A stretch of 64,000 nt of DNA from NCBI RefSeq assembly GCF_003963535.1, contig NZ_CP034539.1, positions 5,270,001 through 5,334,000 on the forward strand, in the 5' to 3' direction. The notes beneath the pieces are model-generated. The model made no database searches, had not been told where the DNA came from, and saw only the letters and a list, made by a program, of their open reading frames with translations. The DNA comes from Streptomyces cyaneochromogenes (lineage in GTDB: Bacteria > Actinomycetota > Actinomycetes > Streptomycetales > Streptomycetaceae). This document shows positions 1 through 64,000 of this stretch, piece after piece. Both the position numbers and the translations under genes were made by a program. The first letter of the stretch is position 1. Each line of letters begins with the position of its first letter.

Positions 1-1
1 G

Positions 2-664
2 CTGGCGGTGGCCGCGGCGGTCGTCGCGCGACCGGAACAGGAACCGCACGCCGAGCAGGGCCGGCACACAGAGCACGGTGAACAGGCCGGCCGCGATCAG
101 CAACGCGAGCACGGCGAGCACGACGAGTCCGGCGAGGATTCCCACGCCCACGATCAGCACGGCGGCCACCATAGCCCCCGCGTCGCCTGGCTCCTCACCC
201 TCCCCGCCCTCGCCCTCCTGCTCTTCCCGCCGCCCGCCCTCGGCTCCTACAGCGCCGAACGCGAGGCCGAGCAGCGGGCGGCGCAAGGGGTCGGGGCCTT
301 CCCGGCGCTGCCGTCCGGGAACCCGCTGGAGCTGACGCTCGCCGAGTTCGGCTCCCGGGCGATCTACGACAGCGGACGCTCGCTCGCGGGCCGTACGGTC
401 CGGCTGACCGGCTTCGTCACCCGGGACGGCGAGGGCACCTGGTACGTCACCCGCCTCCTCGTCGCCTGCTGCGCCGCCGACGCCACCACCAGCAAGGTCG
501 AGATCCGGGGTGCGGACGCGCCGCCCGTCGACGCCTGGGTCACCGTCACCGGCACCTGGCACCCCAAGGGCGAGCTCGGCACGGACGGGGCCTGGCCGCC
601 TGTCCTGGACGCCGTGTCGGTACGGCGGATCACGCAGCCGGCGAACCCGTACGAGAAGCGTTGA
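2..664 (+). CDS. DUF1980/TIGR03943-type membrane protein, 5' partial
   Basis: The reading frame is open to the first base of the window, so the start lies upstream; the GTG at 8 is probably internal. The visible part begins with the end of a hydrophobic helix (LAVAAAVVAR). A long linker rich in His, Asp and Glu follows, then a transmembrane helix around LLTLPALALLLFPPPAL. The C-terminal extracytoplasmic domain contains the family signatures LTGFV, a Cys-Cys pair in LLVACCAAD, and WVTVTGTW. This matches the YcgQ-like family, usually encoded next to a DUF318 permease, which would be outside the window. The His-rich linker could bind metal, but that is inference. Confidence 0.8.
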   Translation: MAVAAAVVARPEQEPHAEQGRHTEHGEQAGRDQQREHGEHDESGEDSHAHDQHGGHHSPRVAWLLTLPALALLLFPPPALGSYSAEREAEQRAAQGVGAFPALPSGNPLELTLAEFGSRAIYDSGRSLAGRTVRLTGFVTRDGEGTWYVTRLLVACCAADATTSKVEIRGADAPPVDAWVTVTGTWHPKGELGTDGAWPPVLDAVSVRRITQPANPYEKR

Positions 665-814
665 GGGTCGGTGAAAGGGTGCTCGCCGGGGGCCGCAGAC
701 GGGTTTCGTGGGGCGGGCCACGGGTAGTCGGGCGTCGTCCGGGGCGGGCGGTGAGATGGCCGTCGAGCGGGGTCCCTGGATCCAGCAGGCCGCGCTCGGA
801 ACGAGGAGGCTGCC

Positions 815-1576
815 GTGCGGCCCAAAGACGAGCAACGAGGCGAGCGGGGCCGGGAGTGTGCCGGTCCCGCGGACGCGATCGCCGAGGGCGTACGCGACGC
901 GGGGCCCGGCGACATCCCGGCGCGGCTGTGCGACGTCGCCGTACGACTGCTGCCCGTGACCGGCGCGAGCGTGTCGCTGCACAGTGACGGCATGCCGGTC
1001 CAGCTGGGGGCGAGCAACGCGCAGGCCGCGTATGTGACGGAGATCCAGGCCACGCTGGGCGACGGTCCCTGCCAGTCCGCCGCGGAGAGCGGGGCGCCGG
1101 TGCTGGCCTGCGATCTGACGGCGGGGCGGGACGTGCTGCGCTGGCCGGTCTTCGCCCAGCAGGCCACGGCCGCCGGGGTGCGGGCGGTGTACTCGATGCC
1201 GCTCGGCAGCGACACGGTGTGCGTGGGCACGCTCGACCTCTACCGGGACACCCCCGGCGACCTCACCGAGCACGACCTGCGGACGGCGCGCCTGATGGCC
1301 GGGATGATGACCGTGGCGCTGATGGCGCTGTCGCGCGCGGACGAGGCGGGCGACCTCGACGACGAACGCTGGCTGAGCGGCCTGACCACCGACCATGACC
1401 AGGTCTACCAGGCCACCGGCATGATCATGGCCCAGCTGGGCGTCGGCACGGACGAGGCGCTGGCCCGCCTGCGCGCCCACGCCTTCGCACACGGCCGTAC
1501 GGCGCTGGACGTGGCCCAGGACGTGGTGGCACACCGGCTGCGCTTCGACCGGGACCAGGACCAGGACCAGGCCTAG
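815..1576 (+). CDS. GAF and ANTAR domain regulator
   Basis: 253 residues, GTG start with a GAGGAGG Shine-Dalgarno five bases upstream. Residues about 30-170 form a GAF-type sensor (VRLLPVTGASVSLHSDG, LGDGPCQSAAESG). Residues about 190-245 form an ANTAR RNA-binding domain (QATGMIMAQLGV, ALARLRAHAFAHGRTALDVAQDVV). ANTAR proteins bind dual-hairpin RNAs and act as antiterminators; the GAF ligand and target RNA cannot be read here. The C-terminus ends in DQDQDQ, encoded by a 6-bp tandem repeat just before the stop. Monocistronic by spacing. Confidence 0.88.
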   Translation: MRPKDEQRGERGRECAGPADAIAEGVRDAGPGDIPARLCDVAVRLLPVTGASVSLHSDGMPVQLGASNAQAAYVTEIQATLGDGPCQSAAESGAPVLACDLTAGRDVLRWPVFAQQATAAGVRAVYSMPLGSDTVCVGTLDLYRDTPGDLTEHDLRTARLMAGMMTVALMALSRADEAGDLDDERWLSGLTTDHDQVYQATGMIMAQLGVGTDEALARLRAHAFAHGRTALDVAQDVVAHRLRFDRDQDQDQA

Positions 1577-1610
1577 GCCGTACGGGCCGGCCCGCCTAGG
1601 ATCTTCGACC

Positions 1611-1775
1611 ATGGTTGAGAAGGTGGGAAACTTCGTGCCGGACGACGACCCTCGGCTGGCCGAGGTCGTGGCCCTGGTGCGGAAGGGCAAGAAGATCCGG
1701 GCGATCAAGCTCTACCGGCAGATCACCGGGGCGGACTTCCAGGAGGCCAACGAGGCGGTGGAGCGCATCAGTTGA
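1611..1775 (+). CDS. Mini-protein resembling the ribosomal L7/L12 C-terminal domain
   Basis: 54 residues from an ATG at 1611. The core reads VALVRKGKKIRAIKLYRQIT followed by GADFQEANEAVERIS, the helix-turn-helix pattern of the bL12 C-terminal domain (KI.AIK..R..TG..L.EA...VE). It lacks the bL12 N-terminal dimerisation region and Ala-rich hinge. In the ribosome this surface recruits translational GTPases; a free copy could compete for or modulate them, but that is inference. No obvious Shine-Dalgarno is present. The 3' end, including the TGA, is the first unit of a 17-bp tandem repeat. Confidence 0.78.
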   Translation: MVEKVGNFVPDDDPRLAEVVALVRKGKKIRAIKLYRQITGADFQEANEAVERIS

Positions 1776-1830
1776 GCGTGCGCGTCAGTTGAGCATGCGC
1801 GTCAGTTGAGCGTGCGCATCGGTTGACGCG
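1763..1830. repeat. 17-bp tandem repeat, 4 copies, carrying the stop codon of the preceding gene
   Basis: Units start at 1763, 1780, 1797 and 1814 with consensus gcgcatcagttgagcgt; the last unit is degenerate, and a weaker copy follows near 1845. Each unit contains TGA (1773, 1790, 1807, 1824). Because 17 is not divisible by three, the first three stops fall in all three forward frames. The first TGA is the stop of the L12-like gene. Confidence 0.9.
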
Positions 1831-1910
1831 CGGGGCGGTCGTGCGTATCGGCTGACCGCGCGGGGCTGCCGTGCCGCTCCGCCGCGGCGGCCACCTCGGT
1901 CCCCCGTCGG

Positions 1911-2696
1911 TTACACGTCCTCCCTCCCCCGCTTCCTCGCCTCCGTCAGCCGGCGGGCGCCCAGTTCGACGGCCGCCGAGGTGGCGTCGGAAGGGACCTC
2001 GGCGAGGCCGCCGTTGGTGAGGGTGATCGCGTCGTCGCCCACGCGGATGGCGGCGACGTGCAGCGTCAGCGTGGGCGCGTCCGCGTCCTCGTCCTCGGAG
2101 ACGGCGCTCAGGACGATCCGCAGACCCACGCGGGCGTCCCCGACCTCCGGCATCTCGGCCGCGCTCACCTCGACGGCCATCTCCCCGTCGCCCGCCGTCG
2201 CGATGAACTCCCCGCACTTCTCCGGCAGGCTGCCCAGCCACGCCAACGTCCGGTCCAGGTCGGCGGGCCGATGGGCCACGACCTGGTAGCGCAGCTGGGC
2301 CCCGCTCCACTCGTCGTCCAGACCGACCGACGCGCGCGTACGGGCCTCGGGGCCGAAGAGCTCCTCCGTGTACAGGGCGTCGAGCAGCCGCCCGCAGTCG
2401 GCCGACTCGGCGCTCGCCTTGAGCATGGAGTCCCGCCAGGTGGCGAAGCCCTGGGTGGCCGCCCAGCCGCCACCGAGGTCGTCCTCACCGATGAGGGCGG
2501 CACGGGCCTGGGCCTCGGTGAGCGTGGGCGCGGCCGCGGGGGTGGGCGGCGCGGTGGTGGGGTCCGCGGGCGTGACCGCTTCGGGGACGCCCCTGATCGC
2601 CTTGTCCAGGTCGCCGAGGGAGCACGCGGACGTGGACAGCAGGGCGGCCGCCGAGAGGGTCGAGGCGATGACGGTGCGGGCCGGGGGACGGGGCAT
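1911..2696 (-). CDS. Exported lipoprotein of unknown function
   Basis: 261 residues, ATG at 2696. The signal peptide ends in a lipobox (LLSTSAC, Cys25), followed by a Pro/Thr/Ala linker to about residue 60. The soluble domain (ALIGEDDLGGGWAATQGFA, then alternating beta-like segments) resembles the sensor-type or solute-binding-like domains of many streptomycete lipoproteins, but I do not recognise a named family. It should be anchored to the outer face of the membrane. It stands alone, 256 bp from the divergent gene at 2953. Confidence 0.8.
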   Translation of the reverse strand: MPRPPARTVIASTLSAAALLSTSACSLGDLDKAIRGVPEAVTPADPTTAPPTPAAAPTLTEAQARAALIGEDDLGGGWAATQGFATWRDSMLKASAESADCGRLLDALYTEELFGPEARTRASVGLDDEWSGAQLRYQVVAHRPADLDRTLAWLGSLPEKCGEFIATAGDGEMAVEVSAAEMPEVGDARVGLRIVLSAVSEDEDADAPTLTLHVAAIRVGDDAITLTNGGLAEVPSDATSAAVELGARRLTEARKRGREDV

Positions 2697-2952
2697 CGCG
2701 AGCCTCCTGTGCTGGGTGCGGGGGTGCGCTCAAGATCGGGTGCGTGTTCTTAAGGCACCACCGCGGGAGTACGACCACCAGTGCGCCGGGCCGTCCGGGT
2801 GACACCGCCCCGGTCGGCGGGCGGGCGATTACGTCGGACGTGTAACAACCGTCGATGAGCGGCCGCAACATGACGGCCGACTTACCGAGAAGCGGCACTC
2901 ATAGCTTCTGAGCACTAGCCGATGACCAACGACAGCAACGGAGCCGGAAGCC

Positions 2953-3441
2953 ATGAACGACACGAGGATCTCCCGCAAGAAGGCGACCCTGGCGGCGGGC
3001 CTGACCGCGGCCGCCCTGCTCGGGGCGTTCGCCACCTCGCAGGCGGCGGACGCGACGGGGGCGTCGTCGGACGACGCCGGGAAGGCCGGCCGTGCCGTCG
3101 CCGCCCCGCACGTCCTCAACTTCTACGGCGAGGAGTACGCCGACACCGGCCACCCCGAGCGCCGCCCCACCAACCTCGTGCTGTCCGAGTTCACCCACAT
3201 CGACAACGTGAAGTGGAAGCAGTGGGGGGCGAAGGAGGCCGTCGGCACCGGCGACGTCAGCGGCATGTGGTGCCTGCCCGACTGCCTCGACAAGCCGCTG
3301 AAGGGGACCGTCACGCTCTCCGACCCCAAGACCGTGAACGGGAAGACCTACTACTCCGCCTTCACGCTCAAGTTGTCCGGGAATCCCGGAACGTATGATT
3401 CCGAGGACCTTCAGGGCAAGCACGCGCTCGCCACCCCCTGA
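2953..3441 (+). CDS. Exported protein, paralog of the next gene, upstream of a two-component system
   Basis: 162 residues. The N-terminal signal peptide is KKATLAAGLTAAALLGAFATSQA. The mature domain contains LSEFTHIDNVKWKQWGAKEA, VGTGDVSG and a WCLPDC motif. The next protein shares the pattern FSEFAGLTHVKWRNWG, AVGTGELSASWCAPDC, so the two arose by duplication. Position directly before a response regulator and kinase suggests a role as accessory sensor or output of that system (inference). Start is an ATG with a GGAGCCGGAAG stretch upstream. Confidence 0.85.
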   Translation: MNDTRISRKKATLAAGLTAAALLGAFATSQAADATGASSDDAGKAGRAVAAPHVLNFYGEEYADTGHPERRPTNLVLSEFTHIDNVKWKQWGAKEAVGTGDVSGMWCLPDCLDKPLKGTVTLSDPKTVNGKTYYSAFTLKLSGNPGTYDSEDLQGKHALATP

Positions 3442-3481
3442 GCGGCGACGCGACCCGCCCTCGTACGCAAAGGTTCCCGCA

Positions 3482-3925
3482 ATGCGCACACCTACGGCCG
3501 TCGCCGCCGCCCTCACGCTGGCCCTGGTGCCGGCCGTGGGCGTCGCCGGATGCGGGGGCCCCGAGCGGCCGCGGGTCCAGGGGCCCGCGCCCACCGCGAG
3601 TCCGGCGAACGGCCCGGTCTACGCCTCCGACGCCATGGGACGCCCGCTGGTCCGTCCCGCGAACTTCCCCTTCAGCGAGTTCGCCGGGCTCACGCACGTG
3701 AAGTGGCGGAACTGGGGACAGCCGAAGGCCGTGGGCACGGGCGAGCTGAGCGCCTCCTGGTGCGCCCCTGACTGCGACTACCCGACGGCCACCATCGAGC
3801 TGACCCGCCTGGAGCACCAGGAGAACGTCTCGTACTACACCCGGGCCACCGTGGTGTCCCCGCAGGTCGAGCCCGAGTACGAGGCCAATGTGCGCTCGGT
3901 GCACCTGTACGTCCCCGAACCCTAG
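3482..3925 (+). CDS. Lipoprotein paralog preceding the two-component genes
   Basis: 147 residues from the ATG at 3482, with only a weak AAGG upstream. The lipobox is VAGC with Cys24, then a Pro-rich linker, then the same domain as the preceding protein (SEFAGLTHVKWRNWGQPKAV, ASWCAPDC). The copy here is lipidated while its paralog has an ordinary signal peptide. Intervals of 40 bp upstream and 17 bp to the response regulator suggest one transcription unit. The layout (lipoprotein, regulator, kinase) recalls cseA-cseB-cseC, although this lipoprotein is not obviously CseA-like. Confidence 0.85.
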   Translation: MRTPTAVAAALTLALVPAVGVAGCGGPERPRVQGPAPTASPANGPVYASDAMGRPLVRPANFPFSEFAGLTHVKWRNWGQPKAVGTGELSASWCAPDCDYPTATIELTRLEHQENVSYYTRATVVSPQVEPEYEANVRSVHLYVPEP

Positions 3926-3942
3926 GCAGAAAGCCGCGACCG

Positions 3943-4650
3943 ATGACCGATGTCCTGCTCGTCGAGGACGACGCCCTGCTCCGTGAGGCGACCCAACTGT
4001 CCCTGGAGCGCTACGGCTACGAGGTGCGCACGGCCTCGGACGGGCTCGCGGGGCTGGCGGAGTTCAGGCTCAGGGCGCCGGACGTCGCCCTGCTCGACGT
4101 GATGCTGCCGCACCTCGACGGCGTCAGCCTGGTCCGCCGCATCCGCGAGACCAGCCGGGTGCCGGTCCTGATGATCTCCGCGCGGACCGACCCGGTGGAC
4201 GTCGTCCTCGGCCTGGAGGCCGGGGCCGACGACTACCTCACCAAGCCGTACGACATGCCGGTGCTCGTCGCCCGGATCCGCAGCGCGCTGCGCCGGGCCG
4301 CCGACTTCACCGGCCCCGGCCAGGCCGTCGTACCGGAGCCCGCCCTCGCGTTCGGCGACATCACCGTGGAGATCGCCTCCATGGAGGTACGCCGCGACGG
4401 GCGAGTGCTCGAACTCACCCCCACCGAGCGCAAGTTGATGCTGGAGTTCGCGGAACAGCCCGGTGTGGTGCTGTCCCGGGCGATGCTGCTGGAGCGGGTG
4501 TGGGACTACGCGTGGGGCGGCGACAGCCGGGTCGTCGACGTCCATGTGCAGCGGCTGCGCGCGAAGATCGGCCGCGAGCGGATCGAGACCGTACGCGGCT
4601 TCGGCTACAAGCTCGTGGCCGGAGCGCGCCCCGCGTCCGGCGACGTCTGA
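3943..4650 (+). CDS. OmpR-family response regulator, CseB-like
   Basis: 235 residues. The receiver domain (1-118) has the acidic pair E8-D9-D10, phosphoacceptor D52 in ALLDVMLP, and conserved Lys101 in LTKPYD. A winged-helix DNA-binding domain of OmpR type follows (LELTPTERKLMLEF, VDVHVQRLRAKIG, VRGFGYKL). The receiver resembles CseB of the streptomycete cell-envelope stress system (EATQL.LER.GY, DVVLGLEAGADDY). The kinase gene begins eight bases after the stop. Confidence 0.92.
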   Translation: MTDVLLVEDDALLREATQLSLERYGYEVRTASDGLAGLAEFRLRAPDVALLDVMLPHLDGVSLVRRIRETSRVPVLMISARTDPVDVVLGLEAGADDYLTKPYDMPVLVARIRSALRRAADFTGPGQAVVPEPALAFGDITVEIASMEVRRDGRVLELTPTERKLMLEFAEQPGVVLSRAMLLERVWDYAWGGDSRVVDVHVQRLRAKIGRERIETVRGFGYKLVAGARPASGDV

Positions 4651-4658
4651 CCGCCGCC

Positions 4659-5852
4659 ATGGGACTGCGAACGAAGACAGCCCTGGTCATCGCCGCCGTC
4701 GCCGCGGTCGTCGCCGCGTTCATCGGGCTCCTGGTGCACCAGCGCACCGCCGACGACCAGCGCGAGGACGCGGAGCGCACGGCCGACGCCCGGCTCGTGG
4801 AGGCGCTGCAGGACCGGATCGCCGGCGTCGAGACGAACGCGCTGGTCAACCCGCGCGCGCTGCCGACCGTCCTGCGCGAGACCGTCACCGACCGGCCCGT
4901 GCGGGCCACTTACCTCCAGGAGAGCGCCCGCGGTGGCCCGGTGATGTGGGCCGCGGCCCGCAGCGGCGCGGACGTCGTCGCCGTACGACGCTCCTACGCG
5001 CCCGAGGTGCGGGCGCTGAACTCCCTGGACCAGGTGCTGCTCAGCGCGGGCGCCGCCGCCGTCGCCCTCGGCTGCGGCCTCGGCATCGCCGTCGCGGCCG
5101 CCGCGGGACGCCGCATCGGCGCCTCCGCCCGCACCGCGCAGCGCATCGCCCACGGCGACCTGACGGCACGCGTGACGCCCAAGGGCAAGGACGAGATCGC
5201 CGAACTGGCCGACGCGGTCAACACCATGGCCGACGCGTTGAGCCTCCGGCTGGAGGCGGAACGCCGGGTCACCGCCGACATCGCCCATGAACTCCGTACG
5301 CCCGTCGCCGGGTTGGTGACCGCCGTCGGTCTCCTGCCCCCGGGCCGGGCGACCGAGCTGGTCAGCGGGGGCGTGGACCAGCTACGCCGACTCGTCGAGG
5401 ACGTCCTGGAAGTGGCCCGCCTCGACGTGCCGGGTGTTGAGCGGGCCCAGCGCGAGGAGGTCTCTTTGGCCGACCTCACTCGCCGGGCCGCGGCGGCGAC
5501 GGGCCGGGAGGTGGAGGTGCGGGTGCGTCGGGACGAGGTCGTGGCCACCGACCCGCGCCGGGTCGAACGGATCCTGGCCAACCTGATCGCCAACGCCTAC
5601 CGGCACGGGGCCCCGCCGGTGACCTTGGAGGTCGACGGGGCCGCGGTACGGGTGTCCGACCGGGGCCCCGGCTTCCCTGCCGACCTCCTGGCGGAGGGGC
5701 CGCAACGCTTCCGCACGGGGGCGCGGGAGCGGGGTACGGGCATCGGGCTGGGCCTGACCATCGTCATGGGCCAGGCCCAGGTGCTGGGCGCCCGGGTGAC
5801 GTACGAGAACCTCGCGGAAGGCGGCGCTCAGGCCACGGTCGACCTGACGTAG
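4659..5852 (+). CDS. Sensor histidine kinase, CseC-like
   Basis: 397 residues from the ATG at 4659. TM1 spans about 8-26, an extracytoplasmic sensor 27-125, and TM2 126-149. A HAMP domain follows (RRIGASARTAQRIAHGDLTARV), then a HisKA dimerisation helix with His210 in IAHELRTP. The ATPase domain has the N box (LIANAYRHG), G1 (DRGPGFP) and G2 (GTGIGLGL). It partners with the regulator eight bases upstream. The last 25 bases overlap the convergent DUF397 gene. No sigE-like sigma gene adjoins, unlike the canonical cse operon. Confidence 0.92.
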   Translation: MGLRTKTALVIAAVAAVVAAFIGLLVHQRTADDQREDAERTADARLVEALQDRIAGVETNALVNPRALPTVLRETVTDRPVRATYLQESARGGPVMWAAARSGADVVAVRRSYAPEVRALNSLDQVLLSAGAAAVALGCGLGIAVAAAAGRRIGASARTAQRIAHGDLTARVTPKGKDEIAELADAVNTMADALSLRLEAERRVTADIAHELRTPVAGLVTAVGLLPPGRATELVSGGVDQLRRLVEDVLEVARLDVPGVERAQREEVSLADLTRRAAAATGREVEVRVRRDEVVATDPRRVERILANLIANAYRHGAPPVTLEVDGAAVRVSDRGPGFPADLLAEGPQRFRTGARERGTGIGLGLTIVMGQAQVLGARVTYENLAEGGAQATVDLT

Positions 5853-6103
5853 CCGATGAAGGAGGCGTAGGCCTCCGGCGAGAGGGTGAGGGTGCCGACC
5901 TCGGGGTTCTTGGAGTCGCGGACGGCGAGGCGGGGGGTGAGGTCGGCTACCTCGACGCATTCGCCGCCGCTGGTGCCGCTGTATGAGGACTTGCGCCAAG
6001 CGACCGAGCCGAGCGGAGCGCACTCCACGCAGTCGCCGCCGCTGGTGCCGCTGTAGCTGGACTTACGCCACGTCGCGGCCTTCAGCTGCTTGCTGGTGTC
6101 CAT
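5828..6103 (-). CDS. DUF397 protein with an internal duplication
   Basis: 91 residues. The DUF397 signature WRKSSYSG occurs twice: WRKSSYSGTSGGDCVEC (residues 12-28), then WRKSSYSGTSGGECVEV (36-52) followed by the normal tail LAVRDSKNP and an F-x-x-x-V C-terminus. DUF397 proteins are small partners of HTH/DUF5753 regulators in Streptomyces, and here the partner overlaps by 41 bp upstream. The second copy carries the complete domain; the first is an extra N-terminal module. The 3' end overlaps the histidine kinase gene. Confidence 0.9.
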   Translation of the reverse strand: MDTSKQLKAATWRKSSYSGTSGGDCVECAPLGSVAWRKSSYSGTSGGECVEVADLTPRLAVRDSKNPEVGTLTLSPEAYASFIGYVRSTVA

Positions 6104-6911
6104 AGCGTTCCTCCATCACGCGGGCGATCAGGTCGGCCGACTCATCCGGTGAGAGGGCGGCGGCCTGCAAGCGAGCGTAACCGACCGAACGCTCCCTGAT
6201 TACTTCCGGGTTGGCGGTCATATGGCCTTGGGCGTAGCTCTCGCAGTAGAGGAGATCGGGGTGCTCGTCGAAGCGCAGGAGGTTGAACGACCCCATCATC
6301 CCGGTGTGCGGGCCCGCGGAGTATGGCAGCACCTGGATGTGCACCCACTGGTTGGTCCGGAAGCTCAACAGGTGGGCGAGTTGATCACGCATGACGCCTC
6401 GGTCGCCGACCATCCGGTACAGCACGGACTCGTCGAGGATCACCCACAGAGCGGGCGGCTTCTCGCGCTCCAGGATGCGCTGCCGTTCCAGGCGGGCGGC
6501 GACCATCTCCTCGACCTTGTCCGGGTGATCCACGCTCAGCAGCGCTGCCGCGTACTCCCTCGTCTGCAGCAGCCCGTACACCAACTGGCACTGGTACGTG
6601 GAGATGTAGGTCGCCTTCGCCTCCATGTCGGCGTACGGCTGAAACCACGCCGGCAGCTGACTGCGCAGTACCAGCCCCACCAGCCGCGAGAACATCCCGT
6701 CCGTCACCAGCGCCGCGTCCACGCGTTCGGCGAAGGCCCTCGTCGGGACCTTCAGCGTGGTCTCGATCTGGCCGATCAACGACCCGGTGCAGTAGAGGAT
6801 CGAGCCCAACTGCTTCAGCGTCAGCCCCGCTTCCTCCCGCTTCCTCCTCAGCTCCCAGCCGAAGTAGTCCAGCGGAGAAGCCGTGGGATCGAGTTCACGA
6901 ATGTGGGCCAA
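6063..6911 (-). CDS. HTH/DUF5753 (Scr1-type antitoxin-like) transcriptional regulator
   Basis: About 282 residues if it starts at the TTG at 6911, giving MAHIRELDPTASPLDYFG, the usual family N-terminus; a GGGGGTGG stretch lies upstream. Residues about 18-75 are an Xre-type helix-turn-helix (LRRKREEAGLTLKQLGSILY, TGSLIGQIE). Residues 95-275 match DUF5753 (YISTYQCQLVYGLLQTREYA, WVILDESVLYR, VHIQVLPYSAGPH, SFNLLRF). Such regulators act with DUF397 proteins as developmental or antitoxin-like pairs. The frame stays open upstream, but only this segment resembles the family. Confidence 0.85.
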   Translation of the reverse strand: MAHIRELDPTASPLDYFGWELRRKREEAGLTLKQLGSILYCTGSLIGQIETTLKVPTRAFAERVDAALVTDGMFSRLVGLVLRSQLPAWFQPYADMEAKATYISTYQCQLVYGLLQTREYAAALLSVDHPDKVEEMVAARLERQRILEREKPPALWVILDESVLYRMVGDRGVMRDQLAHLLSFRTNQWVHIQVLPYSAGPHTGMMGSFNLLRFDEHPDLLYCESYAQGHMTANPEVIRERSVGYARLQAAALSPDESADLIARVMEERYGHQQAAEGRDVA

Positions 6912-7055
6912 GGCGTGCCACCCCCAAGCGAGTTGACGCTGCGCGTCGTTGCGTCCGGTCTGTAGCTGAGGGTAACCGCGCGAATTCGCATTGGTGATGT
7001 GAATCGTGAAAACAAACCGATCGCGCCCCGGCACCGCCCCTGTTACCGTCGCCCC

Positions 7056-7112
7056 ATGAAGCGCGCCAACCCGTCTCTCACGACGACGCCGGACCCCGTC
7101 CCGGCGCGCTGA
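7056..7112 (+). CDS. Putative leader peptide with three consecutive Thr codons
   Basis: An 18-codon ORF, MKRANPSLTTTPDPVPAR, ends 17 bases before a terminator-like hairpin and 84 bases before the threonyl-tRNA synthetase paralog. Codons 9-11 are ACG ACG ACG. A TACCGT box at 7044-7049 could be a -10 element placing the transcript start near the ATG, so the leader may be leaderless. Bases 7087-7092 and 7101-7106 form a perfect 6-bp stem inside the ORF. The arrangement matches ribosome-mediated attenuation by Thr-tRNA shortage; no experimental evidence is visible. Confidence 0.55.
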   Translation: MKRANPSLTTTPDPVPAR

Positions 7113-7129
7113 CAGCTGAGCGAATCCGA

Positions 7130-7158
7130 AGCCCCGGGGCGAGTACCCCGGGGCTTTG
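7130..7158 (+). promoter_or_regulatory. Attenuator-like terminator hairpin before the ThrRS paralog
   Basis: Perfect 10-bp stem agccccgggg (7130-7139) with ccccggggct (7146-7155), loop cgagta, followed by TTTG. It lies between the Thr-rich mini-ORF and the synthetase start. I could not identify a convincing alternative antiterminator beyond a 5-bp pairing of 7094-7098 with 7135-7139. Confidence 0.6.
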
Positions 7159-7168
7159 TCGTGGGTGC

Positions 7169-7316
7169 TCGTCCGCCACGTACTGGAGGAGCAGCCATGC
7201 ACGACCACCGCCGCCTCGGCCGCGAACTCGACCTCTTCGACACCGACCCCCTGATGGGCGCGGGCCTGCCGTACTGGCTGCCCGACGGCGCCGTCGTCCG
7301 CCACGTACTGGAGGAG
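7169..7316. repeat. 23-bp perfect direct repeat: RBS region duplicated inside the coding sequence
   Basis: Bases 7169-7191 are identical to 7294-7316. The first copy ends with the Shine-Dalgarno GGAGGAG of the synthetase gene. The second copy encodes VRHVLEE (residues 34-40) of the same gene. The copies are 125 bp apart. Confidence 0.9.
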
Positions 7317-8444
7317 TACATCCGCGAAGCCGAACGGCAGGCCGGCTATCGCCACGTCTACTCGCCCGTGCTCGGCAAACGCGAGCTGTACGAGATCTCC
7401 GGGCACTGGGACCACTACAGCGACGACATGTTCCCGCCGATGAAACTGGGCGCCGAGGAAGTCGTCCTGCGCCCCAGCCTCTGCCCCCACCACGCCCTGA
7501 TCTACCGCTCCCGCTCCCACAGCTACCGCGAACTACCTCTCCGCATGGCCGAGTTGGGCGGCATGTACCGCTCGGAGCTGTCCGGAGTCCTGGGCGGTCT
7601 GACCCGCGTCCGCGCGATCCACCTCAACGACGCCCATATCTTCTGCACCCTGGACCAGGCCGTGGAGGAGGCCCGGGCGGCCCTCCAGCTCATCGCCCGC
7701 GCGTACGCCGACCTCGGCATCCAGGCCGTACGCCACCGCCTCTCCCTCCCCGGCGAGGGAGGCAAGTACGTCGCCGACCCCAAGCTGTGGCAGCGAGCTA
7801 CCACCCTCCTCCGCGAGGTTCTCGACGGCTCCGGCATCCCCTACGAGGCAGCCGAAGGCGAGGCGGCCTTCTACGGCCCCAAGATCGACGTCCAGATCGC
7901 CGACCCGTCCGGCCGCGAGGCGACCCTCTCCACCGTCCAGATCGACTTCCACCAGCCCGAACGCTTCGACCTGCACTACATCGGCCCCGACGGCGCCAAG
8001 CACCGCCCGGTCATGGTGCACCGCAGCATCATCGGCAGCGTGGAGCGAGCCGTCGCCCACCTGATCGAGCAGCACGGCGGCGCGTTCCCGGCCTGGCTGG
8101 CCCCCGTGCAGCTGCTGATCCTCCCCGTCTCGGAGGCGCAGGTCGAACCGGCGCAGAAGCTGCTGCGCAGGGCCCTGGACCAAGGCCTGCGCGCGGAACT
8201 CGCCGGCCCGGAGCTCGGCACCCTGGGCGCCCGTGTCCGCGCGGCCCGCCTCGTGCCGTACCAGGCGGTCATCGGGGAGCGGGAGGCGGAGGCGGGCGGG
8301 GACCTGGTGGCCGTACGGCTGCGGGACGGGCGGCGGCCGGGGGCCGTACCCGGGGCGGAGCTGGTCGCCCGGATCGCCGCCCGCGTCGCGGCCCGGGGCT
8401 CCGAACTGTGGGACGGGGGTCCCCTCGCCGGACGGCCTGCGTAA
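7197..8444 (+). CDS. Short threonyl-tRNA synthetase paralog (catalytic plus anticodon-binding domains only)
   Basis: 415 residues, ATG with GGAGGAG five bases upstream. It lacks the N-terminal TGS and editing domains of housekeeping ThrRS (about 640-660 residues). The class II core is present: motif 2 around YRSE (Arg125) and the three zinc ligands Cys96 (SLCPHH), His147 (NDAHIF) and His275 (VMVHRS). A C-terminal anticodon-binding domain starts at WLAPVQLLILP. Where canonical enzymes read WQCGT in the Thr pocket, this reads ATLST (242-246). It resembles the second, short ThrRS of other streptomycetes; it may be a stress or inhibitor-tolerant isoform (inference). Probably controlled by the upstream leader and hairpin. 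Confidence 0.88.
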   Translation: MHDHRRLGRELDLFDTDPLMGAGLPYWLPDGAVVRHVLEEYIREAERQAGYRHVYSPVLGKRELYEISGHWDHYSDDMFPPMKLGAEEVVLRPSLCPHHALIYRSRSHSYRELPLRMAELGGMYRSELSGVLGGLTRVRAIHLNDAHIFCTLDQAVEEARAALQLIARAYADLGIQAVRHRLSLPGEGGKYVADPKLWQRATTLLREVLDGSGIPYEAAEGEAAFYGPKIDVQIADPSGREATLSTVQIDFHQPERFDLHYIGPDGAKHRPVMVHRSIIGSVERAVAHLIEQHGGAFPAWLAPVQLLILPVSEAQVEPAQKLLRRALDQGLRAELAGPELGTLGARVRAARLVPYQAVIGEREAEAGGDLVAVRLRDGRRPGAVPGAELVARIAARVAARGSELWDGGPLAGRPA

Positions 8445-8499
8445 GGTCGCTGTCGTAGGAGCCACCCCCGGAGCCCATCCCCCCACGAGGAGCCTCGCC

Positions 8500-9471
8500 G
8501 TGACGAACGACGGTCAGCCCATACCGGTGATCATCGACTGCGACACCGGTGTCGACGACGCCCTGGCGCTGCTGTTCGCCGTCCGCCACCCGGGGCTGGA
8601 CCTGCGCGCGGTGACCTGTGTGGCCGGGAACACGGACGTGGACGGCGTCGTACGCAACACCCTGACCGTCCTGGAGCAGGCCGGCGCCCCCGACATCCCG
8701 GTCGCCCGGGGCGCCGCCCTGCCGCTGATCGAGCCCGCGCGCTCGGCGCGGCACGTGCACGGCGAGGACGGCATGGGCGACATCGGCCTGCCCGCCCCGA
8801 CCCGCGCCCCGGCCGACGTGGACGCGGTGACGCTGCTGCGGCGCGAGATCCTCGCCTCGCCGAGGCCGGTGACGCTGATCCCCACGGCGCCCCTCACCAA
8901 CATCGCCCTGCTGCTGCGCACCCACCCGGAGGTGACCCGCAACATCGAGCGGATCGTCTTCATGGGTGGCGCGGTGGCCTGCGGGAACGCCACGCCGGTC
9001 GCGGAGTTCAACGTGTGGCACGACCCGGAGGCGGCGGCGATCCTGCTCACGGCCGGGGTGCCGATCACCATGTACGGCCTGGACGTCTTCCAGCGGGTCG
9101 TCGTGCCCGGGGCGGACGTACGGCGGCTGCGCGCGAGCGCGGAACCCGGCGCACGTCTCGCCGGTGAGCTGCTGTCCCACCGCCCGGCCACGCCGGACGT
9201 CGGTGCCGACTCCGAGGCGGGCGGCATCGGCGACGCCGGCGCGGTCTGCGCGGTCGTGGACCCGGCGGGCATCACCACCCGGCTGCTGCCCGTGGAGGTC
9301 TCCCTCGCCCCGGGGCCGACGCGCGGCCAGACGATCGTCGACCGACGCCCGCGGCCGGGGGAGTCGGAGATACACATCGGCGACCGTGAGCGACACCTGG
9401 TGGACGTGGCCCTGGACGTGGACGTCGACCGGTTCGTGAAGCTGTACCTGACGGCGGTGGAACGCGCCTGA
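8500..9471 (+). CDS. Nucleoside hydrolase (inosine-uridine preferring family)
   Basis: 323 residues from a GTG at 8500 with GAGGAG upstream. The N-terminal Asp cluster IIDCDTGVDDALAL (Asp13, Asp15, Asp19, Asp20) is the Ca2+ and ribose-binding signature of the family. Further motifs are TLIPTAPLTNIAL, IVFMGGAV, and EFNVWHDPEAA with the second metal-site Asp. It hydrolyses the N-glycosidic bond of ribonucleosides for base salvage. No permease or kinase adjoins it. Confidence 0.92.
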   Translation: MTNDGQPIPVIIDCDTGVDDALALLFAVRHPGLDLRAVTCVAGNTDVDGVVRNTLTVLEQAGAPDIPVARGAALPLIEPARSARHVHGEDGMGDIGLPAPTRAPADVDAVTLLRREILASPRPVTLIPTAPLTNIALLLRTHPEVTRNIERIVFMGGAVACGNATPVAEFNVWHDPEAAAILLTAGVPITMYGLDVFQRVVVPGADVRRLRASAEPGARLAGELLSHRPATPDVGADSEAGGIGDAGAVCAVVDPAGITTRLLPVEVSLAPGPTRGQTIVDRRPRPGESEIHIGDRERHLVDVALDVDVDRFVKLYLTAVERA

Positions 9472-9570
9472 ATCCGGGTGTCCGAATGCCGCCTTGTCCG
9501 CACAAGCGCGGCTCGGCACTGTCATGGGGCACACGAAGCACACCGATGACCGACCACCATCGGAGACCCC

Positions 9571-10566
9571 ATGCTGCGGGTGCACTTCACAGCCGACGAC
9601 CTCGCGCGCGTACGCGTCGCCGCCGCCCCCGATCCCCTCTGGGAGATCGCCAACAGTTTCCAGGCACTGATCAGTGCCGACGCCCCCCTGCTCCTCGGGG
9701 AGTGGCGCAGGCTCGTGCGGCCCCGCGTGGGCTCCGTGCACGGGCTCCTCGCCGCTCTGCTGCCGCTGCGGGGCTACTCCCCGGACTTCCTCACACCCGA
9801 TCTGCGCGGCTCGTTCGACCTGGCGGGCGCCGTCGAGACCGTGCTCGGCACGCCCCGGGCCCGGTTGCGCGGCGACCTGGCACGGCTCGCCGTCTCGCGG
9901 GCCCGCCCGGGGCCGCTGCCGTCCGGCACGCGCGCCCTGGCCGACGGGGAGCCCGACGCCCTGCGCCGGCTGGGCACCGCCCTGCACACCTATCACCGCC
10001 GCGCCCTCGCCCCGTTCTGGCCGCGGATCCGGGCCCAGGTGGACGCCGACCGGGCCGTACGCGCCCGCGCGGTGCTGGAGGGCGGCACCGACGGCCTGCT
10101 GGCGGGCTTCCGGCCCGTGCTGCGCTGGCAGTCGCCCGTCCTGGAGGCCGACTATCCGGTCCGCCGTGAACTACGGCTCGGTGGACGGGGGTTACTGCTG
10201 CAGCCGTCGTTCTTCTGTCTCCGAAGACCCGTGACGCTGGCCGCCGAGGACCTGACGCCGGTCCTCGTCTACCCGATCCAGCACACCCTCGGCTGGGCCC
10301 GGGAGAGCGGGGGCACGGAGGCCGGCGTGGAGCTGGGCGCCCTCATCGGCCGCACCCGGGCCGCCATCCTGGAGGACGTCGTCACCGGCCGCACGACCGG
10401 CGAACTCGCCGAGCGCTTCGGCGTCTCGGGGGCGGCGGTGAGCCAGCACACCGCGATCCTCCGCCGGGCCGGGCTCCTGGTGAGCGTCCGCCGCAGCAAG
10501 AACGTCCTGCACACCATCACCCCCACGGGCCTCGCCCTGCTCGAGGGTGCGCGTGCTTCCGTTTAA
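9571..10566 (+). CDS. ArsR-type winged-helix transcriptional regulator
   Basis: 331 residues, ATG start. Residues 1-250 form an effector-like domain common to long streptomycete ArsR-type proteins (VHFTADDLARVRVAA at the N-terminus, PSFFCLRRPV, LVYPI). Residues about 255-325 are the winged helix (RTRAAILEDVVTGRTTGELA, VSGAAVSQHTAILRRAGLL, RSKNVLHT). Metal-binding Cys pairs of classical ArsR proteins are not seen. Target unknown. Confidence 0.85.
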   Translation: MLRVHFTADDLARVRVAAAPDPLWEIANSFQALISADAPLLLGEWRRLVRPRVGSVHGLLAALLPLRGYSPDFLTPDLRGSFDLAGAVETVLGTPRARLRGDLARLAVSRARPGPLPSGTRALADGEPDALRRLGTALHTYHRRALAPFWPRIRAQVDADRAVRARAVLEGGTDGLLAGFRPVLRWQSPVLEADYPVRRELRLGGRGLLLQPSFFCLRRPVTLAAEDLTPVLVYPIQHTLGWARESGGTEAGVELGALIGRTRAAILEDVVTGRTTGELAERFGVSGAAVSQHTAILRRAGLLVSVRRSKNVLHTITPTGLALLEGARASV

Positions 10567-10647
10567 GGCACGGCTTCAACGTGTGGCGGCGGCGCGGGAG
10601 TCGGCTCCAGCCTGAGGGCACGCACGATCAACCAGGGGGTTCGAAGA

Positions 10648-11139
10648 ATGCACACAGTGCGTGCCCAACGTTCCGTCCTCGGCGTCATCGGCGCCCTCAT
10701 CATCGCTCTGGCGGCCGTGTTCGCCGCCGGACCGGCGCAGGCCGCGTCGTCCTCGACCAACGCCGCGGTCGCGCCGCCCGCGCCACAGGGCGCACAGGCG
10801 GCGGATATCTCCGTCGCCGCGGTCTCGCCGGGGATCTCCCCGGCCGCCAACTTCATCCATGTGGCACCCGGCGGCACTTTCGACTGCACCAGCGGCAGCC
10901 TCTGCGCGGCGGTCTGGGATCCCACCACGAGCGACTGGAAGATCTACTACCTCTACACCTGCGCCAGGTACTCCCTGTCCAACTGGAACGGCACCGGCTA
11001 CTACTTCGACGAGCAGACCGGTGGCGTCACCTCCTACTTCTACGGTCAGAGCGGCAACGTTCTCAGGTCGTTCAAGCCCGACGGCGGAGTCCGCCACGAG
11101 GTGGACTGGACCCCGGTCTGGTCCATCCGCAACTGCTGA
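10648..11139 (+). CDS. Secreted small Cys-containing protein, possible peptidase-inhibitor I36-like
   Basis: 163 residues with a signal peptide ending AAGPAQA. The mature part carries paired Cys (TFDCTSGSLCAAVWD, YLYTCARYSL, IRNC) and many aromatic Gly/Tyr segments (GTGYYFDEQTGG, SYFYGQ). This layout resembles beta/gamma-crystallin-like or I36 peptidase-inhibitor proteins of streptomycetes. The assignment is by pattern only. The gene is closed by the 32-bp palindrome at 11159. Confidence 0.75.
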   Translation: MHTVRAQRSVLGVIGALIIALAAVFAAGPAQAASSSTNAAVAPPAPQGAQAADISVAAVSPGISPAANFIHVAPGGTFDCTSGSLCAAVWDPTTSDWKIYYLYTCARYSLSNWNGTGYYFDEQTGGVTSYFYGQSGNVLRSFKPDGGVRHEVDWTPVWSIRNC

Positions 11140-11158
11140 TACCGAACCTCAGACGGAC

Positions 11159-11190
11159 AAGGGGCCCGGGGTGATCACCCCGGGCCCCTT
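11159..11190. terminator. Perfect 32-bp palindrome, bidirectional terminator
   Basis: Arms aaggggcccggggtga and its exact reverse complement meet at 11174/11175. A flanking AA/TT makes it usable from both sides between the convergent genes ending at 11139 and 11204. Confidence 0.85.
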
Positions 11191-11203
11191 CGGTTCCCCT
11201 GGA

Positions 11204-12139
11204 TCAGGAACGCGCCGTGCGCCGCCGCTTCGACGCGACCATGAACGCCGCGCCGCCCGCGACCAGCACCACCGCGCCGATGGCGATCGGGCCGGTCGCG
11301 CTGCTGCCGCCGGTCTGGGCGAGGTCGCCGTCGCCGCCGTTCGGGGACGGGGCCGGGGCGGACGGCGAGTCCGAGGCCTCCGGGGTCGGGGTCTCGGTGG
11401 ACGGAGTCTCCGAGGCCGGCGGCGTCGTCTCCTCTGCCGGCGTCGACGGCTCCTCGGAGGCGGGCTCCGACGGCTCGGCCGGCGGCGTGGTCGGCGGCTC
11501 CTCGGTGGCCGGCGGCTCGGTCGTGCAGTCCTTCGTGCCGCCGTTCCAGGCCGCGATCAGCTTGTCCTTGATGACCGGGCGGTCCGGGCCCTTGGGCAGC
11601 TCCCCGTGCTCGAAGCCGTCGTTCGCGCCGAGCTTGCCGTCGAACTTCACCGCGCCCCGGTACAGGTCGATCTGCGCGAAGCAGCCCGCGTCCGGCACGG
11701 CGATGTCGAGCGTGTCGGTCTGGCCGGGCTTGACCGTGACCGTGTCGAAGTCGACGAAGACCTGCTCGCCGGAGGTGGCGAACGTCGGCCCGTGGGCGAG
11801 GTAGGAGGCGAGCGAGGCGGTGCAGGTGGTGGCGTCGGCGGCGGCGCGGACGGCGACGTGGACCTTGCCGTCGTCGGTGACCTTCAGGTTCTGGTCGTCG
11901 ACCTTGACCGAGTCGTAGAAGTTCGTGCCGTCGAGCGAGAACTGGCAGCGGTCGGTGGCCGTCTCCGTGCCGGCACCCGTGCCGGGCTGGTAGGTGCCGC
12001 CGGACTTCCAGCCGTCGCCGCCGTGCGAACCGGTGGCCCAGGCACCGGAGGCGGAGGCGACGGTGGCCGCGCAGAGGGCGAGCGACGCGGCGCCCGTCCC
12101 CAACAGGCGTCGCGCGATGACACGTCTCGCTATGGACAT
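11204..12139 (-). CDS. LAXTG sortase-anchored surface protein
   Basis: 311 residues from the ATG at 12139; an in-frame start further upstream would precede the signal peptide. Signal peptide to about residue 35 (ASLALCAATVASASGAWA). A globular domain spans 36-210, then a Pro/Thr/Ser/Glu-rich wall-spanning stalk. The sorting signal LAQTG is followed by a hydrophobic helix (IAIGAVVLVAGGAAFMV) and a KRRR tail. LAXTG is the class E sortase motif of actinobacteria. The binding function is unknown. A 248-bp divergent region separates it from the glucosidase gene. Confidence 0.87.
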   Translation of the reverse strand: MSIARRVIARRLLGTGAASLALCAATVASASGAWATGSHGGDGWKSGGTYQPGTGAGTETATDRCQFSLDGTNFYDSVKVDDQNLKVTDDGKVHVAVRAAADATTCTASLASYLAHGPTFATSGEQVFVDFDTVTVKPGQTDTLDIAVPDAGCFAQIDLYRGAVKFDGKLGANDGFEHGELPKGPDRPVIKDKLIAAWNGGTKDCTTEPPATEEPPTTPPAEPSEPASEEPSTPAEETTPPASETPSTETPTPEASDSPSAPAPSPNGGDGDLAQTGGSSATGPIAIGAVVLVAGGAAFMVASKRRRTARS

Positions 12140-12387
12140 GCGTATCCCATCGTGGGGTGTGGTCGAAGAAGAAACACTGGGCTCATTGGTCACATGCGCC
12201 ACAGCGTGAGCACATCGTCGGGCGCGGCGAGAACGCTGTCAACCTGCGGGAACGCAAGGGAAGTTCAAACAGCAATCACAATTCCGTCACACGGGGAATG
12301 ATCTGATCCGCTCTTCGCGGTGTTCGCTTTTCCGGCGAAGTGGACAGAGTTCTCACTGTCGCCGTACTCACCCCACGAGGAGACCGC

Positions 12388-14052
12388 GTGACCGTTCGCC
12401 CCACCACGCCCGACCTCTCGTCCAGCAACCCCGACTGGTGGCGCCAGGCCGTCATCTACCAGGTCTACCCCCGCAGCTTCGCCGACGGCGACGGCGACGG
12501 GCTCGGCGACCTCAAGGGCCTGACCGGGCGCCTGGGCCACCTCGCCGGCCTCGGCGTGGACGCCCTGTGGCTCAGCCCGTTCTACCCGTCCGAACTGGCC
12601 GACGGCGGCTACGACGTCGCCGACTACCGCGACGTCGACCCCCGCCTGGGCACCCTCGACGACTTCGACGCCATGGCCGCCGAGGCCCACCGCCTCGGCC
12701 TGAAAGTGATCGTCGACCTGGTCCCCAACCACACCTCCCACCAGCACGTCTGGTTCCAGGAGGCGCTGCGGTCCGGCCCCGGCTCGCCCGCCCGCGACCG
12801 CTACGTCTTCCGCGACGGCCGCGGCCCGCACGGCGAACTCCCGCCCACCGACTGGCAGTCCGTCTTCGGCGGCAGCGCCTGGCGCCGGGTCCCCGACGGC
12901 CAGTGGTACCTGCATCTGTTCACCCCGCAGCAGCCCGACCTGAACTGGGAGCACGAGGAGGTCCGCGCCGACTTCCGCACCACCCTGCGGTTCTGGTCCG
13001 ACCGCGGCGTCGACGGCTTCCGCGTCGACGTGGCCCACGCCGTCGCCAAGGACCTGAGCGAGCCGCTGCGCGACCTCGGCGCCCCGGAGCTCAGCCGCGA
13101 GGAGGAACTGGACCGGTTCCCGCCCGGCACCCACCCCTTCTACGACCGCGACGAGGTCCACGAGATCTACCGCGACTGGCGCAAGATCTTCGACACCTAC
13201 CGCCCGCCCCGCATGGCGGTCGCCGAGGCCTGGGTGACCTCGGCCTCCCGCCGCGCCCTGTACGCCCGCCCGGACGAACTGGGCCAGGCCTTCAACTTCG
13301 AGTATCTCCAGGGAAGGTGGGACGCGGAGGAGCTGAAGCGGATCATCACCGACTCGCTCGCCACGGCCCGCTCGGCCGGCGCCTCCGCCACCTGGGTCCT
13401 GTCCAACCACGACGTCGTACGCCACACCTCCCGTCTGATGCTCCCGCCCGGCACCGACGACAACGCCTGGCTCCTGTCCGGCGGCCACGCCCCGGCCGTC
13501 GACGAGTCCGCGGGCCTGCGCCGGGCCCGCGCCGCGACCCTCCTCATGCTCGCGCTGCCCGGTTCGTCGTACGTCTACCAGGGCGAGGAACTCGGCCTGC
13601 CCGAGGTCGCCGACCTGCCCTTCGAGGTCCTCCAGGACCCCATCTGGGAACAGACGGGACGCGTGCGCAAGGGCCGCGACGGCTGCCGGGTGCCGCTGCC
13701 GTGGACGACGACGGGGCCGTCGTACGGCTTCGGCGCGGGCGGGTCCTGGCTGCCGCAGCCGTCGGCTTTCGCGGCGTACGCCGTCGAGGCCCAGGACGGC
13801 GTGGAGGGTTCCACCCTGGAGCTCTACCGCAGGGCCCTGCGCCTGCGCCGCAAGCTGCTGGAGGGCGAGGAACTGCAATGGGCGCCGGACAGCCCGCCCG
13901 GGGTGCTGCACTTCGCCCGCTCGGACGGCTGGCGGTGCGTGGCCAACCTCTCCGGTACGGCGGTCGAGTTGCCGCCGGGTGAGGTGCTGATCGGCAGCGG
14001 GCCGCTGGAGGGGGGTCGGCTGGGGCCGGACACGACGGTCTGGCTGGCGTAG
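12388..14052 (+). CDS. GH13 alpha-glucosidase / oligo-1,6-glucosidase
   Basis: 554 residues, GTG with GAGGAG eight bases upstream. The (beta/alpha)8 domain starts WWRQAVIYQVYPRSFAD. Conserved GH13 regions are DLVPNHTS, GFRVDVAH (nucleophile Asp214), VAEAW (acid/base Glu280) and LSNHD (Asp342). The QPDLNWEH segment is typical of family 13 alpha-glucosidases acting on malto- or isomalto-oligosaccharides. No signal peptide is seen, so it is cytoplasmic. No maltose ABC genes adjoin. Confidence 0.92.
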   Translation: MTVRPTTPDLSSSNPDWWRQAVIYQVYPRSFADGDGDGLGDLKGLTGRLGHLAGLGVDALWLSPFYPSELADGGYDVADYRDVDPRLGTLDDFDAMAAEAHRLGLKVIVDLVPNHTSHQHVWFQEALRSGPGSPARDRYVFRDGRGPHGELPPTDWQSVFGGSAWRRVPDGQWYLHLFTPQQPDLNWEHEEVRADFRTTLRFWSDRGVDGFRVDVAHAVAKDLSEPLRDLGAPELSREEELDRFPPGTHPFYDRDEVHEIYRDWRKIFDTYRPPRMAVAEAWVTSASRRALYARPDELGQAFNFEYLQGRWDAEELKRIITDSLATARSAGASATWVLSNHDVVRHTSRLMLPPGTDDNAWLLSGGHAPAVDESAGLRRARAATLLMLALPGSSYVYQGEELGLPEVADLPFEVLQDPIWEQTGRVRKGRDGCRVPLPWTTTGPSYGFGAGGSWLPQPSAFAAYAVEAQDGVEGSTLELYRRALRLRRKLLEGEELQWAPDSPPGVLHFARSDGWRCVANLSGTAVELPPGEVLIGSGPLEGGRLGPDTTVWLA

Positions 14053-14101
14053 GTCGCGAGTTGGCATCGGCTCCGTAAAGCGATGGCCGGGCACGGGCCG
14101 C

Positions 14102-14920
14102 TCAGCGCCCGGCGCCCTTGCGGAACGTCGCCCGCGCCCACAGGTAGCCCGTCAGGCCGAGGCCGGCGCACCAGGCCAGGGCGATCCAGGCGTCGTTGCC
14201 GATCTCGGTGCCGAGCAGGAGGCCGCGCAGGGTCTCGTTGATGGGCGAGAAGGGCTGGTACTCGGCGAACCAGCGCAGGCCGGTCGGCATCGAGTCGGGG
14301 GTGACGAACGCGCTGGAGAGGAAGGGCAGGTAGATCAGCGGCATCGGGGCGTTGCTCGCGGCCTCGATGGTCTTCGAGTTCAGGCCCATCGCGGCCGACA
14401 GCCAGCTCAGTCCGAAGGCCAGGAACAGCAGCAGCCCGAGGGCGGCGGCCCACTCGACGGCGGTGGCGTCGGGGCGGAAACCGATCGCGTACGCCACCCC
14501 GGTGACCAGGGCGAGGATGAACACGATCTGGATCATGTTGCCGAGCACGTGCCCGGTGAGCACCGAACTGCGCCAGATCGCCATCGTCCGGAAGCGGTTG
14601 ATGATGCCCTCGGTCATGTCGGTGCACACGGTCACCGCGACCGTGATCGTGCCGGAGGTCACCGCCATCACGATGATGCCGGGGACCAGGTAGTTGATGT
14701 AGGCGTCGCGGTCGCCGACCCCGATCCCCTCGCCGATCGCGCCGCCGAAGACGTACACGAACAGCAGCAGCATCAGCACGGGCAGGGTGACGATCTGCAC
14801 CGTCAGGGACGGGTAGCGCAGCATGTGCTTGATGTTGCGGCGCAGCATCGTCATCGAGTCGCGAAAGGCGTAGGAGCGGGTGCGCGCGGGGGTGGTGGCG
14901 GTGGTGGGGACGGTGGTCAT
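14102..14920 (-). CDS. ABC-2 type permease, DrrB-like
   Basis: 272 residues from the ATG at 14920. About six membrane segments include LTVQIVTLPVLMLLLFVYVFGG, YLVPGIIVMAVTSGTITVAV and WAAALGLLLFLAFGLSWLSA. The motif GIINRFRTMAI followed by a downstream amphipathic helix is characteristic of DrrB-type daunorubicin-resistance permeases. It lies 53 bp downstream of its ATPase gene in the same unit; together they should export a hydrophobic compound. Regulated with the ATPase by the divergent TetR protein. Confidence 0.9.
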   Translation of the reverse strand: MTTVPTTATTPARTRSYAFRDSMTMLRRNIKHMLRYPSLTVQIVTLPVLMLLLFVYVFGGAIGEGIGVGDRDAYINYLVPGIIVMAVTSGTITVAVTVCTDMTEGIINRFRTMAIWRSSVLTGHVLGNMIQIVFILALVTGVAYAIGFRPDATAVEWAAALGLLLFLAFGLSWLSAAMGLNSKTIEAASNAPMPLIYLPFLSSAFVTPDSMPTGLRWFAEYQPFSPINETLRGLLLGTEIGNDAWIALAWCAGLGLTGYLWARATFRKGAGR

Positions 14921-14973
14921 CGGGGTGTCCTTTCGGGGACGGGTCGGGCGGCGGTGCGTCGGACGGTGGCGGG

Positions 14974-15909
14974 TCAGACGGTGGCGGTCTTCTGGGTCTC
15001 GGTCAGCGCGAGGAACACGTCGTCCAGGTCGGGGGTGTGCACGGTGAGCGACTCGGCCTCGACGGCCGCGGCCTCCAGCAGGTCGAGGACCGCGCGTACG
15101 GTGGCGGGGGTGCCGTCGCCGGGGACCTGAAGGGCGAGGTTCTCGGGGTCGCGCTGGGCGACCTCGAAGACCCGGGCGGCCGCGTCGAGCCGCCGCTCGT
15201 CGGCGAACCGGAGCCGGATGTGGCTGCCGGGGATACGGCGCTTGAGCTCCTCCGCGGTGCCCTCGGCGACGATCCGGCCGCCGTGCAGCACGGCGATGCG
15301 GTCGGCGAGCTGGTCGGCCTCCTCCAGGTACTGCGTGGTGAGGAAGATCGTGATGCCCAGGTCCTCGACCAGGCCGCGGACCAGCTCCCACACGGTGCGG
15401 CGGCTGCGCGGGTCGAGGCCGGTGGTGGGCTCGTCGAGGAAGATGATCCGCGGCTCGCCGACCAGCGTCATCGCCAGGTCGAGCTTGCGGCGCATACCGC
15501 CGGAGAAGGTGGAGGCGGCCTTCTTCGCCTCCTGCGTCAGATCGAAGCGCTCCAGCAGGTCGGCGGCCCGGCGACGGCCCTCGCCGCGGCTCAGGTGGTG
15601 CAGGTCCGCCATCAGCAGCAGGTTCTCCTCGGCGGTCAGCAGCCCGTCGACGGCGGCGAACTGGCCGGTCACACCGATCGAGCGGCGTACGTCGTCGGCC
15701 TGCCGCACGACGTCGTAGCCGCCGACGCGGGCCTCGCCGGCGTCGGCGCCGATCAGCGTGGACAGGATCTGGACGGTCGTGGTCTTGCCGGCGCCGTTCG
15801 GGCCGAGCAGGGCGAAGACCGACGCCTCGGGGATGCGCAGGTCGATGCCGTCGAGCACCGACTTCTCCCCGTACGACTTGCGCAGGCCCTCTGCGTGGAT
15901 GGCGGTCAT
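14974..15909 (-). CDS. ABC transporter ATPase, DrrA-like
   Basis: 311 residues. Walker A LLGPNGAGKTTTVQIL, signature FSGGMRRKLDLA, Walker B RIIFLDEPTTGLD, and switch region FLTTQYLEEADQLAD (His replaced by Gln, as is usual in DrrA). The C-terminal extension ends TPDLDDVFLALT, the DrrA regulatory-domain motif. It powers the downstream permease. Starts 150 bp from the divergent TetR gene with operator-like repeats between. Confidence 0.93.
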   Translation of the reverse strand: MTAIHAEGLRKSYGEKSVLDGIDLRIPEASVFALLGPNGAGKTTTVQILSTLIGADAGEARVGGYDVVRQADDVRRSIGVTGQFAAVDGLLTAEENLLLMADLHHLSRGEGRRRAADLLERFDLTQEAKKAASTFSGGMRRKLDLAMTLVGEPRIIFLDEPTTGLDPRSRRTVWELVRGLVEDLGITIFLTTQYLEEADQLADRIAVLHGGRIVAEGTAEELKRRIPGSHIRLRFADERRLDAAARVFEVAQRDPENLALQVPGDGTPATVRAVLDLLEAAAVEAESLTVHTPDLDDVFLALTETQKTATV

Positions 15910-15945
15910 GACTCTCCTCGGTGACTTCGACGACTTCTAGGGGAC

Positions 15946-15985
15946 TTTTACGGTGTGCAACTCCGTGGACTTGCACACCGTAAAA
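15946..15985. promoter_or_regulatory. Operator candidate 1 for the TetR regulator
   Basis: Perfect inverted repeat with 15-bp arms: ttttacggtgtgcaa (15946-15960) and its reverse complement (15971-15985), separated by 10 bp. It lies directly upstream of the exporter genes. Confidence 0.8.
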
Positions 15986-15988
15986 CTT

Positions 15989-16009
15989 GACTTGCACGGT
16001 GTGCAAGTC
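15989..16009. promoter_or_regulatory. Operator candidate 2
   Basis: Inverted repeat gacttgcac/gtgcaagtc with a 3-bp spacer. It shares the core TTGCAC/GTGCAA with site 1 but in a compact arrangement. Confidence 0.7.
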
Positions 16010-16024
16010 CTTTGGGGCAGGAAC

Positions 16025-16039
16025 TTTTACAGCGTGCAA
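16025..16039 (+). promoter_or_regulatory. Operator half-site 3
   Basis: The segment ttttacagcgtgcaa matches 13 of 15 positions of the site 1 arm and lies 20 bp before the TetR start, suggesting autoregulation. Confidence 0.55.
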
Positions 16040-16059
16040 GAGGCGGTTACGCTGGTCCC

Positions 16060-16758
16060 ATGGCGCGAGAGACCTTGAACCGTGAACAGATCGTCCGGGC
16101 GGCGATCGAGCTGCTGGACGCCGAGGGCATCGACGGCCTGAGCATGCGCAAGCTCGGCCAGAAGCTGGGCTCGGCGGCCACGGCGATGTACTGGCACGTC
16201 GGCAACAAGGAGAACCTGCTGGTGCTCGCGGCCGACGAGGTGTGGAGCGAGGTCCGGCTGCCCGACGTCCCGGCGGTGGGCTGGCGGACGGCGGCGCGCG
16301 AGCTGATGTACGCCGCACGCGAGCTGTGCGACCGGCACCGCTGGCTGGTGCGCGTGATCACCACGTACGTCGGCTACAGCGACGGGATGGCCCGCTTCCA
16401 GGAGTGTGCGTACGAGACCTTCGAGACCGCCGGTTTCCGGGACGCGGACCTCGACTGGGCCGTGAGCACCCCGTTCATGTTCGTGACGGGGCTGGCCTTC
16501 ATGACCTCGACCGAGGCCGCCGAGGTCAAGGAACGCGCGTCGCGCAACCCGGCCGCGCAGTCGGAGGAGGAGGCCGCGGTCGTCGCGCAGGCCCAAGCCA
16601 TCGCGGCGAAGTACCCACGGCTGGCCGCCAGCGGGGAGGCGCAGGCGCGCCGCGGGGAGAGCTTCTCGGAGCAGGTCGACGAGGTCTTCGCGTTCGGCGT
16701 GCGGACGATCCTCGACGGGCTGGAGGCCCGACTGGGGGCACGCTCCGACTCCGTCTGA
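16060..16758 (+). CDS. TetR-family regulator of the DrrAB-like exporter
   Basis: 232 residues, ATG at 16060. An N-terminal helix-turn-helix (NREQIVRAAIELLDAEGIDGLSM, LGSAATAMYWHVGNKENLLVL) is followed by a TetR C-terminal ligand-binding domain of the class found in antibiotic-export repressors. Divergent from the ABC genes; the shared 150-bp region holds two inverted repeats and a half-site, so it probably represses both itself and the exporter. Ligand unknown. Confidence 0.92.
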   Translation: MARETLNREQIVRAAIELLDAEGIDGLSMRKLGQKLGSAATAMYWHVGNKENLLVLAADEVWSEVRLPDVPAVGWRTAARELMYAARELCDRHRWLVRVITTYVGYSDGMARFQECAYETFETAGFRDADLDWAVSTPFMFVTGLAFMTSTEAAEVKERASRNPAAQSEEEAAVVAQAQAIAAKYPRLAASGEAQARRGESFSEQVDEVFAFGVRTILDGLEARLGARSDSV

Positions 16759-16827
16759 GTGGAAGGGTGCGGGCCCCTCGCGTGGCGGGCCCCCGGCGCG
16801 GCCCCCGCTGCCGAAGGATCCGTACGC

Positions 16828-17112
16828 GTGGCACGCACCTTCGACGAACTGGTCGCCATGCAGCGCGCGGCCGACCAGGCGCACACCAGGGTGGAGGAGC
16901 TCCGGAGTCAGTACGGGCCGCCCGCCCACAGCCCGTGGACCGAGCTCCAGACCGACACGTACGAAACCGCGTGGCGGGCCTGGCGCGACCTCGCGCGCGA
17001 CGTCCAGACCGCGGTGACCGAATACGCGAAGGAGCAGGGCAGCTCGCGGGGCGAGGTCGAGGCGGACGTGAAGAAGGCCGTACGGCATCCGGAGCAGGGG
17101 ATCCAGCCGTAG
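16828..17112 (+). CDS. Small hypothetical cytoplasmic protein
   Basis: 94 residues from a GTG at 16828 with GAAGGA about 11 bases upstream. The protein is charged and helical, with Trp-rich segments (SPWTELQTDTYETAWRAWRD) and no membrane segment or signal. I do not recognise the family. It is co-directional with the TetR gene 69 bp upstream and is followed by a strong hairpin. Confidence 0.7.
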   Translation: MARTFDELVAMQRAADQAHTRVEELRSQYGPPAHSPWTELQTDTYETAWRAWRDLARDVQTAVTEYAKEQGSSRGEVEADVKKAVRHPEQGIQP

Positions 17113-17133
17113 TCGGATCAGCGGGGAAGTGGG

Positions 17134-17161
17134 GGGAGCAGGGGGAAGCGACCCTGCTCCC
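17134..17161 (+). terminator. Stem-loop terminator
   Basis: Perfect 10-bp arms gggagcaggg (17134-17143) and ccctgctccc (17152-17161) with an 8-base loop, 21 bases after the stop of the small hypothetical gene; no U-tract. Confidence 0.6.
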
Positions 17162-17345
17162 GCTGACGCCGACGGCCCGCGGGTTCGCCCGTATCGGCTG
17201 ATCGGCGGCGACGGGCCCCCGCACGGGTGGTGCACGTCGGCCGACCGGCCCGTACGGCCGAGCAACACACGCCACCTGCGCGAACGGGCCGTGAGAATCG
17301 CAGGCAGTGGTGTTGCCGACGCATGTGTGAGGAGCCCCGCCGACG

Positions 17346-18266
17346 ATGAGCAGGTCCTGGAAGACGACGGTTCTCGGGTCGCTCGCTGTCGCGGGCGTGG
17401 TGTCGATGACGGGGGTGTCGTACGGCGTGTCGTACGGCGCCGAGGGTCCGGCGGTGGCGGCGGTGATCTCGGTGGGGCCGTCCGGACCGGACGGTTCGGT
17501 CGGCTCGTCCGGCCCTGATCTGTGGGCGGCGGCGACGATCGAGCCCGGGCGGGAGGGGCGGGTCGAGGTCGGGGGCTACGAGGGGATGGGGCTGGGCGAG
17601 GGTTCCACGCTGACACTGACGGCGCCGACGGGGACGAGGGTGACGGGCATGCCGTTCGCCTCGCTCGGCTACCGGGGAGCGGTGGGGCAGGGCGGGGCCA
17701 CGGGGACGTACACGTTCACGGGGGCGTCAGGGGCGTCGGGAGCGGCTGGGGAGCCGGCGCCGGCGGGCGGCGACCCGGGCTCGGCATCCGATTCGCCGTC
17801 GGAGGCATGGAAGCGCCGTACGTTCCCCTTCGTCCTGTCGGTCGGCCCGGAGGCCGAACCCGGCACCAGGCTCCCCGACTGCGCCCTGGTCCTGCGGGAC
17901 GCGAAGGGCACCGTGCGGGAGAGGGGCACCTGCACCGTGACGGTCGGACTGCCCGTGCCGACCCTGTCCCGCCCCCAGTCGGGCGTCCCCGTGGACGCGC
18001 TGTCGAGGACGGTGGGCACGGCCTACCCGGGCGCCCAGATCACGGTCCGGGACGCGGCGGAGAACGAGGTCTGCTCGACCACCGCAGGACCCAACGGCAT
18101 CTGGCACTGCGTCCCCGCCCTCGCCCTCACCCCCGGCCCGGGCCGCCTGCAGGCGACGGCGACGATGAACGGCGTCAGCTCGACCAGCGAACAGATCGAC
18201 ATCACGGTGTCGGGCGCGCCCGAGGCTCAGGCGACGGACTCGCGCAAGTCGCGCCGGCCTCAGTAG
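17346..18266 (+). CDS. Secreted protein with C-terminal Ig/carboxypeptidase-regulatory-like domain
   Basis: 306 residues. Signal peptide about 1-27, a Gly/Ser/Pro-rich region, a beta-rich domain (GSTLTLTAPTGTRVTGMPF) interrupted by a low-complexity Gly/Ala insertion, then a C-terminal domain of Ig-like or carboxypeptidase-regulatory type (PVDALSRTVGTAYPGAQITV, CSTTAGPNGIWHCV). Likely extracytoplasmic and structural or adhesive; no catalytic residues seen. Its 3' end overlaps the convergent lipoprotein gene by 7 bp. Confidence 0.78.
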   Translation: MSRSWKTTVLGSLAVAGVVSMTGVSYGVSYGAEGPAVAAVISVGPSGPDGSVGSSGPDLWAAATIEPGREGRVEVGGYEGMGLGEGSTLTLTAPTGTRVTGMPFASLGYRGAVGQGGATGTYTFTGASGASGAAGEPAPAGGDPGSASDSPSEAWKRRTFPFVLSVGPEAEPGTRLPDCALVLRDAKGTVRERGTCTVTVGLPVPTLSRPQSGVPVDALSRTVGTAYPGAQITVRDAAENEVCSTTAGPNGIWHCVPALALTPGPGRLQATATMNGVSSTSEQIDITVSGAPEAQATDSRKSRRPQ

Positions 18267-18718
18267 CGCACGGCCCTCGCCACCTCCGCCCGCACCTCGC
18301 CGCCCAGGTCGCGGGTGCTGCGGCCGGTGGCCGTCCCCGTCTCGCCCGCCGGTACGTCGGACACGGTCACCACGGTGGCGTCCAGGAAGTTGCCGTCCTC
18401 GTCGCGGAAGTTGATCTGTACGGCGAAGGACCGGGTCGAGTCGGTCGTGTTGTCCGCGGTGACCTCCACGGTCGTACGGCCGTCCGAGTCGGTCTTCGGC
18501 GCGCCCAGTTTCACCGCGTCCTTGGCGTCGATGCCGCCCTGGATGTCGTCCAGTTGGCGGCCCGCCTCCGCGGTCGCCGAGGCGAAGGCCGATGCCGCTC
18601 TGCTGGCCACGGAGGAGGGGGTGTCGTCCTCGCCGCACGCCGTGAGGAGGGCGGCGGCCAGTGCGGCGGTCGTCGTGAGTATCGTGGTCGTCGTCCACCG
18701 CGTTCGGTGACCGGGCAT
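18260..18718 (-). CDS. Lipoprotein with an FxLYD-type beta domain
   Basis: 152 residues; lipobox LLTAC with Cys28. A helical segment (VASRAASAFASATAEAGRQLDDI) precedes a beta domain VEVTADNTTDSTRSFAVQINFRD, DATVVTVSDVPAGETGTATG typical of FxLYD domains in Gram-positive lipoproteins. Membrane-anchored outside the cell. Function unknown. Confidence 0.82.
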   Translation of the reverse strand: MPGHRTRWTTTTILTTTAALAAALLTACGEDDTPSSVASRAASAFASATAEAGRQLDDIQGGIDAKDAVKLGAPKTDSDGRTTVEVTADNTTDSTRSFAVQINFRDEDGNFLDATVVTVSDVPAGETGTATGRSTRDLGGEVRAEVARAVRY

Positions 18719-18917
18719 GGCGCCTCCAGCGGGTGCGTTCCGTGCGCGTCGGGACCTGACTGTCCCCTCCGGGCTCCTCCAGTGAAGTTCGGTGAGCCCG
18801 AGCCCGCACTCCGGCCGTCACCCGTTCGGCCCTCCCCCGTGGTGACCGCCCCCGCCCCAACCCATCGTCGAACCGACCGCAGAACACGCGAGAAGCGAGA
18901 AGTGGGGTACGGCAACC

Positions 18918-19475
18918 ATGAGCCAGCAGCAGTCCCAGCCGCAGCCGCAGTCGCAGCCGCAGTCACAGGCGACCGACGCGGCGCACAGCCGCCCCGGAGC
19001 CCCCGGCCCCACCCCCGCACCGGGCCCCACCGGCGGCCCGCGGCCCGCGCCCGCCGTCCCCGGCTGGGTCACCGGCGGACTCGTCTTCGCGGGTGTGCTG
19101 ATGCTGGTGAACGGCCTGCTGGCGGTCCTGCAGGGCATCTCCGCGATCGCCGAGGACGACGTCTACGGCAGTGTCGGCGACTACGTCTTCGGGATGAGCC
19201 TCACGGGCTGGGGCTGGACGCTGCTCGTCCTCGGCGTCGTCGTGGCCGCGGTCGGCTACGGCATCCTCAAGGGGGCCTGGTGGGCGCGGATCACCGGCAT
19301 CTTCGTGGCGTCACTGAGCATGGTGCTCCACTTTCTCTTCCTGCCGTACACGCCGGTGTGGTCGGTGATCATGGTCGGCATCGACTTCTTCGTGATCCTG
19401 GCCCTGGCCACGGCGCAGGACATCTCGGAGTCGACCAGCGCTTCGACGCGCGAGAACGCCTCAGCAGGTCGTTGA
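18918..19475 (+). CDS. DUF7144 family membrane protein
   Basis: 185 residues. A Gln/Pro-rich disordered N-terminus (QQQSQPQPQSQPQSQ) to about residue 50 is followed by four transmembrane helices: WVTGGLVFAGVLMLVNGLLA, GWTLLVLGVVVAAVGYGIL, ITGIFVASLSMVLHFLFL and VIMVGIDFFVILALA. The pattern matches small actinobacterial DUF7144 proteins of unknown role. The Gln/Pro tail comes from a short tandem repeat. Convergent with the DUF6479 gene. Confidence 0.85.
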   Translation: MSQQQSQPQPQSQPQSQATDAAHSRPGAPGPTPAPGPTGGPRPAPAVPGWVTGGLVFAGVLMLVNGLLAVLQGISAIAEDDVYGSVGDYVFGMSLTGWGWTLLVLGVVVAAVGYGILKGAWWARITGIFVASLSMVLHFLFLPYTPVWSVIMVGIDFFVILALATAQDISESTSASTRENASAGR

Positions 19476-19533
19476 TCCTGGCCGGGTCCTTACGGCCGTT
19501 CAGCTCGGCCAGCAGGTCGTCGGGGCATGCGCC

Positions 19534-19603
19534 CCCTGTCCGGACCCGTGCACGGATTTGAACGGCTCTGATTCGCGCAGCCATGCACGTCGTCCGGACA
19601 GGG
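19534..19603. terminator. 70-bp nested hairpin between convergent genes
   Basis: Outer arms ccctgtccgga (19534-19544) and tccggacaggg (19593-19603) pair perfectly. Inside them cgtgca (19547-19552) pairs with tgcacg (19584-19589). It sits in the 171-bp gap between the genes ending at 19475 (+) and 19647 (-), so it probably terminates both; a small mobile-element remnant is the alternative. Confidence 0.55.
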
Positions 19604-19646
19604 TGACATCACGCAGCCGGTCCCCGCGCCGCAATTTCCCGGCGGC

Positions 19647-20015
19647 TCAGGCGTGTCCGATACCGCCGCCGCCGAAGGAACCGCTCTTGCCCGGCAGCCA
19701 CCGCTTGCGGTGCTGGTCCTCGCTGCGCTTGCTGCCCGCGTGGTGCAGCTCGTGCGGCAGGAGCCGTTCCCTGCCCGTCGCGTGCGGCACCTCGTCCGGC
19801 TCCCGTATCTCCCGGATCTCATGGACCGCGCCGGTCTCGGGGAGGTGCGGCTGCTCGTCGGCCTTGGGCCGGGGCAGTTCTCGGTCCCGGACCCGCATGC
19901 CGAACTGAACGGCCCAGACCAGGGCGCCGGCGATGAACAGGCCACCCACGAAGGCGGCGATCACGTTGAGTACTTCACTCGACGTGGCCGCTAGTACAAA
20001 CGTCGTCGTACTCAT
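19647..20015 (-). CDS. DUF6479 family membrane protein
   Basis: 122 residues. One N-terminal transmembrane helix (VLNVIAAFVGGLFIAGALVWAV) is followed by a charged cytoplasmic tail ending in a Gly-rich segment (SFGGGGIGHA). This matches the short DUF6479 proteins widespread in Streptomyces. A GATAAT box about ten bases before the ATG suggests a leaderless transcript. Role unknown. Confidence 0.85.
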   Translation of the reverse strand: MSTTTFVLAATSSEVLNVIAAFVGGLFIAGALVWAVQFGMRVRDRELPRPKADEQPHLPETGAVHEIREIREPDEVPHATGRERLLPHELHHAGSKRSEDQHRKRWLPGKSGSFGGGGIGHA

Positions 20016-20115
20016 GCCCTAATTATCACCGAAACGGGCGAATGGGCTCCCTGTAGGGGTGACCGGATTGTCTACGCGCGTTGCGTATGCCGCAGGGCCT
20101 GGCCCGAGCTCTCAC

Positions 20116-20568
20116 TCACCCCTCATCCACCCCCTCACGCACCCCTTCACCCAGCTCCGTGAACAGCGTCAACTGCAGGGCGCCGGGCGCTTCGAGGCGT
20201 GAGTTGAGGGAGTTCCAGGGCGTCCGTGTGGGCTCCGCGACGACCTCGGCTCCGGCGGCGGCCAGCCTGGCCGTGACGGCCCTCGAGTCGTCCACCTGGA
20301 AGGCGACCCGGATGTGGCCGGCGACCCGTCGGCCGACCTCGACCTCGTCGATGAACTCGGCGTGGTTCGGGTCGGTCAGCTCCAGGGTGGCCCGGCCGGC
20401 GTCGAGGATCGTGACCCGGCCGTCGGGCGAGGAGAACGCGCCCCGCTCGGGGAGGCCGAGCTCGTCCCGGTAGAAGCGCAGCGCCTCGTCGTAGTCGGCC
20501 GCGGTGACGACCAGGCGGAGTTCGTGGACGCGTACGGGGTGCTGTTCGGCCGGTCCTGCGTCGGACAT
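20116..20568 (-). CDS. VOC (glyoxalase/bleomycin-resistance fold) family protein
   Basis: 150 residues. Two beta-alpha-beta-beta-beta modules: VHELRLVVTAADYDEALRFY with the Glu-rich motif ATLELTDPNHAEF, then HIRVAFQVDD and the AAAGAEVV.EPTRTPW segment. Metal ligands expected from the fold (His/Glu in strands) are partly present, so it may be a lyase-like or binding protein. Substrate unknown; stands alone. Confidence 0.88.
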   Translation of the reverse strand: MSDAGPAEQHPVRVHELRLVVTAADYDEALRFYRDELGLPERGAFSSPDGRVTILDAGRATLELTDPNHAEFIDEVEVGRRVAGHIRVAFQVDDSRAVTARLAAAGAEVVAEPTRTPWNSLNSRLEAPGALQLTLFTELGEGVREGVDEG

Positions 20569-20650
20569 GTACGGCTCCTCTTCGGGTCTTCGGCTTGTCG
20601 GTGGTCGTGAGGTGAACCCGGGCGGCGGGGCGGGTGATTCCCCGGGAGGG

Positions 20651-20765
20651 TTTTTCGCCCCGCCGCCCCTACCCGTCCCGTCCTTGAAGGGGTGCTGCCC
20701 CTTCGACCCCGCCAGGGGGCTCTGCCCCCTGGACCCCCGCTCCTCAAACGCCGGAGGGGCTGAAT
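20651..20765. repeat. Dispersed Streptomyces intergenic repeat
   Basis: The block holds the runs ttttt-cgccccgccgcccc, tccttgaaggggtgctgcccc, agggggctctgccccctgg and gctcctcaaacgccgg in the order I recognise from a highly repeated intergenic element in many Streptomyces genomes. It contains two GC-rich hairpins. It occupies much of the 337-bp gap 20569-20905; the rest shows no gene. Confidence 0.75.
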
Positions 20766-20905
20766 GTCGCCGGCGGCGCTGAATTCGGGGACGCCTCTTC
20801 AGGCCCGGGGCGGGTTGTGACGGGTGCCGGGCGGCGGCCCGTAGGGGCCGACCGGATGTCGGTGTGCCCCGGTCCGCCGCCCGTTGCCCGTTGCCCGCCG
20901 GAGCG

Positions 20906-21562
20906 TCAGCCGCCGTTCTTGCCGAGCAGCTTGTTCATCTCCTTGATCTCGGCGGTCTGGGCGGTGATGACCGCGTCGGCCAGTTCGGTCGCCGGGTTGT
21001 ACCGGCCCTTCGCCTTCTCGGTCTCGGCCATCTCCACGGCGCCTTCGTGGTGCTCGACCATCATGGTCAGGAACATGGTGTCGAAGTCCTTGCCGGAGGC
21101 CTTCGACAGCTTGTCCATGTCCGCCGGGTCCATCATTCCGGCCATGCCGGAGCCGCCCGAGTGACCGGAGTGGTCCATGCCGGGGGTGGCCGCCGGGACG
21201 TCCTCGCCCCAGGCCTTCAGCCAGCCGGACATGGTCCGGATCTCCGGGTCCTGCGCCTTCTGGACGCGCGCGGCGAGGTCCTTGACCTGTGCCGAGGAGG
21301 CGCGGTCGGCGGCCAGTTCGGCCATCTCCAGGGCCTGCTGGTGGTGCGGGATCATGCCCTGCGCGAAGGAGACGTCCTGGTCGTTGTGGGCGCCGGCCGG
21401 GGCGCCCGTGGCGGAGGCGTCCGCGCTCGCCGACGGCGACTTGTGCGTGCCGGAGGCGTCGTGCCCGCCGTCGTCACCGCCACAGGCGGCGAGGACGAGG
21501 GCGGCGGTGGTGGCCGTCGCGGCCAGGGCGGCGCGACGGATCAGGGTACGGGTACTGGTCAT
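20906..21562 (-). CDS. DUF305 lipoprotein (His-pair protein)
   Basis: 218 residues from the ATG at 21562 with an AGGAG upstream. Lipobox LVLAAC (Cys27). The DUF305 domain shows the paired-histidine motifs FAQGMIPHHQQALEMA and MMVEHHEGAVEMA separated by a helix and a Met/His/Gly-rich loop (MDHSGHSGGSGMAGMM). These histidines resemble metal-binding ferritin-like sites; copper or other metal handling is a reasonable inference. The DUF6153 gene lies upstream in the same orientation, as is often seen. Confidence 0.9.
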   Translation of the reverse strand: MTSTRTLIRRAALAATATTAALVLAACGGDDGGHDASGTHKSPSASADASATGAPAGAHNDQDVSFAQGMIPHHQQALEMAELAADRASSAQVKDLAARVQKAQDPEIRTMSGWLKAWGEDVPAATPGMDHSGHSGGSGMAGMMDPADMDKLSKASGKDFDTMFLTMMVEHHEGAVEMAETEKAKGRYNPATELADAVITAQTAEIKEMNKLLGKNGG

Positions 21563-21699
21563 GCTGGTAACTCCTGCGAAGTACGTGACGTGCCGCGGCC
21601 TCGCGGGGCGGCGCGGCATGGGCATGGCTGAGCGCCGTGTGCCCGTACGCCCGTACTCCCCCGGTCGGGGAACGGGGACGGGGACGGCTCGGCCTTGTC

Positions 21700-22128
21700 C
21701 TAGGTCCGCAGGATCTGTAGTTCGGCCAGTGAGGGTGGCGCGCGCCCGCCCTCCGGTGCGGCGGCCACGGAACGGCCGTCGAGATCGCCGGAGACGGCGT
21801 TTCCGGCCGGATCGGGCAGCAGGGCCGGCAGTACGGGTCCCGTGCCGACGGCGCCGGAGGCGCAGGTCGGGTCGGCGTGCTGTGCGTGTCCGCCGCCCGT
21901 GGTGCCGCCGTGGCACACGGTCTCGTCGGCCGTGCCCGGCATGTGGGCGGCGGCCATGGCGCGCGCGTGGGCGTGATGGGACGAGGTGGAGGCGGCGGCG
22001 ACCACGTTGCCGGGCCCGAGGGCGTGCATCCCGAACAGCCCGGCGAGGAGCCCGAGCAGCAGAAGCATGCGCCACGGCCCCGTCATCGGGAGCCGAGGCG
22101 CACGGCGGTGCTGTGCACGGGCTGTCAC
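21700..22128 (-). CDS. DUF6153 family membrane protein
   Basis: 142 residues. One N-terminal membrane segment (MLLLLGLLAGLFGMHALGP), then a His/Cys-rich extracytoplasmic region (SSHHAHARAMAAAH, VCHGG, HAQHADPTCASG) and the conserved C-terminal LQILRT. The His/Cys content and the neighbouring DUF305 gene suggest metal exposure at the membrane, but no function is established. Confidence 0.85.
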   Translation of the reverse strand: MTARAQHRRAPRLPMTGPWRMLLLLGLLAGLFGMHALGPGNVVAAASTSSHHAHARAMAAAHMPGTADETVCHGGTTGGGHAQHADPTCASGAVGTGPVLPALLPDPAGNAVSGDLDGRSVAAAPEGGRAPPSLAELQILRT

Positions 22129-22196
22129 GCCCTCATCGTACGTATGCCGTCGGCGACCGACTCACCAGGTGACCGGCCGCACACATCGCGGTCCGC

Positions 22197-22295
22197 TCAC
22201 CACGTCACCGGCAGCGCGTGGAGGCCGTAGATCACCGCGTCGTGCTTGAAGGGGAGCTCGGCGAGCTCGGCGGCGACGCGCAGGGTGGGCACGTC
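22197..22295 (-). pseudogene. Cytochrome P450 C-terminal remnant
   Basis: Only the last ~33 codons remain, translating as [17 protein letters not shown] then [13 protein letters not shown] and stop, the typical C-terminus of actinobacterial P450s after the heme-ligand region. The remaining ~370 codons are missing; the sequence switches abruptly to transposase sequence at about 22295. Confidence 0.7.
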
Positions 22296-22298
22296 ACC

Positions 22299-22421
22299 GA
22301 CCTGTCCCGGCACAGCAGGGACGACCTCGATGCGGTCGCCGCCGAACTCAACAGCCGCCCACGCAAAACGCTCGGCTGGGAAACCCCAGCCGAGCGCCTG
22401 CATAAACTGCTCACGGCCTGA
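22299..22421 (+). mobile_element. IS30-family transposase 3' remnant
   Basis: The frame reads [37 protein letters not shown] and stop, the C-terminus of IS30-family DDE transposases. About 300 N-terminal codons are missing. The following gtgttgcaacgaccc (about 22435-22449) resembles the outer end of these elements. Fused tail to tail with the P450 remnant. Confidence 0.75.
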
Positions 22422-22525
22422 TCAACACGACCGCGTGTTGCAACGACCCATGGAATCCGCCCTGGAGCCGGGCCTCTCTGCCTGGTCGCTGTCCTGCTGG
22501 TTGTTTCCCGCGCCGGCTGCTTGTC

Positions 22526-25500
22526 CTACACGACGGCCTTGTAGCCCTGCCAGCCCGTGGCGATCCGCGTGCGGCTGCCGAACGACCCCTTGCCGTCGCC
22601 GTTGTTGCGCCAGACGTTGCCCGAGGTGTCCCGGGAGACGAGATCCGCCCGGCCGTCACCGGTGAAGTCGCCGACGCCGACCACGGCGTTGTAGGAGGCA
22701 CCCCAGTCGTCGAGGACCTTGACGCGCGCCTTGAAGCCGCCCGTGCTCGTGGTGTTCGCCTCGTAGCGCCAGAGCTCGTTGGACTTGTCCTGGGCGAGGA
22801 GGTCGCCGCGGCCGTCGCCGTTCAGGTCGCCGGCGCCGATGATCTTCTTGTAGCCGGTCCAGCGAGAGGCGATCTTGACGCGGGCGGACAGCGTTCCGGT
22901 GCCGGTGCCCTTGAAGAGGTAGACGTCCCCGGTGGACGCCTGACGCGCGATCAGATCGGGACGCCGGTCGCCGTTGACGTCGCCGGGCGAGGTCAGGATG
23001 TCGTACGCGTTCCAGCCGGAGGTGCCGAGCGAGGTGTACGGCGTCGAGGGCGTCGGCGCCGTGCCGCAAGCCGGGCGGTAGGCGCGCAGGGCGCCGCTGC
23101 TCAGCCGGACCAGGACGTCGTTGCAGCGGTCGCCGTCGAGGTCGCCGAACGGCACGAACTTCGCGGTCGTGGACCAGCCGGAGCCGGAGACCTTGCTGCC
23201 CAGCGTGCCCGTTCCGGTGCCGCGCTGGATGGTGAGCGCGCCGGAGGAGTTGAGGGTCAGGACGTCACCCACGCCGTCGCTGCCGGCGTGGTCGCGCGGT
23301 GCCGCCGACCCGGCCGTCACCTTCACGGTGCCGGTGCGGGAGAGGGCGGCGCCCTGGCCGTCGGCGGGCTGGGCGGTGAGCGTCCAGGTGTAGGTGCCGT
23401 TGGCGACGAGGCGGCCCGCGGAGTCCTTGCCGTCCCAGGCGGCCTTCAGCAGACCGCGGGCGGACGAGCCGGAGAGGGTCCGGACGGTCGAGCCGGACGC
23501 CTTGTCGCGGACGGCGACCGTCCAGGAGGCGGCGGGCTTCGACAGCCACCAGGTGCCCGAGAAGCCCGCGGATCCGGCGGTGACCGTGGAGTCGATCGCG
23601 GTGAGCGCGGAGGCCGGGACGCCGGTCGGCACGAGGTGGACGCGCTGCGCCTCGTCGGCGTAGGCGACGCCGCCGCCGAAGCGGTCGACGGTCCAGCGGG
23701 CACCCGCCGTGAGGTTGTCCCGCCCGAGTTCGGTCCAGTCCGCGAGCTTGTGGCTCGGCAGGTCCAAGTGACTTCCGCTGGACGGCAGTCCGTTGTGCAG
23801 GTCGATGAGGGTCAGCCCGCTGATCGACTGGACACCGTCGACGCGCTGGACGAGGTAGCCGTCGCCGAGCAGGACCCTGCCGTCCGGGGCGGTGGCGGTG
23901 CGCTTCGCCGTACGGTCGTACACGCCCGAGCCTTGGACAGACCCCCAGTTGTCCACACACGTCCAGTAGACCCAGCGACCCACGGCCTGGAGATCGGACG
24001 GGGTGCAGCCGTTGCGGGTGGTGAACGACTCCACGACGCTGCCGGACGGGAGCCGGGTGGCCGTGACCTTGCCTCCCGTGGCCGCGCCGCTCCACAGGGT
24101 GTCCCCCCAGACGGCGGCGGCGACCCGGTCGCGCTTCTGGAGAACCTTCGGCGCCGTCCCGTCGACGGGGAACTCGGCGATGTACTGCGAGTCGGAGGAG
24201 GCACCGTCGACGATCGCGTACCGCCCGGAGAGGGCCTTGAGTTCCGGGGTGCTGTCGCCGGTGTCGAGGGCCGGACCCCACGGGGCGGTGCCGTTGGTGC
24301 GCAGGACGGTCAGACCGGATTCGGAGGCGTTGCGGCGGCCGTGGCGGCCGGTGCCGTCGGCGAGCAGACGGCCGCCGTCCCTTCCGCTGACGAGCCCGTC
24401 CACGCTGGTCCTGGCCACGCTCGGCGTGCTGCCCGGGGTGAGCCAGGTGCTGCGATAGGCGCCGACGATCGTGTCCGGCTCGTACAGCGTGCTGTTGTCG
24501 GACGTGGTGAGGATGCCGTTGCCGATCGACAGACCGCGGATCCCCGCGGGCATCGGCTGTACGGCGGTCACCCGGGTGCGGGCGACCGAGCCGTCGGCGC
24601 CCTGGGCGACGCGGTACACGCCCCAGTCGAGGTCGCCCCGGTCGACGTACTTCTCGGCGCCCGCCACGAGGACGGAGCCGTCCGGCGCCTGGACGATCTG
24701 GTGGGCTGCCGGGTCCATGACCTCGGTCATGCCGGTGTCGGTACCGTCGGAATCGAGGGCCCACAGGGGCTGGCCCCGGTACATGTTGTTGCCGGGCCAC
24801 ACCGGTTCCACGCCGAGCAGCCTGTCGCCGACGATGCCGTACGCGGCCTCGTGGGTCAGGGACGCCGTGTCGAAGGTACGGGGCGCGGCGGACAGGTCGG
24901 CGCGGTCGTACACGTCCGCCTTGCCACGCCCGGGCCGCAGCCGCAGCACCGAGTCGGCGCCCAGCCGGAAGCCTGCCACCTCCCAGGTGTCCGTGGCGTC
25001 GACCCGGTCGGGCAGCGCGCCGAACACTCCGGTGGCGAGGTCGACGATGCCCCAGTGACTGTGGCTGTCCTCGCTGTCGCCAGTGCTGTAGCGGACGATG
25101 ACGGACCGTGCGTCGCCGTCCTCCACCCGGATGTCGCCCGCACCGTCCGGGAGCCCGGTGACGGGCGTCTCGGTGACCCCGCCCCCGTCGTTGACGCGCC
25201 GCAGCTGGTAGGCGTTCGGGTTCCCGTTGACCCCGCCGGTGCTGGTCAGGACGGTGTCGCCGAAAGTGCCCTGGTAGGTGTGGTACTCGGGCACCGGCAC
25301 CACGCTCGTGCCGCCCGAGGCGCCCGCGCCCTGGAGGAGGGTGACCTGGTGGTCCTCCTCGGAGTACAGGGCGACGGTGTCGGAACCGTCACCGTAGTAG
25401 CCGGTCTGGAAGGACGCGGCCTCCTGGAAATAGCCGCTGTCGATGTCGTACTGGACGGGGACCTCCAGCCGCTGCTCCAGCGCGGTCGTGGTGCCGGTCG

Positions 25501-25801
25501 CGTAGTCCGTCCACAGCAGTCGGTCGTCGCCCTCCTGGGCCCAGAGGAACCCGGTGGCACCGGCGTTGAGGATCTGGGTGGCCCGGGGGACGGCACGCGG
25601 GGCGGCGGGCAGGACGAGTTCCCCTGCCGCGGCGGCCGCGAGCGGTGAGGGTGCCGCGGTGGCGGGCGTCGCGGTGAGCGGCAGGCTGAGACTGAGGCTG
25701 AGCGTCGCCGCGAGTACGGCCGTGTGCGCGGCCGTGGATCTGAGGCGTACTGAGCGTGAACCAAGGGCCGGTCTGTGCCGGCGTCGGCCGAGTCGGGCCA
25801 C
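22526..25801 (-). CDS. Large secreted FG-GAP/VCBS repeat beta-propeller protein
   Basis: 1091 residues from a GTG at 25801 with AGGAGG at a good distance. Signal peptide LSLSLSLPLTATPATAAP, a long beta-rich domain (50-720), an Ig-like FlgD-type segment (AWDGKDSAGRLVANGTYTWTLTA), then at least four FG-GAP calcium loops (GDLDGDRCNDVL, GDVNGDRRPDLI, GDLNGDGRGDLL, GDFTGDGRADLV) near the C-terminus. Such proteins are exported and often bind polysaccharide or other ligands; no catalytic motif is seen. Confidence 0.88.
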   Translation of the reverse strand: MARLGRRRHRPALGSRSVRLRSTAAHTAVLAATLSLSLSLPLTATPATAAPSPLAAAAAGELVLPAAPRAVPRATQILNAGATGFLWAQEGDDRLLWTDYATGTTTALEQRLEVPVQYDIDSGYFQEAASFQTGYYGDGSDTVALYSEEDHQVTLLQGAGASGGTSVVPVPEYHTYQGTFGDTVLTSTGGVNGNPNAYQLRRVNDGGGVTETPVTGLPDGAGDIRVEDGDARSVIVRYSTGDSEDSHSHWGIVDLATGVFGALPDRVDATDTWEVAGFRLGADSVLRLRPGRGKADVYDRADLSAAPRTFDTASLTHEAAYGIVGDRLLGVEPVWPGNNMYRGQPLWALDSDGTDTGMTEVMDPAAHQIVQAPDGSVLVAGAEKYVDRGDLDWGVYRVAQGADGSVARTRVTAVQPMPAGIRGLSIGNGILTTSDNSTLYEPDTIVGAYRSTWLTPGSTPSVARTSVDGLVSGRDGGRLLADGTGRHGRRNASESGLTVLRTNGTAPWGPALDTGDSTPELKALSGRYAIVDGASSDSQYIAEFPVDGTAPKVLQKRDRVAAAVWGDTLWSGAATGGKVTATRLPSGSVVESFTTRNGCTPSDLQAVGRWVYWTCVDNWGSVQGSGVYDRTAKRTATAPDGRVLLGDGYLVQRVDGVQSISGLTLIDLHNGLPSSGSHLDLPSHKLADWTELGRDNLTAGARWTVDRFGGGVAYADEAQRVHLVPTGVPASALTAIDSTVTAGSAGFSGTWWLSKPAASWTVAVRDKASGSTVRTLSGSSARGLLKAAWDGKDSAGRLVANGTYTWTLTAQPADGQGAALSRTGTVKVTAGSAAPRDHAGSDGVGDVLTLNSSGALTIQRGTGTGTLGSKVSGSGWSTTAKFVPFGDLDGDRCNDVLVRLSSGALRAYRPACGTAPTPSTPYTSLGTSGWNAYDILTSPGDVNGDRRPDLIARQASTGDVYLFKGTGTGTLSARVKIASRWTGYKKIIGAGDLNGDGRGDLLAQDKSNELWRYEANTTSTGGFKARVKVLDDWGASYNAVVGVGDFTGDGRADLVSRDTSGNVWRNNGDGKGSFGSRTRIATGWQGYKAVV

Positions 25802-26075
25802 CGTTCCTCCTGGGAAGGCAAGAAGAAGGCATGGTGGGACACTCGGCAGCGCTCCGGCTCCTCGCTCGGCCCCCCGGCCGTTCCCCCCACGCGCGTGGGG
25901 GGAGAGTAACAGCATGTTCATGACGGGCTGCCGCCGCCCGCCGTGGCACGAGCCCTCGGCGGACGACGGCCAAGCCCTCGAGGTCCGGCTGTGATGCCCC
26001 CCGGCGACTTTGCCATCTCTTTGCAACCCGCTCCGGGGCTGCCTCGTCTCTTCGCTCGATTCCGTCACCGAGAGA

Positions 26076-26504
26076 ATGAGCGACCCCATGCGTCGAACTG
26101 CCCTCAGCATCCTGGCTCTTGCCTGCACCGCCGTCCTGGCGAGCACCACGCCCGCCCTCGCCGACGGGACCTCCCCGACCCCCGCCCCCGGCCGGACGGC
26201 CTCGCAGCCCGCGGCCACCGCCGTCCCGACGCCCAGCGAGGAGCCGACCACCGCCCCGAGCGCCGAGCCGACCCGGCCCGCCTCGCCCGTCCCCTCGGCG
26301 CCGTCGGAGGCCGAGCCGACGCCTGCACCGGAGGGCGGCCAGGTCTCCGTCGTACCGTCGGGGGCGCCGGACACCGGAGTCACGGACCCGTCCTCGTCGT
26401 CCGGCGCCGCGGGCGGGCTGATCGGGGGCGGTGCCGCCGCGGTGCTCCTCGCCGGGGGCGCGACGGTCTTCGTCGTACGGCGTCGGAGGGCGCACGGGGC
26501 ATGA
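26076..26504 (+). CDS. Pro/Thr-rich wall-anchor-like protein paired with a class F sortase
   Basis: 142 residues from the ATG at 26076; the ATG at 26088 is also possible. Signal peptide ending TTPALAD, a Pro/Thr/Ser/Glu-rich stalk (30-95), then GAPDTGV, a Gly/Ser linker, a hydrophobic helix (GGAAAVLLAGGATVFVV) and an RRRR tail, which is a sorting-signal layout with a non-standard PDTG motif. It overlaps the sortase gene by the ATGA tetranucleotide, so the sortase may act on it (inference). Confidence 0.78.
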   Translation: MSDPMRRTALSILALACTAVLASTTPALADGTSPTPAPGRTASQPAATAVPTPSEEPTTAPSAEPTRPASPVPSAPSEAEPTPAPEGGQVSVVPSGAPDTGVTDPSSSSGAAGGLIGGGAAAVLLAGGATVFVVRRRRAHGA

Positions 26505-27205
26505 CGCCGCTGTCCAGGCCGGTGCCGCTGTCCGAGCCAACGCCTCTGTCCGCACCGACGTCCCTCTCCCGGCGCGCCTTCGCCACGACGGCCACGGCGG
26601 CGATGGCCTCGCTGCTGGTGGGCTGCGGCGGCCAGGAGCAGGAAGCCGGGCAGGGCGCGAGCGCGCACTCCCGGAGGTCGCGGGGCAGGCAGGGGACGGA
26701 CGACGGTCCGTCCTCCTCGCCGTCCGCGAACTCGGCCCGGGCGCTGGGGCGTTCGGCCCCGGTCCGGCTACGGATCCCGGCTATCGACGTCGACACCCCG
26801 GTCATCCGGCTCGGCCTGGCGGCGGACGGCACGGTCCAGGTGCCGCCGGTCACGGCCGACGACCGTGCGGGCTGGTACCGGCACTCGCCGACGCCGGGTC
26901 AGGTCGGGCCGTCGGTCATCCTCGGCCATGTCACGGTGGGCGCCTACGGGGACGGGGTGTTCCGGCACCTCGCCCGGCTGCACCGGGGCGACCGGATCGT
27001 GGCGCGCAGGGACGACGGCAGCTCGGCGGAGTTCACGGTGAGCGCCGTACGGACGGTGGCCAAGGCGGACTTTCCGGCGGACGACGTGTACGGGGACGTA
27101 GCCCGTCCGGAGCTGCGGCTGATCACGTGCGGAGGGCCGCGTGCCGGGGACGAGTACCGCGACAACGTGATCGTGTTCGCGGGGTTGACCGCGACGACTC
27201 CCTGA
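26501..27205 (+). CDS. Class F sortase
   Basis: 234 residues. N-terminal SRRAFATTATAAMASLLVGC resembles a Tat-type or lipoprotein signal (lipobox Cys42). The sortase domain is RLRIPAIDVDTPVIRLGL, with catalytic His143 (VILGHVTVG), Cys210 (LRLITCGG) and Arg220 (DEYRDNVIVF). The short sequence and TCGG motif fit actinobacterial class F. Co-translated with the upstream anchor-like protein by a 4-bp overlap. The gene end carries 17-bp-spaced reiterated TGAs. Confidence 0.92.
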   Translation: MTPLSRPVPLSEPTPLSAPTSLSRRAFATTATAAMASLLVGCGGQEQEAGQGASAHSRRSRGRQGTDDGPSSSPSANSARALGRSAPVRLRIPAIDVDTPVIRLGLAADGTVQVPPVTADDRAGWYRHSPTPGQVGPSVILGHVTVGAYGDGVFRHLARLHRGDRIVARRDDGSSAEFTVSAVRTVAKADFPADDVYGDVARPELRLITCGGPRAGDEYRDNVIVFAGLTATTP

Positions 27206-27240
27206 CCGTCACGGCTTCCTGACCGCCAGGACTCCCTGAC
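27199..27240. repeat. 17-bp-spaced stop-containing repeat after the sortase gene
   Basis: The segment ctccctgacc recurs in degenerate form with TGA at 27203 (the gene stop), 27220 and 27237. The two 17-bp steps put stops in all three forward frames. Confidence 0.7.
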
Positions 27241-27356
27241 CACCCGCCCCGCCGCAGACACGGCACGCACGGATCCCGGGCTTTCGGAACGGCCGCCGAC
27301 GGCCCGGCATCTTCCCCCAGGAGTGCGGTGCCAGTTCCTCACGACCATGGAGAGCG

Positions 27357-27857
27357 TTGAAACGGTCCCGAGACAAGGCAGCGTCCGAGCTGTTCGCCGC
27401 CCTGTACCCGCGCCTGGCCGGCTGGTGCCGCCGGCTCGTCGACGACGACGAGACGGCCCACGAGATCGCCTCCGAGGCCTTCACCCGGCTCTGGGCCCGC
27501 TGGAGCCGGGTGGAGGAACCGCGCGGCTTCCTCTACGTCACGGCGGCCAACCTGGTCCGGGACCACTGGCGCAAGCTGGAGCGCGAGCGCAAGGCGATGC
27601 GCCGGGTCACGGCCGAGGCAGAGGTCAACTCCCGTACGGAACACGCTGATCCGGCGGATCCGTCCGTACGCCTGCTGGTCCAGTCACTCCCGGAACGCCT
27701 CCGCACCCCGATCCTCCTCCACTACTACGCTGACATGCCGATCCGGGAGGTGTCCGTGCTGACCGGACGCAAGGAAGGGACCGTCAAGGCCGACCTCCAC
27801 GCGGCCCGCGAACTGCTCCGCGCCCATCTGAGGAGAAGCCTTGACCACACGCTTTGA
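27357..27857 (+). CDS. ECF RNA polymerase sigma factor
   Basis: 166 residues from a TTG at 27357 with GGAG four to five bases upstream. Region 2 reads LYPRLAGWCRRLVDDDETAHEIASEAF and RGFLYVTAANLVRDHWRK; region 4 reads LPERLRTPILLHYYADMPIREVSVLTGRKEGTVKADLHAARE. Its 3' end overlaps the next gene by 17 bp, and that gene encodes a single-span membrane protein, so it is probably held by that antisigma-like partner. Regulon unknown. Confidence 0.9.
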   Translation: MKRSRDKAASELFAALYPRLAGWCRRLVDDDETAHEIASEAFTRLWARWSRVEEPRGFLYVTAANLVRDHWRKLERERKAMRRVTAEAEVNSRTEHADPADPSVRLLVQSLPERLRTPILLHYYADMPIREVSVLTGRKEGTVKADLHAARELLRAHLRRSLDHTL

Positions 27858-28395
27858 CGACGACCCGGACGTCCCGGAGCTCTCCCCCGACGACCCCCTC
27901 GCGGTGATCCTGCGCCCTCCCTCCGACCGCCTCGCCGCGCCGTCCGGCCACTACGAGGCGATCCGCGCCAGGGCGTCGCGTCGCCGCCTCCTGCGTACGG
28001 CGGCGGGGGCCGGCGCGGCGGTCGCGGTCGCGGCCCTCATCGCCCTGCCGCTCCACTTCGCCAGGCCCGACGGCGGCCACACGACCCCGGCGCCTCCGCT
28101 GGCACCCCCACCGGCGACCAGCCGCCCCACGCCACCCGAGCCGTCGCCGACCCCGACCCCGTCGGAGTCGCCCACCGAATCGGTCGCGCCGACACCGACG
28201 GTGCCTCCGGCTCCGGCGGAGACGGAGGCTCCTTCGGCCTCGGCGAGCGACGGGACGCCCACCGAGCCCAGGGCGTCGGGCGGTTCGGCGGCGACGGCCG
28301 AGCCGTCATCGGCGCCGACGACCGCACCGTCGACCGCGCGGACGTCTGTGCCGACGCCTGCACGGGTGGAGACGACGCCTACGCGAGTCCCGTGA
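27841..28395 (+). CDS. Membrane protein, candidate antisigma factor
   Basis: 184 residues from a TTG with GAGGAGAAG upstream. A cytoplasmic N-terminus (1-58, PLAVILRPPSDRLAAPSGHYE), one helix (GAAVAVAALIALPLHF), and an entirely Pro/Thr/Ser/Glu-rich exterior of about 110 residues. No zinc-binding HxxxCxxC motif, so it is not a ZAS-type antisigma. The overlap with the sigma gene supports a partnership. Both genes use the rare TTG start, which may lower and couple their expression. Confidence 0.78.
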   Translation: MTTRFDDDPDVPELSPDDPLAVILRPPSDRLAAPSGHYEAIRARASRRRLLRTAAGAGAAVAVAALIALPLHFARPDGGHTTPAPPLAPPPATSRPTPPEPSPTPTPSESPTESVAPTPTVPPAPAETEAPSASASDGTPTEPRASGGSAATAEPSSAPTTAPSTARTSVPTPARVETTPTRVP

Positions 28396-28461
28396 ATCTG
28401 GCGCGAACCGGCGTTGCGGACGTGTCGCACGAGGCGCGGCCTGGGCGGTGCGGGAGCGCAC

Positions 28462-28506
28462 ATGGACCAGACGTACTTCCTGTGCGGCGACGTCAACTTC
28501 CGCTGA
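28462..28506 (+). CDS. Possible 14-residue mini-ORF
   Basis: The ORF MDQTYFLCGDVNFR has a good CGGGAG Shine-Dalgarno six bases before its ATG. It lies in the gap between two convergent genes. It could equally be the tail of a decayed gene. Confidence 0.25.
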   Translation: MDQTYFLCGDVNFR

Positions 28507-28519
28507 GGCAGGGCCCGAA

Positions 28520-29257
28520 TCAGAGCTGATCCCGTCGAAGCTCCACGTAGGTCCGCTCGCCGCGCGCATCCGTGATGTCGACGGTGACGCTCTCCCACTC
28601 CTCGGCGGGCTCTTCCGGCACCTCGCCCACCCGGTACACGGCCTCGGCCAGCAGCTCCTCGGTGACCTGTACGCCCGTGAGGCGCTCGCTCAGCGCGAAG
28701 ACAGCCGCCTTGCGATCGATATCGGTGTCCTGGTCACCCGAGGGGTCGAGGCCGAGGTCCGTCATCACGGCGTTCAGGTCATCGGGAGTGCTGCCGGTCC
28801 TGACCGACGGCCATTCGAAGGTGGTCCGCAACTCGCCGTTCTCGTACCAGTGGAAGAAGTCCATGGGCTTCCCCCCGTTGCTCGAATGCGAGACGGCACG
28901 CGTCCCCGCGGAGAGGGACTCCATGAAGCCGGGCCGCGTTCCCAGGTCGCCGCCGACGTCCAGGACGAGGGCCCAGTCCCCTCCCTCGCCCTCAACGGTG
29001 AACGCGCCGGCGATGAAGGCCTCGGGCCAGTCGTCGCAGTCCTCCAGCAACTCCTGGTGCCGCTCGATCAGTTCACCGAGCCCCGCACACTCCCCTGGCG
29101 GCTCGGTGTCCGCCCCCGCCATCCTGAGCAACTCGTCAGGCGAGACGCCGCGCACGAGCGTCAGGGTGTACCCGATCTCCAGCGCGTACCGGAACAGGGA
29201 GGACGGGGAACGTATCCAGCCGTAGTCGGCTGCGGTGGCCGAGGTCATGCGGTGCAT
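28520..29257 (-). CDS. DUF6461 family protein
   Basis: 245 residues from an ATG at 29257; ATG 29248 is also possible and neither has a clear Shine-Dalgarno. The N-terminus SATAADYGWIRSPSSL and the segment TLTLVRGVSPDELLRMAGAD are DUF6461 signatures. Soluble and acidic, no signal peptide. Function is unknown; members are common in Streptomyces and often lie near contact-dependent or immunity-like genes, which is not evident here. Confidence 0.82.
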   Translation of the reverse strand: MHRMTSATAADYGWIRSPSSLFRYALEIGYTLTLVRGVSPDELLRMAGADTEPPGECAGLGELIERHQELLEDCDDWPEAFIAGAFTVEGEGGDWALVLDVGGDLGTRPGFMESLSAGTRAVSHSSNGGKPMDFFHWYENGELRTTFEWPSVRTGSTPDDLNAVMTDLGLDPSGDQDTDIDRKAAVFALSERLTGVQVTEELLAEAVYRVGEVPEEPAEEWESVTVDITDARGERTYVELRRDQL

Positions 29258-29280
29258 AGTGCCAGGGGGCACTGACACGG

Positions 29281-29318
29281 GTGCGGGCCAGGGCTCGGCA
29301 CGCATCCCAGGCCCGCAC
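29281..29318. other. Inverted repeat in a divergent promoter region
   Basis: Arms gtgcgggcc (29281-29289) and ggcccgcac (29310-29318) with a 20-bp spacer. It lies 24 bp upstream of the DUF6461 start, in the 296-bp region shared with the FHA-like gene; operator or transcript hairpin. Confidence 0.4.
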
Positions 29319-29553
29319 GTAACCGCAGGTCAGAAGGGGAGGGATGGTTCCAGGGCGGAGTAACGGGCGGAAGCGCTTGCGGTGGCCGCTGTGACCGGTG
29401 ATGCTCTCGGTGTCGCACCGCACCGACCGGGCCCGGACCGACCATCCGCCACCCGCCGGGAGTCGCGACACCTGATCATGTACGCACCACGCCAGGCCGG
29501 CGGCGACCGGAACCGCCGCGCGACCCTGGCGACCACATCGGGGGAGAGCCGGC

Positions 29554-30348
29554 ATGGAAACGATCATCGTCCAGCCGCCCGGTCCGCCGCGGCCGGATGC
29601 CGTCGGCGCGGGCAAGCCCGAACTGCTGCACATGGGACCGGGGGACGTGGCCGAGTTCGGGCGCGGACTGCCCGGCGGCGGGGGAGTCGCCGTCGTCCTG
29701 CCCGACCCCGGGATCTCCCGGCGGGCGGGGCGGCTGGAGGCGGCCGAAGACTACTGGCGGCTGTCGAACTTCAGCCGTGACACCGCGTATGTGGTCGAGA
29801 ACCTGGAGGGGGCCGGCGAGTACATCACCGTCGCGCCCGGCCGGCTCGGGGCGCCGGTGCCCTTCGAGTTCTCCCGGGTCGTCCTGCCCGCGCTGAGCGG
29901 GACCGCCGACTTCAAGGTGTTCGCCCCGCAACACGCCTACCTGGACGAACGGTCCGCGCCCGGTGCCGGGGAGCTGACCGTGCACCCCTACGCGCTCGAC
30001 GCGACGGCCAAGTACTTCCTGGTGCTGGTGGCCCTGTGCGAGCCACGGCTGCGCGACCCCTCGGACAGCGCGCTGCCGGGCGCGGGGGACATCGCGGAGC
30101 GGCTGCGCCCGCTGGAGAGCTGTCGTGGCTTGACCCGCTCCGCCGTGAACTACCACATCGACTACCTGGCCTTCGCGAAGCTGCGCCTGGACGTCGGCGA
30201 CGAGCCCGGTGCGGACGGCAACGCCCGCACCGGCGCCAAGCGCACCCGGCTGGCCTCCCTCGCCCTGCGCTTCGGCCTGGTCCGCGAGGAGCACCTCGCC
30301 CTGCTGCCGTCCCGCAAGCGGCCCGCACCGCAGGGAACCTGCTCGTGA
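29554..30348 (+). CDS. FHA-like protein upstream of a Ser/Thr kinase
   Basis: 264 residues, ATG with GGGGGAGAG upstream. Residues about 45-120 resemble an FHA phosphothreonine-binding fold (VLPDPGISRRAGRLEA, YWRLSNFSRD, VENLEG). The C-terminal half (AERLRPLESCRGLTRSAVNYHIDYLAF, KRTRLASLALRFGLVREEHLALL) is helical and could be a winged-helix or dimer domain. It overlaps the kinase gene by GTGA, so it is likely the kinase's substrate or scaffold (inference). Confidence 0.75.
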   Translation: METIIVQPPGPPRPDAVGAGKPELLHMGPGDVAEFGRGLPGGGGVAVVLPDPGISRRAGRLEAAEDYWRLSNFSRDTAYVVENLEGAGEYITVAPGRLGAPVPFEFSRVVLPALSGTADFKVFAPQHAYLDERSAPGAGELTVHPYALDATAKYFLVLVALCEPRLRDPSDSALPGAGDIAERLRPLESCRGLTRSAVNYHIDYLAFAKLRLDVGDEPGADGNARTGAKRTRLASLALRFGLVREEHLALLPSRKRPAPQGTCS

Positions 30349-32066
30349 CCTCGCCGGGCGCCGAGGAGGGCGCGGAGGAGATCGCGGAGACGGGCGCGGA
30401 CACGGGCTCGGGGGAGATCACGGAGAAGGGCGCGGAGGAGATCGTAGAGGCGGGTGCGCGGGAGGTCGCAGAGGCGGGTGCGCGGGAGGTCGCAGAGGCG
30501 GGTGCGGACGAGCTCGCTTTCACAACGCCGCGGCTGCCCTCGGGTTTCCGTGTCGACGGCTGGCAGCTGGACACGGTCATCGGCTCGGGCGGCTGGGGCA
30601 CCGTGTACGAGGCGCACGCGGTCGCCGACGGCACGACGGTGGCGGTGAAGGTACTGCCCACCGGTGCCCTGGCACCCAATCAGCGGGCCGCGCTCGGCGA
30701 ACTGGTCGCGCGCGAGGTGCGGTTCAGCGCCGAGGCGGACCATCCTCACCTCGTACGGACCCACGCCGTGTGCACCGTCGACGCGCCCGACCTGCCCGAT
30801 CTGCACGGCGCCATCGCGCTCGTCATGGACCGCGCCGAGGCCAGCCTGCGCCAGGTGCTGGACTCCGCCGGTACCGGCAGCCCGGTCCCGGACGCCGTAC
30901 GGATCCTGCGCGGCGTCGCCGCCGGGCTCGCCCATATGCACGACGCCGGCTGGGTGCACGGCGACCTCAAACCCGCCAACGTCCTGCTCGGCGCGGACGG
31001 CGAGGCCCGGCTCGCCGACTTCGGCCTCGCCACCGAACTCGACGGCACCCACGCCCACATGCCGCCCCTCGGCACGCTCGACCACCTGCCGCCCGAGTGG
31101 TGGTCCCAGCGCACCGGCGCCGACGGGGCGGTGGTGCGGACGACCGCCGACATCTGGGCCTTCGGCGTCCTCGCCCACCAGGTGCTCACCGGCGGCCTCC
31201 ACCCGTTCCCCGGCGCCACCGCCCGCGCCCGCTCGCTCGCCGCCCAGGCCTACGCCCGCGGCACCGCACCGCTGCGTCTGGACGCCGGGCTCGACGAGGA
31301 CTGGCGCCGGATCATCGGGGACTGCCTGGCACCGGACCACCCGGCCCGCCTCCGCCACACCGCCGCGAGCCTCGCGACCCGGATCGGGCAACTGTCCGGC
31401 GGCGGGCGTGGCCGGCGCCGACTGCTGCCGGTCGCCGCGGTGGCCCTGGCCGGTGTCGCGGCGGCCGCCGTAGCCGGGTTCGCGCTGCTCGGGGGCGGAG
31501 GCGGAGGGGGCGGTGGTGCCGGGGGTACCGGTGGAGCCGGTGGTGACGACGCCGGGCGAGGCGCACCCGCCGTCGTCACCGGCGCGCAAACTCCGGCTGC
31601 CGCCGGGGAGATCCCGGAGGATTCCGACGTACCCGAAGCGCTGCGCCCGGTCATCGTGAGCGCCGCCCGGCGCTGCACCGACGAGGAGGTCACCCCAGCG
31701 CTGCTCGCCGCCCTGATCAAGGCGGAGAGCGGCTTCGACGCGAACGCCGCCCGCCCGGCGACCGACGAGTACGGCATCGCCATGTGGACACCGTCGGTGT
31801 TCCGGGCCTGGGCGGTGGACGGTGACGGCGACGGCGACAAGGACTACCGCTCGCCACCGGACGCGATCGCCACGATGAGCGTGTACGCCTGCTGGCTCGA
31901 CCAGCGGTTCAAACAGGCCCATCTGCCGACGGAGGACCTCCCCGCGCTGATCGCGGCCGGCTACCGCACGAGCGATCGCACGGTCATCGAGGAGCGCGGC
32001 GTCCCCGAACGCGTACGGCCGCACGTGGAGGAGGTGCTTCGCTTCCTCGCCGAGTACGAGGGGTGA
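30345..32066 (+). CDS. Transmembrane Ser/Thr protein kinase fused to a lytic transglycosylase-like domain
   Basis: 573 residues from a GTG in a 4-bp overlap. An acidic N-terminus contains the repeated unit EAGAREVA (33-53). The kinase domain (68-350) has the Gly-rich loop GSGGWG, Lys102 (VAVKVL), catalytic loop HGDLKPANVLL (Asp207, Gly replacing the usual Arg), and DFG at 225-227. TM helix about 360-383 is followed by a Gly run, and residues 430-570 look like an SLT goose-type lysozyme fold (ALLAALIKAESGFDANA, catalytic Glu461 candidate). The kinase would be cytoplasmic and the muralytic domain outside. Confidence 0.88.
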   Translation: MTSPGAEEGAEEIAETGADTGSGEITEKGAEEIVEAGAREVAEAGAREVAEAGADELAFTTPRLPSGFRVDGWQLDTVIGSGGWGTVYEAHAVADGTTVAVKVLPTGALAPNQRAALGELVAREVRFSAEADHPHLVRTHAVCTVDAPDLPDLHGAIALVMDRAEASLRQVLDSAGTGSPVPDAVRILRGVAAGLAHMHDAGWVHGDLKPANVLLGADGEARLADFGLATELDGTHAHMPPLGTLDHLPPEWWSQRTGADGAVVRTTADIWAFGVLAHQVLTGGLHPFPGATARARSLAAQAYARGTAPLRLDAGLDEDWRRIIGDCLAPDHPARLRHTAASLATRIGQLSGGGRGRRRLLPVAAVALAGVAAAAVAGFALLGGGGGGGGGAGGTGGAGGDDAGRGAPAVVTGAQTPAAAGEIPEDSDVPEALRPVIVSAARRCTDEEVTPALLAALIKAESGFDANAARPATDEYGIAMWTPSVFRAWAVDGDGDGDKDYRSPPDAIATMSVYACWLDQRFKQAHLPTEDLPALIAAGYRTSDRTVIEERGVPERVRPHVEEVLRFLAEYEG

Positions 32067-32106
32067 GGAAGCGGTCGTCGGCCGCCGGCGTTCATCGCCG
32101 GCTCGC

Positions 32107-32142
32107 GTTCAGCACTCCTTGACGGTTCAGCACTCCTTGACG
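32107..32142. repeat. 18-bp tandem duplication over a stop codon
   Basis: Bases 32107-32124 are repeated exactly at 32125-32142. Each copy encodes, on the minus strand, VKEC followed by TGA, so the gene end is present twice in the same frame. The functional stop is 32127-32129. Confidence 0.9.
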
Positions 32143-33305
32143 TCCGGGATCTTGTTGTCGGGCGAGCTGACGTAGATGTTGGAGATCCAGCCGCCGTACT
32201 GGGGCAGATAGGCCCACCAGTCATTGGTGTACGGCGGCACTCGGACCTCCTCCCCCCTCGCCTGGCATCCGATCAACACCTCGGCCCCCGCCGGGAGTTG
32301 GGTGATCGCTGACTTGCCGGTGGACGGATCCGGACGCACATTCACATGGTCGCTCCACGTGCCGTACCACCACCCCGCCGGCCGTGCGGCCCCAGGAACG
32401 TTCAGCGAGCGGGTCAGCCGCCCGATGTCCGTGTACGCCTTCCCGTACGACGTGCCGACCGGGTGCAGCGTGTACACGGCCACGATGTTGCGGTCACCGG
32501 CGCCGACGGTTCCCGTGCTGTGCAGCGCGGGACGGGTGAGGTCCACGTCGGCGGCGGCGGCCGGAGCGGGCGCGCTCTCCGTCCCTGTCCCCGATTCCGC
32601 CGTGCGCAAGGCGGTTGCCGTACCGCACGTGCCCTCCGGATACGACGATCCCGCCCAGCCCTGCTTCACCGCCCACGGCTTCTCGAACGCCCCGGCGATG
32701 CCGAAGTGCTGGTCGAAGCGGTCCGAGGCGCAGCGGGTGGACTGGCGCAGGTTGCCCATGACGAAGTCGCGCACGGGGCCCGGCGCCGAGTCCAGGAGGT
32801 AGCGGTAGATCGTCACCGTGTCGCGGGCGGAGAGCGAGGTGTAGCCCCAGTAGCCCTCGTACCCGGCGGGCGGCGGTGCGGTGTCCTGCAGTCCGAGACG
32901 GCCGACCATGCGGTTGATGACGGCCGAGCCGCCGAGCGTCGACCAGTAGTGGTTGGCCGCCTGGTCGTTGCTGCTGCGCAGCATCGGCTCCAGCCGGGCC
33001 CGGTCGGCGGCGGGCACGCTGTAGTCGGGGCCCCGGTTCCACAGGAAGTCCAGCGCCAGCAGCAGTTTGACGACGGAGGCGGACCGGAAGCGGGCGCTCG
33101 CGTTGAGCTGCTCGGTGAAGGTTCCCGTCTGCCGGTCGAAGACGGCGACCCCGGCGGTGACGCCGGCGGGGACCTGGACGGACGCGACGGCGGGGTTGGC
33201 GGAGGCAGTGGCCCCGGCGTTGGCGGAGGCACTGGCGGCGGCGGACCCCGCCACGCCGCTGACCAGCAGCAGCGCGGCGGCGGCAGCGAACAGACGACGC
33301 CTCAC
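32127..33305 (-). CDS. Secreted beta-lactamase-like serine hydrolase with C-terminal SH3 domain
   Basis: 392 residues from a GTG at 33305. Signal peptide LFAAAAALLLVSGVAGSAAA. The serine-hydrolase domain has the SxxK-like motif SASVVK, a YWSTLGG segment where SxN is expected, and no clean KTG box, so activity is uncertain. The C-terminal region (WSDHVNVRPDPSTGKSAITQ, GWISNIYVSS) is an SH3-type domain that binds wall or ligand. Translationally coupled to the upstream I36-like gene (GTGA overlap). Confidence 0.85.
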   Translation of the reverse strand: MRRRLFAAAAALLLVSGVAGSAAASASANAGATASANPAVASVQVPAGVTAGVAVFDRQTGTFTEQLNASARFRSASVVKLLLALDFLWNRGPDYSVPAADRARLEPMLRSSNDQAANHYWSTLGGSAVINRMVGRLGLQDTAPPPAGYEGYWGYTSLSARDTVTIYRYLLDSAPGPVRDFVMGNLRQSTRCASDRFDQHFGIAGAFEKPWAVKQGWAGSSYPEGTCGTATALRTAESGTGTESAPAPAAAADVDLTRPALHSTGTVGAGDRNIVAVYTLHPVGTSYGKAYTDIGRLTRSLNVPGAARPAGWWYGTWSDHVNVRPDPSTGKSAITQLPAGAEVLIGCQARGEEVRVPPYTNDWWAYLPQYGGWISNIYVSSPDNKIPDVKEC

Positions 33306-33673
33306 TGGAGGTGCTCCCGCAGGAGGATCGAGTTGATCGGCGTGAGGTCGACGTACCAGCCTTCCTGCGGGGGGATCGTCTCGTGACAGTCCCCGTTGAC
33401 GGACTTGCACAGCCCGGCGAGGGCGCCGTCGTACTGGTTGTTGAAGATCCAGTGGTTGCCGTACTGGTTGTAGATGGGGTGGAACCCGTAGGAGTAGAAG
33501 ATGTGGCTCGGGTTCGGGTTGTGGGCGGGAGTCACGTTCTCCGGGTAGATGCAGACGGCGCCGTAGGGGCACCCGTCCCAAGTGCCGCCCTCGGCCTGGG
33601 CCTGGCTGGCGCCGGTCAGGACGGCGGCGGTCGTGAGGGCGAGCGCGGCGATGCCGTGGAGAAGTCTGCGCAT
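33302..33673 (-). CDS. Secreted peptidase-inhibitor I36-like protein
   Basis: 123 residues from the ATG at 33673. Signal peptide ending ASQAQA, then GGTWDGCPYGAVCIYPENV, the Cys-Pro-x-Gly-x-x-Cys-x-Tyr start typical of I36/beta-gamma-crystallin-like proteins, and NNQYDGALAGLCKSVNGDC. It overlaps the serine-hydrolase gene by 4 bp, suggesting the two exported proteins act together, for instance inhibitor or co-factor with enzyme (inference). Confidence 0.8.
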   Translation of the reverse strand: MRRLLHGIAALALTTAAVLTGASQAQAEGGTWDGCPYGAVCIYPENVTPAHNPNPSHIFYSYGFHPIYNQYGNHWIFNNQYDGALAGLCKSVNGDCHETIPPQEGWYVDLTPINSILLREHLQ

Positions 33674-33723
33674 GGCTTTCGTACCTTTCGTGGTGAGCGG
33701 TGAGCGGTGCAGGTCGGCGGGGC

Positions 33724-33867
33724 CTACCACCAGTCGGAGCACTCGACCCGGCCGTCCGAGATGAGCGAACCGCAGACCCGGAACTGGTACTGGGGGTCGG
33801 TGCTGGTGCGCTTGATGGGGACGGCTTGAAGCCTAGGGAGAGGGGCGGTGTTGGCGGTCCTGACGAA
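33724..33867 (-). pseudogene. C-terminal fragment of a secreted protein
   Basis: The frame reads VPIKRTSTDPQYQFRVCG, SLISDGRVECSDWW and stop, with a plausible exported-protein tail containing two Cys. No start, signal peptide or Shine-Dalgarno precedes it within the frame that is not shared with the next gene. It looks like a 5'-truncated relic downstream of the lipoprotein gene at 33953; a short real gene is not excluded. Confidence 0.4.
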
Positions 33868-33952
33868 TGTCAGGGTGCGGGGAGATCGCTGTTGCCGCTG
33901 CACTCGGCGAGATCGGCGGTTGTCGGGACAGCGAATCGAACCGCAGGGCGTC

Positions 33953-34447
33953 CTACGGGGCGTCAATCTGCCAAGCGATCACGCCGGTCGCCCCCTTGGC
34001 GCCGGCGACGTTGATGCGGACCAACTCGTCCGCAGTGACCCGCTGCTGAACCACTGACTCATCGCACGGCACCGTGGCCGCCGTACCGGCGTTCGCGGGC
34101 ACGAACTCCAGCTCCGCGCTGCCGCTGCCGACGCATACCAGCTTGAGCCGGTAAGTCTTCCCCTCGCTCAGCCCGGGTTCGGTGTGGATACCGTCGGTCA
34201 CGCGTTCCACGCCGGCCTCGACGAGCGTCCCGCTGCTGACGGCGGCAAGCGCCGCCTGGGCCCGCTCGGTGAGCTTCTTCTCCGACGGCTCGGTTGCCGT
34301 TCGAGTCGATCTCGGTGCAGGCGACTGCGAAGAATCCCCGGCGTCGTCCCCACCGCTGCCGGACGTCGTGCACGAGGTGAGAAGGAACGCCGACACCAGC
34401 ACAGCGCATCCGACGAACCGGGCCGCCCGCGGGCTCGAACAGGTCAT
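33953..34447 (-). CDS. Lipoprotein of unknown function
   Basis: 164 residues; lipobox LLTSC with Cys26 and a Ser/Gly/Asp-rich linker to residue 60. The domain VERVTDGIHTEPGLSEGKTY, RLKLVCVGSGSAELEFV with VPCDESVVQQRV resembles small streptomycete lipoproteins that have one disulfide. Stands alone; the 267-bp region upstream shows no other gene. Confidence 0.78.
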   Translation of the reverse strand: MTCSSPRAARFVGCAVLVSAFLLTSCTTSGSGGDDAGDSSQSPAPRSTRTATEPSEKKLTERAQAALAAVSSGTLVEAGVERVTDGIHTEPGLSEGKTYRLKLVCVGSGSAELEFVPANAGTAATVPCDESVVQQRVTADELVRINVAGAKGATGVIAWQIDAP

Positions 34448-34714
34448 GACTTCGCGATGTTACGCCCTGCTACTGGCTCTGCGGGTGTCTCTAGGCCCTC
34501 GCGGCCTCAACGTGCTGGTCAGCCGTGGTTCGGCAGCAGCAGAGCACGTGGGGGTGGTGGATGTGGGGCTCCCGTGCGGGAGTTTTCCATGGGTCAGCGG
34601 TCGCCGGGGGCGGAAAATCTCTGGCTGCTTGCCTCGCGCGGCGTTACGCTCGTCCGCGATGACCACTCACTGTGTTGACAGATTGGGGGTCCCGTCCGCG
34701 CAAGGTGAGTGCTG

Positions 34715-36244
34715 ATGGGCACTCCGATCGCGAACGGGGCAGCCGAAACCCGGCTCTTCCAACGTCCCTCGTCGTTTTCCTTCTGGCCGCGCGTGCGTGC
34801 CTTCGCCGTGCCGGCCTCCATGATCGAGACCGCTACCGCCCGTCGGGTGGTGGGCGACTGGGCGGGGGCCTGTGCCGCCGCCGGCTTCGATGTCGATCTG
34901 AATCTTCGGTCCCTGACTCGTGACTACGGGCGGGACATCGCCGGGCGGGTGCGGGCCGATCTGCGGGCTCTCGCTCCTGACCTGCTGCGTTGGCACATGC
35001 CTCGGGTCGCTCCCGACGGGCTGCTGCGTTCCGGGCTGACTCTCACGCTGGCCACGTATGGCCAGGACGGCGAGTACGGCCAGTACGGCCAGTACGGCCA
35101 TGAGTCGCGGGAGCGTCAGCGGCCGCTGCACCTCGTGGTGCGGACTCCGCCCGCTTGGGCCGATGCCGGTCAGCGGATCAGCCTTGCGCTGTGGGACGGA
35201 AGCCGGGGCGGGCGCGAGTCGAGTAGCGCACTTCGGCATCCGCATCCTCGGCCAAATCGGCGGTTCCGGCTCGATCTGCACCGGCATCTGTGGGATGCCC
35301 GGCGGGTCGGTGAACTGCGATACCGGTGCGGGGGGTTCGACGGGGCCGAAGGGTTCGGCGGGGCCTACGGCGCCCACGGGAATCCGGCCGCGTTGGATCC
35401 TGACCTTCCTGAGCGTCTGCCCTACTGGCGCCGCTGTGCCGTTGACCGGTGGGCGGACGAGGCGCGGGTGCTGCTGCGTGCCGAGGGGCTGTCCGGTGGG
35501 GCTGTGCTGGTGCGGTTGGGGGGACGGCATCGGCTGGTTCTGGAGCTGGGTGAGGGTGAGGGTGAGACGGAGGGTGCGGACGGTCCCGGTGGATCGTTCT
35601 CGCTGCGGATCGCCGCGTCCGCCAGGCGTTCCTCCTCCGTTCCGGCCGTCCTTCCCGACGCCGCCACCTGGGTGCTTCCCGACCTGGAGTTGCTCCGCGC
35701 GGGGCTCATCGACGCCGATGGGCTGCATCCGTTGGTCGCCCGCGCCCTCGTGCCGGACTGTTCACCTTCGGCGCGGCGGCCGTTCCCGGGCGCCGATCCG
35801 GCGGGGCAGCCGCGTCTCGTCGAGTGCCGGGGGGCACGGCATCGGATCGGGCTCGTCGACGGCGTACTGGCTCCGTTGGACCATGATCCGGAAGAGGTCC
35901 GGCGGGAGGAACTGCTGGCCGCGCTGACCGGTACGCCGCTGCCGTGCCTGCGGGCCATCGACGAGGCGCACCGTCGGCCGGACTGTCTGCCCGACGTGCG
36001 CGAGCGCCTCGACCACGGCGACATCGCCGGGGCGCTGGCCGTCGTCGAGGGGCTGCTGGGGCCCGACGCGGTGTTGCGTGACGGGCCGTTGCGGGACGAG
36101 TTGGAGGCGGCCGCGCGGCAGCGGATCACGTACGGGCTGTTCAGGGCCGGGTTGGTCGGGCCGGGGCCGGGGCGGGTTCGTTACGACGAGTGGATCGGCC
36201 GGCCCGGGAGTACCGGGCGCAGCATCCGCGCAACGCGAATCTGA
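34715..36244 (+). CDS. Hypothetical protein of a MoxR/VWA module
   Basis: 509 residues from ATG 34715 (GTG 34709 is an alternative) with AAGGTGAG upstream. A soluble protein with LALWDG, LPYWRRCAVDRWADEARVLL and repeated aromatic Arg-rich motifs, plus a low-complexity YGQYGQYGH stretch encoded by a 9-bp tandem repeat at about 35070-35100. No catalytic motif is recognised. It precedes a MoxR ATPase and a DUF2201 protein in the same direction; I infer a substrate or adaptor role in that trio. Confidence 0.75.
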   Translation: MGTPIANGAAETRLFQRPSSFSFWPRVRAFAVPASMIETATARRVVGDWAGACAAAGFDVDLNLRSLTRDYGRDIAGRVRADLRALAPDLLRWHMPRVAPDGLLRSGLTLTLATYGQDGEYGQYGQYGHESRERQRPLHLVVRTPPAWADAGQRISLALWDGSRGGRESSSALRHPHPRPNRRFRLDLHRHLWDARRVGELRYRCGGFDGAEGFGGAYGAHGNPAALDPDLPERLPYWRRCAVDRWADEARVLLRAEGLSGGAVLVRLGGRHRLVLELGEGEGETEGADGPGGSFSLRIAASARRSSSVPAVLPDAATWVLPDLELLRAGLIDADGLHPLVARALVPDCSPSARRPFPGADPAGQPRLVECRGARHRIGLVDGVLAPLDHDPEEVRREELLAALTGTPLPCLRAIDEAHRRPDCLPDVRERLDHGDIAGALAVVEGLLGPDAVLRDGPLRDELEAAARQRITYGLFRAGLVGPGPGRVRYDEWIGRPGSTGRSIRATRI

Positions 36245-36297
36245 CTGAGGCGCGCCATGTGCCGGCCTCGGCCCACCGGCACCACAGGGCCTTCTTC

Positions 36298-36340
36298 TGA
36301 CCCGCCCATGTGACCCGCCCATGTGACCCGCCCAGGTGAC
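36298..36340. repeat. 13-bp tandem repeat starting with TGA
   Basis: The unit tgacccgcccatg occurs three times (36298, 36311, 36324; the last ends in gg) followed by a fourth TGA at 36337. With a 13-bp period the TGAs occupy all three forward frames. It begins about 54 bases after the stop of the preceding gene. Confidence 0.85.
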
Positions 36341-36412
36341 TCTGCCAGGCGACTTCTCACTGACCTCGCTGATCCGGGGACCGCGTCCCCCTAAACCCAA
36401 AGGTGATCCCAC

Positions 36413-37672
36413 ATGCCCATGAGCACCCAGAACCACCACCACGCCCCCGCCCCCACCCCCACCCAACTCGACATCGCCGCCGACCTGTTGACCCTCCTCA
36501 CCGACACCACCACCGAACCCCGCCCGGACACCCAACTGGAGGCGCTCACCCTGGCCGTCGCCGCCGATCTGCCCGTCCTCCTCTGGGGTGAGCCGGGAAT
36601 CGGCAAGACCGCTGCTCTCACCCAGCTCGCCGCCGCCCTGGATCTCCCTCTGACCACCGTGATCGCAAGCGTTCATGAGCCGTCCGACTTCTCGGGGCTG
36701 CCCGTCGTCGGGGACGACCCCGCGGAGCAGGGGGTTCCGATGGCCCCGCCGGACTGGGCCGTGCGGCTGGTGAGGGCCGGGCGAGGGCTGTTGTTCCTGG
36801 ACGAGTTGTCCACCGCGCCGCCGGCCGTGCAGGCCGCGCTGCTGCGGCTGGTGCTGGAGCGGCGGGTCGGGGCGTTGCGGCTGCCGCCGGGTGTGCGGAT
36901 CGTGGCCGCCGCCAACCCCCGGTCCTCGGCGGCCGACGGCTGGGAGCTGAGCGCGCCGCTCGCCAACCGGTTCGTGCATCTGCAGTGGGCCCACGACCAC
37001 GAGGTCGTCGTACGAGGACTCGGCGGGACCTGGCCACGGGCCACCCTGCCGCGGCTCGATCCGGAGAAGCTGGCCGAGGCCGTGGACTTCGCACGGCGTG
37101 CGGTGTGCGGGCTGCTGGCCGGGCGTCCGGGGCTCGTGCACCGGCTGCCCAACAGTGAGACGCGCCGGGGCGGACCGTGGCCCTCTCCGCGGAGCTGGGA
37201 GATGACGCAGCGGCTGATCGCCTTCGCGACCGCCGCCGGTTCGTCGCGGGACGTGCTCTCCTTGCTGGTCAGGGGCACCGTGGGGGACGGGCCGGGGCTT
37301 GAGCTGCTGGCGAGCGTGGATCGCATGGATCTGCCGGATCCCGAGCTGCTGCTCGCCGATCCGGCGGGTGCCGTGCTCCCCGAGCGGGGGGATCTGCGGC
37401 AGGCCGTGCTCGACGGGGTGGTGGAGGCCGTGCGGGGGCGTATGGAGAAGGCGCGTTGGGATGCGGCCTGGGCACTTCTTGTACGGGCATTGGAGACCGG
37501 GGCGCCGGACCTCGTCGTCGTACCCGCGTCCACCCTCGCCTCCCTGCGTCGGGAGGACTGGGACGTTCCCGCGTCGATCGAGCGGCTCGCCGGGGTCGTG
37601 TCGCTGTCCCGGAGGGCGGATCAGGTGGCGGGCCGGACGGCGGCCGCCGGCGCGCAGGCGGGGCGGCGATGA
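36413..37672 (+). CDS. MoxR-type AAA+ ATPase
   Basis: 419 residues, ATG with AAGGTG upstream. A His/Pro/Thr-rich N-terminus is followed by Walker A GEPGIGKT (59-66), Walker B GLLFLDEL (Asp130, Glu131), sensor 1 region RIVAAANPRSS and the arginine-finger region ELSAPLANRF. MoxR ATPases act as chaperones that load or activate VWA-domain partners. The next gene overlaps by ATGA and encodes such a VWA protein. Confidence 0.9.
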   Translation: MPMSTQNHHHAPAPTPTQLDIAADLLTLLTDTTTEPRPDTQLEALTLAVAADLPVLLWGEPGIGKTAALTQLAAALDLPLTTVIASVHEPSDFSGLPVVGDDPAEQGVPMAPPDWAVRLVRAGRGLLFLDELSTAPPAVQAALLRLVLERRVGALRLPPGVRIVAAANPRSSAADGWELSAPLANRFVHLQWAHDHEVVVRGLGGTWPRATLPRLDPEKLAEAVDFARRAVCGLLAGRPGLVHRLPNSETRRGGPWPSPRSWEMTQRLIAFATAAGSSRDVLSLLVRGTVGDGPGLELLASVDRMDLPDPELLLADPAGAVLPERGDLRQAVLDGVVEAVRGRMEKARWDAAWALLVRALETGAPDLVVVPASTLASLRREDWDVPASIERLAGVVSLSRRADQVAGRTAAAGAQAGRR

Positions 37673-38964
37673 GCGCGGGTGCGCCCGGGGCCCCGGAGGT
37701 CTCGCCCCACGCCCTCGACCGTGACGAGCTTCTGGCCGCTCGCCCCCTCGACCGCGACAAACTCTTCACCGCCCGCCTCCACGCCGCCCGCGTCCGCCCC
37801 TACCTCGCCACCGCCCTGTTCGCCCTGCACGTCGTCGAGTCCCGGCGCGTGCCGACGATGGCCGTCGACCGGTACTGGCGGTGCTACGTCTCGCCCGCGT
37901 TCGTGGACCGTATGCCGGTGGAGGAGCTGGCCGGGGTGTGGGTGCACGAGGTGTCGCATCTGCTGCGGGACCATCACGGGCGCAGTGACCGCGTGGCGCG
38001 AGAGCGGGGGCTGACCGGGCCGGGGGAGCGGCTGCGGATGAACATCGCCGCGGACTGCGAGATCAACGACGACGTGTACGGGGAGGGCCTCGCCCGGCCC
38101 GAAGGCGCCGTCCGGCCGTCGACCCTGATGCTGCACGACGGCGAGCTGATGGAGGACTACCTGCGGCAGTTCCGGCTGGGGCCGCGCACGCAGGATCTGG
38201 CCTGGCTGGACTGCGGCAGCGGGGCCGACGGGCTGGAGCGGGATTGGGACATGGGGGCGGACGGCGCGCACGGTCTCAGCGCGCAGGAACGGGACGCCGT
38301 CCGGTTCCGGGTGGCGCAGGGCATCAAGGGGCGGCCGGGCAGCGCTTCGCGGGGGTGGCAGCGGTGGGCGGAGGAGGCCTTCCATCCGCCGCAGCCGTGG
38401 CGGGAGTTGCTCGGCGCCGCGGTCCGCTCGGCGGCCTCCGGCGCGGGGGCCGGCGAGGACTACACGTACGGCCGTCCCTCGCGCCGTTCGGCCTCGGTGC
38501 CGGGCGCCGTCCTGCCGAGTCTGCGGCGCAGGCCGCCCCGTGTCTGCGTCGTCATCGACACCTCCGGCTCGGTCAGTGACACCGAACTGGGCAGTGCGCT
38601 GCTGGAGGTCGCCGCGATCTCCCGTGCCGTGGGCGGGCGGCGCGATCTGGTCAGCGTGGTGCCGTGCGACGCGGCGGCCGGGGGTGTGCACCGGCTGTGC
38701 CGTGCCGAGGGCATACCGCTGGTGGGAGGCGGGGGTACGGATCTGCGCGCGGGCTTCGCCAGGGCGCTGCGGACGCGGCCCCGGCCCGATGTCGTCGTCG
38801 CTCTGACGGATGGTCAGACGCCGTGGCCGAGTGAGCGACCGCCGTGCCGGACGGTCGTGGGGCTGTTCCCGCGGCAGGGGTCGACCGGCTCGTCGGACGA
38901 GGACGATCCCGAATACGTGCCGGACTCGCCGCCCGCGTGGGCTCGTGTGGTCGACATCGGGTAG
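37669..38964 (+). CDS. DUF2201 protein: metallopeptidase-like domain plus VWA-like domain
   Basis: 431 residues. The N-terminal half has a zinc-peptidase motif H93-E-V-S-H97 (WVHEVSHLLRDHH) preceded by VDRYWRCYVSPAFVD. The C-terminal half is VWA-like with a MIDAS DTSGS (Asp297, Ser299, Ser301) and VVALTDGQTPWP. This is the typical DUF2201 fusion found with MoxR ATPases. It may be a metal-dependent peptidase whose activity is gated by the ATPase (inference). The stop codon starts a reiterated TAG array. Confidence 0.9.
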   Translation: MSAGAPGAPEVSPHALDRDELLAARPLDRDKLFTARLHAARVRPYLATALFALHVVESRRVPTMAVDRYWRCYVSPAFVDRMPVEELAGVWVHEVSHLLRDHHGRSDRVARERGLTGPGERLRMNIAADCEINDDVYGEGLARPEGAVRPSTLMLHDGELMEDYLRQFRLGPRTQDLAWLDCGSGADGLERDWDMGADGAHGLSAQERDAVRFRVAQGIKGRPGSASRGWQRWAEEAFHPPQPWRELLGAAVRSAASGAGAGEDYTYGRPSRRSASVPGAVLPSLRRRPPRVCVVIDTSGSVSDTELGSALLEVAAISRAVGGRRDLVSVVPCDAAAGGVHRLCRAEGIPLVGGGGTDLRAGFARALRTRPRPDVVVALTDGQTPWPSERPPCRTVVGLFPRQGSTGSSDEDDPEYVPDSPPAWARVVDIG

Positions 38965-39005
38965 CCCACCCCTCGGGTAGCCGCCCCTTGGGTAGCCCCC
39001 CGTAG
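38957..39005. repeat. 15/16-bp repeat array carrying TAG stops
   Basis: Units tcgggtagcccacccc (38957), tcgggtagccgcccct (38973) and a third degenerate copy carry TAG at 38962 (gene stop), 38978 and 38993, with another TAG at 39003. Together they cover all three forward frames. Confidence 0.75.
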
Positions 39006-39046
39006 CCCTCCCCCGTCGTACCTCTGGCTGACGTATCCACCACCGC

Positions 39047-39064
39047 GTACTGCGTTCTCAGTAC
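39047..39064. promoter_or_regulatory. Operator candidate upstream of the MMPL gene
   Basis: Perfect inverted repeat gtactg-cgttct-cagtac, 92 bp before the MMPL start. Fits a dimeric repressor site; no regulator gene of that class adjoins, so the binder is unknown. Confidence 0.5.
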
Positions 39065-39155
39065 AGCGGATTGTCGGCACCCGCACGACGACACGGCACC
39101 CCCGCTCCGGACAGCCTGGGATCACATTCGAGCCCAGATGTGGAGACCCCCTGCC

Positions 39156-41384
39156 GTGGCTACTTTCCTTTATCGCGTGGGCCGTCTGGCCTTCCGGCGG
39201 CGTTGGTACGTCGCCCTGGTCTGGGCGGCCGTGCTGGCCGCCGTCGGGTTGGGTGCCCTCAAGGCTCCGGGAGCCTCCGAGGAGGAGTTCTCCATGCCGG
39301 GCATCGAGTCGCAGAAGGCGTTCGACCTGATGGAGGAGCGCTTCCCCGGCGCGACGGCCGACGGTGCCACCGCGCGGGTCGTGTTCGTCGCGCCGGGCGG
39401 TGAGAAGGTGACCGCCGCCGAGAACAAGAAGGCCGTCGAGGAGGCCGTGGCCGAGCTGGGCGACGGTTCGCAGGTCGGGTCCGTCGTCGACCCGTTCCAG
39501 GCGAAGGCGGTCAGCAAGGACGGTACGACGGCGTACGCGACCGTCACCTACAAGGTGAAGGCGAATGACCTCACCGACGCCAGCAGGACCCACCTGGAGA
39601 AGGCGATCGACGACGCCCGGGACACCGGGCTCACCGTCGAGGCCGGCGGGACCGCGATGGACGAGGGCGGCGGACCGGGCGGCGCGGCCGAGGTGATCGG
39701 CGTCGCGATCGCCGCCGTCGTCCTCTTGATCACCTTCGGTTCCCTCGCCGCCGCCGGGCTTCCGCTGCTGACCGCGATAGTCGGCGTCGGCGTCAGCATG
39801 GCCACGATCCTCGCCCTGGCCGACGCCCTCGGCCTGTCCACCACGACCGGCACCCTCGCGATGATGCTGGGCCTCGCGGTCGGCATCGACTACGCCCTGT
39901 TCGTCGTCTCGCGCTATCGCGAGGAGCGCGCCAAGGGCCGTACGCCGCAGGAGGCGGCCGGGACGGCCGTCGGGACCGCCGGGTCGGCCGTGGTCTTCGC
40001 CGGGCTCACCGTCGTCATCGCGCTCGCCGGGCTCTCGGTCGTCGGTATTCCGATGCTCACCAAGATGGGGCTGGCCGCGGCGGGCGCTGTCGTCGTCGCC
40101 GTGTTCATCGCGCTGACCCTGGTCCCGGCCTTCCTCGGGTTCTGGCCGAACGCCGTGCTGTCGCGCAAGGCCCGCAAGAGCGGCCGTATCGAGGAGGGCG
40201 GTGACACCAACGGCGGCACCCGGTGGGCGCGGTTCGTGCTGCGCCGGCCGCTGCCCGTGCTGCTCCTCGGCGTCGTCGGCCTCGGGGCGCTCGCCGTGCC
40301 GATGACCCAGCTGCAGCTGGGCATGCCGGGCGACGAGGCCAAGTCGACCTCCACCACCGAGCGGCGGGCCTACGACGCGCTCGCCGACGCCTTCGGGCCG
40401 GGCTTCAACGGGCCCCTGACCGTCGTCGTGGACGTCAAGGGGGACGCGGATCCGAAGGGTGCCGTGGCGACGGTCTCCGAGGAGATCGGGGGCACGAAGG
40501 GGATCGTGTCCGTGTCCCCCGCCCGCTTCAACGACGCCGGTGACACCGCCGTCTTCTCCGTCGTGCCGTCCACCGCGCCGACGGACGAGAAGACCAAGGA
40601 GCTGGTGACCACCATCCGGGGCGAGCGGCCGGGGGTGGAGGCCGAGACCGGGGCGACCTTCGAGGTCACCGGCACCACCGCGATGAACATCGACATCGCC
40701 GACAAGGTGCAGTCCGCGCTGGTCCCGTATCTGATCGTGGTGGTCGGGCTGGCGATCGTGCTGCTGCTCGTCGTCTTCCGGTCGCTGCTCGTCCCGCTGA
40801 AGGCCGCCCTCGGCTTCCTGCTGTCGGTGCTGGCCTCCCTCGGCGCGGTCGTCGTGGTCTTCCAGCAGGGGCACGGCGCGGAGCTGCTGGGCGTGGAGCA
40901 GACCGGGCCGATCATGAGCCTGATGCCGATCTTCCTGGTGGGCATCGTCTTCGGGCTCGCCATGGACTACGAGGTCTTCCTCGTCTCGCGGATGCGGGAG
41001 TCGTACGTCCACGGGGAGTCGGCCGGACAGGCCGTCACGTCCGGCTTCCGGCACAGCGCTCGCGTCGTCGTGGCCGCCGCCCTGATCATGATCGCGGTCT
41101 TCGCCGGGTTCATCGGGGAGAGCGACTCCATGATCAAGATGATCGGGTTCGGGCTCGCCACCGCCGTACTCCTGGACGCCTTCGTCGTCCGGATGGCGAT
41201 CGTGCCCGCCGTGCTCGCCCTGCTCGGCGACAAGGCCTGGTGGCTGCCGAAGTGGCTGGACCGGATCCTGCCGCGGGTGGACGTGGAGGGAGAGGCGCTC
41301 GGCCGACGGCCGCAGGCGGAGACGGAGACGGAGACGGAGCGGGACCCGGCCGGGACGGCCGACCTGGAAGCGGCGCACACCTGA
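39156..41384 (+). CDS. MMPL/RND-family transporter
   Basis: 742 residues from a GTG at 39156 with GGAGA upstream. Two repeated halves, each with a periplasmic-type loop and a bundle of membrane helices. Family motifs: GLAVGIDYALFVVSRYREE in the first half and VGIVFGLAMDYEVFLVSRMRES in the second, with the conserved Asp-Tyr pair that relays protons. MMPL proteins export lipids or hydrophobic compounds. Terminated by the hairpin at 41408. A histidine kinase follows on the same strand. Confidence 0.93.
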   Translation: MATFLYRVGRLAFRRRWYVALVWAAVLAAVGLGALKAPGASEEEFSMPGIESQKAFDLMEERFPGATADGATARVVFVAPGGEKVTAAENKKAVEEAVAELGDGSQVGSVVDPFQAKAVSKDGTTAYATVTYKVKANDLTDASRTHLEKAIDDARDTGLTVEAGGTAMDEGGGPGGAAEVIGVAIAAVVLLITFGSLAAAGLPLLTAIVGVGVSMATILALADALGLSTTTGTLAMMLGLAVGIDYALFVVSRYREERAKGRTPQEAAGTAVGTAGSAVVFAGLTVVIALAGLSVVGIPMLTKMGLAAAGAVVVAVFIALTLVPAFLGFWPNAVLSRKARKSGRIEEGGDTNGGTRWARFVLRRPLPVLLLGVVGLGALAVPMTQLQLGMPGDEAKSTSTTERRAYDALADAFGPGFNGPLTVVVDVKGDADPKGAVATVSEEIGGTKGIVSVSPARFNDAGDTAVFSVVPSTAPTDEKTKELVTTIRGERPGVEAETGATFEVTGTTAMNIDIADKVQSALVPYLIVVVGLAIVLLLVVFRSLLVPLKAALGFLLSVLASLGAVVVVFQQGHGAELLGVEQTGPIMSLMPIFLVGIVFGLAMDYEVFLVSRMRESYVHGESAGQAVTSGFRHSARVVVAAALIMIAVFAGFIGESDSMIKMIGFGLATAVLLDAFVVRMAIVPAVLALLGDKAWWLPKWLDRILPRVDVEGEALGRRPQAETETETERDPAGTADLEAAHT

Positions 41385-41407
41385 TCGACCGGCCCACCCC
41401 CCACCCA

Positions 41408-41447
41408 GGGGCCGCCCGCGACCCGGTACGAGGTCACGGGCGGCCCC
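41408..41447 (+). terminator. Strong stem-loop terminator after the MMPL gene
   Basis: Perfect 11-bp arms ggggccgcccg (41408-41418) and cgggcggcccc (41437-41447) with an 18-base loop. Confidence 0.75.
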
Positions 41448-41509
41448 GTCGGCCGTCCGTGACGGAATCGTCCACCATGGCCTCAGCAGCACACCGACCG
41501 GAGAGCACC

Positions 41510-42751
41510 GTGACCACCAGCCAGGAGCGCCGCTACGCGGACCGCCTCGAGGGGTTCGCCGCCCGCCACCCTTTCGTCATCGACCTGGTCGTCGTCGCGG
41601 CGCTGATGGGCTCCGCGACCCTCGGCAGCCTGCTCACCCTGCCCGGCGCGGAGCCACCGGACCAGGACCGGACCAGCGCCGTCCTTCTGGGGATCTCCTG
41701 CCTCGCCCTGTTGAAGCACCGCACCCACCCGCGCGTCGCCCTCGTCGTGACCGCGGTCTGCACGGTCGCCGTCGTGGCGGTGGGATACCTGGTCACCCCG
41801 CTGTTGCTGGCGCCGATCATGGCGGCGCTGTTCTGGCTGTCCAACCACACCGACCGGAAGACCACCCGCGCCTACGGCATCCCCACCGTCGTGGCGCTGA
41901 TGCTGGCGGCCGCGTTCTCCGACTCCATGGACCACATCTCGCTGCTGCTGCGCACGATCGGCCCGTTCTTCTGGCTGATGCTGCCCCTGGCCGCCGGCAA
42001 GATGACGCAGCTGCGGCGCGCCTACCTGAGTTCGATGCGGGCCCGCGCCGAGCACGCCGAGCGCACCCGGGAGGAGGAGGCACGGCTGCGGGTCACCGAG
42101 GAGCGCATGCGCATCGCCCGTGAGCTGCACGACGTCGTCGCCCACCATCTGGCCCTGGCCAACGCCCAGGCCGGCACGGCCGCCCATCTGGCGCTCAGCA
42201 GTCCGGAGCAGACGCGGAAGATCCTCACCGACCTGACCGGCACCACGTCCTCCGCGCTGCGCGAGCTGAAGGCCACGCTGGGACTGCTGCGGCAGAACGG
42301 CGACCCGGACTCCGCGCCGCTGGAGCCGTCACCCGGGCTGACCCGGCTGCCCGAGCTGGTCTCGGCGTGCGCCTCGGCGGGCGTCACCGTCACGGTCACC
42401 ACGGAGGGCGAGCCGCGGCCGCTGTCCCCCGGCGTGGACCTGACCGCGTTCCGCATCGTGCAGGAGGCACTCACCAACGTCACCAAGCACGCCACCGCCG
42501 AGGCCGCCCACGTCCGGCTCGCCTACTCCGGCACCCGCCTGATGATCACGGTCACGAACGACGGGCCCAGGGCAGCCCCCGGGGGAACCGGGGCCGGGCA
42601 TCCCCAGGGCTTCGGCGTCATGGGCATGCGCGAGCGCGCCCACTCCATCGGCGGCGAACTCAACGCCGGCCCCCGCCCCGAGGGCGGCTTCGAGGTCGCC
42701 ACCACGCTCCCGCTCCAGCCGCACGCGACCGAGGCGGACGCCGAGCCGTGA
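41510..42751 (+). CDS. Orphan sensor histidine kinase (HisKA_3/DesK-type)
   Basis: 413 residues from a GTG at 41510 with GGAGAG upstream; an ATG at 41477 is in frame but poorly placed. Four to six membrane helices lie in the first 170 residues. The dimerisation domain carries the phospho-acceptor His in RIARELHDVVAHHLALANAQAG. The ATPase domain has VQEALTNVTKHA, TNDGPRA and GFGVMGMRERAHSIGG. This class always works with a LuxR-type response regulator, but none adjoins it: the next gene is a convergent TerB gene. Confidence 0.92.
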   Translation: MTTSQERRYADRLEGFAARHPFVIDLVVVAALMGSATLGSLLTLPGAEPPDQDRTSAVLLGISCLALLKHRTHPRVALVVTAVCTVAVVAVGYLVTPLLLAPIMAALFWLSNHTDRKTTRAYGIPTVVALMLAAAFSDSMDHISLLLRTIGPFFWLMLPLAAGKMTQLRRAYLSSMRARAEHAERTREEEARLRVTEERMRIARELHDVVAHHLALANAQAGTAAHLALSSPEQTRKILTDLTGTTSSALRELKATLGLLRQNGDPDSAPLEPSPGLTRLPELVSACASAGVTVTVTTEGEPRPLSPGVDLTAFRIVQEALTNVTKHATAEAAHVRLAYSGTRLMITVTNDGPRAAPGGTGAGHPQGFGVMGMRERAHSIGGELNAGPRPEGGFEVATTLPLQPHATEADAEP

Positions 42752-42757
42752 GGCCGG

Positions 42758-43324
42758 TCAGAGACCGAACTCCTGCGGGGACAGACCCAGGGTCGAGCAC
42801 GCCTCGCGCAGCACCTGCTCCTCGGCCGGGGCGACGTAGCCGTCCGCGCCCGCGACGACGAAGCCGGTCTGGACGACCGCCCTGGCCTCCGTCGGCTTCT
42901 TCGCCGCCTTGGCGATCTCCTGGAGGGCCTCGGTCTTGCCCTGCTGGAAGTTGTACGACAGCTGGTCGACGTGCTTGTTGAAGCGCTGGCGCAGCTGCTC
43001 GGACGGGAAGTTCTGCAGGACGTCGTTGTTCAGGATCAGCGACTCCACGTGCTGGCGCTCGGCCGGGTCGACATGCCCGTCGGCGGCGGCGACCAGGGCG
43101 CACATGGCCATGCTGGCGTCACGGTAGGCACCGCTCTTCAGCTCCGTCTTGAGGGACGTGAGCTGGGACTTGAGCGCGCTCACCAGCTGCGCCTTCGAGC
43201 CCCCGGAGGATCCCGAACCCGGCCGGCCGTGCCCGCCCGCGCCGTGCCCGCCCGCGCCGGTCCTGCCCTGCGCCTGCTGCTGCAGACCCTTGGCCTGGTC
43301 CTTGATCCGATCCCACATCGCCAT
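42758..43324 (-). CDS. TerB-family tellurite-resistance-like protein
   Basis: 188 residues from ATG 43324 with GAGGTGG upstream. A Gly/His/Gln-rich linker (QQQAQGRTGAGGHG) precedes the all-helical TerB domain with two acidic metal-site motifs, AADGHVDPAE and VAGADGYVAPAEEQ. Soluble. TerB proteins are linked to tellurite and stress responses via calcium-binding Ter complexes; no other ter gene is present here. Confidence 0.9.
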   Translation of the reverse strand: MAMWDRIKDQAKGLQQQAQGRTGAGGHGAGGHGRPGSGSSGGSKAQLVSALKSQLTSLKTELKSGAYRDASMAMCALVAAADGHVDPAERQHVESLILNNDVLQNFPSEQLRQRFNKHVDQLSYNFQQGKTEALQEIAKAAKKPTEARAVVQTGFVVAGADGYVAPAEEQVLREACSTLGLSPQEFGL

Positions 43325-43527
43325 CCGTGCCACCTCGGCTTCAGCCCGTGTCGTTCCGGTCGCGGCGCGTGTTTCCACGCGTCCCCCTGGCAACTCCCCC
43401 CGACCGCGCGAAGTTCCCGGCCGGGCTCGGGCCGCTGATCCGCGAGGAACCCGTGGGCCCCGGCACAGGGGGTACCGTAAAAGCGTCTTGAATGGCGCAA
43501 CTCCGCAGAAACCCGGAGTGTGATGCC

Positions 43528-44373
43528 ATGCCTCACCGTCGTACCGCCCAGCCCGGTGGCACCGGAGATCTGCTCCAGACGCTCGGCGATCTGACAGGCC
43601 GGATACTGGACCGGATCAAGTTCCAGCAGGCCCGCGTCGAACTCGCCGCCGCGCTGCAGCGCCAGGTCCTCGCGGGCGAGCTGCCGGTCCTGCCCTGCCT
43701 GCACGCGGCGGGACGGTACGCCCCCGCGCGGGCCGGGCTGGACATCGGGGGCGACTGGTACGACGGGTTCCACATGCCCGACGGCTCGGTCGGGTTCGCG
43801 ATCGGGGACGTGCAGGGGCACGACGTCGAGGCGGCCGCGCTCATGGGGCAGGTGCGCACCTGTCTGCGGGCCGTCGCGACCGCCACCACGGACCCGGCGG
43901 AGGTGCTCCGCCGCACCAACGACCTGCTGGTCTCCATGGACTCCGGCCTCTTCGTCACCTGCTCGTTCCTGCGCTTCGACCCGGTGACGAACGAGCTCGC
44001 CGACGCCCGCGCCGGGCATGTCCCGGCCGTCTGGGCGACGGACGACGGCCGCTGCGACATCGTGATGAACGAAGGCGGACTGCCGTTGGGCATCCAGGCC
44101 GGCGAGAACTATCCGTCGACCCGTCGGTCGCTGACCGACGTGGGTGTGTTCGTGCTGGTCACCGACGGGTTGGTGGAGGGCCCCAGCTACCCGATCGAGG
44201 AAGGGCTGGAGCGGGTGGCCGCGCTGGCGGGCGGCAGCGCCTGCCGCAGTGATCCGGACGAGCTGGCCCGGCGGATCATCCGGGTGGCGGACGCCACCGG
44301 CCACAGCGACGACGCGGCCGTCCTCGTCCTTCGCTACGGAGGGCTCCAGCAGCAGAGGCAGGACGAGGGGTGA
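43528..44373 (+). CDS. PP2C-type (SpoIIE) protein phosphatase
   Basis: 281 residues from ATG 43528 with GGAG upstream. A helical N-terminus (LLQTLGDLTGRILDRIKFQQARV) leads to the SpoIIE phosphatase domain: GGDWYDGF (metal-binding Asp), GDVQGHDVEAAALMGQVRT, LFVTCSFLRFD, GLPLGI, FVLVTDGLVE and HSDDAAVLVLR. It should dephosphorylate antisigma-antagonist proteins. No partner kinase or STAS gene adjoins. Confidence 0.92.
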   Translation: MPHRRTAQPGGTGDLLQTLGDLTGRILDRIKFQQARVELAAALQRQVLAGELPVLPCLHAAGRYAPARAGLDIGGDWYDGFHMPDGSVGFAIGDVQGHDVEAAALMGQVRTCLRAVATATTDPAEVLRRTNDLLVSMDSGLFVTCSFLRFDPVTNELADARAGHVPAVWATDDGRCDIVMNEGGLPLGIQAGENYPSTRRSLTDVGVFVLVTDGLVEGPSYPIEEGLERVAALAGGSACRSDPDELARRIIRVADATGHSDDAAVLVLRYGGLQQQRQDEG

Positions 44374-44379
44374 ACGGGC

Positions 44380-44478
44380 ATGCGCGGCTTCGATGACGTG
44401 GCCGGCGTCGGATACGACGCGCAGGGCGCCCGTGCGGACCACCCCGCCCGGCACCGACCGCGGGGCAGGCGGAGATGA
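44380..44478 (+). CDS. Possible small upstream ORF coupled to the MASE1 gene
   Basis: 32 codons starting MRGFDDVAGVGYDAQGA with an AGGGGTGA Shine-Dalgarno; it ends in an ATGA overlap with the next start. Arg-rich tail. Could be a translational-coupling uORF; no family resemblance. Confidence 0.35.
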   Translation: MRGFDDVAGVGYDAQGARADHPARHRPRGRRR

Positions 44479-45494
44479 CCGACGCGGCACACGGTGCGCT
44501 GCGCCGGCAGTACGCCGTCGAAGGCCTGCGGGTGGCAGCCGTCGTGGCCGCCTACTACGTCAGCGGCAAGATCGGTCTGCAGCAGGAACTGGTACGCGGG
44601 CAGGTCACGCCGTTCTGGCCGCCCACCGGCATCGCCCTCGTCGTCCTGCTGCTGTGGGGCCTGCGGATGTGGCCGGCCGTCGCGCTCGGCGCGTTCCTGG
44701 TGAACGTGACGCTGGGTCCGTCGATCCTCCCCGTGCTCGCCATCACCGCCGGCAACACGCTCGCGCCGGTGTTCGCCTTCCTGCTGCTGCGGCGCGTGGG
44801 CTTCCGTATCACTCTGGACCGGCTCCAGGACGCCCTGGCGCTGGTCTTCCTCGGGGCCCTGATCGGGATGGTGGTCAGCGCGACGGTCGGCACGGGGGTG
44901 CTCGTGGCCGCCGACGCGCTGGCGGCCGATGACTTCTGGCCGACCTGGTCGGTGTGGTGGACCGGCGACGCGATGGGTGTCCTGGTCGTCGCGCCGCTCC
45001 TGCTGGCCGCGCGCGAGGCCCGGCGGCCACGGCGGGTGTCCGCGCTGCGCTGGGCCGAGGCGGTGGCGCTGCTCGGCGGCACGGCGGCGGTCTCGGTGCT
45101 GGCCACGCACAGCCGGGTCGACCTGCTCTTCCTCGTCGTCCCCTTCCTGATCTGGGCGGCCTTCCGCTTCCAGCTCGCCGGTGCCGCCCCCTGCGTGCTG
45201 ATCGCCTCCATGATCACCATCCACGCGGGGGCGACGGGGGCGGGCCCCTTCGCCGGGCACGACCTCCTCGCCCAGATGGTCATCCTCCAGGCCTTCAACG
45301 GCACCGTGTCCCTGACCGCCCTGCTGCTCTCGGCGATCATCACCGAGCGCAACCGCACCCTCGGGGAGATCGAGCGGGTCTGCGAACGCCTCACCGAAGC
45401 CCTGTCCCAACTCGCGCCGGAGGAGACCCTCGACCGGTCGTCACCGTCCCGGGCGGGCGAACGCGACCACCGAAGGGAACGGCACCGGCCGTGA
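44475..45494 (+). CDS. MASE1-domain membrane protein
   Basis: 339 residues. About eight to nine membrane helices form the MASE1 sensory domain (YYVSGKIGLQQELVRGQVTPFWPPTG, WWTGDAMGVLVVAPLLLA). The C-terminal tail is short and charged (NRTLGEIERVCERLTEAL) and no GGDEF, kinase or phosphatase output is attached. Probably pairs in trans with the SpoIIE phosphatase encoded 101 bp upstream (inference). Ends 18 bp from the convergent DUF7691 gene. Confidence 0.87.
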   Translation: MTDAAHGALRRQYAVEGLRVAAVVAAYYVSGKIGLQQELVRGQVTPFWPPTGIALVVLLLWGLRMWPAVALGAFLVNVTLGPSILPVLAITAGNTLAPVFAFLLLRRVGFRITLDRLQDALALVFLGALIGMVVSATVGTGVLVAADALAADDFWPTWSVWWTGDAMGVLVVAPLLLAAREARRPRRVSALRWAEAVALLGGTAAVSVLATHSRVDLLFLVVPFLIWAAFRFQLAGAAPCVLIASMITIHAGATGAGPFAGHDLLAQMVILQAFNGTVSLTALLLSAIITERNRTLGEIERVCERLTEALSQLAPEETLDRSSPSRAGERDHRRERHRP

Positions 45495-45512
45495 ACGCCC
45501 GCGTCCGCGACG

Positions 45513-46133
45513 TCAGGAACGGAACCCGATGACCCCGAAGCCCGGCTGTTCCTCGGCGCGCCTCATCCAGCCGAGGCACTGCATGACGGCGTCCACGATC
45601 TCGGGCTCCAGCGGCGGCGCCTCGCCCGACTCGTCGACCGCCCGCTTGGTGGCCTCGAACTGTTCCAGCGCCCGTGCGATGTCCTCGGGCGTCCAGGTGC
45701 CGCAGCCCGGTGTGTGGGTGTACGGCAGCGGGGCGGGCAGAGCGCCGTAGCCGAAGTCCTCGACGGACACGGCGGTGATGCCGAGCGCCTTCAGGCCCTG
45801 GTCGACCTGTGACAGCCAGTCGCCCCGGTGCGGTGTGAAGCAGCTGTTGTCCAGGAACGTGCCGGTGAGCGAGCACAGCCGCTTGTACGCGTAGCCGTAC
45901 TGGAAGGCGTGGTCCTCGCTCTCGCTGAAGGGCCCGCCGTGGACGACCGCGCGCAGCGCCTCGTACGCCGTGGGGGCGCCGCGCTCGATCTCGTGACCGA
46001 AGCAGTCGTCGTCGCGGGTCAGGTCGTCCCCGAAGTCGTCGCGTATGACCTGCAGCAACTGGTCGTTGCGGGATCCGACCAGGGCACGGGTGGCGGCGAC
46101 GTCGAGCAGGTGGACGCTCAGCGAAGAACTCAT
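45513..46133 (-). CDS. DUF7691 family protein
   Basis: 206 residues from ATG 46133. Begins LSVHLLDVAATRALVGSRND and continues with AFQYGYAYKRLCSLTGTFLDNSCF, the family pattern. Soluble; no known activity. Members recur in Streptomyces as single genes. Convergent with the MASE1 gene and divergent from the photolyase gene, with 248 bp of intergenic sequence. Confidence 0.8.
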   Translation of the reverse strand: MSSSLSVHLLDVAATRALVGSRNDQLLQVIRDDFGDDLTRDDDCFGHEIERGAPTAYEALRAVVHGGPFSESEDHAFQYGYAYKRLCSLTGTFLDNSCFTPHRGDWLSQVDQGLKALGITAVSVEDFGYGALPAPLPYTHTPGCGTWTPEDIARALEQFEATKRAVDESGEAPPLEPEIVDAVMQCLGWMRRAEEQPGFGVIGFRS

Positions 46134-46381
46134 GCCTCGAACCCAGGGGATGCCACTGACATCGCAGGGGCCGTCACGCGCGCAGGGCGCCGCCCATGGT
46201 GTGCGGATGCCGTGCCGGGGTCCGGGCCGCACCCGCACCCGCACCGGGCCACGCGGCAGCGCGCAGGTTCCGCCGGCTACGGCGGTACGGCCCGTAACAT
46301 CGCCGCCGCGGCCGAAGGGGCCGGCCCACCGCCCGAGGCCCCACCCCCAAACGGCCCCACCCACCAGGGGATCGAGGAACC

Positions 46382-47755
46382 TTGCGCGTCTGCGTCGCCC
46401 TCTTCACCGCGGACCTGCGGCTGCACGACAACCCCGTGCTGCAGGCCGCCCTGCGGGACGCGGAACGCGTGGTCCCGCTGTTCGTCGTCGACAGCGGCAT
46501 CCGTCGCACCGGCTTCGCCGTGCCCAACCGTGCGGCGTTCCTCGCCGACAGCCTGGCCGATCTCGACGCGGCCCTCAGGGAGCGGGGCGGGCGGCTGGTG
46601 GTGCGGGTCGGTGACGTGGTCGAGGAGACCTGCCGGGCGGCGGCCGAGACCGGCGCCGAGGCCGTGCACCTCGCGGGCGGGGTGAGCCGGTACGCGGTAC
46701 GGCGCGAGGAACGGCTGCGGGCGGAGCTGGCCGGTGACCGGCGCGAACTGCGCGTCCACGACGCCTCGTTGACGGCCGTACCGCCGGGGGCGCTGACCCC
46801 GGCGGGCAGCGGCAAGGACCACTTCGCGGTCTTCACGCCGTACTTCCGCCGCTGGGAGAGCTTCTCCGTACGGCGCGTGCTGCCGGCCCCGGACGCCGTA
46901 CGGCCGCCCGACGTGCGCTCGGCCGGCCTGCCCGGGGCGCAGGCCCTCGCGTCGGGCTCCCCCTCGCCGGGACTGCCCGACGGCGGGGAGTCCGAGGCCC
47001 GCCGCAGGCTGCGGGCCTGGCTGTCCGGCCCGCTGTCCGCCTACGACGAACGGCACGACGACCTCGCCGCCGACGCGACCTCCCGGCTCTCGCCGTACCT
47101 GCACTTCGGCTGCCTGTCCCCCGCCGAACTGCTGCACCGGGCCCGCGCCCAGGACAACCCCGGCGCGCACGCGTTCGTCCGCCAGCTCGCCTGGCGCGAG
47201 TTCCACCACCAGGTCCTGGCGGCCCGCCCGGACGCCGCCGACCACGACTACCGCCCCCGGCGCGACCGTTGGCGCCGCGCCCCGAAGCAGACCGAGGCCT
47301 GGCGGGACGGCCGTACGGGCTATCCGGTCGTCGACGCGGCCATGCGCCAGCTCCGCCACGAGGGCTGGATGCCGGGCCGGGCCCGTCTGCTCGCGGCGAG
47401 TTTCCTCGCCAAGACGCTGTACGTGGACTGGCGGGTGGGCGCCCGCCACTTCCTGGATCTGCTGGTCGACGGCGATGTCGCGAACAACCAGCTCAACTGG
47501 CAGTGGGCCGCCGGAACCGGCACGGACACGCGCCCGAACCGGCTCCTCAACCCCCTTGTCCAGGCACGCCGTTTCGACCCCGACGGGGAGTACGTACGCC
47601 GCTGGCTCCCGGAACTGCGCCACCTCGACGCCAGGGCGGTCCACCGTCTCCCGCGGCTCGACGACGCCGACCGCGCGGGTCTGGACTACCCCGCCCCGAT
47701 CGTGGACCTGGAGGCGGCGGCCGCCCGGTTCAGGGCGGGGCGGGGCGTCGACTGA
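46382..47755 (+). CDS. phr: Deoxyribodipyrimidine photolyase
   Basis: 457 residues from a TTG at 46382 preceded by GAGGA. N-terminal antenna-binding domain (LFTADLRLHDNPVLQAALRD), then the FAD domain (SRLSPYLHFGCLSPAELL, AWREFHHQVL, TGYPVVDAAMRQLRHEGWM, FLAKTLYVDWRVGARHF, NNQLNWQWAAGTGTD). Class I CPD-type photolyase repairing UV cyclobutane dimers with blue light. The TTG start suggests modest expression. Confidence 0.95.
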   Translation: MRVCVALFTADLRLHDNPVLQAALRDAERVVPLFVVDSGIRRTGFAVPNRAAFLADSLADLDAALRERGGRLVVRVGDVVEETCRAAAETGAEAVHLAGGVSRYAVRREERLRAELAGDRRELRVHDASLTAVPPGALTPAGSGKDHFAVFTPYFRRWESFSVRRVLPAPDAVRPPDVRSAGLPGAQALASGSPSPGLPDGGESEARRRLRAWLSGPLSAYDERHDDLAADATSRLSPYLHFGCLSPAELLHRARAQDNPGAHAFVRQLAWREFHHQVLAARPDAADHDYRPRRDRWRRAPKQTEAWRDGRTGYPVVDAAMRQLRHEGWMPGRARLLAASFLAKTLYVDWRVGARHFLDLLVDGDVANNQLNWQWAAGTGTDTRPNRLLNPLVQARRFDPDGEYVRRWLPELRHLDARAVHRLPRLDDADRAGLDYPAPIVDLEAAAARFRAGRGVD

Positions 47756-47768
47756 CGGGACGGGCGGC

Positions 47769-48278
47769 TCAGCCGTAGAGCGCGACCCTCGGGGCCACCG
47801 TGCCCTTGGCCTCCGGGTTGACGACGGTCAGCCGGTAGACCTGGGTGAGGGTCTCGCCCGCGGGCAGCGTGCGCCGGGCGGTCGTGAGGTCGGTGAACAG
47901 CGTGCCCGTCTGGGTGCCGACCTGCACGGGCTCCCAGCAGCCGCGCGCGGTGCGCCGCTCCAGCCTGACGTCCGCCGGGGTCAGGAACGGCCCCGCCTCC
48001 GGGGACGTCACGAGGAGCTGGGGAGCGACCGTGCGGGCGGCCGTCGAGTCGTTGCGGTAGGTGACCGTGAACTCGTGCGGCTCGCCGTCGGCCGGGAGGG
48101 CGCTCGTGGGCAGGTCCACGAAGTCCGTGGGGATCGCGGGCGCCTGCTCCTGCGCGGCCGTGGACGCCGCCATGGACGGCTGCGTGGCCGCCATGGCGGG
48201 GCTCGCCATGGCCAGGCCGGAGAGCGCCACGATGAGCGCCAGGGAAGCGAGCCTGAGACGACTGTTCTTCAACGACAC
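47769..48278 (-). CDS. Secreted beta-rich protein of unknown function
   Basis: 169 residues from a GTG at 48278. Signal peptide LRLASLALIVALSGLAMASPAMAA. The mature part is beta-rich (PHEFTVTYRNDSTAARTVAP, LERRTARGCWEPVQV, LTQVYRLTVVNPEAKGTVAP), with one Cys. No domain recognised; possibly an Ig-like or DUF-type exported protein. Convergent with the photolyase gene (13-bp gap). Confidence 0.75.
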   Translation of the reverse strand: MSLKNSRLRLASLALIVALSGLAMASPAMAATQPSMAASTAAQEQAPAIPTDFVDLPTSALPADGEPHEFTVTYRNDSTAARTVAPQLLVTSPEAGPFLTPADVRLERRTARGCWEPVQVGTQTGTLFTDLTTARRTLPAGETLTQVYRLTVVNPEAKGTVAPRVALYG

Positions 48279-48503
48279 GTTCGCTGTTCCTTCGAATTCG
48301 CTCGGGTGAACTGGTCTTCCCGGAAGGGCTGCCGGCCGCGGACGTTCCCAAGGGTACGCATCGCAGCCCAGGTGGCGGGAGCAGCCCGGCGGATCGGCCG
48401 AACGGCCGAGGCGGGTGACGTGTGCCGCCCGTGATGCTGAGGGGTGCGGTTGTGAATCCGACCGCAAAGCTCAAACTTTCAAACACCCTACGGGGGGCGG
48501 AGG

Positions 48504-49703
48504 TCAGAGGAAGGTGGCGAGGCCGTCGAGGAAGCGGTCCACGTCGTGGGCGGTGTTGTAGGGGGCAAGGCCCGCGCGCAGGGCGGGGTCCTCCAGTTTC
48601 AGCGCGGCGAAGGGCTCGTACGCGTAGAACGACCCGGCCGGTGCCACCACGCCGCGTGCGGCCAGGTGGGCCTGGGCCTCGCGGGCGTCGCGGCCGTCCA
48701 GGGTCATCAGCAGGGTCGGGGTGCGGTCGGCCGCCTTCGAGTGCGGGGTGACGGCGTCGCCGAGAGCGCGCAGCCCGTCTTCCAGCCTCGTGCGCAGCAC
48801 CCGCTCGTGCTCGTGCAGGGAGTCCAGCGCATACGCCAGCCGCTCCCTGCGCGTGCCCGCCGCACCCGGGTCCAGCGCGGCGAGGAAGTCGACGGCCGCG
48901 GTGGCGCCCGCCAGGGTCTCGTACGGCAGCGTGCCGAACTCGAAGCGTTCCGGGACGGTGTCGGGGGAGGGCAGGAGCTTGTCCGGACGCAGGGTTTCGA
49001 GGAGCCCGGGCGCCGCCGCGAGCACCGCGCAGTGCGGTCCGAGGAACTTGTACGGCGAGCAGACGAACAGGTCCGCCCCGAGCGCGGGTACGTCCACGAG
49101 GTGGTGCGCGGCGTAGTGCACGCCGTCCACGTACACCAGGGCGCCGACCTCGTGGGCCAGGTCGGCGATGCGGCGGACGGGGGGCTTGGTGCCGAGCACG
49201 TTCGAAGCCGCCGTGACAGCGACCAGCCGCGTACGGGGGGACAGCGCCCGCTCGAACGAGGCGAGGTCGAGCTCCGTCGTCTCCGGGTCGATCTCGATCC
49301 AGCGGACCGTCACTCGGGCCCGCTCGGCCGCCTGCAGCCAGGGGCGGACGTTGGCGTCGTGGTCGAGACGGCTGACGACGATCTCGTCCCCGGCCCGCCA
49401 GTCCTTGGCCAGGTGGCGCGAGAAGTCGTAGGTCAGCTGGGTGGCGCTGCGGCCGTGCACGACACCGTTCGCGGGCACGTGGAGCAGATCGGCGTAGGCG
49501 GCGCGGAAGTCCGCGACGGCGCGCTCGGCGTTGAGTTCGGACGGGCTGACGGTGCCCCGGTTGGACAGCGGGCCGGTCAGCGTCGCCGCGATGGCGTCGG
49601 CGACGGGGCGGGGGGTCTGCGTGCCGCCCGGTCCGTCGAAGAAGGCGAGGCCGGAGTCGAGGGAGGGGAAGTGGGCGCGCAGGGCGGTGAGGTCGATGGC
49701 CAT
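48504..49703 (-). CDS. Cysteine desulfurase-like class V aminotransferase
   Basis: 399 residues from ATG 49703. PLP-dependent fold: FFDGPGGTQTPRPVADAI, HGRSATQLTYDFSRHLAKDW, YVDGVHYAAH and the cofactor-binding Lys in FVCSPYKFLGPH. The C-terminal part ends DRFLDGLATFL. Resembles Streptomyces cysteine desulfurase-like proteins; sulfur transfer or a related beta-lyase reaction is likely but the substrate is unproven. Confidence 0.88.
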   Translation of the reverse strand: MAIDLTALRAHFPSLDSGLAFFDGPGGTQTPRPVADAIAATLTGPLSNRGTVSPSELNAERAVADFRAAYADLLHVPANGVVHGRSATQLTYDFSRHLAKDWRAGDEIVVSRLDHDANVRPWLQAAERARVTVRWIEIDPETTELDLASFERALSPRTRLVAVTAASNVLGTKPPVRRIADLAHEVGALVYVDGVHYAAHHLVDVPALGADLFVCSPYKFLGPHCAVLAAAPGLLETLRPDKLLPSPDTVPERFEFGTLPYETLAGATAAVDFLAALDPGAAGTRRERLAYALDSLHEHERVLRTRLEDGLRALGDAVTPHSKAADRTPTLLMTLDGRDAREAQAHLAARGVVAPAGSFYAYEPFAALKLEDPALRAGLAPYNTAHDVDRFLDGLATFL

Positions 49704-49747
49704 GGGGTCACTCTCGCCTCGGCCTCGCCGACACGTAAAGCGGTCGA

Positions 49748-49828
49748 TCACGCCGTGGACACGGACGGCCTGCCATTCCAGGTCCTGCCGTGGTCGTACG
49801 ACACCCTTGACGCGGTGGTGCCGGGCGC
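49748..49828 (-). pseudogene. Exported-protein C-terminal remnant
   Basis: The frame reads PGTTASRVSYDHGRTW then NGRPSVSTA and stop. V-S-Y-D-x-G-R-T-W is common near the C-termini of streptomycete secreted peptidases and glycosidase-like proteins. Only about 27 codons remain between two intact genes; weak evidence. Confidence 0.3.
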
Positions 49829-49838
49829 GCGCTCGGTC

Positions 49839-50159
49839 CTAGGCGCCGGGTGCCCGGAAGGCGACCTGCCTGCGGATGGCCTCGTCGACCTCGGCGAGGG
49901 TGAGGAGGGGGGTGGCCCGGGTGCGCAGGGCGCCGCTGGCCTTGACCCTGAGGCTGATGGCGGCCATCGACACCGGGTCGGGGAAGTCGATGATGCACAC
50001 GAGGTCGTCCTCGCCGAAGACGAAGTACATGGCCTCGACCGAGCCGCCGAGGTCGGCGACGACCTGGTCGACGGAGGCCCGGCGCCCACTCGCGCCCTCC
50101 GCCAGCAGCCCCTTGGTGCCCTCGGGCGTGTAGCTCGCCTGAACGAGGAACTTCGGCAT
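49839..50159 (-). CDS. GYD-domain protein
   Basis: 106 residues from ATG 50159. Starts PKFLVQASYTPEGTKGLLAEG and continues GGSVEAMYFVFGEDDLVCIIDFPD, the GYD-domain signature of small ferredoxin-like alpha/beta proteins. Cytoplasmic; function unknown. Lies 135 bp from a DinB gene in the same orientation. Confidence 0.87.
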   Translation of the reverse strand: MPKFLVQASYTPEGTKGLLAEGASGRRASVDQVVADLGGSVEAMYFVFGEDDLVCIIDFPDPVSMAAISLRVKASGALRTRATPLLTLAEVDEAIRRQVAFRAPGA

Positions 50160-50294
50160 CGGGACGCTCCCTGCCCGTCGCTGGTCCGGTACGCGAGATG
50201 GCCTTCCCGCCGCGACGCCGGCCGCCCCGCGTCGCATGCCCGGATTCACTCGGATGCCGGTCCGATGACGTCGGCCCGGACGCGGTCGGCCTTC

Positions 50295-50855
50295 CTACTG
50301 GCCCACCCTGCCGTCCACGCACTCGCGCAGCAGGTCGGCGTGGCCGCAGTGGCGGGCGTACTCCTCGATGCGGTGCACCAGCAGCTCACGGACCGCGAAG
50401 CCGTCCTTCCCCAGCCGCTCGGACAGGTCCGGGTGCTCGGCCAGCGCGGCGTCGGTCGCCGCCTGCTCGCGTTCCAGATCGGCGTACGCGGCGTCGACCA
50501 CGGCCTGTTCGGCGACGGCTCCGTCGAAGTCGCCGTCGGGCCCGCCGTACAGCTGAGGCAGCGGCTCGCCGTCGGTGATCCAGTTCTGCCAGTCCCGCTC
50601 GACCTCGGCGAGGTGCCGGATCAGGCCGAGCAGGGACATCGTCGACGGCGGAACCGACCGACGGGCCAGTTGCTCCGGGTCCAGGCCCTCGCACTTCATC
50701 CGCAGTGTCAGGCGGTAGCCCGTCAGGAAGTCCTGCAGAGTGGCGAGTTCGCCGTCCGGACTGACTCCGTCGCTGTTGCGGGGGTCGCTGTCCGGGTCGA
50801 CCCACATGTCGGGGTAGACGGTCGCCTGGCTCCAGCGTGCGGGTTCGTCGGTCAT
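50295..50855 (-). CDS. DinB-family (DUF664) protein
   Basis: 186 residues from ATG 50855 (ATG 50864 also in frame). Four-helix DinB/YfiT fold: LQDFLTGYRLTLRMKCEGLDPEQL, SLLGLIRHLAEVERDWQNWI with the metal-ligand His, and LLVHRIEEYARHCGHADLLRE with two further His. Members are metal-dependent thiol or detoxification enzymes such as mycothiol transferases; the specific reaction is unknown. Confidence 0.9.
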   Translation of the reverse strand: MTDEPARWSQATVYPDMWVDPDSDPRNSDGVSPDGELATLQDFLTGYRLTLRMKCEGLDPEQLARRSVPPSTMSLLGLIRHLAEVERDWQNWITDGEPLPQLYGGPDGDFDGAVAEQAVVDAAYADLEREQAATDAALAEHPDLSERLGKDGFAVRELLVHRIEEYARHCGHADLLRECVDGRVGQ

Positions 50856-50907
50856 GCGTTCCATGTTCGTCTGCGAGGGCCCGGCCCCGCCAGTGAGTTT
50901 GGGGCCG

Positions 50908-51492
50908 CTACGGAGCGGTGAAGGGACGGGTGAAGTCGATCTCCTTCGCCGTGACGATCCGGGCCCCCATGTTGCGCCGCATCATCTCCAGGGCGGCGGA
51001 CGCCAGATGGGGGTGGATGGAGGCGACGGCGTCCTCGGGCACGGTGACCTCCAGGTGGCGGATGTGCGCGTCCAGGGCGGAGTAGAGGACGCACTGCTCG
51101 GTGACCTGGCCGGTCAGCACCACGTGTCCTACCTCCAGTCGCCACAGGAGGTAGGACAGCGGGGTCTCGTAGAAGACGGAGTGGCGGGCCTTCACCACGA
51201 AGAGCGACTTGTCGTCGGGCCGTATCGGCTCGATGAGGTCGGCGTGCGGGCGGGACAGCGCGGTGTCCACGAGTTCTCCGTGGTGCGAGCGCCACAGTCC
51301 GAAGTTGTCGTTCGCGTAGATCACCGGCACGTCCGCCTCGCGGGCTCGTCCGATCAGCTCCGCAAGCACCGGTACGACCCGCCCGGCGGACGGTACGAGC
51401 AGGTCGGCGTCCTCGTGGTCGTATGTGTTGATCATGTCGATCACGACGAGAGCCGCCGCCTTCGGCTCTCCGGGTCCGTTCCGCCGGTCCAC
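50908..51492 (-). CDS. Isochorismatase-like cysteine hydrolase
   Basis: 194 residues from a GTG at 51492. The catalytic triad motifs are visible: ALVVIDMIN (Asp19), VVKARHSVFYET (Lys) and TGQVTEQCVLYSA (nucleophile Cys). Substrate not predictable; related enzymes cleave N-carbamoyl or nicotinamide-type amides. The neighbouring F420-dependent gene 39 bp upstream may be co-transcribed. Confidence 0.9.
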   Translation of the reverse strand: MDRRNGPGEPKAAALVVIDMINTYDHEDADLLVPSAGRVVPVLAELIGRAREADVPVIYANDNFGLWRSHHGELVDTALSRPHADLIEPIRPDDKSLFVVKARHSVFYETPLSYLLWRLEVGHVVLTGQVTEQCVLYSALDAHIRHLEVTVPEDAVASIHPHLASAALEMMRRNMGARIVTAKEIDFTRPFTAP

Positions 51493-51531
51493 GTCCCTCG
51501 CCGTCCGTCCCTCGCCGTCCGTCCGGTGCCG

Positions 51532-52488
51532 TCAGGCACGCAGTTGCGGAAGGATCTTCGTGCGGTAGAAGTCGAAGAAGCCCTGCTGGTCCTTGCCGAT
51601 CTGGCTGACGTACACCGTGTCGAACCCCGCGTCGACGAACGCGGTCAGGGCCTCGAGATGCGCGTCCGGATCGTCCCCGCACGGTACGGACGACGCCACC
51701 TGGTCCTCCGTGACCAGCTCGGAGGCCTGCTCGAAGTGGCTCGGGGTGGGCAGGATCTGGGCCAGTTCCCCGGGGAGCTGCTCGTTCGCCCACAGGCGGT
51801 GCGCGGTGCGCCGTGCCTCCCGCTGGTCCGTGCCCCAGCACACCTTGGGTCCTCCGTACACCGGCTTGGTGGTGCCGCCCGCGCGGCGGAAGCGCTCGAC
51901 CAGGGCGGTGTCGGGCATCGTCGTGATCAGCCCGTCGCCGATCCGCGCCGCGACCTCGGCGGCCTGCGGGCCGAAGGCGGAGACGTCGATGGGTATCGGC
52001 TCGTCGGGCAGGGTGTAGAGGCGGGCGTTCTCGACGGTGTAGTGCTTGCCGTAGTGGCTCGTCCGCTCGCCGGTGAACAGCTTGCGGATGACCTGGAGGG
52101 CCTCCTCCAGCATTTCCAGGCGTACGGACGCCTCGGGCCAGTGGGTGCCCAGGATGTGCTCGTTGAGCGCCTCGCCGGTACCGACACCGAGCCGGAACCG
52201 GCCGCCCAGAGCGGCGGCGCTGGTGGCGGCGGCCTGGGCGATCACCGCGGGATGCGTGCGCAGGACGGGGCAGGTCACGGCCGTCTCCACGGGCAGCGAG
52301 ACGGCCTGGGACAGCGCGCCGATCACCGTCCACACGAACGGACTCTGACCCTGGGCGTCGTTCCACGGGTGGTAGTGGTCCGAGATCCAGAGAGAGTCGA
52401 AGCCGGCCTGCTCGGCCATGCGGGCCTGCTCGACGAGTGCTGCCGGGCCGTGTTCCTCGGACGACAGGAAGTATCCGAAGTCGGGCAT
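51532..52488 (-). CDS. F420-dependent LLM-class oxidoreductase (TIGR03557-type)
   Basis: 318 residues from ATG 52488 with GGGAGAACG upstream. TIM-barrel luciferase-like fold: LVEQARMAEQAGFDSLWISDHYHPW, GRFRLGVGTGEALNEH, IPIDVSAFGPQAAEVAARIGDGLI and GFDTVYVSQIGKDQQGFFDFY. It resembles F420-dependent glucose-6-phosphate dehydrogenase-like proteins; cofactor F420 is likely, substrate unknown. Confidence 0.9.
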   Translation of the reverse strand: MPDFGYFLSSEEHGPAALVEQARMAEQAGFDSLWISDHYHPWNDAQGQSPFVWTVIGALSQAVSLPVETAVTCPVLRTHPAVIAQAAATSAAALGGRFRLGVGTGEALNEHILGTHWPEASVRLEMLEEALQVIRKLFTGERTSHYGKHYTVENARLYTLPDEPIPIDVSAFGPQAAEVAARIGDGLITTMPDTALVERFRRAGGTTKPVYGGPKVCWGTDQREARRTAHRLWANEQLPGELAQILPTPSHFEQASELVTEDQVASSVPCGDDPDAHLEALTAFVDAGFDTVYVSQIGKDQQGFFDFYRTKILPQLRA

Positions 52489-52577
52489 CGCGTTCTCCCA
52501 GGTGCGGCGTGTGGTGGAGGCGTGTCGTGACGCGTGAGGCGACGGTTCCGGGACGCGCCGCCGAGTACCCATGGGCC

Positions 52578-53140
52578 GGGTCGGCCTAACAGGGGGCGTG
52601 CTGCGGCCGTGATCCAGGCCGGATCGCCCCGGCGGCCGTGTGCTGGGTGCGTGTAGCCCGGGGTGCAACGGCCCCTGTGCCGTCGGCGGCGGAGGGCGGC
52701 GGCGAAGGCGGATGGACCTGGCGGTCCGCCCCGGGCGGCCACCCCGGCCGGCAGGGGCGCCGGTCGGGCCTGTGCGCTCTGCGGTGCGGGCGTTGCCGTC
52801 CTCGGCGTGTGGGGCGGGGGTGTTTCCGGCCGGGTTCTTCGGGGTGGCTGCCCGGGGTCGGCCTGACAGGGGGCGTGATCCGGCCGTGAAAGACGCCTGA
52901 TCGCCCGGCGGCCGCGCGCTGGGCGGGTGTAGCCCGGGGTGCAACGGTCCCTGTGCCGTCGGCGGCGGAGGGCGGCGGGCGGAGAGCGGCGGCGAGGGCG
53001 GGTGGACTTGGCGGTTGGCCCCGGGCGGCCACCCCGGCCGGCAGGGGCGCCGGTCGGGCCTGTGCGCTCTGCGGTGCGGGCGGTTGCCGTCCTCGGCGTG
53101 TGCGGCGGCGGCGAATCCCGCCGGGGCCTGCGGGGCAGTG
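52578..53140. repeat. Two ~280-bp imperfect tandem repeats, non-coding
   Basis: Copy A begins at about 52578 and copy B at about 52855, both with gggtcggcct. Shared blocks include tgtagcccggggtgcaacgg (52652 and 52928), and a segment from 52741 that recurs at 53031 (accccggccggcaggggcgc and beyond). The local offset is 276-290 bp. It lies within the 812-bp gap 52489-53300, which holds no convincing gene. Confidence 0.85.
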
Positions 53141-53175
53141 GATCTGCCCGAGCCTCGCAGGGCGGTGAATCAGCC

Positions 53176-53290
53176 CAGGCCCGGCGGGCGGCCCCCCAGG
53201 CCCGGCGGGCGGCCCCCCCAGGCCCAGCGGGCGGCAGCCCCCTCAGGCCCGGCGGGCGGCAATCCCCCAGGCCCCGCAGGGCAGCGGGGC
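53176..53290. repeat. 21-25-bp GC-rich repeat array, five copies
   Basis: Copies of caggcccggcgggcggc start at 53176, 53197, 53219, 53244 and 53268 with variable C-runs between. The array directly abuts the 3' end of the PLP-enzyme gene at 53301. Confidence 0.85.
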
Positions 53291-53300
53291 GGCGCTGGGT

Positions 53301-54782
53301 TCAGGGTTCCGCGACGACCCGTACGGTGGTCAGGTGCCGGTCTGCGGCGTCCGGCAGGAACATGCCGGCCTCGACCCCTGTGACCAGGTACTTCAGTACC
53401 GGCTCGGTCAGGCGTTCGCCGGGCAGGATCACGGGGATGCCGGGTGGGTACGGGGTGATCATCTCGGCGGCGATCCGGCCGACGGCCTCGTTCGCGGGGA
53501 CCTTCGCGTGCCGCGCGAAATAGGCGTCCCGGGGGAGGAGCGCCTGGTCCGTCCGCAGGTCGGCGGGGGAGGGGACGGCGACTTCGGGGGCGTCGCGCAG
53601 GTCGGCGTGGTCGGTGACGTGGGCGGACAGGTCGCGCAGGGCCGTCAGCAGCCGCGCCGTGGTCCGCTCGTCGTCGGCGTGGGTGAGCTGGGTGCTGATG
53701 CGCCGGTGGTCGAAGAGGTGGGCATCGAGGTGATGGTGGGCCCGCAGCCAGTCGGCCGCACGGTAGCCGCTGGTGCCGAGGCCGCCGATGTCGATGACGA
53801 CCGGGAGCGGGTCGAAGTCGGCGGCGAGGCCGGGCCCGCAGAAGTCCTCGGCGTCGTTGACGTGGCAGCCGTCGATCGCCTCGATGGCCGTACGGGTGCG
53901 GGTGGCCAACTCCAGGGCCCCGCCGATGAGTTCGCGCCCATGCTGGACCATCTGGCGGCGCCAGGCGTCGATGCCGGCGTAGATCAGGACGTTCGGGCTG
54001 GTCGTGCCGAGGAGGTCGGCGCGCGAGGCGAGCTCGGCGGGGTCGATGAGGTCGCCCTGCAGGTGGAACACCGAGCCCTGCTCCAGGCCGCTGCCCATCT
54101 TGTGGATGCTGGTGACGCAGATGTCGGCGCCCGCGTCCATCGCCCACGTCGGCAGCTCTTCGTGGAAGGGCAGGTGCGCTCCCCACGCCTCGTCCACGAT
54201 GAGCGGCTTGCCGAGCCGGTGGCAGACCTCGGCGAGGCCCCCGAGGTCGGCCGCGGCTCCGTACGGTGTGGGGCTGGTGACCAGGGCCCCGTCGGCGTCT
54301 GGATGCTCCGCGAACGCCTTGGCGTAGGCGGCCGGGGAGGGGGGATGGGCGAGGTGCCGGGAGGCGTCCCACCGGGGCTCCACCCACACCGGGTCGACAC
54401 CGGACAGGATGAGTCCGGCGACGACCGACTTGTGCGCGTCGCGCCCGACGAGGAGCCGGTGGCCGGGGGAGGTCACCGCCAGCATCGCGGCCTTCACGGA
54501 GAGGGAGCTGCCGCACGTCGAGAAGAACGTGTGGTCCGCGTGCACCGCGTCGGCCATGAGGGACTCGGCCCTCGTCAGTACCCGGCCCCCGGAGAGCCGG
54601 TCGTCCAGGCCCCCGTTGGCCAGGACGTCGCCGAAGAAGACGGCGTCGCCCAGGACTTCGCGGGCGCGTGGATCCGCGCCGCGTGCCCGTTTGTGGCCCG
54701 GGGGCGTGAACCCCAGCTCGTCCACGTTCCGATACCGGGCGAGCGCCTCGAGAATCGGGGCCTCAGTGTGGTTCGCACCCAT
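53301..54782 (-). CDS. Orn/Lys/Arg decarboxylase-family PLP enzyme
   Basis: 493 residues, ATG at 54782. Fold type I: FTPPGHKRARG at the N-terminus, FFSTCGSSLSVKAAMLAV, LIVDEAWGAH (PLP-ring and N1 contacts) and the Schiff-base Lys in VTSIHKMGSGLEQGS. The C-terminal domain has PYPPGIPVILPGE, typical of this group. It lacks the N-terminal wing domain of inducible enterobacterial enzymes. Probable basic amino-acid decarboxylase making a diamine; substrate not certain. Confidence 0.9.
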   Translation of the reverse strand: MGANHTEAPILEALARYRNVDELGFTPPGHKRARGADPRAREVLGDAVFFGDVLANGGLDDRLSGGRVLTRAESLMADAVHADHTFFSTCGSSLSVKAAMLAVTSPGHRLLVGRDAHKSVVAGLILSGVDPVWVEPRWDASRHLAHPPSPAAYAKAFAEHPDADGALVTSPTPYGAAADLGGLAEVCHRLGKPLIVDEAWGAHLPFHEELPTWAMDAGADICVTSIHKMGSGLEQGSVFHLQGDLIDPAELASRADLLGTTSPNVLIYAGIDAWRRQMVQHGRELIGGALELATRTRTAIEAIDGCHVNDAEDFCGPGLAADFDPLPVVIDIGGLGTSGYRAADWLRAHHHLDAHLFDHRRISTQLTHADDERTTARLLTALRDLSAHVTDHADLRDAPEVAVPSPADLRTDQALLPRDAYFARHAKVPANEAVGRIAAEMITPYPPGIPVILPGERLTEPVLKYLVTGVEAGMFLPDAADRHLTTVRVVAEP

Positions 54783-54885
54783 GCGGGGCGGGTTCCCCGG
54801 GGCCCGGCGGGCATGCGGGCCCGGTTTTCGCGGCGTGCGGGTGTGGGTGCGGGGGGCGTGGGGGAGCCCGGCGGTTCCGCGAGGC

Positions 54886-54963
54886 CTCCGCGCGCCGTTT
54901 CAAGGCGCCCTCTCCGCGCGCCGTTTCAAGGCGCCCTCTCCGGGCGTCGTCTCAGGGCGTCGG
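54886..54963. repeat. 26-bp tandem repeat reaching into the Ppx/GppA stop
   Basis: Units start at 54886, 54912 and 54938 (the last degenerate). On the minus strand each carries TGA (54952-54954 is the gene stop, then 54926-54928 and 54900-54902). Steps of 26 bp put the three stops in three different frames. Confidence 0.85.
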
Positions 54964-56022
54964 CGAAGACGCGGCCACACGCAGTGGCCGCGCCCCGACC
55001 ACCCCTCCGTCCAGTCCCCGTTTTCCGTCCAGGCCCCGCTTCAGGTCGACGTGCCGTTCCAGGTCGACGGGCCGCTCCAGGTCGGCCCACCAGTCGGCGC
55101 CGTCCTCCAGATAGCGCAGGAGGATGCCCTCGCGCAGGGCCCAGGGGCAGATCGTCAGGGACTTCACGCCGCTGAGTTTCATCGCGGAGTGTCCGACGAT
55201 CGCTCCCGCCAGGCTCTGCCGGGCCCGAGGGGCGGAGATGCCGGGCAGGGCGGCCCGCTCGGCGACGGACAGCGGGACCAGGCGGTCGACCGCCTGGCGC
55301 AGGTCGCGTCGGCGCAGGACCCGTTCGGCGAACGGGCCGTGACGCCCCGGAGCCGCGCCGCACAGCCGTGCCAGTTGCTGGAACGTCCGTGAGGTGGCGA
55401 CGGCGGTGTGCGGGTGCTCCCAGCGGATGCGGGCGGAGACGTCCCGCAGTTGGTGGCGCGCCTTGCGGCGCAGGGCGGCCATGTCGGACGGCGCGGGAGG
55501 GTCCGTCGTGGCGAAGAACTCGTTGGTGAGACGGTTGGCGCCGAGCGGCAGGGAGGCCGCGAACTCGGGCGTCCTGCCGCGGCCGAAGGCCACTTCGAGG
55601 GAGCCGCCGCCGATGTCGAACAGGGCCAGCGGGCCCGAGCGCCAGCCCATCCAGCGCCGGGCACCCAGGAACGTCAGCCGGGCCTCCGCCTCACCCGGCA
55701 GTACGCGCAGACGCAGGCCGGTCCGGCTGTGTACGGCCGCCAGGACGTCCGCCCGGTCGGGTGCGTCGCGCACCACGGCGGTCGCGAAGGCCAGCGGTTC
55801 CGGCGCGCCCCACTGCCGCGCCATCTCGATCGCCGCGCTCAGCGCCTTCACCAGGTGTTCCGTCGCCTCTTCCCCAACGCGCCCGTCACTGCCGACCTGT
55901 TCGGACAGGCGCAGTTTCCACTTCGCGGTGTGCACCGGAAGGGGCACTCCGTCCCCCGCGTCGCACACGGCCAGTCGGACCGTGTTGGAGCCCGTGTCCA
56001 GCACACTTATTCTCACGGGCAC
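54952..56022 (-). CDS. Ppx/GppA exopolyphosphatase-family protein
   Basis: 356 residues from a GTG at 56022 with AAGGGG upstream. Actin-like ATPase fold: VLDTGSNTVRLAVCD, AFATAVVRDAPDRADVLAAV, LPGEAEARLTFLGARR and FDIGGGSLEVAFGRG. It hydrolyses polyphosphate or (p)ppGpp-type substrates in characterised relatives. The C-terminus has a repetitive tail (ERPVDLERHVDLKRGLDGKR). Confidence 0.9.
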   Translation of the reverse strand: MPVRISVLDTGSNTVRLAVCDAGDGVPLPVHTAKWKLRLSEQVGSDGRVGEEATEHLVKALSAAIEMARQWGAPEPLAFATAVVRDAPDRADVLAAVHSRTGLRLRVLPGEAEARLTFLGARRWMGWRSGPLALFDIGGGSLEVAFGRGRTPEFAASLPLGANRLTNEFFATTDPPAPSDMAALRRKARHQLRDVSARIRWEHPHTAVATSRTFQQLARLCGAAPGRHGPFAERVLRRRDLRQAVDRLVPLSVAERAALPGISAPRARQSLAGAIVGHSAMKLSGVKSLTICPWALREGILLRYLEDGADWWADLERPVDLERHVDLKRGLDGKRGLDGGVVGARPLRVAASSPTP

Positions 56023-56165
56023 GGAGTACCCCTTACGGGACATGTGAAGCGTCGGAGAGCGAGGCGCACAGGCGCATCGACCGCCCGGCCTGCCTCCCCC
56101 GCCGAATCCGTCCACAGCTGTGGACAACCCGCGCTCCCCTCGCGCGCCCCCCGCGTCACCCGACG

Positions 56166-57956
56166 TCACCCTCCCCCGGCGCCCTTCGACCCGTCCTTTG
56201 ACCCGCCCTTCGCCCCGCCCTGCGTGGCAGCCCCCCAGATCCCCGCCGCCACCCCCTGCGCGAACTCGACCGGCGGCGGCACGTTCGGCAGTTGCGCGGG
56301 TGCCGTCGTGCCCTTCTTGCCGCCCGCCCGGTCGGCGAACAGGGCGACCGTCAGGGCGAGTCGGGCGTCGTAGCCGGTGGTCCACACGGTCCGCCGGGTG
56401 ATCCCGCCACCCGCCCCGCCGGTGGTGAAGAGCCCCGCCTCCGCCGGGCCGACGGCGACGGGCGTCGGTACGGCACCCGTGCGCGCGCCCGCCATCAGCG
56501 CCTCCTTCTCGCCCAGTACCCGCCGCACGTCGGGGCTTGCCCGGTAGACGGTGCGGCCCTCCCGCGTGATGCGCGCGACGGTGTACGGGGCGGCGTACCT
56601 GCCGTCCGCGGCCAAAGTGGCGTACGCCGACGCCAGGTTCAGCGGGGTCGGCGCCGATGTCCTCAGCAGCGCGCGCAGCGGTTCGTCCGCTTCGCGCACC
56701 GCGCCGAACGGCTCCAGCGCTGTCCCCGCCTCCACCGCCCCGCTCACCGCGTCGTTGAACGGCTGACGGGCGTAGTCCGACCCCCCGTACAGCAGCCGCA
56801 CCGCCCCGTCGCCGGGCACCATCCCGACGACGGCGGTGTGCACCCGGACACCGCCCTTTCCCCCGGGGTGCTCCTGGACACGTTGCGCGGTGCTGTCCTG
56901 GAGCGCCAGGTCGAAGGTGGTCGTCACGCTGTAGCCGCCGCTCGCCAGTTGGTCCTCGGTGATGCCGAGCCGGTCGGCGGCCTCCTTCGCGGCCACGTCG
57001 ATCAGGTACTGCCGCTGCCCCTCGGTCTCGCCGGGCGGATAGAACCGGAACGCCGGGAAGCGTGCCGCGGCCCGCTCCCGTGCCGTGATGCTCCCGCTGG
57101 CCGCCATCGCGTCCAGCACCCACTCCCAGCGGTTCTCCAGCTTCGCGGTCACCTTCGGATCGGAGCCCGCCTTCTCGTAGTACGAGGGGATGTTGACGAT
57201 GGACGCGAGCGCGGCGCCCTGCGCGACCGTCAGGTTCCTCGCGTCCACGCCGAAGTAGTTGCGCGCGGCCGACTGGATCCCGGCGGCACCCCGGCCGAAG
57301 TACACGGTGTTGAGATAGCCCTCCAGGATCTCGTCCTTACCGCGGGTGCGGTCCAGCTTGATTGCGACGATCGCCTCGCGCGCCTTGCGGGACAGTGACC
57401 GTTCCGGGCTGAGCAGCGCGTTCTTCACGTACTGCTGGGTGATGGTGGAGCCGCCCTGCGGTTCGCCGCCCGTCAGCGTCGCGAGCGCGGCCCGTGCGAT
57501 GGCCTTCGGTGAGATCCCGCTGTCCGTACGGAAGGAGCGGTTCTCGGCGGCGATCACCGCTTCCTGCACATGCCGGGGGACCGCGGACAGCGGGACGTCC
57601 TGCCGGTCGACCGGTCCGCGCCGGCCCAGATAGGCGCCGTCCGTGTCGAGGAAGACGGTGCTCTGGGTGACGGTCTCGGGGTGCGGCTTCGGAATGGGCG
57701 TCAGGTGGTACGCCGTGACGGCCGCCGCGCACAGTGTGGCGAGCAGCGTGAGGAAGGCGTAGAGCAGCAGGCGCAGTCGCCGGCCCCGGGTGCGCCGGAA
57801 CCGGATGCGCAGCGGGACTCGCTCGCGGCGCCGGGTCCGCTTCTCGACGCGCCGCGCCGTGCGCGCCGGGAGCGGGCCGTCCGGCCTGTCAGGCCCGTTC
57901 GCCTCGCCGGTCCCGTCGGTCTTGCTCGTCTTGCCTGTTTCATTCATCTCGTTCAT
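56166..57956 (-). CDS. GT51 transglycosylase PBP with degenerate transpeptidase region
   Basis: 596 residues from ATG 57956. Basic cytoplasmic N-terminus, TM about 61-83, then a GT51 domain: EAVIAAENRSFRTDSG (Glu138), GGSTITQQYVKNAL, RKAREAIVAIKLD, KDEILEGYLNTVYFGRG (Glu212). The following region is shorter than in class A PBPs; where SxxK is expected it reads AVEAGTALEPF, and the KTG box is TTGGAGG. It therefore polymerises glycan but probably cannot cross-link. Coupled by ATGA overlap to the tethered sigma gene. Confidence 0.88.
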   Translation of the reverse strand: MNEMNETGKTSKTDGTGEANGPDRPDGPLPARTARRVEKRTRRRERVPLRIRFRRTRGRRLRLLLYAFLTLLATLCAAAVTAYHLTPIPKPHPETVTQSTVFLDTDGAYLGRRGPVDRQDVPLSAVPRHVQEAVIAAENRSFRTDSGISPKAIARAALATLTGGEPQGGSTITQQYVKNALLSPERSLSRKAREAIVAIKLDRTRGKDEILEGYLNTVYFGRGAAGIQSAARNYFGVDARNLTVAQGAALASIVNIPSYYEKAGSDPKVTAKLENRWEWVLDAMAASGSITARERAAARFPAFRFYPPGETEGQRQYLIDVAAKEAADRLGITEDQLASGGYSVTTTFDLALQDSTAQRVQEHPGGKGGVRVHTAVVGMVPGDGAVRLLYGGSDYARQPFNDAVSGAVEAGTALEPFGAVREADEPLRALLRTSAPTPLNLASAYATLAADGRYAAPYTVARITREGRTVYRASPDVRRVLGEKEALMAGARTGAVPTPVAVGPAEAGLFTTGGAGGGITRRTVWTTGYDARLALTVALFADRAGGKKGTTAPAQLPNVPPPVEFAQGVAAGIWGAATQGGAKGGSKDGSKGAGGG

Positions 57957-59014
57957 ATCCGCCACCACTCGCCGGTCGACCGTGCGGCGACCTTGCCCGC
58001 GGCGTCGTACACCGTGACGATCCGTTCGTCGGCGGCGGTGGAGAGGAACGCCTTGATGTCCTTCTCGGGCACGAGCGCGCTCGCGTACCAGAGGCCCCAG
58101 CCCGGACTGCCCGCCAGGACCAGGACTTTCGCGGTCGTCCTGCCGTCGCCGGTGTTCACCTCGACGCGGCCCGGTTCGCCGTCCAGGCCATGGAAGAGGC
58201 CGGACAGGAAGAGCCCGCCGTCGACGTTGTCCACCCGCAGGGAGACGCCCGGTTCGTCGCGGGCGGGCTCGCTGTCCTCCAGCCCCTTGAGGCGGACGGG
58301 CACCGCCCAGTGCCCGCGATCGGCCGTCAGCCACACCCGCACCCCCGGCCCGGCGGTCACCCGCTCGCCCGGCCCCACGACCCGGACCGGGCTCGCCGCC
58401 GGACCGGTGCCGTTCCCCGCCCGAGCACCGGAAGTCCCGCCCTGCGTAAGGCCCATGCGGTCGACGGCGAGCAGCGCGGCCGGCACGAGCAGCGCCGCGC
58501 ACGCGGCCGAGGCCAGGGCGAGACGGCGCCGCCGCCGGACACGCCCTTCTGCCTGGAGGCCGGCCGGCGGCAGCTCGGACGAGGCGACGTCCTCCACGGC
58601 ACGGGCGTACGTCTCGCGCAGCCGTCCGGGATCGGCGCCGGCCGCCCTGAGACCCTGTCTGACCAGGGCCCGCACCGCGCCCACCGAGCAGCCCAGCAAC
58701 TGGGCGATCTCCGCGTCCGACAGCCCCTCCCAGAACCGCAGCACCAGAACGGCCCGGCGTCGCGCGGCCCGTCGGCCACGCAGCGGACGCAGATGGCCCC
58801 GCACCAGACAGCGCCGTACATGGAAGTCCACGTCGTTGCGCGGCACGCGGCGCCACCGCGCGCACATCCGCACCAGCGTTCTCCGCGCCAACTCCTGTGC
58901 CGCACCGGCGTCGTCGGTGAGCAGCCGCGCGGTCGTCACCAGTGCGGACCAGTGCGTCCGGGCGTACGCGGCGAAGTCGTGGTCGGCGGGGAGTACGTGG
59001 GGGGTCGGGGGCAC
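57953..59014 (-). CDS. Membrane-tethered ECF-type sigma factor with exterior domain
   Basis: 353 residues from a GTG at 59014 with AAGGA upstream. Residues 10-75 resemble sigma region 2 (FAAYARTHWSALVTTARLLT, VDFHVRRCLVRGHL), and 86-125 region 4 (RRAVLVLRFWEGLSDAEIAQ, LLGCSVGAVRALVRQGLRA). The linker between them is unusually short. TM about 164-184 leads to an exterior beta-rich domain of about 165 residues (VWLTADRGHWAVPVRLKG, GDGRTTAKVLVLAGSPGWGL). It overlaps the PBP gene by four bases. Confidence 0.87.
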   Translation of the reverse strand: MPPTPHVLPADHDFAAYARTHWSALVTTARLLTDDAGAAQELARRTLVRMCARWRRVPRNDVDFHVRRCLVRGHLRPLRGRRAARRRAVLVLRFWEGLSDAEIAQLLGCSVGAVRALVRQGLRAAGADPGRLRETYARAVEDVASSELPPAGLQAEGRVRRRRRLALASAACAALLVPAALLAVDRMGLTQGGTSGARAGNGTGPAASPVRVVGPGERVTAGPGVRVWLTADRGHWAVPVRLKGLEDSEPARDEPGVSLRVDNVDGGLFLSGLFHGLDGEPGRVEVNTGDGRTTAKVLVLAGSPGWGLWYASALVPEKDIKAFLSTAADERIVTVYDAAGKVAARSTGEWWRI

Positions 59015-59206
59015 GTGGGCGGTCCTTCGGCTCGGGAACTCGGGATCAACTGCGATTTCGCCGCAGGCGGGTTGAGCAGCCGGGAAGCCAACGCCGTTGA
59101 GGAAAGGGGAGCCTGGAACCCCTGTGCGCCGTCTTCCCGGACGGGACCTGTACGCACGGCGGAGGGGGCCGGGTTGCACGGCAAGGGCACGGATTCCGGT
59201 GGGGGC

Positions 59207-59722
59207 ATGACCGAGGAAGAGTTCGACGCGTTCTACGCGACCGCGTTCCCCCGGCTGACCGGCCAGCTCTACGCCTTCACCGGAGACCACGGCGAGGCCC
59301 AGGACGTCGTGCAGGAGGCGTTCGTACGGGCCTGGGACCGGCGCAGGCAGTTCCTGGCGGACAGCGCCCCCGAGGCGTGGATCCGGACGGTGGCCATGCG
59401 GCTGGCGGTGAGCCGCTGGCGGCGGGCGAAACGCTGGCTGGAACTGGTACGGCGCACTCCGCCGCCCGTGTCCACGCCGGGGCCGGATCCCGAGCACACC
59501 GCGCTCGTGGTCGCCCTGCGCGAACTGCCCGAGGCGCAGCGGATGGCGATCGTCCTGCACCATCTGTGTGACCTGAGCGTGGAGCAGGTAGCCTCCGAGA
59601 CCGGTGCGCCCGTGGGGACGGTCAAGGCGAGGCTGTCCCGGGGGAGGGCGGCTCTGGCGAAGAGTCTCGCGGTGGACGAGGCCGACGGGCCGGTACGGGA
59701 GGAGAGCGGCCGTGTCCGATGA
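59207..59722 (+). CDS. ECF RNA polymerase sigma factor (SigE-family type)
   Basis: 171 residues from ATG 59207. Region 2 FDAFYATAFPRLTGQLYAFTG, DAQDVVQEAFVRAWDRR-like sequence (EAQDVVQEAFVRAWDRR), APEAWIRTVAMRLAVSRWRR; region 4 LPEAQRMAIVLHHLCDLSVEQVASETGAPVGTVKARLSRGR. The next gene, overlapping by 11 bp, encodes a single-span membrane protein, a likely antisigma-like partner. Divergent from the tethered sigma gene. Confidence 0.92.
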   Translation: MTEEEFDAFYATAFPRLTGQLYAFTGDHGEAQDVVQEAFVRAWDRRRQFLADSAPEAWIRTVAMRLAVSRWRRAKRWLELVRRTPPPVSTPGPDPEHTALVVALRELPEAQRMAIVLHHLCDLSVEQVASETGAPVGTVKARLSRGRAALAKSLAVDEADGPVREESGRVR

Positions 59723-60410
59723 ACTCTCGTCCGCACTGCGCGAGTTGGCCGCGAGCCAGGGCACTGCCCCGGACGTCGGCGGCGCCGGGATACGCGCCAG
59801 GGCGATGCGCCGCAGGCGCCGGCGCCGTGCCGCCGTCACCCTCGGCGCGGGAACCGCGGCCCTCGCACTGCTGGGCCTCGCCCTGACGTCGGCCCTCGAC
59901 GGGCCCTCGAACCACCCGGTCCGGCCACAGGTCCCGGCCGCGGAGGGGTCGGTGAGCGGCCCGGCCCAGTCCGTCCCGCCGTCCCCGAGCACCCCCCTGC
60001 CGGTCTCGGGCACGCTCAGCCTGCCCGACATCACCCTCACGGTCGGCCGCCGGCCGCTGTCGATCCTCTCGGCGTACGACGGCTCGATCGGGTTCACCGG
60101 CCCGCTGACGGTGGCCGCGAAGCACACCGAGAGGGACCTGGCGGTCGACGTACCGGCCAAGGGCCCCGTCAGCGTGAGCGTCCCCTACGTGGTCGAACTG
60201 CGCGACACCCAGGGCCGGACCCTCTACGTCGGCACCTTCACCAAGCCGTTGGCCCTGGGCGACCCCTACCCCACCAGCGACTGGATCGGCCTCGACGCCG
60301 AGGACGCCAAGTGGTTCTACGCCCGGATCCGCGTCGGCGACAGCATCGCGGTGACGACCCTCACGACGCCGAGTGCCACGCCCTCCGACCGTGCGCGCCC
60401 CGCGAGCTAG
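59712..60410 (+). CDS. Membrane protein partnered with the sigma factor
   Basis: 232 residues from a GTG at 59712 with GGAGAG upstream. Cytoplasmic N-terminus LSSALRELAASQGTAPDVGG and an RAMRRRRRRR patch, one membrane helix (AVTLGAGTAALALLGLAL), a Pro/Ser linker, and an exterior beta domain (LSLPDITLTVGRRPLSIL, VSVSVPYVVELRD). Overlap with the sigma gene and topology suggest it regulates or senses for that factor; no zinc antisigma motif is seen. Confidence 0.78.
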   Translation: MSDELSSALRELAASQGTAPDVGGAGIRARAMRRRRRRRAAVTLGAGTAALALLGLALTSALDGPSNHPVRPQVPAAEGSVSGPAQSVPPSPSTPLPVSGTLSLPDITLTVGRRPLSILSAYDGSIGFTGPLTVAAKHTERDLAVDVPAKGPVSVSVPYVVELRDTQGRTLYVGTFTKPLALGDPYPTSDWIGLDAEDAKWFYARIRVGDSIAVTTLTTPSATPSDRARPAS

Positions 60411-60420
60411 GATCCGGACC

Positions 60421-61368
60421 ATGGCCCTGACCATGAACGACGTGGACCGGTTCGAGGCATCGAGGCCCCGCCTGGCGGCCATCGCCTACCGCCTGCTCGG
60501 CTCGGCGAGCGAGGCCGAGGACGCCGTGCAGGAGACGTTCCTGCGCTGGCAGGCCGCCGATGTCGACCGTGTCGAGGTCCCCGAGGCCTGGCTGACGAAG
60601 GTGCTCACCAACCAGTGCCTCAACCAGCTCACCTCGGCCCGCGCCCGGCGCGAGACCTACGTGGGCCAGTGGCTGCCCGAGCCGCTGCTCGCCGGGGACC
60701 CGATGCTCGGCCCGGCCGACACCGCCGAGCAGCGCGAATCGGTGTCGTACGCGGTCCTCGCCGTACTGGAGCGCCTCTCGCCGGGCGAGCGGGCGGTGTA
60801 CGTGCTGCGGGAGGCCTTCGCCTATCCGCACCGGGAGATCGCCGAGATCCTCGACCTCACCGAGGCCGCCTGCCAGCAGATCTACCACCGCGCCAAGAAG
60901 CACGTCGCGGCCGGCAAGGCCCGCACCGAGGTCGACGAGGACGCCGCCCGGCGGATCGTCGAGGAGTTCCTCGCGGCCGCGACCAGCGGTCGTACCGAGC
61001 CTCTCGTGCGGCTGCTCACGCAGGACGCCGTCTCGATCGGTGACGGGGGTGGGAAGGTCCCGGCGCGCGCCAAGGCGTTCGAGGGCGCCCTGGCGGTGGC
61101 GAAGTTCCTGCGGGGCCTGTTCAAGCCCAGCGAGGCCAAGCGTGCGCTGGTCGGCGGCTCGCCCGAGGTGTACGCCACGACCGCCAACGGCGGCCCGGCC
61201 CTCGTGGCGGTCCTCGACGGGCGGGTCGTCGGCGTCATGTGCCTGGAGGTGACCGCCGACGGCATCGCCGGGTTCCGCAACCAGGTCAACCCCGACAAGC
61301 TCGAACGCGCGACCGAGCGGTGGGCGGCCACGGACCACGGGGAGCCCCTGCTGCGCAGCGCGTTCTGA
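60421..61368 (+). CDS. sigJ: ECF41-type RNA polymerase sigma factor (SigJ-like)
   Basis: 315 residues from ATG 60421. Region 2 ASRPRLAAIAYRLLGSASEAEDAVQETFLRW, region 4 LSPGERAVYVLREAFAYPHREIAEIL and the C-terminal SnoaL-like domain beginning RRIVEEFLAAATSGRTEPLV with GGGKVPARAKAFEG. In ECF41 this fused domain replaces an antisigma factor. The oxidoreductase 135 bp downstream is the typical partner gene. The name is by family resemblance only. Confidence 0.9.
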   Translation: MALTMNDVDRFEASRPRLAAIAYRLLGSASEAEDAVQETFLRWQAADVDRVEVPEAWLTKVLTNQCLNQLTSARARRETYVGQWLPEPLLAGDPMLGPADTAEQRESVSYAVLAVLERLSPGERAVYVLREAFAYPHREIAEILDLTEAACQQIYHRAKKHVAAGKARTEVDEDAARRIVEEFLAAATSGRTEPLVRLLTQDAVSIGDGGGKVPARAKAFEGALAVAKFLRGLFKPSEAKRALVGGSPEVYATTANGGPALVAVLDGRVVGVMCLEVTADGIAGFRNQVNPDKLERATERWAATDHGEPLLRSAF

Positions 61369-61370
61369 AG

Positions 61371-61405
61371 GCACGTCACACGGCCGACCGGGCCATGTGA
61401 CGTGC
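61371..61405. promoter_or_regulatory. Inverted repeat between the ECF41 gene and its oxidoreductase
   Basis: Arms gcacgtcaca (61371-61380) and tgtgacgtgc (61396-61405) with a 15-base spacer. A TGTCA (61421-61425) and CGTC (61439-61442) pair downstream resembles the ECF41 autoregulatory promoter type, so the region may combine a hairpin with the target promoter. Confidence 0.5.
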
Positions 61406-61503
61406 TTCACATTCCATTCCTGTCAGGAAACGGCGGGCCGTCCGGTTCAAGTGGCGAATCCGCTCAAGATCCGCCCAGGATCCGCCAAGACAGGAGTACG
61501 GAC

Positions 61504-62703
61504 ATGCAGCACCGCATCGTCGTCCTCGGAGCCGGCTACACCGGGGTGACCGCCGCAGGCCGCCTCGCCAAGCGGCTGCATCGCGCGGACGTCACCCTCA
61601 CCCTCGTCAACGCCGAGCCCGACTTCGTCGAGCGCGTACGGATGCACCAGCTCGCGGTCGGCCAGGAGCTCAAGGCCCGGCCGTTCAGCGAGATGTTCGC
61701 GGGCACGGGCGTCGACCTGAAGCTCGCGAAGGTCACCGGCGTGGACGTCGACCGCAGGACCGTCGCCGTCACCGACGCGAGCGGCACGCAGGAACTGCTG
61801 GACTACGACACCCTCGTGTACGCCCTCGGCAGCGGCTGGCAGGACCACGGCGTCCCCGGCGCCGCCGAGCACGCCCACGAGATCGCCTCCCGCCCCGGAG
61901 CGCTCCGGCTGCGCGAGAGCCTGGCCCGGCTGGACGTCGGACAGCCCGTCGTCGTGGTCGGCGGCGGCCTCACCGGCCTGGAGGCCGTGACCGAGATCGC
62001 CGAGGCCCGCCCGGACCTCGACGTCGCCCTCGCCGCCCGTGGCGCCCTCGGCGACTGGCTCTCGCCCAAGGGCAGCCGGCACCTGCGCAAGGTCCTGGAC
62101 GGGCTCGGCATCACCGTGCACGAGCACGCCGCGGTCACCGCCGTCGCGGCCGACCAGGTCAGCACCGCCGAGGGTGGCACGATCCCGGCCGCGGTCACCG
62201 TCTGGACCACCGGTTTCGCCGTCCACCCGATCGCGCGGGCCACCACCCTGGACGTCACCGACACCGGCCAGATCGTGGTCGACGGGACCATGCGCTCGGT
62301 CTCGCACCCCGACGTGTACGCCATCGGCGACGCGGCCATGGCGATGGGCGCCGGCGACAAGCCCCTGCGGATGTCGTGCGCCTCGGGCGGCTTCACCGCG
62401 TGGCAGGCCGCCGAGGCCATCACGGCCCGCCTGACCGGCGGGAAGCTCCCGAACGTGCCGCTGCGCTACTTCAACCAGTGCATTTCGCTGGGCCGCAAGG
62501 AGGGCTTGATCCAGTACGTCACCGCCGACGACCGCGCCGTCCGGGCGGCCCTGACAGGACGCCTTGCCGCCGTCTACAAGGAGCTGGTCTGCAAGGGCGC
62601 CGCCTGGAGTGTCGCCAACCCGACGTTCGGCATCCCGGTCCGGCGCCGCCGCGTCGTACGGGATCCCGACCTGGCGGGCGCGGCGGTCAGGGCGTCGGCC
62701 TGA
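61504..62703 (+). CDS. FAD-dependent NAD(P)H oxidoreductase
   Basis: 399 residues, ATG with AGGAG upstream. N-terminal dinucleotide fold IVVLGAGYTGVTAAGRLA, second fold VVVVGGGLTGLEAVTEIA, and the FAD-binding HPDVYAIGDAAMAMGAGDKPLRMSCA motif. Resembles type II NADH-dehydrogenase or quinone-reductase relatives. Position after an ECF41 sigma gene fits the usual oxidoreductase/carboxymuconolactone partner of that system, so it is probably its target. Confidence 0.9.
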   Translation: MQHRIVVLGAGYTGVTAAGRLAKRLHRADVTLTLVNAEPDFVERVRMHQLAVGQELKARPFSEMFAGTGVDLKLAKVTGVDVDRRTVAVTDASGTQELLDYDTLVYALGSGWQDHGVPGAAEHAHEIASRPGALRLRESLARLDVGQPVVVVGGGLTGLEAVTEIAEARPDLDVALAARGALGDWLSPKGSRHLRKVLDGLGITVHEHAAVTAVAADQVSTAEGGTIPAAVTVWTTGFAVHPIARATTLDVTDTGQIVVDGTMRSVSHPDVYAIGDAAMAMGAGDKPLRMSCASGGFTAWQAAEAITARLTGGKLPNVPLRYFNQCISLGRKEGLIQYVTADDRAVRAALTGRLAAVYKELVCKGAAWSVANPTFGIPVRRRRVVRDPDLAGAAVRASA

Positions 62704-63645
62704 CCGGGCAGGCCCTGGCGGAAGGTGCGGCGGTAGGTGTCCGGGGGCACGCCGAGGGTGCGGTTGATGGCGGCGCAGTGTCGTGGCGGTGCCCATGCCG
62801 GTGGCCGTCGCGATGGCGTCGATGCCGTCGTCGGTGCTCTCCAGCAACTCCTGGGCGCGGCGGATCCGTTGGGTCAGCAGCCACTGCAGCGGGGTGGTGC
62901 CGGTGGCCGCCCGGAAGTGGCGGCCCAGATGGCGCGAGCTCATCCCGGCCCGGCGGGCCAGGTCCTCCACGGTCAGCGGCCGGTCCAGGCGCTCGACGAT
63001 CCAGGGGAGCAGCGCGGAGAGCGGGTGGTCGTCCCGGGCGGGTACGGGGGCGGCGACGAACTGGGCCTGGCCGCCCGCCCGGTGCGGCGGCACGACCAGT
63101 CGGCGGGCGACGGTGTTGGCGACCGCCGAGCCGTGGTCGAGGCGGACGAGGTGCAGACACAGGTCCATGGCGGCGGCCTTGCCCGCCGAGGTGAGCACGC
63201 CGCCGTTGTCCACGTAGAGCACGTCGGGGTCGACCGTCACCTTCGGGTAGCGCTGGGCGAGCACCTCCGTGTGCGCCCAGTGCGTGGTCGCGCGCTTCCC
63301 GTCCAGCAGGCCGGCGGCGGCCAGGACGAAGGCGCCCGTGCACAGGGAGGCCACCCGGGCGCCCGCCTCGTGGGCCGCGCGCACCGCGTCGACCAGGCCG
63401 GCCGGCGGATCGACGTCGACGTCCGCCCAGCCGGGGACGATCACGGTGTCGGCGTACCGGAGCCGGTCGAGCCCGCCGTCGGGCTCCAGCAGGAACCGGC
63501 CGACCCGCACGGCGTGCGGCCCGCACACGGCGACGTCGTACCAAGGGACCCGCACGTCGGCCGGGGCGGCCCCGAACACCTCGTGGGCCACGGACAGTTC
63601 GAAGTGGAGCATGCCGTCGGTGACGGCCAGCGCGACAGTGCCCAT
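62574..63645 (-). pseudogene. GlxA/AraC-family regulator with a 2-bp frameshift
   Basis: From ATG 63645 the DJ-1/PfpI-like domain (VAHEVFGAAPADVRVPWYDVAVCG, VASLCTGAFVLAAAGLLDG) and the first HTH of the AraC domain (LTVEDLARRAGMSSRHLGRHF, TPLQWLLTQRIRRAQELL) are intact. After TATTLRRH the frame breaks at 62766/62767: restoring two bases gives INRTLGVPPDTYRRTFRQGL, the normal second HTH. Without them the frame reads through across the oxidoreductase gene. In the restored frame the stop falls at 62574. Confidence 0.75.
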
Positions 63646-63720
63646 GTCCGGAATTGTACGAGCCCTGTCGTTCCGGACACTCACGGTGGACCGCCGCCCC
63701 CCGCCAGGCTGTTCCACAGC

Positions 63721-63774
63721 AGGTCGAGCAGGTCGAGCAGGTCGAGCAGGTCGAGCAGGTCGAGCAGGTCGAGC
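63721..63774. repeat. 9-bp tandem repeat, six copies
   Basis: The unit aggtcgagc occurs exactly six times. It lies 36 bp upstream of the start of the last gene, in the 164-bp divergent region shared with the broken regulator. Confidence 0.95.
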
Positions 63775-63809
63775 AGACCGGGCGGATCCTTCGAGCACGG
63801 GGAGAACTC

Positions 63810-64000
63810 ATGGGAACGGCGCACATGGTGGCCGTCTTCGGCGCCTACGGGCACACGGGGCGCTTTGTGGTGGCACAGCTGCGGGACCGCGGGTTCGTCC
63901 CGGTCGCCTCCGGCCGGGACATCGACAAGCTGCGGGCGCTGGCCGCCTCCGCGCCCGGCCTCGACATCCGTCCGGCGTCCGTCGACGACCCGGCCTCGCT
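63810..64000 (+). CDS. NAD(P)-binding / saccharopine dehydrogenase-like protein, 3' partial
   Basis: ATG at 63810 with GGAGAA upstream; runs past the window end. First 63 residues: MVAVFGAYGHTGRFVVAQLR is a Rossmann nucleotide-binding start (GxxGxxG), followed by PVASGRDIDKLRALAASAPG and a beta strand LDIRPASVDD. This resembles saccharopine-dehydrogenase-like or NmrA-type proteins. Orientation is divergent from the GlxA-type gene, a common pairing. Confidence 0.8.
   Translation, partial: MGTAHMVAVFGAYGHTGRFVVAQLRDRGFVPVASGRDIDKLRALAASAPGLDIRPASVDDPAS

Follow-up and report, generated by a model that had tools for sequence, protein, structure and literature searches.

Within the window, that is, the whole 64,000-nucleotide stretch of Streptomyces cyaneochromogenes DNA that was analysed, a gene for a short threonyl-tRNA synthetase (ThrRS), thrS2, lies downstream of a promoter, a small Thr-codon open reading frame and a series of RNA segments, numbered 1 to 6, with alternative pairing partners (Table 1). 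A full-length ThrRS with an extra N-terminal region is encoded elsewhere in the same genome. Adjoining the promoter on the opposite strand is a divergent gene for an XRE-type helix-turn-helix regulator (6063-7003, minus strand), followed by a small DUF397-like gene (5828-6103, minus strand) in which the internal repeat WRKSSYSGTSGG occurs twice; both were named by inspection, and the two kinds of gene form a common pair in Streptomyces. An exact 23-nt direct repeat, TCGTCCGCCACGTACTGGAGGAG, is present at 7169-7191, where it holds the thrS2 Shine-Dalgarno sequence (SD), and again at 7294-7316 within the thrS2 coding region. Since the near relative L034 carries no upstream copy, the repeat seems to have arisen by recent local copying, which probably rebuilt the spacer between segment 5 and the SD in this strain.

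Table 1. Features of the thrS2 leader region (positions within the window; pairings and energies are predicted)
Feature	Position	Strand	Description
GAAAAC, likely equivalent of the WblC motif (GAAAWY)	7008-7013	+	3 nt farther from the -10 element than in most relatives; weak
-10 element TACCGT	7044-7049	+	6 nt ahead of the leader ATG; leaderless start expected
Leader ORF thrL	7056-7112	+	MKRANPSLTTTPDPVPAR, then stop; 18 codons; ATG at 7056, TGA at 7110-7112
Three Thr codons, ACG ACG ACG	7080-7088	+	Double as 5' side of hairpin 1:2
Hairpin 1:2	7081-7111	+	Segment 1 CGACGACGCCGG, segment 2 CCGGCGCGCUG; overlaps the Thr codons; -14.1 kcal/mol
Anti-hairpin 2:3 (candidate)	7098-7140	+	GUCCCGG 7098-7104 with CCGGGGC 7134-7140, plus the 7106-7110 region
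Hairpin 3:4	7127-7158	+	13 pairs, 7127-7139 with 7146-7158; loop CGAGUA 7140-7145; -28.0 kcal/mol
Segment 3L	7137-7145	+	GGGCGAGUA; hairpin loop and top of 5' arm; mimics the SD flank; pairs with 7166-7174
Segment 5	7166-7174	+	UGCUCGUCC; anti-SD strand; pairs with 3L or the SD region
Segment 6	7184-7199	+	Contains the SD, GGAGGAG 7185-7191, and the start codon of thrS2; both masked in hairpin 7160-7199, -22.8 kcal/mol
thrS2, short threonyl-tRNA synthetase	7197-8444	+	415 aa; tRNA-synt_2b (catalytic core) and anticodon domains only; begins 38 nt after hairpin 3:4

The leader ORF had been recognized in an earlier note on this DNA as an 18-codon frame with three consecutive ACG codons ahead of the synthetase, and it is present as described, a short Thr-codon ORF directly 5' of a short ThrRS gene, which is what marks the thrL leader of Streptomyces thrS. 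Two sets of relatives were used for comparison, namely 215 Streptomycetaceae upstream regions that carry the leader core and the hairpin together and, for the leader itself, 213 leaders with a recognizable promoter. In all 213, thrL is in frame with a leaderless start located 7 to 17 codons ahead of the core. The run consists of three Thr codons in 209 leaders and two in the other 4; the note had held that its reading would fail if the Thr run and hairpin were not conserved, and with at least two Thr codons in 213/213 relatives this objection falls away. The possible leaderless start is supported as well: a TANNNT element stands 6 to 7 nt upstream of the leader start in 212/213 relatives, as expected for transcription starting at the leader's ATG, and thrL of S. 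lividans TK24, a leader 5' of thrS with the peptide MKRVRPFLETTPGFVPAR, is reported as leaderless by RNA sequencing in the published account of that element (PMC8079986). Because the leader peptide of L028 is identical to MKRVRPFLETTPGFVPAR, the window leader is the same element as the published thrL. Taken together, the sequence comparisons provide good support for Thr-codon control of thrS2. One locus, L117 (G041:C225), has a short-ThrRS gene for which no leader ORF was found but retains the hairpin, segment 5 and SD, and may have lost its sensor part through a natural deletion.

Leader and hairpin are conserved far beyond chance. A short ThrRS is encoded in 75/150 sampled genomes of the genus and 108/200 of the family, and the leader was located 5' of the gene in all of the first 110 loci (L001 and L005-L113). 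Within Streptomycetaceae, the core ACGACGCCGG-n-GTCCCGGCGCGCTGA (AC.ACGCCGG-n-GTCCCGGCGCGCTGA) is frozen at the nucleotide level, and it is unique to this locus within its own genome. The core was also identified in 55/394 genomes of a class sample, spread over five families, four of them outside Streptomycetaceae, where it lies 5' of short ThrRS genes; in a sample of 148 genomes of the class, it was present in 21/21 genomes with a short ThrRS.

Consensus folding recovers two hairpins, 1:2, running through the Thr codons, and 3:4. Folding of the RNA in both ribosome states, a check proposed in the earlier note, predicts a switch between structures: when the RNA is masked up to 7096, as by a ribosome on the Thr codons, 2:3 is the predicted minimum (-18.6 kcal/mol), and with a ribosome on the stop codon 2:3 is absent and 3:4 remains. 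Thus, although no clear antiterminator had been seen previously, a candidate is present, formed by 7098-7110 with 7130-7140. We infer the 2:3 pairing from complementarity and folding alone; this complementarity is conserved but invariant across relatives, and since their pairs hardly vary, both 1:2 and 2:3 lie outside the reach of covariation. Two further pairings were considered and set aside. One, between the Thr run (7080-7090) and the hairpin's 3' foot (7152-7162), was dropped, as the downstream CGUCGU is not conserved; the other, a hairpin joining the KRA codons (7060-7067) to the end of the leader (7103-7110), was rejected as an essential part, its 5' partner being lost in several relatives, including L186, L189 and L193.

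Hairpin 3:4 stands out in folding (z-score of -4.0 for 7120-7165) and in the alignment, where 94% of cells are paired and 8 pairs have changed on both sides (0/500 shuffles). The perfect 10-bp GC hairpin of the earlier note is therefore real and conserved, if slightly longer than claimed at 13 pairs. The TTTG read there as a tail following the hairpin does not hold up: these bases (7155-7158) form the 3' foot of the stem itself, where UUUG pairs with CGAA, and the sequence after the stem is TCGTGGG, with no U-tract. In two loci, L097 and L112, the loop is missing and nothing of the hairpin is left but a palindrome around GAAGCCCCGGGGCTT, reflecting either real loss or an assembly error.

Downstream of hairpin 3:4, segment 5 can pair either with the hairpin's loop region, 3L, or with the SD region in segment 6, and the relatives argue for both pairings. 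Across 199 distinct sequences, the 3L:5 duplex energy was -15.0 with true partners versus -13.96 (sd 0.10) with swapped partners (0/2000), and a second run of the comparison gave -15.11 versus -13.88 (sd 0.10; 0/2000); in 72 sequences with unusual loops, the corresponding values were -15.07 and -13.26 (sd 0.21; 0/5000). When 40 diverse sequences were aligned, 91.3% of 3L:5 cells were paired and 6/9 pairs had changed on both sides (0/500 shuffles), and sliding the segments by 1 to 3 columns reduced pairing to 42-56%. For 5:6, the duplex energy was -14.79 versus -12.85 with swapped partners (sd 0.17; 0/2000) in an alignment-free test, and these shuffle counts, like those above, are not probabilities, since the sequences compared are related rather than independent. 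On the MAFFT alignment, 5:6 gave no excess over shuffles, probably because the SD register differs, and its support thus comes from the alignment-free test only. Four controls (loop:SD, spacer:segment 5, spacer:SD and segment 5:reversed SD) yielded no comparable gain; a reversed-loop control yielded a smaller gain (z of -4.8), owing to the partial symmetry of the segments.

Individual loci illustrate the same dependence, with all three elements having changed together in L131 (loop GCAAGUG, segment 5 CACUUGC, SD flank GCAAGG), in L180 (loop GCGAACG, segment 5 CGUUCGC, SD flank GAACGCC) and likewise in L263, from another family. The leader, hairpin 3:4, 3L:5 and 5:6 are all supported by these sequence comparisons. 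A pseudoknot in which loop and segment 5 pair while the full hairpin persists seems unlikely, as the 9 bp would extend into the stem top with no connecting nucleotides.

What the leader controls depends on how hairpin 3:4 is read. It might be an intrinsic terminator, with 2:3 as its antiterminator and the SD hairpin incidental, as in a classical transcription attenuator; the layout of 1:2, 2:3 and 3:4 is of the trp type, and the predicted folds fit both ribosome positions. Terminators lacking U-tracts are, moreover, found among those of Streptomyces, and one relative, L142 (G102:C1), carries a true U-tract, CTCTTTTTTG, after the hairpin, making that locus a natural candidate for transcription attenuation. 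It is, however, the only one: at least five T within the 8 nt after the stem occur in just 1 of the 215 relatives, and a terminator scan on the thrS2 strand of the window detected no terminator-like site. A different family contributes nine loci (L234-L239 and L242-L244) that have lost the lower stem of 3:4 and retain the loop, segment 5 and SD flank. The published passages on S. lividans thrL likewise describe one hairpin with no U-rich stretch and call termination "not clear" (PMC8079986). A purely transcriptional device would also leave the covariation of loop and segment 5 unexplained, and we regard it as unlikely. An SD paired in the default fold and a competing loop:segment 5 pairing, two marks of an SD-masking translational attenuator, are both found here, and because the SD-masking hairpin and its competitor loop are conserved, the element's conserved action appears to be on translation, with transcription termination an optional addition. 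Of the earlier proposal of ribosome-mediated attenuation, the leader, the leaderless start and the conserved Thr run and hairpin are supported, the terminator reading finds only partial support, and a terminator followed by TTTG is not supported as described.

We consider it reasonably probable that the thrS2 leader is a ribosome-mediated attenuator that senses how fast the ACG codons are read and acts mainly on the SD. With Thr-tRNA available, the ribosome would reach the stop codon and cover segment 2, allowing 3:4 to form; the loop would then be locked within the hairpin, and segment 5 would pair with the SD region and mask it (OFF). A ribosome stalled at the ACG codons would instead melt 1:2 and free segment 2 to pair with segment 3, so that the released 3L could capture segment 5 upon its transcription and the SD and start codon would emerge unpaired (ON). 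As 2:3 refolding would also remove 3:4, termination could come under the same control in lineages with a U-tract, such as that of L142. We infer the response to a stalled ribosome and the ON/OFF direction from the predicted folds. A broader reading, to which we assign a little less than an even chance, would make this a class-wide actinobacterial attenuator assembled from the parts of a transcription attenuator, in which the "terminator" has been recast to hide and release an SD look-alike loop, strand exchange relays the position of the ribosome on the Thr codons to the synthetase start, and termination is kept in a few lineages.

Folding also reveals where the attenuator model is under strain. 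In RNAs ending at segment 5, the probability of 3L:5 exceeds 0.5 in 165/178 sequences with 2:3 in place and in 8/178 with a ribosome at the stop codon; 2:3 and 3L:5 share bases 7137-7140. As soon as the RNA extends through the SD region, equilibrium favors 5:6 in the majority of sequences, that of the window among them. For the complete window RNA, the OFF fold has a predicted energy of -56.7 versus -42.7 with 2:3 forced, and 5:6 persists when it is forced; at full length with 2:3 forced, 3L:5 formed in 65/178 sequences, and mean SD accessibility was nearly unchanged (0.257 versus 0.257). Since the OFF fold wins at equilibrium, the switch would have to act cotranscriptionally, with the ON state as a kinetic trap, and the model's weakest point is the need for the ON fold to last long enough for initiation.

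Alternatively, the leader may lack Thr specificity and react to slow ribosomes of whatever cause, subinhibitory antibiotics being one example, and so serve as a general translation stress sensor within the WblC response. WblC is a regulator of resistance to translation-targeting antibiotics, thrS2 is among the WblC-activated genes (Table 1 of PMC7157823), and the published WblC motif, GAAAWY, lies 3 nt upstream of the -35 element (PMC7157823). Most relatives' promoters have an A-rich G-A-A-A-A block at the position of this motif, at -33 to -28 relative to the -10 element, and the GAAAAC of the window is a weak probable counterpart. SCO3778 is listed among the targets bound by sigma-E under ethanol (PMC10771440). 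A sensor of that general kind is distinctly unlikely, as it does not account for a Thr run in 213/213 leaders or for the gene itself being a Thr synthetase. The identity of the codons is not in itself proof of Thr sensing, however, since the ACG codons are also part of the 1:2 stem. The Thr runs of the relatives comprise 634 ACG codons and 1 ACC, and as these ACG bases are paired in 1:2, RNA structure is reason enough for this near-exclusive choice and a tRNA-isoacceptor preference need not be invoked.

The two remaining explanations are far less probable. Arrest of the ribosome by a nascent TTTPxxVPAR peptide would fit the conserved C-terminus that the leaders encode. The core codons for Pro (CCG), Val (GTC), Pro (CCG), Ala (GCG) and Arg (CGC), however, are almost invariant at synonymous sites, in contrast to the free variation of codons in the 1:2 loop; peptide endings VPAPR, VPAP, VPVR and VPVC are tolerated; and L128, which is frameshifted after the Thr codons, retains the RNA core, indicating that the constraint is on the RNA rather than on the peptide end. 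Since the peptide end varies and the RNA does not, peptide arrest was rejected. E. coli ThrRS is under autogenous control through a tRNA-like leader fold, and binding of the short ThrRS to its own leader through such a fold would suit the kind of gene product and the RNA structure at the SD, but it is just as improbable, given that no tRNA-like arm was seen and that an Rfam search of the window and region found no family at gathering score, T-box included (chance matches only, E up to 5).

The leader itself is already known as S. lividans thrL, which, as published, shares with the window an 18-codon leaderless ORF with Thr codons, an ending of TTPxxVPAR, a hairpin and the same downstream gene (PMC8079986). 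The thrL passages of that account describe a leader and one hairpin, without 2:3, loop:anti-SD pairing, SD masking or wider conservation (PMC8079986); what is new here is the core, frozen in Streptomycetaceae and shared with four other families of the class, the candidate antiterminator 2:3, the U-tract-free nature of the hairpin and the dual pairing of segment 5. The mycobacterial polycysteine leaderless attenuators of Canestrari et al. (2020), as summarized in PMC9031893, are similar in having a leaderless short ORF, a codon run and amino acid-dependent ribosome speed in an actinobacterium; they use Cys rather than Thr, and the comparison concerns the leader as summarized there. Transcription attenuators of the trp and thr types share with thrL the leader codon run and competing 1:2, 2:3 and 3:4 structures, but thrL has no U-tract after 3:4 in the window and in nearly all relatives and adds the SD-masking fifth and sixth segments. 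Among other actinobacterial amino acid-related leaders, ileS T-boxes are thought to act by SD masking and the LEU element involves a pseudoknot or alternative fold (PMC1262725); T-boxes differ from thrL in having no leader peptide and sensing the tRNA itself. The 2005 survey that described them reported no Thr element (PMC1262725). Table 4 of the S. lividans account includes other synthetase leaders, alaL, trpL2 and leuL2 (PMC8079986), and the targets of WblC also include alaS2 and trpS (PMC7157823). The loop-to-anti-SD design could also exist at alaL, trpL2 and leuL2.

In sum, this analysis provides a mechanism, open to testing, for a leader that the literature leaves at "termination not clear," and it shows how a leader peptide may act on translation in GC-rich bacteria, which have few U-tract terminators. 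About 200 natural variants with cochanging segments are available, so that each step is open to swaps of natural parts. The element may explain how spare synthetases in the antibiotic-induced WblC set remain silent until needed. On the broader reading given above, an attenuator layered under WblC would leave the antibiotic-induced mRNA to be translated only when Thr-tRNA is short.

Follow-up and report, generated by a model that had tools for sequence, protein, structure and literature searches.

Membrane-tethered transcription factors of the ToxR/CadC type carry a winged-helix HTH in a cytoplasmic N-terminal part, followed by a single transmembrane helix and an outer sensor. The protein described here, encoded in a stretch of 64,000 nucleotides of the Streptomyces cyaneochromogenes genome (NZ_CP034539.1, positions 5,270,001 to 5,334,000; hereafter the window), has the same layout, but its HTH is sigma-derived. 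Sigma factors fused to membrane segments have also been described—ECF48, ECF52, ECF53 and IutY—with regulated proteolysis from the membrane proposed for ECF52 and ECF53 and shown for IutY (PMC8999054; PMC5826349). ECF52 (SCO4117), ECF53 and ECF48 are, like the present protein, actinobacterial ECF sigma proteins with a C-terminal transmembrane extension, but they have a zinc-finger anti-sigma domain, joined in ECF52 by a carbohydrate-binding domain, and the literature treats them as sigma factors, whereas in our protein a zinc finger was not found and the sigma part is degenerate. IutY (ECF243), a sigma/anti-sigma fusion, likewise unites sigma and membrane-protein parts in one protein. It belongs to cell-surface signalling in Gram-negative bacteria, where Prc and RseP release it (PMC8999054), whereas no FecR-type domain was found here and, again, the sigma part is degenerate. 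PhyR offers a different parallel, with a compact sigma-like domain that is degenerate in its RNAP and promoter contacts and a gene divergent from an operon for a sigma factor and a candidate anti-sigma, but PhyR is soluble and has a receiver domain, while the protein in the window sits in the membrane and carries an outer domain. It unites the ideas of a membrane-fused sigma factor and of a PhyR-like mimic, and neither definition fits it fully. Our searches of the open-licence PubMed Central literature listed no description of a degenerate membrane-fused sigma factor, although one may exist.

Also among the closest counterparts is the canonical SigE-family pair, such as that of S. albiflavescens (locus L115), which has homologous parts in the same order and, where linked, the same neighbours (the sigma gene D_sig and a PBP gene). 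It differs in comprising two genes, with an intact RNAP motif, a -10 Asn triplet, a 47-50 residue segment between the sigma domains, its own promoter-like element and a preceding standalone outer-domain gene. We give roughly an even chance to the overall proposal that at this locus a sigma factor has turned into a membrane signalling protein, with a tethered sigma-derived HTH and a peptidoglycan-linked outer sensor, whose target would be either DNA directly or, for a membrane-bound sigma mimic, the neighbouring sigma/anti-sigma pair, and that intermediates of this conversion are extant in Streptomyces.

Organization of the fused gene and its neighbourhood

The features under discussion, in window coordinates, are as follows.

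56166-57956, minus strand: transglycosylase (PBP-like) gene downstream of the fused gene, its start overlapping the fused-gene stop (ATGA)
57953-59014 (stop included), minus strand: gene for the fused sigma-like/transmembrane/outer-domain protein (P0001), GTG start, 353 aa
57956-58393, minus strand: outer beta-rich domain, residues 208-353, without a Pfam match and with weak Ig-like resemblance only
58463-58519, minus strand: transmembrane helix, residues 166-184, Arg-rich side inside
58523-58636, minus strand: cytoplasmic juxtamembrane tail, residues 127-164; in split loci its homologue is the cytoplasmic portion of the separate membrane protein
58640-58762, minus strand: sigma4-derived HTH, residues 85-125, lacking the first helix of sigma4 and with Ala113 in place of the recognition-helix Thr
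58763-58789, minus strand: collapsed junction, residues 76-84, corresponding to the 47-50 residue segment of canonical relatives
58790-58978, minus strand: sigma2-derived helices, residues 13-75, with Arg44 for the Gln of (E)AEDLVQ and Arg72 for the -10 Asn
59148-59177, plus strand: ECF-type promoter-like element CTGTACG-N17-GGTTGC upstream of D_sig, kept in split and fused loci
59207-59722, plus strand: D_sig, a divergent canonical SigE-family sigma gene (TIGR02983 score 177.9 bits, above the 141.55 cut-off)
59712-60410, plus strand: D_TM, a membrane protein co-encoded with D_sig, candidate anti-sigma

Sigma region 2 is thus followed, nearly without a linker, by region 4, one transmembrane helix and the outer beta domain. 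The open reading frame, TIGR02983, Pfam, hydropathy and AlphaFold2 agree with the initial annotation that sigma regions 2 and 4 are fused to a transmembrane and an outer domain, the latter being of about 146 residues (208-353) rather than the 165 first given. Pfam recognizes Sigma70_r4_2 at residues 84-123 (E 5e-11) and finds no region 2, which is detected by the SigE-family model TIGR02983 of NCBIfam (residues 11-83, model positions 5-78); the whole-protein score of 90.5 bits is below the curated cut-off of 141.55, which by this measure leaves the protein outside the SigE family. Mean Kyte-Doolittle hydropathy peaks at 2.30 over residues 166-184, immediately after an Arg-rich stretch. In all 52 fused proteins compared below the peak reaches 1.78 or more, and the 16 residues round its start include five or more Arg/Lys. 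Neither a zinc-finger nor a FecR family was found by Pfam up to E 1, and FecR was likewise absent among the NCBIfam matches listed (25 of 39). Pfam showed no receiver domain, and the winged-helix family Trans_reg_C is absent from its table, the HTH being sigma region 4. A chance or artefactual open reading frame is ruled out by full-length orthologues in many genomes, and a GAAGGA-type ribosome site 5' of the GTG was seen by eye in the orthologues' upstream sequence.

The full AlphaFold2 model, built from 36 fused sequences (mean pLDDT 78.6, pTM 0.49), places sigma2 helices at residues 14-33, 36-56 and 59-75 and sigma4 helices at 81-95, 100-107 and 111-125, with a gap of only residues 76-80 in between, followed by a helix at 150-182, over the tail and the membrane segment, and a beta-rich part; means over 10-residue blocks of pLDDT are 83-95 across residues 11-130. 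The outer domain modelled alone gave a usable structure (pLDDT 78.8, pTM 0.80). Its fold had no Foldseek match at E 0.001, and the best structural hit, an Ig-like ectodomain with Z 5.8, was below the tool's meaningful level, i.e. not a confident match. BLASTP gave no support for homology between the outer domain and D_TM.

Split and fused states of the locus

A whole-protein search of 295 genomes of the genus returned 38 with a match at E 1e-20, own genome included. Scanning GTDB genomes yielded 77 named loci, of which 76 belong to Streptomyces and one to an unclassified actinobacterium. The compared set comprises these GTDB loci, the window and 39 stretches taken from the remaining 37 genomes with a match. 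It holds 96 distinct sigma-like domains adjoining an outer domain—52 fused in one frame, 36 split with a standalone outer-domain gene and eight split without it—in a sample whose pattern-based scan and E cut-offs favour relatives of the query, a further fused locus (G108, L156) having surfaced outside them. The 36 split loci preceded by the standalone gene are referred to as canonical. Of 245 genomes sampled across the order, 48 had a match to an outer-domain profile; they fall in three of eight genera, and the six matches outside the genus were weaker (E 9e-14 to 2e-9).

Elsewhere in Streptomyces, the same locus encodes a canonical SigE-family sigma factor and a separate membrane protein. The expectation in the initial annotation that the fused functions are normally split is borne out by relatives that retain an unfused pair at this locus, and sequence comparison shows the two arrangements to be alternative states of a single locus. 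With some stretches cut by contig ends, D_sig is kept at 49/52 fused and 18/36 canonical loci, and the transglycosylase at 51/52 fused loci, 8/8 split loci without the standalone gene and 7/36 canonical ones. Of the three remaining fused loci, L083 matches D_sig over a shortened length, and the stretches covered for L082 and L097 contain no match; in all 17 fused genomes from the whole-protein genus search, D_sig is matched with an E value of 1e-45 or lower. A gene for an L,D-transpeptidase (Pfam YkuD), seen in the translations beside D_sig to lie between it and the operon, is found at 14 of the 18 D_sig-linked canonical loci versus one of the 49 D_sig-linked fused loci. An example is the gene adjoining D_sig at 6618-7568 of L149, an arrangement found in many Streptomyces and missing from nearly all fused loci.

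Both states occur together in three genomes (L090 with L136, L091 with L139, and L106 with L141), and one contig (G161:C4) has two diverged split copies of the system, L053 and L054. In L105 (7001-8085), a close fused relative (68%) that is counted among the eight split loci without the standalone gene, a frameshift separates the sigma part from the outer domain; it may be a recent break or an error of sequencing.

Sigma and promoter features in the fused loci

Gln34, Asn62-64, Thr140 and Lys142 (L115 domain numbering) are invariant in the 36 canonical loci. All 52 fused proteins have lost the sigma2 Gln of (E)AEDLVQ and the -10 Asn. Compared with the canonical loci, the 44 main fused loci have Arg, Leu or His for the Gln (44/44), Arg, Lys, Glu or Gln for the first Asn (44/44) and Ala for the recognition-helix Thr (44/44), with the second Thr of that helix mostly lost as well, while the eight long-linker fused proteins have Arg for both Gln and Asn (8/8). 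The RNAP-motif Asp is conservatively changed to Glu, and the -10 specificity-loop segment WRRxPR-D-FxVRR is largely retained.

From the last helix of sigma2 to the second helix of sigma4, the intervening segment spans 47-50 residues in the canonical loci, 38-71 in the eight-member fused clade, 29 and 27 in the degenerate split loci L060 and L067, and 11-25 in the 44-member main fused clade, a range parsed automatically for 42 members and by eye for two (by-eye lengths are ~15 for L103, ~25 for L039 and ~13 for L105). The strongly shortened linker proposed initially is thus real, with 13 residues here, and common to the main clade, but shortening of the linker is not the whole story since the first region 4 helix is missing too. 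An assembly deletion is ruled out by the graded shortening across the 44 proteins.

How much sigma function could survive can be judged from studied ECF factors. Deleting the linker of Mycobacterium tuberculosis sigma-H, or swapping it for disordered sequence, abolishes transcription (PMC6411747), and the 20-residue linker of sigma-L is fully extended to span the distance (PMC6372665). In these terms, the 13-residue segment of the query, with its five-residue modelled gap, does not amount to an ECF-type linker able to span RNAP, and the conserved beta-prime contact motif of region 2 is broken by Arg44. Together with the sigma-H and sigma-L precedents, this makes ordinary sigma function look excluded for the main fused clade. 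The -10 Asn change would not be disqualifying on its own, since Arg is natural at this position in M. tuberculosis sigma I, J and K (PMC6411747). For the long-linker fused clade, it is only motif and promoter loss that make the case against sigma function.

Canonical operons have a promoter-like element, TGTCATCC-N16/18-GTT, found by a motif hunt upstream of the standalone outer-domain genes. When the 1300 nt preceding the sigma gene are searched with one octamer mismatch allowed, it is present at 35/36 canonical loci (the exception being L054), where its presence is partly by construction because the motif was learnt there, at 1/8 split loci without the standalone gene (L120, whose motifs are intact) and at 0/52 fused loci; shuffling predicts 0.2 hits in the canonical and 0.15 in the fused set. 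In 29 whole genomes, a strict exact form with GTTT was at the locus in 13/14 genomes with a split locus (one of which, G086, also carries a fused locus), mostly as the sole copy, and absent from 14/15 fused-only genomes, including our own (0 matches), the other (G182) having one on another contig. This pattern is what would be expected if the canonical sigma regulated its own operon. Binding of the fused protein to the conserved intergenic element was rejected as evidence, since that element also precedes D_sig in split loci.

These losses bear on the one-protein sigma sensor of the initial annotation, with its need for proteolysis or a special RNAP geometry, and on the reading in which an active sigma factor would be freed from the membrane by regulated proteolysis and bind RNAP in an unusual geometry. 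There are precedents among membrane-fused sigma factors (PMC8999054; PMC5826349), and the -10 specificity-loop segment is largely there. However, the Gln that contacts RNAP is replaced and the cognate-type promoter element lost in 52/52 fused loci, the -10 Asn and the first sigma4 helix are gone, and a modelled linker of five residues compares poorly with the already fully extended 20 residues of sigma-L, which makes an active sigma factor very improbable. An alignment showing region 2 or 4 to be non-functional, one of two findings named at the outset as contrary to the sensor, is largely what we obtained (RNAP contacts are gone or replaced); the other, a wrong transmembrane call, was not seen.

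Compared across relatives, the loci show a sigma factor that has lost its Gln, -10 Asn, linker and first sigma4 helix, an operon that has lost its promoter-like element, and the formation of one reading frame, all at one locus. The order of these events was approached with a tree of tail plus outer domain from 92 loci (quick method, SH-aLRT only, midpoint root), leaving out L116, L118, L130 and L063, which have no downstream outer domain in the stretch covered. All 52 fused rows fall in a 55-row set with L105 and the degenerate split loci L060 and L067, on a branch with SH-aLRT 89 (unstarred), and the fused label needs three changes on the tree. With this branch value, a midpoint root, and L060 and L067 as long branches, fusion may have occurred either once or twice. 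Degeneration probably preceded fusion because L060 and L067 are split yet degenerate, and the Gln to Arg change also occurs in split loci L124, L128, L131 and L136.

Possible roles of the fused protein

Among 14 close fused orthologues (91 pairs), dN/dS is 0.30 in sigma2, 0.29 in the junction and 0.25 in the HTH, the lowest values of the protein, versus 0.54 in the tail, 0.80 in the transmembrane/stalk part and 0.63 in the outer domain; at ~72% G+C the absolute values are rough, and it is the contrast between segments that counts. Against this constraint, the sigma part has evolved faster in fused than in canonical loci (mean core identity 0.69 versus 0.83). Several replaced positions are conserved anew: Arg44 (93%), Arg76 (98%), Gly97 (95%) and Ala113 (100%). 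A sigma part that is degenerate and yet so well preserved suggests retention for a new job. The several sigma functions lost together, and the standalone outer-domain genes of relatives, would also fit a relic, a protein whose working part would be the outer domain, possibly together with the transglycosylase encoded downstream, and whose sigma part would only provide a fold or an anchor in the cytoplasm. But a relic is improbable in view of the sigma part being the most constrained segment and having its own re-fixed residues.

The modelled sigma part superposes on anti-sigma-bound SigW at 2.5 A across 120 residues (Z 14.4) and on PhyR at 2.8 A across 116 residues (Z 13.2). Where the alignment to an RNAP-bound sigma chain covers both domains, the value is mostly 26-28 A. 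As modelled, it would be a compact helical unit resembling both anti-sigma-bound sigma and PhyR. Residues ~80-140 of the model also match LuxR-type HTHs (Z about 7-9), which may reflect just a common helical arrangement.

This resemblance brings in the main rival, a PhyR-like sigma mimic in which a signal from the outer domain would make the degenerate sigma domain bind D_TM and thereby free D_sig. PhyR itself has a degenerate sigma-like domain and a gene divergent from ecfG-nepR (PMC8103513), and the fused gene is a divergent neighbour of D_sig/D_TM, with D_sig conserved at 49/52 fused loci and in every one of the 17 fused genomes mentioned above. Nevertheless, the divergent layout predates degeneration, D_sig flanking half of the canonical loci (18/36), the fused protein has no response-regulator domain, and D_TM is itself a candidate anti-sigma. 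Furthermore, net charge rises from canonical to fused, from +1.4 to +4.2 in the HTH and from +0.8 to +3.7 in the RNAP-facing helix 36-56, and such a gain in the HTH would be superfluous in a protein-binding mimic. We consider this mimic unlikely, and rank the readings as membrane-tethered regulator first, then PhyR-like mimic, relic and active sigma.

The preferred reading, to which we tentatively give slightly less than an even chance, is that the retired sigma is a membrane-tethered regulator, most likely acting through its basic HTH. An ancestral SigE-family ECF sigma, partnered with a co-encoded membrane protein, would have been retired, and the fused protein would no longer act as a sigma factor. 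Its cytoplasmic part would be a compact, more basic helical domain with an HTH, held at the membrane, and the outer domain would sense a peptidoglycan-linked envelope state. The final and weakest step would most likely be DNA-binding regulation from the membrane in the style of ToxR/CadC. Putative DNA binding by the HTH may also be weakened, since the recognition helix lacks its Thr and mostly the second one. For the cell wall as functional theme, it is the neighbours that point to it, through the transglycosylase downstream and the L,D-transpeptidase of unfused relatives.

If true, this shows a conversion route from transcription initiation factor to membrane regulator, with several steps probably preserved: RNAP contacts lost ahead of fusion, as in two split loci, collapse of the linker, and loss of the promoter and of genes. 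The system allows direct tests of which parts of an ECF sigma persist once transcription stops being the job, and cautions that a membrane-fused protein annotated as sigma-like may not function as a sigma factor.

The surroundings of the fused gene hold some further observations. The downstream transglycosylase (56166-57956, minus strand) has a strong Transgly domain and almost no transpeptidase match (E 0.045), so that it may represent a PBP whose transpeptidase domain has degenerated. The CTGTACG-N17-GGTTGC element of D_sig has a single exact match in the 10.7 Mb genome, which suggests a regulon of one operon for this sigma. Next in the row, at 60406-61368 on the plus strand, lies a further sigma gene, of the SigJ/ECF41 type with a SnoaL-like extension.
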